From the NCBI GenBank assembly GCA_002162985.1, contig MAAD01000059.1:1-40117 (forward strand): a stretch of 40,117 nt of DNA. The letters run 5' to 3'. Of the stretch, positions 1 to 40,117 are shown one piece after another; position 1 is the stretch's first letter; every line of letters starts with the position of its first letter. The stretch comes from Bermanella sp. 47_1433_sub80_T6 (GTDB taxonomy: Bacteria; Pseudomonadota; Gammaproteobacteria; Pseudomonadales; Oceanobacteraceae). The notes beneath the pieces were generated by a model. The model had not been told where the DNA came from. It searched no databases and saw nothing but the letters and a program-made list of their open reading frames with translations. The position numbers and the translations under genes were made by a program.

Positions 1-2
1 TG

Positions 3-362
3 TGTGAGCGTGATCAAGCGGACAAAATATTCTACCAAGCCATGAAACAATCTCAGGTGGACATGGCCACTCAAGCCATATTTTTAATGATTTTAAAATC
101 CCAGGGTCTGCCCGCCTGGCAACAAAATCAACAGGAGAAAAGTGAAGGCCTAGTGCGCATTGTGCCCGAAGACTATCTGGACCCCAACAATCAGTTTTTT
201 ACCCGCAATACCCACTGGCAAGATTTACGGGTAGCCATGCTGTCGCAAGGCATAACCGAGAATATTCCTGACAAATCGGAATCGAGCCATCAAACCTGTG
301 CCATATTAAGTGGCGATGAAATAGGCAAACCTGGGAATACCACCATACTCACCAATTTATAG
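3..362 (+). CDS. C-terminal part of a hypothetical protein, truncated by the window edge
   Basis: The frame is open from base 3 (CERDQADKIFYQAMKQSQ...) to the TAG at 360-362. No family recognised. Confidence 0.5.
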   Translation, partial: CERDQADKIFYQAMKQSQVDMATQAIFLMILKSQGLPAWQQNQQEKSEGLVRIVPEDYLDPNNQFFTRNTHWQDLRVAMLSQGITENIPDKSESSHQTCAILSGDEIGKPGNTTILTNL

Positions 363-548
363 TGCCAATGCCCAAGGTATTTTTCGACTAAATTATTGGC
401 AACCATCGCACTAATAATGTGCATGCATCCCTTTAGTGCATTCCATATTGCCAGTATTTATTACTTTTATTGCTCTCATATCTTTTTCTTTATTTTCTAG
501 GAAATTCTCCCCTGTGGCATATCCTTAATTTACGGGCAGGGGGAAAAA

Positions 549-773
549 ATGAGCAAAAACCTTATCGAACGTTTGATTCAGTACCTGGGGATTCCGCAAA
601 ACACTGAAGAGTTTCAATGGACCAAGACCCGCGCCTATCGTCGCCGCTTGGGTACCGTTAAGAATGCGTGGATCATTGGCGGCTTAATTATGTTGGCGGT
701 GGCGCAACCTGCCTTTATTCTGGCCGGCAGTTTTTTCTTAACCTTCTTGAGTTTTGCCTTCCTGGAAAAATAA
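549..773 (+). CDS. Small hypothetical membrane protein (74 aa)
   Basis: ATG preceded by SD-like CAGGGGG; hydrophobic C-terminal half (AWIIGGLIMLAVAQPAFILAGSFFLTFLSFAFL). Confidence 0.6.
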   Translation: MSKNLIERLIQYLGIPQNTEEFQWTKTRAYRRRLGTVKNAWIIGGLIMLAVAQPAFILAGSFFLTFLSFAFLEK

Positions 774-790
774 ACGCTAGAAAAATATAC

Positions 791-862
791 GCTCTTTGCC
801 ATCCATGTCACTGCGTTATACCGTTCTTCCTGAACATAAAAGCCCGCACGAGGCGGGCTTTT
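791..862. repeat. Dispersed intergenic structured repeat, family 1, copy A (includes the terminator hairpin)
   Basis: GCTCTTTGCCATCCATGTCACTGCGTTATACCGTTCTTCCTGAACATAAAAGCCCG aligns closely with 23416-23490. Confidence 0.75.
838..862. terminator. Bidirectional intrinsic terminator between the small ORF and rluB
   Basis: AAAAGCCCGC-ACGAG-GCGGGCTTTT perfect stem with T/A tracts on both sides. Confidence 0.85.
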
Positions 863-886
863 AGATGACACGGCACAACCCTTGGT

Positions 887-1756
887 TTAAGAGTCGATAC
901 GTACCTTGCGTTTACGCTGGGTGTTTTTGGCCTGGTGACCCACTTTCTGGCGAGTCTTCTGACGCCTGTCATCACGCTCATATTGCTTCAACAATTTAGG
1001 GTCCAACTTCACCACAGGTTTACTGGGCAGGTTAACCAATGAAGCTAGCTCATCTGTGTCTTTCTGATCCAATTCTACCCAGCGTCCCACGGATACTTTT
1101 TTAGGTAAGAAAATACAGCCATAACGCACTCGCTTTAAGCGCGAGACCTTAAGGTCCTGGCTTTCCCATAAGCGACGCACCTCGCGGTTACGCCCTTCCA
1201 TGATGCACACGTGATACCACTGATTAAACCCTTCACCGTCAAAAAACTGCACATCGGTGAATTTGGCCATGCCGTCTTCCAGCACGACACCTTCTTTAAG
1301 AGTTGCGATAATTTCCGGCGTCACTTCACCAGCCACTCGCACCGCGTACTCTCGGTCAACCGTATTTGTGCTAGGGTGCATGAGCTTGTTGGCCAATTCA
1401 CCATCTGTGGTAAACAACAACAGGCCTGCCGTGTTAATGTCCAAACGGCCCACGGCAATCCAGCGCTCCCCTTTAATTCTGGGCAGGCGATCAAACACCG
1501 TGGGGCGGCCATCCGGATCGTTACGGGTACACACTTCCCCTTCGGGTTTGTTGTACACCAGCACTCGGCGGGGGGCGGCTTTGGCATGCTCTACTTTCTT
1601 GCCATCTACCTTAATCTCATCATCTGGGCCGGCGCGCTCACCTAACTTGGCGGGTTCGCCATTTAGCTCAACACGTCCTTGCTCAATCCAACGCTCCATC
1701 TCACGACGGGAACCTAGACCCACTTGGGCCAGGATTTTTTGTAGTTTATCACTCAT
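887..1756 (-). CDS. rluB: 23S rRNA pseudouridine synthase, RsuA/RluB family
   Basis: N-terminal S4 domain ([21 protein letters not shown]), catalytic [17 protein letters not shown], basic C-terminal tail; next to scpB. Confidence 0.93.
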
Positions 1757-1803
1757 TAACTTGTCTCCGTTACTGAGTAGACGCTTGCACGTCTTGTCTT
1801 GGA

Positions 1804-3192
1804 TTATTCAAATTTACTGGCCAGATCTGCCAGGGTCTTGGCTGCGCCATCCCCATCCTGATCGGCTTGTTCGGTTAGTAACGCTTCCTGCTCGGCTTCT
1901 AACTGAGCCATCAGCTCGTCTTCCATGGCTGCCATTAAATCATCGTCTTCATTCATAGTAGAAGATGTGGGCGATACTGCAGACCCTTGAACCTCAGACT
2001 GAATCACGTCTGTCGACTGATCGGTTTGAGGTTCGTCAATGTCGCTGCTGTTAAAATCATCAAACACCGAGGACGGCTTGCTAGATTGTACTGCCTGAGG
2101 CTCACTATCTTGAGCCCCAAGGTTCGCAAACCCTTCCGCGTCGGACTCATCATTATTAAATGCACTGAACACCGATTCTGATGCCTGACTATCACCGACC
2201 TTAACGCTTACATTGCTTTGTCCACTCTTGCCTTGAGTTCCCGCCTTTTCATTTAAAAGCGCCTCTTGTTCGGCAATCATGCGGGCAATGGTGGCTTCCG
2301 CCAAGGCCTCTTCACTAAGTTCGGTATCGGCGGCGGGGACAAGGTCAACCGCCTGTTGTTGGCTAATTTCATCATCGGCATCGGCGATAAAGGCCTCTGC
2401 CAACTCGATACTGGATAAAGTTTCACTGGGCTGCTTAACCTCTTCAACCTCGTCCACTGCCAACTCAATTTGTTCTTCGTCTTCTTCCGGTTTATTAAAT
2501 ACCGCATCTTCCACCGCTTGCACTAGGGCATCGGCGGCGGCCAGATCTTGTGCAGCACTTTCCAGGGTATCGTTACCCTCCTCCTCAGAGGCTTGTGAGG
2601 AGAAGTCGAAGTTCCCTTCCTGAACTTTTTCTTCCAACTCCAATGCATGATTGGCGTCGGCAATCTCGGCAATTTCTTCCAGGGTGGGCAATTGGTCCAA
2701 TGATTCCAGATTAAAATAATCCAAAAACATTTTGGTGGTGGCGTACATGGCAGGTCGTCCTGGTACATCCCGGTGACCCACCACCTGAATCCACTCACGT
2801 TCAACCAGGGTCTTGGTAATATGGGAACTCACCGCCACCCCACGCACGTTTTCAATTTCGCCTCGAGTAACCGGCTGGCGGTAGGCAATAATTGACAGGG
2901 TTTCCAACAGGGCGCGACTATAACGCTGGGGTTTCTCGTCCCAAAGACGACCAATCCACTTGCTGAAGTCCTGTTTTACCTGGAAACGATAACCAGTTGC
3001 GACTTTCTTTAATTCATAACCACGCTGTTCACACTTCTCACCCAGGCGTTCCAGGGCAATGAGGATACGGGCTTTATCCGGCTCTAACCCTTCATCAAAC
3101 AAACTTTGAATACGATCCACACTCAAAGTCTGACCCGAGGCCATTAAGGCCCCTTCGATAATTTGTTCTAATTGAATATCGTTTATTATCAT
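1804..3192 (-). CDS. scpB: SMC-Scp complex subunit ScpB with a long acidic C-terminal extension
   Basis: N-terminal winged-helix region [66 protein letters not shown]; overlaps scpA by 4 nt (ATGA). Confidence 0.93.
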
Positions 3193-4148
3193 GAGGATTT
3201 CGCTTTCACATGAATCGCGCCAAAAAGTTCGTTTTGCACGATCTCGACTAATTGCTCTTTTATGAGTTCTAACATGGCCAGGAACGTCACCACCACCCCG
3301 GCGCGACCTTCTTCCGGGGTAAATAACTGAGTAAAAGGCACAAACGAATCGCCATTAAAACCGGCTAAAATTTGGCTCATACGTTCACGGGTGGATAATT
3401 TTTCGCGATGAACTTCGTGTTCGGTGAACATCTCACTGCGATGTAAAATATCACCGAAGGCCAAAATTAAATCCTTAAAGTCTACATCGGGATGGGTTTT
3501 TTCGGCGTTGTATTCCGGCGCCTTAATTTCCACCTCATAAATATCACGGCCTAAACGCGGGTACTCCTCAAGATCTTCGGCGGCTTTTTTAAAGCGTTCA
3601 TAATCTTGCAAGCGTCGAATCAGTTCGGCTCTGGGATCTTCTTCCTCTTCATTCTCGGTTTCCGGGCGCGGCAATAATATACGGCTTTTTATTTCTGCCA
3701 ACATGGCCGCCATCACCAGGTACTCGCCAGCCAATTCCAGGTGCACAGTTTGCATTAAATCCACATACTGCATGTACTGAATGGTGATTTCAGAAACGTT
3801 CACCTCCAGGATATCCAGGTTTTGTTTGCGAATTAAGTACAAGAGTAAATCCAGCGGCCCTTCAAACTGCTCCAAAATAATTTCCAGGGCATCGGGGGGA
3901 ATGTACAAGTCCAGGGGAAGTTGAGTAAGGGCCTCACCGTGCACCAAAGCAAATGGCATTTCTTGCTGGACACTTACTTTTTTTGCAGAAGGGTCGGCCG
4001 AAGGATTTTCAGGCGCCTCTTTATCTTGCGCCTCACTCTCCAAATCGGCAGAAGTGGACTGAGCCGAGTTCTCCCCACCCACAGCTTGCGCATCAGGGTT
4101 GGATTCGGTTGCCATAGGCTCGTTGGATGGGTCAGTCACTTCAGTCAT
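3189..4148 (-). CDS. scpA: Segregation and condensation protein A
   Basis: FEGPLDLLLYLIRKQNLDILEVNVSEITIQYMQYVDLM is typical of ScpA; upstream of scpB. Confidence 0.94.
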   Translation of the reverse strand: MTEVTDPSNEPMATESNPDAQAVGGENSAQSTSADLESEAQDKEAPENPSADPSAKKVSVQQEMPFALVHGEALTQLPLDLYIPPDALEIILEQFEGPLDLLLYLIRKQNLDILEVNVSEITIQYMQYVDLMQTVHLELAGEYLVMAAMLAEIKSRILLPRPETENEEEEDPRAELIRRLQDYERFKKAAEDLEEYPRLGRDIYEVEIKAPEYNAEKTHPDVDFKDLILAFGDILHRSEMFTEHEVHREKLSTRERMSQILAGFNGDSFVPFTQLFTPEEGRAGVVVTFLAMLELIKEQLVEIVQNELFGAIHVKAKSS

Positions 4149-4162
4149 AATATTTTCAAAAA

Positions 4163-5377
4163 TTAGCGGTACGAAAGGCCCATCACATGGCGAACGTCTT
4201 CCATGGTGGTGCGCGCGGCTTCACGGGCTTTTTCACTGCCCTCTTGAATAATGGACTTCACCAAATCCGGGTTCGCTTCATATTGCTTGGCACGCTCTTG
4301 AATGGGCAATAATTCGGCCTGAATGGCATCGATTACCGGCCCTTTGCACTCAAGACAACCAATGCCAGCTGAACGACAGCCAGTTTGCACCCATTCTTTA
4401 ACGTCGTCTTCACTGTACACTTCGTGCAACTGCCACACTGGGCACTTTTCCGGGGTACCTGGATCATTACGGCGTACTCGGGCTGGGTCGGTGCGCATGG
4501 TCCGAATTTTTTTCTCAACATCGCTGGGCTCTTCGCGCAAGCTGATGGTGTTGCCATAAGATTTGGACATCTTTTGTCCGTCCAGACCCGGCATCTTGGA
4601 TTCAGGTGTTAACAGAGCCTGAGGTTCTGGCAGGATCACCTTACCGCCCCCTTCCAAGTAACCCATTAAACGTTCTTTATCGTTTAGTGTGATGTTCTGT
4701 TGTTCACGTAACAGGGCTTGCGCGGTGGCTAAAGCCTCGCCGTCGCCAGCTTCGGTGTAGCGCTTGCGTAACGTGCTGTAGAGTTTGGCGGCTTTTTTAC
4801 CCATTTTTTTAATGGCGGCTTCGGCACTTTCTTCGAAACCGGGTTCACGGCCAAAGATAAAGTTAAAACGGCGGGCCACTTCACGGGTAATTTCTACATG
4901 AGCCACTTGGTCGGCCCCTACAGGTACTTTACCGGCACGATATAACAGGATGTCGGCACTTTGCAGCAAGGGATAACCCAGGAAACCATAAGTGGATAAA
5001 TCCTTGTCTTTAAGCTTCAACTGCTGATCTTTGTAGGTGGGCACACGTTCCAGCCAGCCAATAGGGGTGAACATGGACAATAACAAATGCAATTCGGCGT
5101 GCTCAGGTACTTGGCTCTGTACAAATAAGGTGGCAGAACCCGGGTTCACACCTGCCGCTAACCAGTCCACTACCATGTCCCAAACGCTGTTTTGAATGAT
5201 GGCTGGATCTTCGTAATGCGTGGTGAGCGCATGCCAGTCAGCTACAAAGAAGAAGCACTCAAATTCGTGCTGAAGTTTGATCCAGTTTTTAAGCACACCG
5301 TGGTAATGGCCTAAGTGTAATTTTCCAGTGGGACGCATGCCAGACAGCACACGCTGCTGAGAATCGACAGAGCTCAA
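4163..5377 (-). CDS. trpS: Tryptophanyl-tRNA synthetase
   Basis: GMRPTGKLHLGHYHGVL (HIGH-type), GQKMSKSYGN (KMSKS) motifs. Confidence 0.96.
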   Translation of the reverse strand: MSSVDSQQRVLSGMRPTGKLHLGHYHGVLKNWIKLQHEFECFFFVADWHALTTHYEDPAIIQNSVWDMVVDWLAAGVNPGSATLFVQSQVPEHAELHLLLSMFTPIGWLERVPTYKDQQLKLKDKDLSTYGFLGYPLLQSADILLYRAGKVPVGADQVAHVEITREVARRFNFIFGREPGFEESAEAAIKKMGKKAAKLYSTLRKRYTEAGDGEALATAQALLREQQNITLNDKERLMGYLEGGGKVILPEPQALLTPESKMPGLDGQKMSKSYGNTISLREEPSDVEKKIRTMRTDPARVRRNDPGTPEKCPVWQLHEVYSEDDVKEWVQTGCRSAGIGCLECKGPVIDAIQAELLPIQERAKQYEANPDLVKSIIQEGSEKAREAARTTMEDVRHVMGLSYR

Positions 5378-5466
5378 AGAGCACTCCTAATAAATACAAT
5401 AAAGCACGGAAGTTTACCGATTGAGGCCATGAAAAACTACACTAATGCATGAAAAATCATGAGTAA

Positions 5467-5491
5467 TGACCCTGAAAGGGTTACAGGGTCA
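5467..5491. other. Intergenic inverted repeat between the yciO-like gene and trpS
   Basis: TGACCCTG-AAAGGGTTA-CAGGGTCA, perfect 8-bp arms. Confidence 0.5.
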
Positions 5492-5502
5492 ATTGAGCCG
5501 TC

Positions 5503-6120
5503 TTAAAGCTCGCTTATTTCTCCTAATCCCTGACGTGTGACGAGATATTCGTCCCCTGTCATGTCCACTACTGTGGTGCTTTCCAGGCCGCAATAGCCGC
5601 CGTCTATGACACAATCCACCCCGTGCTGCAGGGTGTCGCGTATATCGTATGGATCCGACATGGGCATGTCTTCGCCAGGCATAATCAACGAGGTACTCAT
5701 GATGGGTTCACCCAATTCGGCCAACAGGGCATCCACAATGGCATTTTGCGGCACTCGAATGCCTATGGTGCGGCGCTTGGGATGCATTAAACGCCTTGGT
5801 ACCTCACTGGTACCATTAAGAATAAAGGTATAAGCCCCTGGCGTGTGGTTTTTAAGCAGTCGATACGCGGTATTGTCTACCTTGGCATACACACTGATGT
5901 CACTTAAATCCCGACACATGAGTGTGAAGTTGTGTTTGTCATCCAGCTTACGAAGCTGCTTGATACGATCGACCGCTTTTTTGTCGTTTAGATGACAGGC
6001 CAAGGCATAGGCCGAATCGGTGGGAATCACCACCAACCCGCCCTTGCGTAGAATCTCTGCTGCCTGTTTGATGAGGCGTAACTGGGGATTTTCCGGATGG
6101 ATCTGGAAGAATTGGCTCAT
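5503..6120 (-). CDS. yciO: L-threonylcarbamoyladenylate synthase family protein (YciO/Sua5/YrdC)
   Basis: RKGGLVVIPTDSAYALACHLNDKKAVDRIKQLR; next to a YciV-like PHP gene as in enterobacteria. Confidence 0.88.
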   Translation of the reverse strand: MSQFFQIHPENPQLRLIKQAAEILRKGGLVVIPTDSAYALACHLNDKKAVDRIKQLRKLDDKHNFTLMCRDLSDISVYAKVDNTAYRLLKNHTPGAYTFILNGTSEVPRRLMHPKRRTIGIRVPQNAIVDALLAELGEPIMSTSLIMPGEDMPMSDPYDIRDTLQHGVDCVIDGGYCGLESTTVVDMTGDEYLVTRQGLGEISEL

Positions 6121-6171
6121 GCTGACCTTAATGCTATGACGGTTTGTATCATTTTAGTGTAGCAGGCACTG

Positions 6172-7038
6172 TTACTGCCAATGGGTCCAAACGGGGGTTA
6201 GCTGGCTGGGCATTTTAGGAAAACGCCCTAATTCGGTCCAGGGTTTAGGACCGTGAAAGTCACTGCCTTGACTGGCCAGCAAGTTAAATTCTTCACACAT
6301 TTCGCTCATGCGCTGAGTGAAGCTGGACTCCATGGTAGAGGTCACCACCTCGACGGCGCCGCCGCCAGCCTGGGAAAAGGCAGCGAGCAGTAATTTCATC
6401 TTAGTGCGGGTTAACTTATAAGAATCGGGATGGGCCAAGACGGCCACGCCGCCAGCCTCAACGATCCATTTCACCACATCGCTCAAATCCGGCCACAGGG
6501 CTTTTACATCACCAGGTTTGCCCGCGCCCAGGTATTTTTTAAAAGCCTGGGCCATATTATTCACCTTACCCATCTCAATCAGGGCCTGAGCGAAATGAGG
6601 GCGGCCCAATTGAGCGCCATTGGCGATGCGTTGCGTTTCTTGCAGGATGCCGTGGGCACCCTTTTTCTCCAGGCGTTCGGCGATGGTGATGGCACGTTCC
6701 TGGCGACGTTGCTCTTGCAACGCTACCGCCGCCAACATGCCCGGGTGCGTTTCATCAAATCCCAAGCCCACCACGTGAATGCCCATACCGTTGTAAACAC
6801 AGGAAAATTCAATGCCGTTGATGATTTCAATATCGTGCTGCTGGGCCTGTAACTTGGCCTCGGCCAGGCCGGATAAGGTATCGTGATCGGTGAGGGCCAG
6901 CATGCCCACCCCCATCTCCACGGCTCGGTCTACCAAATCAGCCGGGCTTAACTGGCCATCACTGCGCAAACTATGGCAATGCAAATCGGCCAATACCTGG
7001 GGGGTGTCTGTATTACTGCTCAACGATGATGTCTTCAA
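6172..7038 (-). CDS. rnm: PHP-domain phosphoesterase, RNase AM (YciV/TrpH) family
   Basis: DLHCHSLRSDGQLSPADLVDRAVEMGVGMLALTDHDTLSGLAEA and LASQGSDFHGP PHP motifs. Confidence 0.85.
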   Translation of the reverse strand: MKTSSLSSNTDTPQVLADLHCHSLRSDGQLSPADLVDRAVEMGVGMLALTDHDTLSGLAEAKLQAQQHDIEIINGIEFSCVYNGMGIHVVGLGFDETHPGMLAAVALQEQRRQERAITIAERLEKKGAHGILQETQRIANGAQLGRPHFAQALIEMGKVNNMAQAFKKYLGAGKPGDVKALWPDLSDVVKWIVEAGGVAVLAHPDSYKLTRTKMKLLLAAFSQAGGGAVEVVTSTMESSFTQRMSEMCEEFNLLASQGSDFHGPKPWTELGRFPKMPSQLTPVWTHWQ

Positions 7039-7801
7039 AAGTTAACCCGGTCAGCTTACGTATACTGCGAAATAAATAAAACATGGCGGCCATCATTACT
7101 ATGGTGGCCGGTACCGAAATGACAGGAAAACTAAGCGCCATCATCGTGCCCAACTCTTCATTGAAAGCCGCGGTGCCCGCAGGGCTCACCATAATCCACT
7201 TGGCAAGCGCATAATTTAAAAATGAAGACAGAAAAAACGAAGCGGCCACTAACCAGGTAGCTACCTTTAAACTGTGCTCAAAGGCTTTTTCACTCTGGTG
7301 CTGCGCCAGAGCCGCGGCGATGCGCGACACTTGCAATATTTTATCGTTGTATAAAAAAGTTTTAACCAGTGGAAAACGCGTCTTAAGAGAAAAGACCGTC
7401 ACTAGGCCCAGAATACCCGGTATAGCGGCTTCTTTAATGGCGATATATTTAGGGTCCAGTTCTAACAAGCTAATGCCGCCGGTGAGCGTAATGCTTACCA
7501 CCCCCAACACAGAAAACAAATTTACTTTTTTGGCCCGTCTAAAATCGTTTAAGCCATACAATATAGGAAATGCCAAGGCCACAATCACCGCCCAGCGCGT
7601 GCCATTAGCTTGATATTCGCCGGCCAACGACCACGCAAACTGAAGGTCTAACTGCTGCAATTGCGCCAGCAACCAGGCACTTTCACTGCCCTTCATCAAG
7701 ATAAGAGTAGGAATGACAATATTCAGCAGCAGGTTAGCCAGCATGCTTTCGCGTTTTACCTGAGGCTCGGCCTGCTTGGGTGAAGTATTACTTAAACTCA
7801 T
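7013..7801 (-). CDS. Multi-pass membrane protein, VC0807-like family
   Basis: Several hydrophobic helices; LAFPILYGLNDFRRAKKVNLFSVLGVVSITLTGGISLLELD. Overlaps the PHP gene by 26 nt. Confidence 0.65.
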   Translation of the reverse strand: MSLSNTSPKQAEPQVKRESMLANLLLNIVIPTLILMKGSESAWLLAQLQQLDLQFAWSLAGEYQANGTRWAVIVALAFPILYGLNDFRRAKKVNLFSVLGVVSITLTGGISLLELDPKYIAIKEAAIPGILGLVTVFSLKTRFPLVKTFLYNDKILQVSRIAAALAQHQSEKAFEHSLKVATWLVAASFFLSSFLNYALAKWIMVSPAGTAAFNEELGTMMALSFPVISVPATIVMMAAMFYLFRSIRKLTGLTFEDIIVEQ

Positions 7802-8007
7802 TGTGTACTTTTTCGATTAGTATTTACCCTCATTTTAAGGGTTGTTTGGGGGATGTCGAGCACGGATTGGCCAGTTTAGACGACCCGGGCTAAATATCAC
7901 ATGACCAATTAGCCATTTGAAGGCCTCACAGCCCTGTCATAGGTTGGCTCTTTGGGCCATTCGCGGTAGCATTGTCCGTAATAAATAAACCGATAAGTTA
8001 TGCCGCC

Positions 8008-8307
8008 ATGTTATATGCCATCATCAGCCAGGACGTAGCAAACAGCCTTGAAAAACGTCTGGCCGCTCGCCCTGCTCACCTTGAACGCCTACAGCAGCTT
8101 AAACAGCAAGGGCGTTTAATACTGGCAGGCCCCCACCCAGCCCTCGACAGTGAAGATCCAGGGGAAGCCGGTTTTAGTGGATCTCTGGTAGTGGCCGAGT
8201 TTAACTCGTTAGTGGATGCGCAAACCTGGGCCGATGCCGACCCTTATATGGACGCAGGGGTTTACGAAACCGTTAACGTGAAACCGTTCAAGAAAGTGCT
8301 GCCGTAA
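8008..8307 (+). CDS. YciI family protein
   Basis: [65 protein letters not shown]. The ATG at 8008 is preferred over the TTG at 7972. Confidence 0.88.
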
Positions 8308-8367
8308 CTCGTTACAATCTAGTCATATAAATAGATACTAATAAAAAATCAAAACAGGGATATATTT

Positions 8368-9027
8368 GTGAAACGCATTACAATTTTTCTACTTAGCCTT
8401 TTGGTAATTTTCCCGGTACTCGCCGAAAAACGCTATGTCAGCGACGTACTCATTATCAATCTGCGTACTGGCCCAGGCAATGATTTCAGAATATTAAAGG
8501 GTTTAAAAAGTGGTACCCACCTTGAATTCCTGGAAGAAGATATCGATAAAAAATTCTCTAAAGTTAAAACCGATAAAGGCCTGGAAGGCTGGGTACCCAC
8601 TCGCTTCATGCTAAAAGAACCCATCTCGTTCGAAAAATTAATTCTGGCACAACGTGAATTAGATAAAACCAAGCAGGACTTGAGCGAACTGCAAGCAAAA
8701 TACAGTGCATCCAAGAAACAGCTGGCCACCAACAAACGTGACAACAAGTCATTAAGCAAAGACAAGAAAAAGCAAGCCAAAGAGCTGGCTCACATTAAAA
8801 AGGTCAGCGCTAATGCCATTAACCTGGACAGTAAAAACCAGCAGCTTATGGAACAAGGGGAGCAACTAAAGATCACCGTTGACACCTTAAGAGCCGACAA
8901 TGAACGCCTGCAAAGCAGCAAGGATTTAAACTATATATTGCTGGGCGGCTTGTTAATTTTATTAGGTTTATTTTTGGGCTGGTTACTGCCTAAAATCTCC
9001 GGCAAACGCGCCGACGGCTGGGCTTAA
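8368..9027 (+). CDS. SH3 domain-containing protein (TIGR04211 / YgiM-like), signal peptide plus C-terminal TM helix
   Basis: Signal-like N-terminus, KRYVSDVLIINLRTGPGNDFRILKGLKSGTHLEFLEE, coiled coil, C-terminal TM segment; GTG start. Confidence 0.85.
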   Translation: MKRITIFLLSLLVIFPVLAEKRYVSDVLIINLRTGPGNDFRILKGLKSGTHLEFLEEDIDKKFSKVKTDKGLEGWVPTRFMLKEPISFEKLILAQRELDKTKQDLSELQAKYSASKKQLATNKRDNKSLSKDKKKQAKELAHIKKVSANAINLDSKNQQLMEQGEQLKITVDTLRADNERLQSSKDLNYILLGGLLILLGLFLGWLLPKISGKRADGWA

Positions 9028-9037
9028 GCCTCTTTAA

Positions 9038-9067
9038 GGAGAAGCTTGCTTCTCCATCTTCTTTTTT
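9038..9067 (+). terminator. Intrinsic terminator after the SH3-domain gene
   Basis: GGAGAAGC-TT-GCTTCTCC stem followed by ATCTTCTTTTTT. Confidence 0.75.
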
Positions 9068-9086
9068 CCTATTATTTGGAGCTCTC

Positions 9087-9674
9087 ATGCGCGTTTTTTT
9101 TCTTGCACTAATGGTATTTTTCAGCGGCCTCTCCCATGCGCAAGACCCAGCCATACCCGCCGCCGAAGTGGCTAAGCCTTACGTCACGGTTATGACCACT
9201 CAGGGGGACTTTGTACTTGAATTGCACCCCGAAAAGGCCCCCATTACCGTGGCTAACTTTTTAGCTTACATTAAAGACGGCTATTACAAGGGCACCATTT
9301 TTCACCGTGTTATTAAAGACTTTATGATTCAAGGGGGCGGTTTTACCGAGTCCATGAATCGCAAGAGCACCATGGAGCAGATTAAAAACGAAGCAGATAA
9401 TGGCCTGTTTAATAATCGTGGCGCCATCACTATGGCGCGCACCGCTAAGGTAGACAGTGCCACCAGCCAGTTTTTTATCAACTTGAAAAATAATTACTTT
9501 TTAAATCATGGCCACAGAGACTTTGGTTATGCGGTATTTGGTAATGTGATTAGCGGTATGAACGTGGTGGATGCCATTGGCCTGGTAGACACCGGCCGAG
9601 TTAAAGGTATGGGAGATGTACCATTAAAGCCCATTATTATTGTTGACGTTATTGTTAGCTATACTAAACCATAA
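9087..9674 (+). CDS. Periplasmic cyclophilin-type peptidylprolyl isomerase
   Basis: Signal peptide; VTVMTTQGDFVLELHPEKAPITVANFLAYIKDGYYKGTIFHRVIKDFMIQGGGF. Confidence 0.93.
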   Translation: MRVFFLALMVFFSGLSHAQDPAIPAAEVAKPYVTVMTTQGDFVLELHPEKAPITVANFLAYIKDGYYKGTIFHRVIKDFMIQGGGFTESMNRKSTMEQIKNEADNGLFNNRGAITMARTAKVDSATSQFFINLKNNYFLNHGHRDFGYAVFGNVISGMNVVDAIGLVDTGRVKGMGDVPLKPIIIVDVIVSYTKP

Positions 9675-9740
9675 CCCGCTCTTCCCCGGTAAGGATACAT
9701 TTTCACCCCTTGCCGGCAACTCGTCCTTTAGAACTCCCCT

Positions 9741-11711
9741 ATGATGAAACCAGCTCAAATCCATTGGTCCGACGGCATTCCATTTTCTGAGGACTTCCAA
9801 GATTACTATTTCTCCAAACTCAGCGGCGTAAGCGAAACCCGCTATGTATTCCTTGAAAACAGCCAACTGCCACAAAGATGGCACTCACTCAAGGAAGGTC
9901 ACTTTAGTATTTGTGAAACCGGCTTTGGCACGGGGTTAAATTTCTTATGCACTTGGCAGTCATGGCTACAAAACAGCCAAAGCCACGAGCAACTGCATTT
10001 CATCAGTGTGGAAAAACACCCTATAACAAAGTGCGACCTGACCAAAATACTTGAAACATGGCCAGAGTTTTCCGACCTAAGCAGCCAGTTATTGAATCAA
10101 TACCCGCCCATGGTCCCTGGCTGGCATACCCTGCATTTTCAGCCAGACCCACAGAGTGGCACCATCACCCTACAACTTTTTTTTGGTGATATAGAAAGCT
10201 GGCTACCGCAAATTCAAGGGCCCGTAGACGCCTGGTTTTTAGATGGTTTTGCCCCCGTCAAAAACCCCGACATGTGGCACGATTCGTTATTTTTACACAT
10301 GGCCCGACTCACCAAAGCTCAAGGCACGGTGGCCACCTTCAGTGCCGCCAGCCAGGTTAAACGCAGCTTAAAAGCCGCCGGTTTTAGCGTGCAGAAGGTC
10401 GCAGGTTTTGGTAAAAAACGGGAAATGGGCAAAGCCGTTCAAACCTTTAGTAGTGGCCCGCAAGCCCCTTTTTATATCGACAATAAACCCTGGTTTGAAA
10501 GCCCGTTACTGACAATTGATAATTCTCAAGAGAATACAGCCATCATCATCGGCGGCGGCATCTCCGGATGCAGCACCGCCCATGCGCTAGCTAAACGAGG
10601 CTGGAAAGTTAAGATACTGGAGCAACATTCTTCACTTGCTACTGAGGCCTCGGGCAACACTCAAGGGGTGTTATACGCCAAATTATCCACCAACCTAAAC
10701 CCCCATAGCCAGTTTTACCTAGCCGGCTACTTGTACAGCTTAAACTTGCTTAAGTCCCAACTGAACAGGCAACACTGGGATGATTGCGGGGTATTGCAAC
10801 TGGCCTTGAATGACAAGGAATTTGCCCGCCAGCAATCCTTCCTTAAAAATAATGAGCTAAGCGATATTATCGTGGCGGTAAATCGGCAGCAGGCCAGCGA
10901 AATTGCTGGCATTAACATTGAACACCCAGGACTATTTTTTAAAGATGGCAGCTGGGTTTATCCAAAATATTGGTGTGAAAAACTGGTGCAACATAAAAAC
11001 ATCGAAGTTTGCTACAACACCCATATTAAAGACCTTAACCAAACATCAGATAAAACATGGCAGGCCCAGTCCAGTGAGAATCAGGTTTTTAATGCCAAGG
11101 TAGTGGTGGTTTGCAGTGCCCTGCAAAGCTTAAAATTTGATATGTTGAATTTTCTGCCCCTTAAGGGCATACCCGGGCAAGTGAGCCAGGTTGACGCCGA
11201 GCAGTTAAAACTGGATACCATTTTATGTGGCTCCAATTACGTAGCCCCTACCCTGGATGGCAAACTCAGTTTTGGCGCCACCTTTAGGGTCAACAGCGCT
11301 AACCTTAGTGAAACGGAAGCGGATCACGTAAAAAATCTAGACAATCTAAAACACAGTTTCCCAGGCGTAGCCCAACAACTAACAGGAACAGAGACAATAT
11401 CGGGGCGCACCTCGGTACGCTGTACTACACAAGACTACACCCCTATTGCAGGCCCAATTTGTGATAGCAGAAAATTTAACACAGAATTTAGTGAGCTGAG
11501 TAAAAACAAAAAATGGCGCTTTTTTAAATCGGCACCCTTTTTAAATGGTTTGTATGTGAACCTGGGACATGGCTCCAGAGGGTTAACGTCTGCCCCCATA
11601 TGCGCCGAGCTGGTGGCTGCCCAAATAAATAATGAGCCTTGGCCCATGGCCAAAAAACTGGCTCACATAGTGAACCCCAACCGGTTTTTAGTGAAAGGGT
11701 TAATCAACTAA
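9741..11711 (+). CDS. mnmC: Bifunctional tRNA mnm5s2U methyltransferase/FAD-dependent oxidoreductase
   Basis: N-terminal FGTGLNFL methyltransferase region with DAWFLDGFAPVKNPDMW; C-terminal FAD motif AIIIGGGISGCSTAHALAKRGWKVKILEQ. Confidence 0.95.
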   Translation: MMKPAQIHWSDGIPFSEDFQDYYFSKLSGVSETRYVFLENSQLPQRWHSLKEGHFSICETGFGTGLNFLCTWQSWLQNSQSHEQLHFISVEKHPITKCDLTKILETWPEFSDLSSQLLNQYPPMVPGWHTLHFQPDPQSGTITLQLFFGDIESWLPQIQGPVDAWFLDGFAPVKNPDMWHDSLFLHMARLTKAQGTVATFSAASQVKRSLKAAGFSVQKVAGFGKKREMGKAVQTFSSGPQAPFYIDNKPWFESPLLTIDNSQENTAIIIGGGISGCSTAHALAKRGWKVKILEQHSSLATEASGNTQGVLYAKLSTNLNPHSQFYLAGYLYSLNLLKSQLNRQHWDDCGVLQLALNDKEFARQQSFLKNNELSDIIVAVNRQQASEIAGINIEHPGLFFKDGSWVYPKYWCEKLVQHKNIEVCYNTHIKDLNQTSDKTWQAQSSENQVFNAKVVVVCSALQSLKFDMLNFLPLKGIPGQVSQVDAEQLKLDTILCGSNYVAPTLDGKLSFGATFRVNSANLSETEADHVKNLDNLKHSFPGVAQQLTGTETISGRTSVRCTTQDYTPIAGPICDSRKFNTEFSELSKNKKWRFFKSAPFLNGLYVNLGHGSRGLTSAPICAELVAAQINNEPWPMAKKLAHIVNPNRFLVKGLIN

Positions 11712-11746
11712 CCACGATGTAGTGATGCCTGCCTTGAAAAACAGGG

Positions 11747-11971
11747 TTAGTCGTTGGCCGCCTGATCACGGCCGTAGGGGCATTTAGGCAATACGTAGTT
11801 TTTTGCTGCGAAGCGGTTTTTACGAATGGCTCGCATCACCTCTTCAATTTGCCGGCATTGCTCACGGGTTTGAGCCAATTGCGCCTGCAACTCATCGGTA
11901 CATGAGAACAAATCTTTTATTACTTTACGAAACTTATAGTCTTGCAGGTGAACCATGCTTCCCTCCCCCAT
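11747..11971 (-). CDS. Small hypothetical protein (74 aa)
   Basis: Predicted helical ORF between mnmC and the yheU-like gene; no family recognised. Confidence 0.45.
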   Translation of the reverse strand: MGEGSMVHLQDYKFRKVIKDLFSCTDELQAQLAQTREQCRQIEEVMRAIRKNRFAAKNYVLPKCPYGRDQAAND

Positions 11972-12134
11972 ACACTCATATTAAAGCCAATCTTTGGCCA
12001 AGTGCTTATATTCAGGTTAGTCTTGAAATAGGGGGAGGCGCCAGCATGAAGAACGAATTGAGCTAAAAGAATAAAAAAAACTCAGTTTTGAGTATTATGC
12101 AATCAAATATCGGCAATGGACATGCCGAGTCTTA

Positions 12135-12380
12135 TTATAGAAACTGCCCTAGTTCTTCCTTAAGCATCAAGCCCGCAGATTGACTGTCATGATCAAATAC
12201 AATGAGCACCTGACCCTGTTTAATTTGCGCCATGACCTGCTCACATTTATCATCAAACGACACCTCTATCAATCCATAATCTGTGCCTTCGCGGTTAATG
12301 AACTCCTCTAACACCCCATGCAGAGCGTCTTTACTGAGCTTTTGATAAGGGATTAGGGTGTATTGATCAGAGTCGGACAT
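12135..12380 (-). CDS. YheU family protein
   Basis: TLIPYQKLSKDALHGVLEEFINREGTDYGLIEVSFDDKCEQVMAQIKQGQVLIVFD is characteristic. Confidence 0.85.
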   Translation of the reverse strand: MSDSDQYTLIPYQKLSKDALHGVLEEFINREGTDYGLIEVSFDDKCEQVMAQIKQGQVLIVFDHDSQSAGLMLKEELGQFL

Positions 12381-12416
12381 GGCTTGCTCATTATTCTACA
12401 AGGGTATTTGGCGAGT

Positions 12417-12857
12417 TTATTTCAGGAAGGCCGCTTCGCGTTCCCATTCACACTTCACCCTAAGATCGCCGCTATTGGGCACATGGCAACCCACATTGGT
12501 GGGCTCCCAGTTAAAGGTGTGTTTTCCACTTAATTCCGTTTCCAGGTGCACGGTGGCACTCACCCAGTACATTTGCTTGAGCAAATCTTCAAATTTTTGC
12601 ATCCACAATTCCCACTCATATTCTACCGCACGATAAGATGCGCCAAAGTGAATCACCTGGGTGTGGTATGAGCCACTAAAGATATCCAGGCCAGGCAAAG
12701 TAAACATGTCACCACACAAGAATGGCGAGGTAGCATCAAACGATTGGGGTAGGTCTAACAAGCAGGCGCTGTTCACCATACGACGCTGCTGAGCATCCAG
12801 CTCGGGGGTCATGGCAATGTCTTTTATGATGCCGTAAACAATTGATTCCTGATCCAC
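12417..12857 (-). CDS. Hypothetical protein (146 aa)
   Basis: Intact ORF in an otherwise empty interval in line with the flanking minus-strand genes; no family recognised. Confidence 0.6.
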   Translation of the reverse strand: MDQESIVYGIIKDIAMTPELDAQQRRMVNSACLLDLPQSFDATSPFLCGDMFTLPGLDIFSGSYHTQVIHFGASYRAVEYEWELWMQKFEDLLKQMYWVSATVHLETELSGKHTFNWEPTNVGCHVPNSGDLRVKCEWEREAAFLK

Positions 12858-12947
12858 CAGGAGGTCCTTCTACAATTTATATTAGGTGCAAATTAATGTT
12901 AACCGCAAAACACACTGCTTTATGTGACCGCTTGCTGTTTCCTGGCA

Positions 12948-15672
<2,725 letters not shown>

Positions 15673-15709
15673 TTATGTAACGCTATTTTTTACAGCTATT
15701 TAATTAAAG

Positions 15710-16837
15710 CTATTTGTTGATAGATATATGTTTTCGGGTAAATTCACGAACGCGATTGCGATAATGCTCCAAGGTTTGAGGCGTCAAAGCACTGTGGCTT
15801 TCATCATATAGGGAAGCATTAAAATTCCGTGCAAATACCAGTGCCACTTCCGACATGGCATCAAACGCTTCCATGGGGTTTTGCGGGCCAGGCAAGCTCA
15901 TGAACAAACTTATGCCCGGGGTGGACATCACGTCCATAATATCTAAATCAAAGATACCGGGTTGCAACGCATTTACCACGCTGAATTGAATTTTTCCTTG
16001 CGCATTAGCTTGCTCAAACCGATGAAAAATATCCATCTCACCATGGCGCATGTCGCATGCCTTAAATACCTGCAATAAATCCTCGCCTTTCAATAGCGGC
16101 TCATCATCTTTTAAAACATTAATCACAATAATTTCTTGAGCGGCGGCGCGCTCCGCCAACTTTTCTCCCACCACTTGGGGAGTTATGGTACTGGCCGACT
16201 GTTCACCAGCAGCATGATCTTCGCCCACTGCTGGGGTTTGAGCATCGGAAAATAGTGGATCAAAATCGGGTTCACCGGCACGGGCGGTGATGGGTTCGTC
16301 TTGCAAGGTTTGCTGTACAAACTCAGGCAGGTGCAACTCATGTTGCTTAGGCGGATTAGGGGCCACCTCGCTGCCCAGCTCCACTGGTTCCATTAACACA
16401 GGCACCGCTTGCTGATCTTCCAGTAATGACTCTATTTCTTGCAGAGGGTCTACTGGCGTGTGAGCACCATCCACTTTAGGTTCAGCCTTTGATACGGCCA
16501 CTTGTTGGGGTTTAGCGACCCGCAGCGGCTTTTTTTCGTCAGGGGCTACATGAATATCAACCAGAGCTGAATCATCTATTTGATCATTGGCCAGCTTTTC
16601 ATCCACCACCCTGCTTAAGAAATCACTTTGCAGCAAGTCATCTGCAATTTCCAACTCATCATAATCGGCACTACTGTACTCGACGGTGGACTCCGAGGTC
16701 TCGTCGCCCAAGATGTCGATATTATTATCCAGCTGGTTGTTACGTGAATCACGTACCCGTTTAATGCCATCCCACACTATGAAGGTAATGACCACCAAAC
16801 CAACCACCAGGATAAAACTGTGTAAACTTATATCCAT
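15710..16837 (-). CDS. zipA: Cell division protein ZipA
   Basis: N-terminal TM, acidic linker, C-terminal FtsZ-binding domain (MDIFHRFEQANAQGKIQFSVVNALQPGIFDLDIMDVMSTPGISLFMSLPGPQNPMEAFDAM); lies between smc and ligA. Confidence 0.93.
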   Translation of the reverse strand: MDISLHSFILVVGLVVITFIVWDGIKRVRDSRNNQLDNNIDILGDETSESTVEYSSADYDELEIADDLLQSDFLSRVVDEKLANDQIDDSALVDIHVAPDEKKPLRVAKPQQVAVSKAEPKVDGAHTPVDPLQEIESLLEDQQAVPVLMEPVELGSEVAPNPPKQHELHLPEFVQQTLQDEPITARAGEPDFDPLFSDAQTPAVGEDHAAGEQSASTITPQVVGEKLAERAAAQEIIVINVLKDDEPLLKGEDLLQVFKACDMRHGEMDIFHRFEQANAQGKIQFSVVNALQPGIFDLDIMDVMSTPGISLFMSLPGPQNPMEAFDAMSEVALVFARNFNASLYDESHSALTPQTLEHYRNRVREFTRKHISINK

Positions 16838-16899
16838 TGTGTTTTATTTAGTCTGTATATTGAATTTTCTATGGTTAATCAAAAGCCGAACAACCTAAA

Positions 16900-19800
16900 T
16901 TATTCGGTCATCTCTACCGCTTCTTCCACATTCACCGACACGATGCGTGACACACCCGGCTCATGCATGGTCACACCCATTAATTGATGGGCCATTTCCA
17001 TGGCAATCTTATTGTGAGAGATATAAATAAATTGCACTTTCTCAGACATAGCGTGTACCAAGCGTGCATATCGCTCAACGTTAGCATCGTCCAGAGGCGC
17101 ATCCACTTCATCTAGCATACAAAATGGCGCCGGCTTTAGCCTGAATATGGAGAACACCAACGCGATGGCCGTTAGCGCTTTTTCACCACCGGAAAGCAAA
17201 TGAATGGTACTGTTCTTTTTACCCGGTGGCCTGGCCATGATCGCCACACCCGTATCCAGTAAGTCATCACCGGTGAGCTCCAAATAAGCATGGCCGCCGC
17301 CAAACACCTTGGGAAACAATTCTTTTAGACCCATATTGATCTTATCGAAGGTTTCTTTAAAGCGGGTACGGGTTTCCTTATCTATCTTATGTATGGCATT
17401 TTCAAGGGTAGCCAGGGCTTTTTCCAAGTCCAGATTCTGCTTATCTAAATACTCTTTGCGTTCCGACTGGGTTTTAAATTCTTCGATGGCCGCCAGGTTA
17501 ATGGCCCCCAAGCGAGTGATACGCTGCTGAATTTGCTCAAGCTGAGCCTGACACGCTTCGATACTGGCTTCATCGGACAAGCCTTCCAACACCTCTTGTA
17601 GCTGCAGTTTTTGCTCAGCCAATTGCTCTTCGATACCACCGCGACGAGTATGAATGGTTTGATACTGCATGCGGCTTTGCTCAAGCTTGGAGCGAATGGC
17701 CTGAGCAGCCTGTTCGATGTTGTGACGCTTTTGTTCAATTTCACGAATCTCGGATTCCAGCAATTCTTTTTTACTGCGAGAATTTTTCATGAGGGTCTCA
17801 ACGTCCAGACGCTGAGTCATCATTTCTTCATACTGAAGCTTCAGCTCTTCAACCGGACTGTCCCCTTCATTTTGCTGTTCTACAAGCTGAGTTTGGCGTT
17901 CATCCAGTTTTTGCTTTTGCTGGTCGTGGCGCACCATGGCATCGGCTAAAGACTGCTTCTGATAACTAAGGGTTTGCACTTTTAGCTGCTGCTGGTGAGC
18001 ATGGTCTTTTTGATGGCGAGCCTGTTGGCGAGCATTATCCAGCGCTTCGCGATTTTGATCTCGTTGATGCAATAGGTCTTCGCGTTGTGCGGTGAAGGCT
18101 TCCATGTCTTGCATGGCAGTTTGCCAGGTTAAACGAGTTTCCTGCAGACTTTCTTGTTCGCTGTCTTTTTGTTCTTTTTGCTCGTTGATCTCGCCAAGCA
18201 ACTGATTGCGACGATTTAGTTGCTGCTCTAGCTGTACTTTTTCAGCATGAATGGTGGATTTATGATCCGACAATTGCTGGGCGGCCTGAGTCACTTCACG
18301 CTGACCATTATCGCGTTGTTGCTCGAGGGTATTGATGCGCAAAGACGCTGCCTCTAAATCGGCATCCAATTCTTCTACCAAGGCATCAAGGTCATCTTCT
18401 TTTTCAATTAATTCTGTTAATTCTTGTTTACGGGCCAATACACCGGCCTGGTCCTCACCTGAACGTTTTACTCGAATCCAGCTTTTACCCAACCAGATAC
18501 CATCTCGGGTGATAATGCTTTCATCATCATTTAGGCTGTCGCGCATTTGCATGGCGCCATTTAAATCGTCGCTAGTACGTACTAGATTTAACCAGGGCGC
18601 ACTTAAGCCTCTCACTTTTTGAGCAAGGGATTGTGGCGGCGCTGTATTTTGCCCGCTGTTGTCCATGAGGGTAATTTGCCCCTGAGATAACTGCTGCAAA
18701 CGCTGGGCATATTGATCGATGGAGGGTAATACAACGGCCTGTAGTTGCTCGGCTAAAATAGTCTCCACCGCCGTTTCCCAGCCAGCGTCCACACTAAGCT
18801 GATCTGCCAGGCGTGGCATTTGATGTAACTGATGACTTTGCAACCAGCGGCCGGTTTCACCGTCTGTTCCCAATGCGGCTTGCTGCAAGGCTTCCAATGA
18901 AGCCTTGCGACCCATGACAGTTTGTAATTGGCTGCGCGATTCATTAAGTTGCACACTTAATTGCTGCTGCTGCTCACGGCTGCTTTCCAGTTGAGTTTGA
19001 TATTGGGCAACATCCTGCATCTGTTGTTCAAGCTGCAGTTCTTTTTCACCCAGCTCTTCATCCAGCATGGCCAGCTGCTCTTCAGCTTCATCGCCGATAT
19101 GCAATTCTTCCAGTTCATTTTGCAAGCGCACCAGGCGTTGCTGAACACGGGTGATGTTCTGCTCATACTGTTGAATTTGTGACTGACTTACGTCGGCGAT
19201 GCGTTGCGGCTCGGCCGATTGTTCGTTAAAGGTATCCCATGCCAATTGCCAATTTTGCATGGCTTCTTCGGCGGTCATTAAATGCTCCTGACCGGATTCT
19301 TCCTGAGCGTTGAGTAGCTCAGACTCCGGCTCCAGGGCCATCAGCTCTTCTTCCAGCGTCTCCAGAGTTTGCGCATCTTCTTCTTTTTGCATGGCCAGCT
19401 CTTCAAAAGACTGAGCCAACTCTTGTAAATCGCCGTCCAGCTGCAAAGAACGCTGACTTTGGAACTGAATATTTTGTTCCATACGCCCAAGACTGCCGCC
19501 CAACTCATAAAATTGAGCCTGGATTTTTTCAAATTCATCGGTTAAATCCACCAGCAATATGCGTTTTTCTTCCACGCTGGTATCGTCTTGCACTTGGTTG
19601 GTAACCACTTCCTCTAAGGACAATTCCTGTTCGGCAATGACCTGATTAATCTGGCTTAACTCGGTGTCCATGGTGCGCCAGCGCATGGCCAGCAGTTGCG
19701 CACGGGTTTGTCTTTCGTCTTGCTTGAAGGCGGTATATTTTTGCGCGGCATCGGCCTGGCGTTGCAGGCGATTGATTTGTCGACCCAGCTCTTCACGAAT

Positions 19801-20388
19801 ATCGCTTAGGCGTTCGAGGTTTTCGTTGGTGCGGCGAATTCGGTTTTCGGTTTCACGGCGGCGTTCCTTGTATTTGGAAATACCAGCGGCTTCTTCGATA
19901 AATACTCGCAGTTCTTCAGGCTTGGATTCAATTAACTTGGAAATCATGCCCTGCTCGATGATGGCATAACTTCTTGGGCCTAGGCCTGTGCCCAGGAACA
20001 AGTCGGTAATATCGCGGCGACGACACTTAGTGCCGTTTAAATAATAAGTAGACTGCCCATCTCTAGTCACTTTACGTTTCAGGGATATCTCAGAATACTG
20101 AGCGTACTCCCCCGCCAGTTTGCCTTCGCTGTTATCAAATACTAATTCAACCGTGGTTTGACCCACGGGTTTGCGGCCCACAGAGCCATTGAATATAACA
20201 TCTGTCATGGAGTCGCCACGCAGATTTTTGGCGGAACTTTCCCCCATTACCCAGCGCACCGCATCGATGGTATTGGATTTACCACAGCCGTTGGGACCCA
20301 CAATACAGGTTAGGTTAGTGGGAAATGGAATTTTGGTGGGATCAACAAAAGATTTGAATCCCGCCATTTTTATGGACTTGAGTCGCAC
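16900..20388 (-). CDS. smc: Chromosome segregation protein SMC
   Basis: Walker A GPNGCGKSNTIDAVRWVMGE, long coiled coils, signature LSGGEKALTAIALVFSIF, Walker B PAPFCMLDEVDAPLDDANVER. Confidence 0.97.
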   Translation of the reverse strand: MRLKSIKMAGFKSFVDPTKIPFPTNLTCIVGPNGCGKSNTIDAVRWVMGESSAKNLRGDSMTDVIFNGSVGRKPVGQTTVELVFDNSEGKLAGEYAQYSEISLKRKVTRDGQSTYYLNGTKCRRRDITDLFLGTGLGPRSYAIIEQGMISKLIESKPEELRVFIEEAAGISKYKERRRETENRIRRTNENLERLSDIREELGRQINRLQRQADAAQKYTAFKQDERQTRAQLLAMRWRTMDTELSQINQVIAEQELSLEEVVTNQVQDDTSVEEKRILLVDLTDEFEKIQAQFYELGGSLGRMEQNIQFQSQRSLQLDGDLQELAQSFEELAMQKEEDAQTLETLEEELMALEPESELLNAQEESGQEHLMTAEEAMQNWQLAWDTFNEQSAEPQRIADVSQSQIQQYEQNITRVQQRLVRLQNELEELHIGDEAEEQLAMLDEELGEKELQLEQQMQDVAQYQTQLESSREQQQQLSVQLNESRSQLQTVMGRKASLEALQQAALGTDGETGRWLQSHQLHQMPRLADQLSVDAGWETAVETILAEQLQAVVLPSIDQYAQRLQQLSQGQITLMDNSGQNTAPPQSLAQKVRGLSAPWLNLVRTSDDLNGAMQMRDSLNDDESIITRDGIWLGKSWIRVKRSGEDQAGVLARKQELTELIEKEDDLDALVEELDADLEAASLRINTLEQQRDNGQREVTQAAQQLSDHKSTIHAEKVQLEQQLNRRNQLLGEINEQKEQKDSEQESLQETRLTWQTAMQDMEAFTAQREDLLHQRDQNREALDNARQQARHQKDHAHQQQLKVQTLSYQKQSLADAMVRHDQQKQKLDERQTQLVEQQNEGDSPVEELKLQYEEMMTQRLDVETLMKNSRSKKELLESEIREIEQKRHNIEQAAQAIRSKLEQSRMQYQTIHTRRGGIEEQLAEQKLQLQEVLEGLSDEASIEACQAQLEQIQQRITRLGAINLAAIEEFKTQSERKEYLDKQNLDLEKALATLENAIHKIDKETRTRFKETFDKINMGLKELFPKVFGGGHAYLELTGDDLLDTGVAIMARPPGKKNSTIHLLSGGEKALTAIALVFSIFRLKPAPFCMLDEVDAPLDDANVERYARLVHAMSEKVQFIYISHNKIAMEMAHQLMGVTMHEPGVSRIVSVNVEEAVEMTE

Positions 20389-20407
20389 ACTACGCCCCTT
20401 ATAATTA

Positions 20408-21091
20408 TTAGTGCTCTAGGGCATTCATCATGATGTCGAGTAAATGTTTACCATAGTCTTGCATGGATTTTTCCACTTTAACTATGTCACGCTTTAATAC
20501 ACCTTCCAGCAATTGTGCAAAGAAGGTCATACTGTACCCCATGGCATCGGCATCAATGGATAATGCCATGTGGTATGCACGGTGAATGGCTGGCTGAAGA
20601 TCTTCCAGCATGCCTTCTAAATAAGTGTTTTTTGCCATGGGGTATGCCATGCGCATTAAATCAAAACCGGCTTTCACGACCCGTTCCGCCGTTTCAGCAT
20701 CAGAGCCGTTAGCGATGGTGCGAATTTTTTGCAACTGTTCCACCAAAGGATCCAGCTCACCCGGCTGCCAATCGTTAGCCACTTTAGTCGCCAACACAAT
20801 TAATAAAATAATATATATTTCGTATAAGGCTTTAACATTGGCCTTATTCATCTCGGCCACCATGGCACCACGGCGAGGCAAGATATCAATCAGATGACGG
20901 CTCTCTAGAATCAATAACGCTTCGCGTACTGAGCCACGACTTACTTCTAGATCGTTGGCCACTTTAAGTTCTTGAATCCGTTCTTTGGACTGCATCTTAC
21001 CGGTGATAATTTGATCACCAAGATGTTGAGCAATTTGTTCTGCCAAACTCTCTGGAGCTTTAAAACTCATGGGGCCCTGAATCCTGTACAA
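20408..21091 (-). CDS. GntR family (FCD domain) transcriptional regulator
   Basis: wHTH: LAEQIAQHLGDQIITGKMQSKERIQELKVANDLEVSRGSVREALLILESRHLIDILPRRGAMV. Likely start at the ATG at 21070. Confidence 0.9.
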   Translation of the reverse strand: MYRIQGPMSFKAPESLAEQIAQHLGDQIITGKMQSKERIQELKVANDLEVSRGSVREALLILESRHLIDILPRRGAMVAEMNKANVKALYEIYIILLIVLATKVANDWQPGELDPLVEQLQKIRTIANGSDAETAERVVKAGFDLMRMAYPMAKNTYLEGMLEDLQPAIHRAYHMALSIDADAMGYSMTFFAQLLEGVLKRDIVKVEKSMQDYGKHLLDIMMNALEH

Positions 21092-21276
21092 ATTTCAGTC
21101 AATACCAACCTGTGCATCACAGGTACAAGCGCGACAGTGTACCATAATACCCACAATTAACTATGTGTAGTACGGCTCGCTTTGCCACTTAAAATGAGGC
21201 GGGAGTAGCGCTGTCATTTACTGCAATCCGCTCACGGCAATTAAGCCATAAACGAATCACAGATAAATAATATTGC

Positions 21277-23244
21277 TTAAGCGGTAATCGCAGACTCGGT
21301 AATTTTTTTATGCTCAATGATCAGAGCATCCACCACCGATGGATCGGCCAGGGTTGAAGTATCACCCAGAGTATCAAACTCGTTAGCGGCAATCTTGCGC
21401 AAGATACGGCGCATAATTTTACCGCTGCGCGTCTTGGGCAGCCCTGGAGAAAATTGAATGAGATCCGGACTAGCAATGCCCCCGATATCGCTGCGCACCC
21501 AGTTTTTTAATTCTTTTTTCAATTCGTCACTGGCCACTGCATTCGCATTCAAGGTCACGTACACGTAAATCCCCTGCCCTTTGATATCATGGGGGTAACC
21601 CACCACGGCAGCCTCAGCCACATGCTGGTGAGCCACCAACGAACTTTCGATTTCGGCGGTACCCATGCGGTGACCCGATACATTTAATACATCGTCCACG
21701 CGGCCGGTAATCCAGTAATAACCGTCTTCATCGCGACGTACACCGTCCCCCGTAAAATAAGTGCCCGGGAAAGTTTTAAAATAAGTCTCGGCGAAACGCT
21801 CATGATCCCCATAGATACTGCGCATCTGTCCGGGCCAGCTATCGGTCATGACCATATTACCTTCAGCCACACCCTCCAATACTTTACCATCGTTATCGAC
21901 AATGGCCGGTGAGACACCCGGTAGCGGCTTAGTGGCAGAACCCGGCTTTAAATCGGTGGCGCCAGGTAACGGACTGATTAAAATTCCGCCGGTTTCGGTT
22001 TGCCACCAGGTATCTACTATGGGGCACTTACTGTTGCCTATGGTTTTGAAATACCACTCCCAGGCTTCCGGGTTAATGGGCTCACCCACACTGCCTAACA
22101 ATCTAAGGCTGTTTCTATGGGTGCCCTCGATGGCTTTATCACCCTGAGCCATCAACGCACGAATGGCGGTGGGGGCGGTATAAAGAATGTTAATTTTATG
22201 TTTATCCACCACCTGAGCCATACGGTTAACTGCCGGGTAATTGGGCACCCCCTCAAACAAGACGGTGGTGGCACCATTGGCCAGTGGGCCGTAGATCATA
22301 TAGCTATGACCGGTAATCCAGCCCACATCTGCGGTACACCAGTAAATTTCGCCAGGCTTGTAATCAAATACATGCTGATGGGTAAACGCGGCATAGACCA
22401 GATAACCCCCTGTAGTATGCAACACCCCTTTGGGTTTGCCGGTGCTGCCCGAGGTGTAAAGAATGAACAACGGATCCTCTGCGTTCATCTCTTCACAGGG
22501 GCAATCTGCATCGACCAACTTAAGGGCCTGACCATAGTCCACGTCACGACCCTCCAGCCAGCTCACATTACTGCCAGTACGTTTAACCACCAGCACCTTC
22601 TCTACACATTCGGTACCGGCAATGTTTAGGGCTGTATCTACACTGGCCTTCAATGGCACTTTTTTACCGGCGCGCACCCCTTCGTCGGCGGTGATCACCC
22701 ACTTACTGGCACAACCTTCGATGCGACCAGCCAAGGCATCCGGGCTAAAACCACCAAACACCACACTATGAATAGCGCCAATACGGGCGCAGGCCAACAT
22801 GGCCAGGGAAGCTTCTACGATCATGGGCATATAAAGAGTGACCACATCACCCTTTTGCACACCCATGTCTTTTAATACATTGGCAAACTTGGAAACCTGA
22901 TCTTTGAGCTCACTATAAGTAAGGGTTTTATCATCATTAGGATCATCCCCTTCCCAAATGATGGCGGTATCCTGGGCTTTTTCTGGCAAGTGGCGATCAA
23001 CACAGTTATGACAAACGTTCAGGGTGCCGTCGTGAAACCATTTAATGTGTAAGTCTTTTACATCAAAATTCACGTCTTTAACCTGAGTGTAAGGCTTCAT
23101 CCAATCCAGGCGCTTGCCTTGCTGCCCCCAAAATTCCTCAGGATCAGCCATGGACTGCTGATACATCTCTACCGCCTGTTCGCTGTTCACATAGGCGCGC
23201 TGCGCCCATTCAGGACTCACTTTATGCAGGGGATAATCACTCAT
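21277..23244 (-). CDS. acs: Acetate-CoA ligase (acetyl-CoA synthetase)
   Basis: [70 protein letters not shown]. Confidence 0.96.
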
Positions 23245-23415
23245 AGAAACTCCACGCCCAAAAAGCAGGCTAAAAATTGTTTTATTTTTTTAATGCAGTG
23301 AATTTAAACGCAAGCTGGGCGGGTTTCAACTATTTAGGGATCGACAGGGGAATTAATAGAGAGCTGACCATAAAATCAGCTACATATGGTTATTACCGCT
23401 CATCCTGAACATAAC

Positions 23416-23490
23416 CGCTCATTGCCATCCATGGCACCGCGTCATACTGTACTTCCTGTACATAAAAAGCCCGAGACGGGCTCGGGCTTA
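23416..23490. repeat. Dispersed intergenic structured repeat, family 1, copy B (includes the terminator hairpin)
   Basis: CGCTCATTGCCATCCATGGCACCGCGTCATACTGTACTTCCTGTACATAAAAAGCCCG matches copy A at 791-862. Confidence 0.75.
23467..23489 (-). terminator. Intrinsic terminator for the ALDH gene
   Basis: AAGCCCGAG-ACGGG-CTCGGGCTT; the minus strand continues into a T-rich tract (TTTTTATG). Confidence 0.8.
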
Positions 23491-23516
23491 GAGGCCAAAC
23501 TGTGTTTAGGCCTGAT

Positions 23517-24938
23517 TTATAACAGGATGGATTTGGTTTCCATAAATTCACCCATGCCTTCATCACCCCATTCTCGACCATTGCCCGACTGCTTAAAGCC
23601 GCCAAATGGCGCTTGATAGCTGAAACCACCACCATTGGTGTAACACTGACCGGCACGGATGCGGCGAGCAATAGTAATGGCAGCGGCCTTATCTTTAGCA
23701 TAAACCCCGGAGGACAATCCATAGATAGTGTCGTTGGCCATGGCCACCGCTTCATCCACAGTATCGTAAGGGATCATGGCCATAACAGGGCCAAAAATTT
23801 CTTCCTGAGCAATCACCATGTCGTTAGATACATCAGCAAAAATGGTAGGTCGAACATAGGCACCACTTTCAATCCCTTCGGGTAAATCGGTACCACCCGT
23901 CACTAAACGGGCACCCTCGGCCACCCCCTTATTAATGTAATCCAGCACGGTTTCGCGCTGCCCTTGAGAGGACATGGGGCCCATGTAGCTCTTAGAATCG
24001 GCAGGGTCACCTACGATTAGGCTCTCGGCATGGGTCTTGGCAATTTGCACCGCGTCCTCATAACGAGAACGAGGCACCAGCATGCGTGTTAAGGCGGTAC
24101 AGGTTTGCCCTGTATTCACCATCACATCTTCAACCCCATAAATAACGGCTTTTTCAAGATCCGCATCTTCGGTGATAATGTAAGGGGATTTGCCACCCAA
24201 CTCCTGACACACACGCTTAACCGTAGGGGCCGCCGCCTCAGCAATCTTGATACCGGCAGAGGTGGAGCCTGTGAACGACACCATATCCACATCCGGGTGC
24301 GAACACATGCTTTCGCCCATCACCCGGCCAGAACCGTGCACTAGGTTAAAGACACCTGCTGGCAGACCCACCGCTTCAATCACTTCGGCCAGAATGAAGG
24401 CATGACTTGGGGTTTGGCTAGAGGCCTTCACCACCATAGTACAACCGGCGGCCAACGCTGGCGCCATCTTACCGATCATCTGATGAAGCGGGTAGTTCCA
24501 AGGGTTAATAAACGCACAAACCCCCACCGCTTCCTTAACAATAAGCACATTATCTACTTCTTCGGTTTTATCCATGAAAGCAGCACGATCAGCATAATCA
24601 CGGCAGGCAGCTATGGGGCCTGAGATCTGCCAGTCATCAGCCAGAGCGATGGGCATGCCCAACTCTTCCACCATAGTGTCTTCAAAATCGGCCAGGCGCT
24701 TTTGCATTTCATCCGCAATGGCCCGCAGGTATTTAGCACGCACATCTGTAGGCGTGGCACTCCAGGAGTCAAACGCAGCACGAGCCGCCTTTACCGCACT
24801 ATCCACGTCGGTGGCGTCACCATAAGGAACCGTAGCCACTACCTGCAAGGTAGACGGGCTCACCACATCATTGGTGCCAGACCCGTTAGGAGTTACCCAT
24901 TGACCATCTATATAAAGTTTGTTGTAAATTCTCATCAC
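23517..24938 (-). CDS. Aldehyde dehydrogenase family protein
   Basis: FINPWNYPLHQMIGKMAPALAAGCTMVVKAS, VCQELGGKSPYIITEDAD, VMVNTGQTCTALTRMLV, EEIFGPVMAMIPY. Confidence 0.95.
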   Translation of the reverse strand: MMRIYNKLYIDGQWVTPNGSGTNDVVSPSTLQVVATVPYGDATDVDSAVKAARAAFDSWSATPTDVRAKYLRAIADEMQKRLADFEDTMVEELGMPIALADDWQISGPIAACRDYADRAAFMDKTEEVDNVLIVKEAVGVCAFINPWNYPLHQMIGKMAPALAAGCTMVVKASSQTPSHAFILAEVIEAVGLPAGVFNLVHGSGRVMGESMCSHPDVDMVSFTGSTSAGIKIAEAAAPTVKRVCQELGGKSPYIITEDADLEKAVIYGVEDVMVNTGQTCTALTRMLVPRSRYEDAVQIAKTHAESLIVGDPADSKSYMGPMSSQGQRETVLDYINKGVAEGARLVTGGTDLPEGIESGAYVRPTIFADVSNDMVIAQEEIFGPVMAMIPYDTVDEAVAMANDTIYGLSSGVYAKDKAAAITIARRIRAGQCYTNGGGFSYQAPFGGFKQSGNGREWGDEGMGEFMETKSILL

Positions 24939-25038
24939 TGTACCCTCTTACAAAACCGATGTATGATTCGGTTTATAACACTACTAATTATAATAATGAA
25001 GCTCAATATGCATTTAACACCCAGGGGCGGCGCCAGAC

Positions 25039-25058
25039 ATATACCACCTTGGGTATAT
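25039..25058. promoter_or_regulatory. Candidate operator palindrome upstream of the ALDH gene
   Basis: ATATACC-ACCTTG-GGTATAT, perfect 7-bp arms, about 100 bp upstream of the ALDH start in a divergent intergenic region. Confidence 0.45.
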
Positions 25059-25221
25059 TGTGAATAGTTGCTGTCTAGCCAATTATAGATAGTCAATAAC
25101 AGCCTACTAAGCCCAAGTGGCACTACCCTTTATAGGGCGGGCTTCACAAGGGGCTAATTTAGAGAACATTCGAGGCCTCATGGGCCTGCTTGCCCGACAT
25201 AGACGGCTAAATCAAATTCAG

Positions 25222-25263
25222 AATTGGAGGTTATATTTAGAGAATGCTTTATAACCGCCAATT
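25222..25263. promoter_or_regulatory. Large inverted repeat in the ALDH/glutamine-synthetase divergent intergenic region
   Basis: AATTGGAGGTTATA-N14-TATAACCGCCAATT, 14-nt arms with one mismatch. Confidence 0.55.
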
Positions 25264-25439
25264 TTAAATGGCGACGCGTTTTTAAACGGGTTGTTGGATA
25301 TACAAACATTATTAAGAGCACTCATAGACACAAGTGCTTCAAAACACATTTTTAACTTATAAAAATAAACGAGAGAAGACCGCAGTTTAGGCCTATCCTT
25401 TAGGCAGGCGCTGTCGTTATTTTACCACTTAGGTGCTAT

Positions 25440-26828
25440 ATGAAGAACGAAGAAGCATACACAGACATGATCAACGAGATTGAAATCTTCCAAAAAAACA
25501 ATCCGCAAGTAACCGATGTTTACGGATTTTTCTTTGATTTGGCGGGCATTCCCCGTGGCAAGCTATACCCTATTTCCTATTTGAAAAAACTGGTTGAGGG
25601 CGCCGCTGCACCTCGCTCTTGCTTCGTACTTAACGTACTGGGTGAACAACAGGCTCGTGACGTGGGCAACGTGGATGGTGATCCTGATTGCATGTTGCGC
25701 ATGATTCCCGGCTCGTTAAAAACCATGCCTTGGGCAAATGGCTCGGTAGCACAATGTCACCTGCAATTTTTGGAAACCGATGGCGAAACTCTGTTAGATA
25801 TCGACCCTCGCAACGTATTACAAAACTTGCTCACTCGCCTGGAGACAGAATTTAAATACAAGGTAGTCTGCGCCTTTGAACTTGAATTCTTCTTGTGTGA
25901 TATAGATGCCGCCCGTAACGGTGACGTTAAACCGCCCATCGCTTCGCGTAATCAGCGCCGCGATACCAACTCAATTTTAGGATTGGATTGCCTGGAATCT
26001 TATCAAGAAGTGTTACAGGAAATTATTTACTGTGCCCGTGAGCAAGGGCTACCGGTCACGCCTTTCTCGGCCGAAATGGGTCGCGGCCAATTTGAAATCA
26101 CCCTGGATCACCATGACAACCCCATGTTAATGGCCGACCAAACCTTCATGTTGCAACGCATTATTCGCCAGGTTTCCTTGAAGCACCGCATGGGCGCCAC
26201 CTTCATGTCCAAGCCGGTTAATGGCGATGCGGGTACTGGCATGCACATGCACGTGAGCCTGCTGGATGAAAACGGTAAAAACATCTTCTCAACCAAGGGC
26301 GGCGCAGAAGCCTCGGATGCATTACTGCACAGCATAGGCGGCATGCTGGCCACCTTGCCTGAATCCATGCTGGTATTAGCACCTAACGTGAATGCCTTCC
26401 GTCGTTTTGAAGCGGGTCAATGTGTGGCCGTGAGTCGTACCTGGGGCATAGAAAACCGCACCGTGGCATTACGTGTACCGTTTGCTGCAGGCAATGAAAA
26501 AGCCTGGCGCATCGAAAACCGTATTGCCGGTGGTGATGCCAACGTTTACCTCATGCTGGCATCTGCCTTGGCAGGTATTCATTACGGTATGACCAACAAG
26601 ATTGATCCGGGCCCGGCCACAGACGATTTTGCAGAAGAAGTAGACGAAGGTATGCCAATGACCTTTGACAGCGCGCTAGAGGCCTTTAAAGAAGGTAAGA
26701 TTTTGCCAGAATATTTAGGCAAAGATTACGTTAAGCTTTACAGCGAAGTGAAACGCCTTGAAACCGAAGCATTTTACGAGCACATTTCACAGCGTGAACT
26801 GGACTGGTTCATTCGTTTCGAAGGCTAA
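25440..26828 (+). CDS. Glutamine synthetase family protein (gamma-glutamylpolyamine synthetase-like)
   Basis: FELEFFLCDID, PFSAEMGRGQFEITLDHHDNPMLMADQTFMLQRIIRQVSLKHRMGATFMSKPVNGDAGTGMHMHVSL, NRTVALRVP; next to a divergent ALDH. Confidence 0.92.
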   Translation: MKNEEAYTDMINEIEIFQKNNPQVTDVYGFFFDLAGIPRGKLYPISYLKKLVEGAAAPRSCFVLNVLGEQQARDVGNVDGDPDCMLRMIPGSLKTMPWANGSVAQCHLQFLETDGETLLDIDPRNVLQNLLTRLETEFKYKVVCAFELEFFLCDIDAARNGDVKPPIASRNQRRDTNSILGLDCLESYQEVLQEIIYCAREQGLPVTPFSAEMGRGQFEITLDHHDNPMLMADQTFMLQRIIRQVSLKHRMGATFMSKPVNGDAGTGMHMHVSLLDENGKNIFSTKGGAEASDALLHSIGGMLATLPESMLVLAPNVNAFRRFEAGQCVAVSRTWGIENRTVALRVPFAAGNEKAWRIENRIAGGDANVYLMLASALAGIHYGMTNKIDPGPATDDFAEEVDEGMPMTFDSALEAFKEGKILPEYLGKDYVKLYSEVKRLETEAFYEHISQRELDWFIRFEG

Positions 26829-26848
26829 AACAAATAAGTGACAATGAC

Positions 26849-26872
26849 GGCCCCCAATGAAGATTGGGGGCC
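26849..26872 (+). terminator. Strong hairpin after the glutamine-synthetase-family gene (possible terminator)
   Basis: GGCCCCCAAT-GAAG-ATTGGGGGCC perfect 10-bp stem; no clear U-tract. Confidence 0.5.
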
Positions 26873-27016
26873 TAGCCTCTCCCCCCTACCCAGCCATATC
26901 CCGTTTGTTTGTCGTCATTTACCACTCCCAGTGATTATTAAGACCTAGCCTGAAACCTTCATCTTGCTACAATTGCAGTTGCGCATTCCTATAATAAAAA
27001 TTACCACGAGCCAAAT

Positions 27017-28036
27017 ATGCAAAATTTAATAGACGATCAGGGCCAGGTTACCCTTGGGTTGTTTGATGCCCCACCCATTACCATCAACCATCAAGATTTT
27101 GATTTACGCAACAACATGGATAAACCCGTGAATGGTTTGGCCAAAAAAATGGGCTTTAACCAGTTTCAATTTATTGGTTTAACCGGCAATGATTTCATTT
27201 TAGGCGTCGCCATCGTTAACTTGAAATGGGTGAGTAATTGCTTTTTATATGTATACCAGCCCAGCACCAAAAACTTTAAAGAGTATTCCTGGCTGAAACC
27301 CTTTGCCTTAAACACCCAAACCAGCAACCAACCCAATGGTGGCGACTGGTTTTTTAAAAGTGGTAAAAACACCATTGAAATTAACACCCTTAATGGCCAA
27401 CGCCGCCTAAAGCTCGATATAGGCCAGGAATTAAAGGTTGATGTGACCATCGACGAAAAACCCAAAAGCCAAAACGGCAACTACCAACCCTTGGCCGTAT
27501 GCTGCCGAGCCGGTTACAGCGGCTGGGGATTCACTCAAAAATCCACCGCCCTAAACTTTAGTGGCGACATACAGTGGCAAGGGCACAATATAGAGACAAA
27601 AGATTTACTGGCCAGTGTCGATTGGTCCTGTGGCTACATGCGCCGCGAAACATTTTGGCACTGGGCCAGCTTAAGCCATACCACAAAGGACGGCACGAAA
27701 GTGGGTTTTAATTTAGCGGCCGGTGTGAACGAAACCAGCTACACAGAAAATGGTTTATGGATAAACGATGAACTCATTAAACTGGATCGCGCCGAATTTA
27801 TTTTTAATCGCAAAGAACGTTTAAAAACTTGGCAGGTAAAATCCAGTGATGGCCATATCGATTTACGGTTTGAGCCTGAGGGTGAACGTAAAGAAAAAAT
27901 TAACGCAGGGTTTATTGCATCAAACTTCACCCAAGTATTTGGGCGCTTTTACGGAGAGATTAAAGGCAAAGACGGCAAGGCCATCACCATAGATGGCGCC
28001 ACCGGCTTCTGCGAAGATCATTTTGCTAAATGGTAA
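27017..28036 (+). CDS. DUF2804 family protein
   Basis: SVDWSCGYMRRETFWHWASLSHTTKDGTKVGFNLAAGVNE...FGRFYGEIKGKDGKAITIDGATGFCEDHFAKW. Confidence 0.82.
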   Translation: MQNLIDDQGQVTLGLFDAPPITINHQDFDLRNNMDKPVNGLAKKMGFNQFQFIGLTGNDFILGVAIVNLKWVSNCFLYVYQPSTKNFKEYSWLKPFALNTQTSNQPNGGDWFFKSGKNTIEINTLNGQRRLKLDIGQELKVDVTIDEKPKSQNGNYQPLAVCCRAGYSGWGFTQKSTALNFSGDIQWQGHNIETKDLLASVDWSCGYMRRETFWHWASLSHTTKDGTKVGFNLAAGVNETSYTENGLWINDELIKLDRAEFIFNRKERLKTWQVKSSDGHIDLRFEPEGERKEKINAGFIASNFTQVFGRFYGEIKGKDGKAITIDGATGFCEDHFAKW

Positions 28037-28041
28037 CCCCC

Positions 28042-29559
28042 TCACTTCACCCCCAATCGCTTAGCCAAGCGATGTAAATTTCCGGCATCAAGCTGCAAAC
28101 GCTTTGCAGCTTGCGCCCAATTTCCAGAACAATCCTGCAAGGCGACTTCGATCATTTCAATTTGCAGCTCTTTCACTGCCTGAGGCATAGAAAGGGAAAT
28201 AGCACTCACCTTAACTTTTTTGGCATGAGAGCCATCGACAAGCCGCGACTCAATGGTTAATAAGTCCAAGTACTCGGGGGTTAGGCTTACTATCTGCTGT
28301 CCTGGGTTTTGCGCCACCGCCTTAAGGGCCGCCCGGGCAATACTGTGCTCTAGCTCGCGCACGTTACCGGGCCAAGCATATTGCAGCAATACCGATTGTG
28401 CCGAAGGGGCCATTCTTAAACCTCGCAAACCCATTTGCGCGCGGCTTTGCTCAATAAAAAAACCACTCAACAACAAGATATCCTGCTCTCGCTCACGCAG
28501 CGGCGGCACATGAATGGGGTACACACTTAGACGATGATAAAGGTCGGCGCGAAATTCCTGTTGCGCCACCATCTCGGCCAAATTGCGATTGGTGGCCGCC
28601 ACAATTCTTACATCCACATGATGAAATGCATCACTGCCCACCCGCTGAATCTCGCCACTTTGAATGGCTCGCAACAGCTTGGCCTGAATGGCCAAGGGTA
28701 ATTCCCCCACCTCGTCCAAAAACAAGGTGCCGCCATGGGCCAATTCAAACTTACCCTTGCGTTCACTTACCGCCCCGGTAAACGCGCCTTTTACATGACC
28801 AAATAACTCACTCTCGGCCAGCTGTTCAGGTAAGGCTGCACAGTTCACAAAGATATAATTTTGCTGGTGGCGCTTGGACTGAGCGTGAATGGCCTTGGCC
28901 ACCAGCTCTTTACCTGTGCCGGTTTCCCCTTGAATTAGGGTGGTTAATTCAGAGCCCGCCACCACGGCGATGGCCTGCTGCAAGGCCGTCATCTTAGGGC
29001 TCTCGCCTATCATGGTTAATGATGATTTAGGGGCGGCTTGTGCCGATAAGAAGTATTGAGCGGTGGGGGATTTTTTTAGCACCTCATCCTGCTCGATGAT
29101 TGAGCCTAACAAAGTCACCCACTGCTTCACGGTTGATTGTAGTTCCACGGCAAAAGACCCGGCTCGCAACGCATCCAGAGTTAACAAACCCCAGGGGTTA
29201 CCGTCCAGATCAATTCGAATGCCCATGCAATCGTGCACATCCAGCTTGCCCTTATGGTTAGGAATGAGACCATCGAAAGGGTCCAGCAGCTCTGCATCAT
29301 GAGCAAAGTGCACCGCTTCACCTGTGGCCATAATGGCCTGCAGCCTGGGTTGGTGACGTAATTCGAAGCGCCTACCCATGGCATCCTGACTCAACCCCAG
29401 GGCACACAGGGGCACGAGGTAATCACCTTTCAATGCCATAATACTGAGGGCATCTACTGGCCACATCTGGAACATCTTGCGCAAGATTTGCTCGCACTTA
29501 CCCTGCAAATTGCCAGGACGTATCAGGGTAGCCCAGACACCTATCTCTACCGCTGTCAT
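28042..29559 (-). CDS. norR: Nitric oxide-responsive sigma54-dependent regulator NorR
   Basis: GAF-like N-terminus ([31 protein letters not shown]), AAA+ with [21 protein letters not shown] motif, Fis-like HTH C-terminus. Confidence 0.93.
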
Positions 29560-29565
29560 TTAGAC
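29555..29565. promoter_or_regulatory. Putative NorR enhancer site 1
   Basis: GTCATTTAGAC, fits GT-N7-AC; overlaps the norR start codon. Confidence 0.6.
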
Positions 29566-29574
29566 ACCTTAATA

Positions 29575-29585
29575 GTCATTTTGAC
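29575..29585. promoter_or_regulatory. Putative NorR enhancer site 2
   Basis: GTCATTTTGAC, fits GT-N7-AC. Confidence 0.7.
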
Positions 29586-29599
29586 ACTCACCAATCATT

Positions 29600-29610
29600 G
29601 TCATTACGAC
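29600..29610. promoter_or_regulatory. Putative NorR enhancer site 3
   Basis: GTCATTACGAC within TTGTC-ATTAC-GACAA. Confidence 0.7.
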
Positions 29611-29652
29611 AATTAAAGCGCTACAACCCTTTAAAATCAAGCCCTGATACGT

Positions 29653-29667
29653 TGGCACAAAGTTTGT
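29653..29667 (+). promoter_or_regulatory. Putative sigma54 promoter
   Basis: TGGCACAAAGTTTGT, close to TGGCAC-N5-TTGC; 22 bp upstream of the 29689 ORF. Confidence 0.65.
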
Positions 29668-29688
29668 AATAGACATAAACATTATTGA

Positions 29689-29940
29689 ATGATTAAAAAT
29701 GAGCACCACAAAATGATAATCAACAAACTGGGCCAAACCGGCATTTCCATGATGTTAATGGGCGCCACCATCAGCAGCCTTTGTTTTGTGGGGGCCTTCA
29801 TCAAGGAAGACGCTCTATCTATGGGGTTACAAATTGCCTGTCACATCGGTTTGTTCATTTCTCCTTTGGCCATCAAGTTAGGTTACGTATTTAAGTTGGT
29901 GGCAGACAAACAATCTTTTAAGGAGGCAGCCAATGCTTAG
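29689..29940 (+). CDS. Small membrane protein (83 aa) preceding nnrS
   Basis: Two hydrophobic segments; overlaps the nnrS start by 8 nt; downstream of NorR-like sites. A start at 29713 is also possible. Confidence 0.7.
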   Translation: MIKNEHHKMIINKLGQTGISMMLMGATISSLCFVGAFIKEDALSMGLQIACHIGLFISPLAIKLGYVFKLVADKQSFKEAANA

Positions 29941-31096
29941 CCCCCAAAACGCTATAAAACCCGTTTGGCAAAATCCTTTCCGGCCCTTCTTTTTACTGGG
30001 AGCATTATTTTCGTGCCTGGTATTACTGCTTTGGGTTTCACAGCTCTCTGGCCTAATTCAATTAAGCACCTTTGGCCCTGCTATTTTTTGGCACGCTCAC
30101 GAGATGCTATTTGGATTTACTATGGCCATAGTGGTGGGCTTTTTACTTACCGCCGTGGTGAACTGGACAGGCAACCCCAGCGCCATGGGCCCTGCCCTCA
30201 AGATGCTGGTATTTTTATGGTGTTTATCGCGATTACTGTGGTTATTTGAGCAAAGTCCCGCCTGGCTGGTGGCCCTGAGTGATGTAGCATTCCCCTGGTA
30301 TGCCGCCTACTGGCTGGCCAAACCTTTAAGAAATTCAGGGCAAAAACACAACTGGCGGTTTGTATGGGTATTGGCATTGCTGGGCATTGGACAAATAATT
30401 TACCACGCACTGCTAGCCTTCAACCCCCAGTTCATTCCCGCCTTGCAACAAAGTGTGGTGCTGGTCATGGCAAACCTGGTTTTTTGGGTGGGTGGGAGAG
30501 TCTTGCCGTTTTTTGTCCAGGCAAGATTTCAAATACCGCGTCGCCCCTTGCCTGCCTGGTTAACTCCGGCGGCCATGATTAGCAGCTGGAGTTTAGTTCC
30601 ACTGTTACTGTTTAAAGACATATTCATTGGACAACCCTGGTTACTTCCTGTGATGGCTGTGTTGGCCAGTGTTTTACACGGCTTTAGACTGGCGCTTTAT
30701 TTCACAAGCGCCATTTTAAAAGAACCCATGCTGTGGTCGCTATTTATTGCCCCCTGCTGGATTATTTTTGGATTGATGGCACTGGCGTTTGACTCTGCCA
30801 ACTGGCTGCACTTGATTACCGTGGGCGGTTTAGGCGGCATGATTTTAAGCATGATTTGCAGAGTGAGTCTGGGACATACAGGTGAGAAAGTTACTGCCTT
30901 GAAATGGATTCCGCTGGCCTTTGGTTTTATGAGTCTGGCCAGCCTCATCCGCTTCTTCGCCCAAGACATTCAACTATGGAGCGGCGCCGGGTTCACTTTA
31001 AGCGCACTATTTTGGATAGGCGCCTTTGGCTGTTTTCTGGTGCATTACAGCAAGCGTTTACTTTTTTATCGGAAATATTTAGGGAGAACACCATGA
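29933..31096 (+). CDS. nnrS: NnrS family protein
   Basis: PVWQNPFRPFFLLGALFSCLVLLLW...FGPAIFWHAHEMLFGFTMAIVVGFLLTAVVNWTG. Confidence 0.95.
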   Translation: MLSPQNAIKPVWQNPFRPFFLLGALFSCLVLLLWVSQLSGLIQLSTFGPAIFWHAHEMLFGFTMAIVVGFLLTAVVNWTGNPSAMGPALKMLVFLWCLSRLLWLFEQSPAWLVALSDVAFPWYAAYWLAKPLRNSGQKHNWRFVWVLALLGIGQIIYHALLAFNPQFIPALQQSVVLVMANLVFWVGGRVLPFFVQARFQIPRRPLPAWLTPAAMISSWSLVPLLLFKDIFIGQPWLLPVMAVLASVLHGFRLALYFTSAILKEPMLWSLFIAPCWIIFGLMALAFDSANWLHLITVGGLGGMILSMICRVSLGHTGEKVTALKWIPLAFGFMSLASLIRFFAQDIQLWSGAGFTLSALFWIGAFGCFLVHYSKRLLFYRKYLGRTP

Positions 31097-31221
31097 CAAA
31101 ACCACAAAAGATCACTAAGCCAGTATGGAATCAACACAAAAACTGGATGAACATAATGAAAGAAGGTTCATCCACCGGCGTGAGTGTTAAACGAAACAGC
31201 GACACCCTATCGAAAAAATAA
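31093..31221 (+). CDS. Hypothetical 42-aa protein overlapping the nnrS stop codon (ATGA)
   Basis: MTKPQKITKPVWNQHKNWMNIMKEGSSTGVSVKRNSDTLSKK*; preceded by AGGGAG SD. Confidence 0.5.
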   Translation: MTKPQKITKPVWNQHKNWMNIMKEGSSTGVSVKRNSDTLSKK

Positions 31222-31251
31222 AAACTGGCAGCGGGCCAAGTTGGGGGGGCA

Positions 31252-31352
31252 ACGTCAAACTGGTACGATCACCGGGTGAGCGACTTTTCGGGCACGGGGG
31301 AGTCCTCGTACATTCAGTCGCCCACCCATTTAAAAAAGGTTGCCGCCCGTTC
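31252..31352. repeat. Dispersed intergenic structured repeat, family 2, copy A (core 31263-31311)
   Basis: GTACGA...TCGTAC outer stem enclosing two hairpins; flanks (TCAAA; ATTTAAAAAAGGTTGCC) also match copy B at 39894-39985. Confidence 0.7.
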
Positions 31353-31375
31353 TAATCTACGGGATAACAGCGTAT

Positions 31376-31729
31376 TTAACTATCGGTCCATACCGCAAAC
31401 TCATTGCCGCTAGGATCGGCAAAGTGAAAACGGCGACCACCGGGAAACATAAACAATACCTTGACTATGGTACCCCCAGCCTTCTCAATTTTTTGCTGGG
31501 TTTTTTCAATTTCTTTACTGTAAAACACCACCAAGGCACTACCGGTCTTGGTGGACATACAGGTATCCGCCTGAAAGAAGCCGCCATTAATTCCCGCATG
31601 GGAAAACGCACAATAATCCGGCCCGTAATCCATGAACTTCCAGCCAAAAACTTTTTTAAAAAATTCCCGCGTGGCCACTATATCTTTGGCCGGAAATTCC
31701 AAATAGTTTATTTTTTCATGTGCGCTCAT
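31376..31729 (-). CDS. VOC family (glyoxalase/bleomycin-resistance fold) protein
   Basis: INYLEFPAKDIVATREFFKKVFGWKFMDYGPDYCAF...FPGGRRFHFADPSGNEFAVW. Start trimmed from the ORF at 31786 to MSAHEK. Confidence 0.9.
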   Translation of the reverse strand: MSAHEKINYLEFPAKDIVATREFFKKVFGWKFMDYGPDYCAFSHAGINGGFFQADTCMSTKTGSALVVFYSKEIEKTQQKIEKAGGTIVKVLFMFPGGRRFHFADPSGNEFAVWTDS

Positions 31730-31775
31730 GGTCACTCCTTGTAAAATATTTTTTGATAACGACCCCGACTGACGA

Positions 31776-32141
31776 TTAAGGAACAAGCGCCAGGAATGGG
31801 CTAATGGTCAGGGCAATCAGACCTACTATAATCGCCACATACAAAACAAAATAGCCCGGTTGGCGCTGAAAGGTTGACCAAAGGGTGCGCAGGGTGCCAT
31901 CTGCTTTTGCCTGCTGGTAGTCTTCACGGGCAGAAAGCTGGCGAGCCTTATAGTAATCGTTTAATAACTCACAGGCTTGGGTATATTGAGCAGAGTCATT
32001 CAGCCAGATAGCCGCCATTCCCAGCCCCCAAAAACCCGCATTGGTCTCGTAATACTCAATATTATGGGTATCCAAAATCTCCACCACCTGGTGATATTCG
32101 TCTTCGGGCACCTGTTTAAGCTTTAAAAGTAGTTCTGGCAT
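31776..32141 (-). CDS. DUF6164-like small membrane protein
   Basis: PELLLKLKQVPEDEYHQVVEILDTHNIEYYETNAGFWGLGMAAIWL with a C-terminal TM helix. Confidence 0.75.
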   Translation of the reverse strand: MPELLLKLKQVPEDEYHQVVEILDTHNIEYYETNAGFWGLGMAAIWLNDSAQYTQACELLNDYYKARQLSAREDYQQAKADGTLRTLWSTFQRQPGYFVLYVAIIVGLIALTISPFLALVP

Positions 32142-32262
32142 GGGAGTATCCAATATTAATTAACGCTGATTTTAAAGGGCAAAGCGTAAATTTCAATCCT
32201 TAAACAACAAAACTTACCTTTACTGAATGTGATTTTTTCCCACAAATGGTTATACTGGATAT

Positions 32263-33060
32263 ATGGAAAGTGAAGATCAGCAAAATAAACTGCTTAAAAC
32301 CGCCATCAAGCACCTGCTAAAGCCCTTGATGCGCTTTTTAATACAAAAGCAATTAACCCTGCCCACTCTCATGGAGCTGGTAAAATCGGCCTATGTGGAA
32401 GTGGCCGAGAAAGACTTTGCCCTCGAAGGTAAAGCCCCCACCGACAGCCGCATTAACCTGTTAACCGGTGTGCATCGCAAAGACGTGAAGCGCCTACGAG
32501 ATTTAGAGGAACAACATAAACCCTCGGAGCGACTCTCCATTAGCAGCCTAATGCTGGCATCCTGGATGAGTGAAGCGCCCTTCGCTAACAAAGGTCAGCC
32601 ATTGGCTTTGCCCAAAAGTGGTGACAGCAGCTTTGAATCCCTGGCCAACCTTTATAGCCGTCAAAATATACGAGCCACCTCTATAATGGAGAATTGGCTC
32701 GAAATGGGCTGGATTGACGAAGATGATAAGGGCTTGTTAACCCTTAATCTTGAAACACTGCAGGAAAATCAATTAAGCGAAGACCAGTTGTTTTTCTTCG
32801 CCGAAAACCTGGCCGATCACATGGCCGCCAGCACCCACAATCTGAACAATCCGCACAAGATGTTTGAACGGGCGGTGTTTTATAATGCCCTGTCAAAAGA
32901 GTCGGTGCTGATACTTAAAAAGTCCGCCAAGCAACAATCCATGGCCGTTTTAAAAGACTTAAACAAACAAGCGCTGACCATGCAGAAACAAGACAAAGAA
33001 TCTGCTGAACCCCATTACCGCTTCCGCTTGGGCAGTTATTTTTACACGGATTTATCATGA
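32263..33060 (+). CDS. DUF6502-like protein
   Basis: KHLLKPLMRFLIQKQLTLPTLMELVKSAYVEVAEKDFALEGKAPTDSRINLLTGVHRKDVKRLRDLEEQ. Confidence 0.75.
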   Translation: MESEDQQNKLLKTAIKHLLKPLMRFLIQKQLTLPTLMELVKSAYVEVAEKDFALEGKAPTDSRINLLTGVHRKDVKRLRDLEEQHKPSERLSISSLMLASWMSEAPFANKGQPLALPKSGDSSFESLANLYSRQNIRATSIMENWLEMGWIDEDDKGLLTLNLETLQENQLSEDQLFFFAENLADHMAASTHNLNNPHKMFERAVFYNALSKESVLILKKSAKQQSMAVLKDLNKQALTMQKQDKESAEPHYRFRLGSYFYTDLS

Positions 33061-33344
33061 CTAAATTATTTGCAGCCTGTATTTGCTTGTTATTACCTCA
33101 ATTGCTAATGGCTGCACAAGAAGAAACCGTGGGCGGCATAGGCGGCACCGGCTCTCAAGAGGAGATTACCGGCGGCATAGGTGGCACCGGCATTCGCGAC
33201 ATGGAGCGCCCTGAAATACTGGAAAGACCTGAATTATTAGAAAGCCGTGAAGCCCTTGAAGATTTAATCGACATGGACGCCAGTGAAGCGGCCGATTTTG
33301 ACACGCCCAGCAGTGGCGACCTACCCGATACCGAAAGGCCATAA
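33057..33344 (+). CDS. Secreted small protein with duplicated GGIGGTG motif
   Basis: Signal peptide MTKLFAACICLLLPQLLMAAQ; VGGIGGTGS...TGGIGGTGI; ATGA overlap with the upstream gene. Confidence 0.65.
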   Translation: MTKLFAACICLLLPQLLMAAQEETVGGIGGTGSQEEITGGIGGTGIRDMERPEILERPELLESREALEDLIDMDASEAADFDTPSSGDLPDTERP

Positions 33345-33363
33345 TACGGGTAAATATGCGATG

Positions 33364-34074
33364 TTAGTATTTCACCTGCCACAATAGCCCGGATATCCAA
33401 TCCGGACTGTGGCGACTAATACCCTTACCCACCGACGCTGTCAGCTTGTGCCTGCCATTGATTTTACGCTGCAACAAACCAGATGCCACCCGGTCTAAAT
33501 TCCCCAAGGATGTGGGTTTATGATCCACTACCAGGCCGGCAATCCAACCCTTATCAAAACCCAATTTCCTTAAGCTCATGACGCCGCCCACAGAATAATG
33601 GAAGCTGTCTACACGATTGAATTGGGTGCGCTTGCGCCACCAATATCCCAGCTCTATAAATCCCACCCCGCCCCATAAAAAACCGCTCACCTCCATACTG
33701 AGGGAAGTATCATTTACCGGCAGAGTCACTCTGGAATTGGCATTGGCCAGTTTTCGCTTTAAATGAAAATCAAGATACAGGTCAGACCACTGATCCTGAT
33801 AGGTCAACTTTAATACGCCATTGCCAATACCAGACGGACCCGCATCGGGTTTCACAAATGGCAGGGTTAACTTGGCTTTATAACTGCCATTGGCCACGTG
33901 CGCACTAATCGGGGTATACCAATAGCTGCGTTCATCGGCCACCACTCGGTACTGGCCCAGAGACAACTTTATCGCCTGCACGGACTGTACTGGCATGGTC
34001 AGCAGGCAAATCCCCATCAATCCCAAAACGGCTAAACGCACCCTTATTCCTTCCTTGTATATTAATTTATCCAT
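33364..34074 (-). CDS. Putative outer-membrane beta-barrel / hypothetical secreted protein
   Basis: Signal peptide-like N-terminus, alternating amphipathic strands, terminal aromatic residue (LLWQVKY). Start trimmed to MDKLIYKEG. Confidence 0.6.
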   Translation of the reverse strand: MDKLIYKEGIRVRLAVLGLMGICLLTMPVQSVQAIKLSLGQYRVVADERSYWYTPISAHVANGSYKAKLTLPFVKPDAGPSGIGNGVLKLTYQDQWSDLYLDFHLKRKLANANSRVTLPVNDTSLSMEVSGFLWGGVGFIELGYWWRKRTQFNRVDSFHYSVGGVMSLRKLGFDKGWIAGLVVDHKPTSLGNLDRVASGLLQRKINGRHKLTASVGKGISRHSPDWISGLLWQVKY

Positions 34075-34163
34075 TGTAACTATTTTACAAAAAGAATCCT
34101 CTTTGATTGACGTGGGAATATTTCCCACCTATATTTAAGCTATTGAAACAGGGAGGAGATATC

Positions 34164-36317
34164 ATGTTTAACACTGTGCAGCCTTGGCGCTCATTAGCGA
34201 CAAGACTTACCGTTCAATCAAAGTACAAAAGAGGCCTAGTGGGCACCTTTACCTGTGGGGTTATGGCCATTAGCCTGGGGGGCTGCCTGGATTTATACGG
34301 CGATTCAGAGGCAGACAACTCTGCAAAAATCGAACTGACTCCAGCGGCCAACGCAAGCGAATTTAAAAACTACCTCACCGCCCGCTTCACTCAGTTACCC
34401 ATTGAACGTGAATACAGCGATGGCGAAATTGGCGTAACCGAAGCCATGGCAGACACCGCAGCCGTATCCGAGAGCGCCCCCTTAAGCGCCGGTGACACAT
34501 TCAGTACCACCAACAATCAGGTGGCCGGGGTGGACGAAGGGGATATTTGGAAATACGACGGAACCCATTTTTACGTTTTGCAAAAAGCGGTGTGGGATTA
34601 CCAGTATGGTGACTGCTACCAGCAAGAAGTGGATATGCCTGTCGCCGCCACAAACATAGCCGGCGACACACTGGATATTATGCCCTGTTATTCCACCCCC
34701 ATATTAAAAACTCCCGCCCAATTACGGGTGGTTAAAAACACTCAAGAAACTCTGGCAAGCGTAGAGTTTGAACAAATGTCCCCTAGCGAATTGTACTTAA
34801 GCGAGGATGCCATCGTGGTGCTGGGCAATAAATCCAGTTATCAAAACAGCTGGAACAACTATCAAAATTGGCAGGACGGCCAGACCGATATTCAGATATT
34901 TGATGTAAGCGATGTGAGTGATGTGACGGCGCCCACCAGCCGCTTAGATATTAAAGTGGACGGCTATGTGGTGCAAAGCCGTCGGATTGAGGATGAGTTG
35001 TTTATCATCACGCGCTACACCCCTAACCTGCCAGAGATGATTTATTACCCCAGCACCAGCAACCAAATAGAACAAAACAAACAGATACTGAACGAGTTAT
35101 CTCTGGATGAATTAATACCCAACATCAGCATCAACGATCACAGCCAGCCGTTAGTGAGCGTAGACAATTGCCTGTTAGCCGACACCCCAACCCAGCAATG
35201 GGGCTACCCCACTCTAAGCACCATTACCCGTATCAATATAAACACAGGTGAATTTTCCAGCCGCTGCATGGCAGGGGAAGTGGCCGGTATTTATATGAGC
35301 GAGGAAAATCTGTACCTGTTTAATACCAGTTACTGGGATTATTCCGAAGAAACCGAAGATGGTCTGGCCACCTGGAACTGGAGCCAGGGCAATACCCATT
35401 TGCATAAGTTTGCCTTGCAATCGTTTAACTACCAAGGCTCCGCCATCGTGCAAGGACGTTTGGGCTGGGACAACCCACGATATCGCTTAGGAGAATTACA
35501 CGACGGCAGCCTGGCGGTGGTCACCACAGATGGAGAATGGCGCGCCGAAGACCACCACCTAACGGTATTGGCCACTCAAGGCGGTGTATTGAAAACCCTG
35601 GCCACCCTGCCCAATACAGATCAACCGGCCGCCATTGGCAAACCCGGTGAACACATCTACAGCGTGCGCTTCATGCAAAATCGCGCCTACATTGTCACCT
35701 TTCAAAAGGTGGACCCACTATACGTGATCGACCTGACTAACCCAGCCAACCCCTCCATTGCCGGCGAATTGGAAATCCCTGGGTTCAGTGATTACCTGCA
35801 TCCCATAGGAGATGATTTACTACTGGGCATAGGCAAGGATGCCATTATGGGCGACAGTGGCACCACCTGGTATCAAGGGATAAAGGTGTCATTATTTAAT
35901 GTGGCCGACATTCAAAACCCCAGCGAGTTAGGCAATATTTTAATTGGCAAACGGGGCTCCAATACCGCCCTCAGTTACGAACCCCACGCCTTCAGTGGCA
36001 TTCAGCAAGACGGGCAATATCGCTTTGCTTTCCCCATCAGCGTACACGACGGCGAAGCCACGGGTAATTACTGGCGCGACCCTGAGAGCCAACATTACAA
36101 CTGGACACAATCGGGTTTGTATTTGTTTGAAATTGAAGAAAATCAGTTAAACCAGAGCGGTGCCATGATTACCGAAAGCAATGATGGCACTCAAGAATGG
36201 CAAAACTGGAATCAGAGACGAGGGTTAATTCAAGGAGACGATGTTTATCATCTAAGCGGTGGGGATTTGTACCATGCTAACTGGAATGATCCGCAGCAAT
36301 TGAGCAATAAGTTTTAG
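34164..36317 (+). CDS. Beta-propeller domain-containing lipoprotein
   Basis: Lipobox-like ISLGGC; FSTTNNQVAGVDEGDIWKYDGTHFYVLQ is the hallmark of the secreted beta-propeller family; GGAGGAGATATC SD before the ATG at 34164. Confidence 0.85.
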   Translation: MFNTVQPWRSLATRLTVQSKYKRGLVGTFTCGVMAISLGGCLDLYGDSEADNSAKIELTPAANASEFKNYLTARFTQLPIEREYSDGEIGVTEAMADTAAVSESAPLSAGDTFSTTNNQVAGVDEGDIWKYDGTHFYVLQKAVWDYQYGDCYQQEVDMPVAATNIAGDTLDIMPCYSTPILKTPAQLRVVKNTQETLASVEFEQMSPSELYLSEDAIVVLGNKSSYQNSWNNYQNWQDGQTDIQIFDVSDVSDVTAPTSRLDIKVDGYVVQSRRIEDELFIITRYTPNLPEMIYYPSTSNQIEQNKQILNELSLDELIPNISINDHSQPLVSVDNCLLADTPTQQWGYPTLSTITRININTGEFSSRCMAGEVAGIYMSEENLYLFNTSYWDYSEETEDGLATWNWSQGNTHLHKFALQSFNYQGSAIVQGRLGWDNPRYRLGELHDGSLAVVTTDGEWRAEDHHLTVLATQGGVLKTLATLPNTDQPAAIGKPGEHIYSVRFMQNRAYIVTFQKVDPLYVIDLTNPANPSIAGELEIPGFSDYLHPIGDDLLLGIGKDAIMGDSGTTWYQGIKVSLFNVADIQNPSELGNILIGKRGSNTALSYEPHAFSGIQQDGQYRFAFPISVHDGEATGNYWRDPESQHYNWTQSGLYLFEIEENQLNQSGAMITESNDGTQEWQNWNQRRGLIQGDDVYHLSGGDLYHANWNDPQQLSNKF

Positions 36318-36335
36318 CTGGGTTAGTTTGAAATC

Positions 36336-36369
36336 AGCGGGCAGTATCAACACTTGCCCGCTATTTTTT
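36336..36369 (+). terminator. Intrinsic terminator after the beta-propeller gene
   Basis: AGCGGGCA-N11-TGCCCGCT followed by ATTTTTT. Confidence 0.75.
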
Positions 36370-36399
36370 ACGCCAATCTATATAGCTTAAAGAAATTAA

Positions 36400-38007
36400 T
36401 TAAGCGACTTTCTGGCCTTCACTCTGACTATCCAAATATTCTTCGTACGTCCCTTGGTAACTAATCACTTGCTGATCTTTAATTTCGATCACGTGGGAAG
36501 CCAAAGAAGATACAAATTCCCTATCGTGGCTTACAAAAATCAAGGTACCATCAAAATCTTTAAGAGCCGAGTTTAGTGCCTGAATGGATTCCATATCCAG
36601 GTGGTTAGTGGGTTCGTCCATCACTAACACGTTAAGATCCATCATCATTAACTTGCCAAATAACAAGCGGTTCTTTTCACCACCGGAACACACTCGGGCT
36701 TTCTTTAAAAGGTCATCTGGAGTAAACAACAAACGCCCTAACATGCCTCGAACCATTAGGTCATCGTGTTTAGGGGTGCGCCACTGAGACATCCAATCAA
36801 ACAAGTTAAGGTCGTTATCAAAGTCTTTGGTGCTGTCTTGTGGGCAGTAACCAATGGTCGCATTTTCAGACCACTTAACCGTACCTTCATTAGCTTTTAA
36901 TTCTTCAATTAAGCACTGTAAAAACGTGGTTTTACCGGCACCGTTTTCACCAATCACCGCAAGCTTAGAGCCCGCTTCTAAAATAAGGTTACCTTTATCA
37001 AATAAAGTCTCTTCACCTTCATAACCGTGGGCCAGATCTTCCAGGATTAATACTTGGCGGTGCAGAATTTTATCTTGTCTAAGTTTAATGTTGGGTACTA
37101 AACGACTGGTTTGCTTCACTTCAGCTAACTCAATTTTATCCAGTTTCTTAGCTCGCGAGCTGGCCTGCTTGGCTTTAGATGCATTGGCACCAAAACGGGC
37201 AACAAACGCTTTTAGCTCTTCAATTTCTTCGCTCTTCTTAGCGTTCTCACCCAATAGCTGCTCACGAATCAATGACGAAGCTTCCAGGAAGTATTCATAG
37301 TTACCCGGATAAATACGTAGTTCACCGTAATCAATATCGGCCATGTGAGTACATACCATGTTTAAGAAATGGCGATCGTGCGAAATGATAATCATCGTGC
37401 ACTTACGCTGGTTCAAGACGCCGGCCAACCAGTTGATGGAGTGAATATCCAGGTTGTTGGTGGGTTCGTCCAAAAGCAAGATATCAGGGTTAGAAAACAA
37501 GGCCTGGGCCAATAACACACGTACCTTGTAACCCGGGGATACCGCACTCATTAAACCAAAGTGCAGTTCTTCGTCGATGCCCGCTTCCAGTAAAATATCA
37601 CCGGCACGGCTCTCGGCTGTGTAACCGTCCATCTCGGCAAATTCAACCTCAAGGTTGGCTACCTTCATGCCCTCTTCTTCTGACATTTCAGGTAAGGCAT
37701 AGATGCGATCACGCTCTTGTTTTACTTCCCATAATTTAGGGTCACCCATGATTACCGCATCAACCACGCTGTATTCTTCGAAGGCGAATTGATCCTGACT
37801 CAATACCCCTAACTTGTTGCCCGGGGTAATGGAAAGGTTGCCCGATGTGGGGGCTAGCTCGCCGCTAAGAATTTTCATGAAAGTGGATTTACCACAACCA
37901 TTGGCACCTATTAAGCCGTAACGATTACCGTTACCAAACTGCGCCGAAATATTTTCGAACAAGGGCGCGGCGCCAAACTGCATGGTGATGTTTGCTGTGG
38001 TGATCAA
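36400..38007 (-). CDS. ybiT: ABC-F family ATP-binding protein (YbiT-like)
   Basis: Two Walker A motifs ([18 protein letters not shown]), [11 protein letters not shown] and [12 protein letters not shown]. Likely TTG start at 38007 ([12 protein letters not shown]). Confidence 0.88.
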
Positions 38008-38287
38008 ATGGATAATCCTGAACTGACAAAAAGGGGTTAACGCAAAAATACTGACCAAGAGTGATCACTGCGTGAACACTGGGACTAACAGCAGATATGG
38101 TGCGTACAGATTTGCGCGCACTATAGACATATAAGGACTGAATGTCGAGGGATATTGTATGTTTTTCATACAGAATGGAGGGTAAAAATGCTTATGCGGG
38201 CTCGCGGCAGCCCATATAATGCTGGCACTGCCCATCAGCTCCCATAGTCACTAAAATGATCTGACCGACATTAGCCCCAATAGGCCT

Positions 38288-38722
38288 TTAAAGCTGACTT
38301 GGAGCGTTCACGCTGGCTTTACCTTCATGGGGTGCACCTTGGGACAACATGCTGGTTAATTCTCCCGAGTTTATAAGCCCACTCACTTCATGATTCCCCC
38401 CCACTAATAGGCCGTTAACAAACACCATGGGAAAGGTAGGCCAGCCAGTCCACATCTTTATGGCCAGACGGGGCTGCCATTCACTAAAGTAGCTGCCGTA
38501 TTCCAGGTATTTAAAATCCACATTGCCTTTCTTTAGGTTTTTTTGCACTGCCCTGCAAACCGGATTTTGCCTCATACCCAGCACTAACACAGGGGTATTT
38601 TGCGCAGCATTTTTGATGCTTTCTATGATGCCTTCCTGGTCTACCCCCTTGCCGTACCCTTTACCCAGTTTATGATGGATACTGGGGTGAATTGCTGTGT
38701 TAGCTAATATTTGACGGGCCAT
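38288..38722 (-). CDS. Glutaredoxin-like protein
   Basis: IIESIKNAAQNTPVLVLGMRQNPVCRAVQKNLKKGNVDFKYLEYG...WTGWPTFPMVFVNGLLVGGNHEV. Start trimmed to MARQIL. Confidence 0.8.
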   Translation of the reverse strand: MARQILANTAIHPSIHHKLGKGYGKGVDQEGIIESIKNAAQNTPVLVLGMRQNPVCRAVQKNLKKGNVDFKYLEYGSYFSEWQPRLAIKMWTGWPTFPMVFVNGLLVGGNHEVSGLINSGELTSMLSQGAPHEGKASVNAPSQL

Positions 38723-38852
38723 GACCGTATTCTCCAATATTGTTATTTTATTATACTGAGTGAAACCTTTAATCACCGACCATACCCACAGGCAAGTGTG
38801 AAGTACATATTAAAGACACTGACTTACTTTTGGGGTGAAGAGTAAATGGCGA

Positions 38853-39338
38853 TTACACGAGAGACTTCTGCCAGAACATGGCTTTGCCCATAGTGGGGTC
38901 CAGTTCGTAACCGGCAAAACCAAACTTCATATAAGAATTTTGGGCTACCTTGTTACCTTCCAATACCTCGAGGGTAATCTTGCCGCAGCCTCGGTCTCTG
39001 GCCATATGCTCTACTTTTTCCAGCAAAAGTTGGCTAATGCCTTGCCCTCTAAATTCATTTAACACAACCACATCGTGAATATTCAATATGGGTTTACACA
39101 TAAAGGAAGAGAAAGCTTCGAAGCAATTCACCAGACCGGCAGGTTTATTATCCACGTAACAAATTAAACTTAGTGCATGAGGCAGCTTGGCTAATTCTTT
39201 GGCCAGATTATCTTTCACATCTTGGTTTAGCGTCTCACCGCCCCCCATGGGGTCCTGGGCGTAGCTGTCTAACAGATAAATAAGATCTTGTGCATGTTGC
39301 GAGTTTAAATAATCTACATTTACAAGGTTGATACTCAT
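38853..39338 (-). CDS. GNAT family N-acetyltransferase
   Basis: ILNIHDVVVLNEFRGQGISQLLLEKVEHMARDRGCGKITLEVLEGNKVAQNSYMKFGFAGY. Confidence 0.93.
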   Translation of the reverse strand: MSINLVNVDYLNSQHAQDLIYLLDSYAQDPMGGGETLNQDVKDNLAKELAKLPHALSLICYVDNKPAGLVNCFEAFSSFMCKPILNIHDVVVLNEFRGQGISQLLLEKVEHMARDRGCGKITLEVLEGNKVAQNSYMKFGFAGYELDPTMGKAMFWQKSLV

Positions 39339-39341
39339 GAA

Positions 39342-39851
39342 TCAATGCTCTGGAGAGGCAGGATTAGCTAGATCTGAATTTGCCATAATTCGGGTCTTTT
39401 TACTTGGAAAATTCGAATAAAATTGATTATGGGTCATTTCAGAAAAGACATCATCTCTTTGGTAATACTGGACAATCCAGTTAAGCAGCATCTCAAGGTT
39501 TAAATCTTGTGCAGCCTTGGATTCATACTTATGTGGCTCCCAAGGACGGTTTTCTGCATTCTGCTGACAGGCACTGACAGGCAGGTTCATAAAGATGATT
39601 TCTTCGGCCTGTGAGACCAGCATCTCTAATAAATCGGTATAACCCCCTTCTATAACCCAGGAATCGTGATGGGCTACAAAGCTTTCTATGTCCACTTGAG
39701 AATCAGTAATTGGGCGTCTGGTGGTGGGAGCGTCGACTTGCCAGGCTAGCGTGTCTAAATCCAGGTGGGCGAGCCCGTACTGGCTACTTAGCTTTTTAGA
39801 AAGGGTTGATTTTCCAGAGCCGGAGTTGCCAAATATTAAAACCTTTTTCAC
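39342..39851 (-). CDS. P-loop AAA/adenylate-kinase-like ATPase
   Basis: VLIFGNSGSGKSTLSKKLSSQYGLAHLDLDTLAW (Walker A). Confidence 0.85.
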   Translation of the reverse strand: MKKVLIFGNSGSGKSTLSKKLSSQYGLAHLDLDTLAWQVDAPTTRRPITDSQVDIESFVAHHDSWVIEGGYTDLLEMLVSQAEEIIFMNLPVSACQQNAENRPWEPHKYESKAAQDLNLEMLLNWIVQYYQRDDVFSEMTHNQFYSNFPSKKTRIMANSDLANPASPEH

Positions 39852-39893
39852 GCTTGGCTCCTAACCACTGTTAACCAGTATCTATAGAGCCTA

Positions 39894-39985
39894 CATCAAA
39901 TCTGTACGAGCTCACCCTGTGAGCGATGGGGCACGGGGTGCCCTCGTACGATTTAATAACTCGCCGATTTAAACAAAGCTGCCAT
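39894..39985. repeat. Dispersed intergenic structured repeat, family 2, copy B (core 39898-39954)
   Basis: AAATC(t)GTACGA | GCTCAC-CCT-GTGAGC | GATG | GGGCAC-GGG-GTGCCC | TCGTAC GATTT: three-way junction; matches 31252-31352. Confidence 0.75.
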
Positions 39986-39994
39986 CTGCTTGAA

Positions 39995-40117
39995 TTACTT
40001 AGGTGCAAAGCCTGCATCTTGCAGATGTTTGGTCATTTTATCTAACATCAGTTGCAGGCCATTAATGGGGCGCAACATCACTTCAAAGTGTACGATTTTA
40101 CCCTCGTCATTCCAACG
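39995..40117 (-). CDS. C-terminal part of a nuclear transport factor 2-like/SnoaL-fold protein, truncated by the window edge
   Basis: RWNDEGKIVHFEVMLRPINGLQLMLDKMTKHLQDAGFAPK*; open to the window edge. Confidence 0.6.
   Translation of the reverse strand, partial: RWNDEGKIVHFEVMLRPINGLQLMLDKMTKHLQDAGFAPK

Follow-up and report, generated by a model that had tools for sequence, protein, structure and literature searches.

At the end of the 40,117-nt window (the whole stretch of DNA analysed here, contig C2 of a 2.54-Mb Bermanella MAG of 350 contigs that is about 75% complete), a compact palindrome lies between two genes, which raises the question of whether it is a structured RNA, a terminator kept by its host, a recombination site or a mobile repeat. 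The evidence indicates that it is very probably a pair of REP units in tail-to-tail orientation, i.e., a REPIN or minimal BIME, and that its family is associated with RAYTs. REP/RAYT systems are widespread; with membership of the REP/BIME/REPIN family the kind of element is therefore already known, and the REP identification itself is ordinary.

The initial annotation had described a cloverleaf at 39894-39985, in which an 11-bp outer stem, interrupted by one bulged T, surrounds two perfect 6-bp hairpins. Letters and pairing proved exact and the element is present, but the span was too wide: the cloverleaf occupies 39898-39954, i.e., AAATC (39898-39902), T, GTACGA (39904-39909), GCTCAC, CCT, GTGAGC, GATG, GGGCAC, GGG, GTGCCC, TCGTAC (39944-39949) and GATTT (39950-39954), and its conserved core, the REP dimer, is 39904-39949. 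This core consists of two tagged hairpins: i) unit 1 (39904-39926, + strand), GTAC-GA-GCTCAC-CCT-GTGAGC-GA, with tag GTAC, foot GA, stem GCTCAC/GTGAGC, loop CCT and 3' GA; and ii) unit 2 (39927-39949, - strand), GTAC-GA-GGGCAC-CCC-GTGCCC-CA, with the same tag and foot, stem GGGCAC/GTGCCC, loop CCC and 3' CA. The linker GATG between the hairpins (39925-39928) is shortened relative to the 8-nt GATTTTTC type, which is why unit 2 ends in CA and not GA. The outer stem of the cloverleaf results from the facing arrangement of two identical tags, and the AAATC/GATTT pairing belongs to this copy only, since it is absent in other compact dimers.

As RNA the element folded better than dinucleotide shuffles of itself (z -3.1; one of 200 shuffles as good), as did its reverse strand as DNA (z -3.6; none of 200 as good). 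The prediction for the - strand as DNA has the three-way junction of the initial annotation as its minimum, but the + strand as RNA prefers a single long hairpin in which CACCCTGTG is paired with CACGGGGTG. Thus the fold of the element is not unique.

The whole cloverleaf is not the recurring unit: the real unit is one tagged hairpin, found alone, tail-to-tail and head-to-head. Using a unit pattern in which the tag and inner stem were fixed and the outer three stem positions left free, and one mismatch allowed, 31 forward and 30 reverse matches were obtained in the same MAG versus five and two for a reversed-pattern control, and the 21-base unit pattern gave 22 forward and 26 reverse matches versus none on either strand. 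Further copies, for which the initial annotation had proposed a search along with stem covariation, are therefore plentiful: the 2.5-Mb MAG holds about 60 units with unrelated flanks and a constant anatomy of GTAC, GA, a 6-bp stem closed by a 3-nt loop, and GA. The loop was CCC or CCT in 53 of 56 units and the 3' GA was present in 55, the sole exception being 39927-39949. The covariation is also present: the three stem positions left free by the pattern were complementary in 56/56 units (45 by Watson-Crick pairs alone), whereas 2000 shuffles of the 3' letters averaged 16.6 and never exceeded 28, and the stem variants included GGC/GCC, GGG/CCC, GCT/AGC, GTG/CGC and GGT/ACC.

A stable fold (z about -3) and stem covariation that includes G-U type pairs would both suit a structured RNA (riboswitch, ribozyme, sRNA or attenuator) with the cloverleaf as the functional unit at this locus. 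Such covariation would, however, equally be expected of a single-stranded DNA hairpin read by a RAYT, and Rfam covariance models at the gathering threshold gave 0 matches in the window, in keeping with the initial view that no riboswitch or ribozyme is recognisable. Moreover the outer extension is not common to the copies, and the units occur at about 60 sites as monomers and as tail-to-tail and head-to-head pairs. The small structured RNA option of the initial annotation is weakened because the copies are dispersed, lie in both orientations and have unrelated flanks.

The location of the copies bears on this reading and on a second one. With mechanical ORF calling, which makes the location counts approximate, 21 of the 22 elements with enough flank were outside ORFs, while 86% of random positions overlap an ORF; the gene context was co-directional in 11 cases, convergent in nine and divergent in none. 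At the nine convergent sites (of 20 classified) there is no downstream gene for an RNA to control, and all in all a structured RNA is strongly disfavoured and very unlikely. The same distribution (intergenic, never between divergent genes, often a few bases past a stop) is consistent with a bidirectional intrinsic terminator or an mRNA 3'-end stabiliser that is kept by the host and not mobile, roles which published work has ascribed to REPs of other bacteria. However, as the initial annotation had said of the classic U-tract, neither a T tract nor a terminator prediction was found at 39898-39954; the invariant GTAC-GA tag and the RAYT association described below are needless for a terminator; and the family is patchy among congeners, with exact 21-base unit matches in three of nine congeners and no such match in 26 genomes from other genera. 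A host-kept terminator or stabiliser is therefore unlikely, and such a role may be a secondary effect of a REP. Among the matches listed, named records fall in the Bermanella/Thalassolituus group, with scattered single units in Rhodanobacter, Dyella, Frateuria and some MAGs; GTAC units were also found in Rhodanobacter, Dyella and HGW MAGs.

Within the window, the dimer at 39904-39949 lies upstream of the start of a P-loop kinase-like gene (39342-39851, - strand; weak AAA_18 and PRK08118 matches, below curated cut-offs) and downstream of the stop of the next gene (39996-40117, - strand), which is cut by the contig end and is NTF2-like according to the initial annotation only. In contig C496 of congener G038, compared with window positions 39323-39995, both outer genes are kept and the kinase gene and REP dimer are missing together; a precise empty site of the REP alone was not found. 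Kinase relatives in four congeners have differing upstream neighbours, and neither a DNA search of plasmids nor a search of viral contigs with the kinase gave matches. Flanked by two co-directional genes, the dimer is probably carried along passively, and if it affects supercoiling or transcript ends at all, it would do so secondarily. The second copy in the window reported by the initial annotation is present at 31263-31311, where the unit pattern matches at both 31263 and 31311, but it is a decayed tail-to-tail pair with damaged stems: it reads GTACGA-TCAC-CGG-GTGA-GCGACTTTTC-GGGCACGGGG-GAGTCC-TCGTAC, the first stem having lost two bases and the second being mutated, with linker GACTTTTC. 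The window also carries a second repeat type at 782-841 and 23394-23467, in which hairpins TTGCCATCCATGGCA and TGTACTTCCTGTACA are paired; these repeats are about 60 nt long, 83% alike and without a REP-like tag, and similar CCATCCATGG hairpins adjoin a REP in another locus (L048).

The arrangement of the units follows that of REPs. Among the pairs in the fetched loci, 12 were tail-to-tail, 17 head-to-head and one head-to-tail. Most of the compact tail-to-tail dimers were heterodimers, with a GCTC-type unit joined to a GGGC-type unit by an 8-nt linker (GATTTTTC and variants), those elsewhere in the genome reading GTACGA-GCTCAC-CCY-GTGAGC-GATTTTTC-GGGCAC-GGG-GTGCCC-TCGTAC; because this linker recurs among unlinked copies, the compact dimer appears to spread as a unit. 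The exact dimer pattern matched only the reported locus in its own genome, since that pattern fixed the shortened linker. As for head-to-head pairs, 16 of the 17 overlap by exactly four bases, i.e., they have one GTAC in common, a palindrome identical to its reverse complement. In a sample of 295 genomes of the order (a set leaving out congeners G004, G007 and G008) this fused pattern was found in the same MAG only; it is present in G007 and G008. Contigs C18 and C20 of G007 also carry tandem arrays of REP units at regular spacings of 26 nt and 30-43 nt, which suggests local amplification. An imperfect palindrome between genes that acts as a folded single strand also recalls the recombination sites used by other systems, e.g., integron attC; yet the copies are not grouped in cassette arrays but spread over tens of contigs, where their neighbours are ordinary genes, and the two-tag REP anatomy together with the RAYT association explains them fully, making an attC-like site extremely unlikely.

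That association was found in congener G008 (MAG of an uncultured Thalassolituus sp., CAJXIT), where a 22,036-base contig encodes a 148-aa RAYT (L156) that matches NF047646 above its cut-off (E 1.3e-37) and has, on both sides and within about 200 bases of the gene, fused head-to-head dimers of the same CAC-CCT-GTG family as the reported element. Therefore L156 and its flanking repeats form a REP-RAYT pair as defined previously (PMC2817692). With dispersed tagged units and a RAYT association, the REP/MITE-like mobile palindrome, one of the options in the initial annotation, turned out to be the right one. By protein search, no L156-type RAYT was found in the about 75% complete MAG that holds the window, and no RAYT of any kind in G004 or G007, both of which carry the repeats (G007 and the window's MAG are about 72-75% complete). 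PF01797 revealed two RAYT genes in the latter MAG, one intact (contig C142) and one broken (C159), which are 47% and about 56-61% identical to L156, the latter being interrupted by a stop or a frame break. The intact gene has REPs with GTAC tags, but another stem, on both sides. The broken one (L031, C159:4388-4811) is in two frames and is flanked by GTAC and GTAG copies of GAGCGAGCCTGCTCGCGA, whose stem is also that of the REPs around an intact RAYT (L155) in congener G006. G006 has three RAYT genes (L155, L158 and L161), each with its own REP stem sequence; around all three, read in gene direction, the elements follow each other as reverse-GTAC, forward-GTAG, gene, reverse-GTAC, forward-GTAG, and the two strands therefore have different tags. 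Against the IS200 transposase model the RAYTs score far below the cut-off, and their only sequence match in the PDB is 4er8.

The conserved tetranucleotide sits at the expected place 5' of the hairpin but is mostly GTAC, versus the classical GTAG/GTGG. When tag bases 3-4 were left free, 52 units of the window's MAG had 45 GTAC, seven GTAG and no other tag, and relatives had GTAC/GTAG mixtures. Published REP families carry GTAG or GTGG tags (PMC3733652, PMC6006769), with degeneracy listed at positions 2 and 3 only (GYAG, GYRG, GTRG and GTMG), and the word GTAC is absent from the text of PMC3733652. In the part of the literature covered, as texts without figures, the only GTAC tag found was a laboratory mutant of GTAG (PMC8266576), with which the group-3 enzyme of S. 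maltophilia no longer cut, while the Marinomonas Mb enzyme cut at GA/GT instead. A natural GTAC tag looks unreported so far.

Among group-3 enzymes, Q95, D100 and R104 are relatively conserved tag-contacting residues (PMC8266576, PMC6006769), and alignment to PDB 4er8 places the Asn of the segment VWNKGFYDHGIR at Gln95. RAYTs and their flanking DNA were sampled across the class, tags being scored as repeated tagged hairpins outside the gene. Among the group-3 RAYTs for which tags were detected, GTAC was the tag in 5/5 with Asn95, in 0/40 with Gln95 (GTAG/GTGG only) and in 0/3 with other residues (Fisher p 8e-7, relatedness ignored). In a broader, mainly group-2 sample, a Gln RAYT of the same genus (L152) was accompanied by 18 GTAG and a single GTAC. 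The five Asn95 RAYTs group together in a single clade (support 99/88) that branches from within the Gln RAYTs; the link between Asn95 and GTAC, drawn from sequence comparison, is only suggestive because it represents one phylogenetic event. GT/GA enrichment beside the GTAC units, which would mark cut sites, was not evident, and the bases upstream of the units were pyrimidine-rich for both tags. Two regularities are weaker: the tag order at the G006 RAYT loci, and the base directly following the 3' GA, which in GTAC units is mostly T and in GTAG units mostly A or C (p 1e-7 in relatives and 0.02 in the window's MAG, relatedness uncorrected).

These observations are consistent with the following scheme. 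The dimer would be non-autonomous and depend on a group-3 (subclass 2.5) RAYT to copy it as a DNA single strand. This RAYT, an HUH/Y1 nuclease, would bind the hairpin, read the 5' tetranucleotide as a guide, and cut and join nearby single-stranded DNA; we infer that L156 or a relative moves these repeats. Points against it are that no L156-type RAYT was found in the window's MAG and no RAYT in G004 or G007, that no precise empty site was found, and that the S. maltophilia enzyme did not cut with GTAC, although the Marinomonas Mb enzyme did. The GTAG tag has been proposed, from laboratory work, as the guide that picks the cut site (PMC8266576). If GTAC likewise works as a guide, the cut site should therefore shift from CT/CA to GT/GA, and Asn95 of the GTAC-associated RAYTs may be part of the adaptation. 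A functional natural guide change, in which a RAYT clade in one genus went from Gln95 to Asn and its REPs from GTAG to GTAC, is a tentative proposal to which we give less than even credence; at some loci one strand would use GTAG and the other GTAC. If true, the choice of cut site has been re-programmed and head-to-head REPs could fuse around one palindromic GTAC tag. A natural family with another guide and a matching enzyme change would be an evolved test of the guide idea, with the prediction of cutting at GT or GA and not at CT or CA.

The family most resembles the GTAG-1 type REPs of Pseudomonas, Xanthomonas and Thioalkalivibrio (Di Nocera et al. 2013, PMC3733652), whose RAYTs belong to group 3/subclass 2.5 (PMC6006769, PMC8266576): both have a tag, an unpaired dinucleotide, a short perfect stem, a small loop and a short conserved 3' motif, both comprise subfamilies with complementary stem changes and form tail-to-tail and head-to-head dimers with head-to-tail pairs nearly absent, and both are intergenic, with REPs of the family on either side of the RAYT. 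Among the group-3 RAYTs sampled in about 37 further genera of the class, most likewise have GTRG-GA-stem-loop-stem-GA repeats of this layout beside them. Unlike GTAG-1 REPs, the units of the Bermanella MAG carry GTAC in 45/52 cases. As in the REPINs of Pseudomonas fluorescens (PMC3116915), two inverted REPs and a recurring linker spread together, but here most compact dimers combine two different stems, one GCTC-type and one GGGC-type, and in relatives the two ends of a dimer can differ in tag (GTAC and GTAG). The HUH-Y1 nuclease family is shared with the E. coli BIME system and its TnpAREP (RayT; PDB 4er8), whereas E. coli REPs are longer and have a bulge (PMC8266576), and the E. coli RAYT has Gln95 where the GTAC-associated clade has Asn. 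Finally, in IS200/IS605 elements such as IS608 a tetranucleotide guide 5' of a hairpin also selects the cut site (PMC8266576, PMC6006769), but here the REPs occur in inverted pairs and not as part of an autonomous IS.
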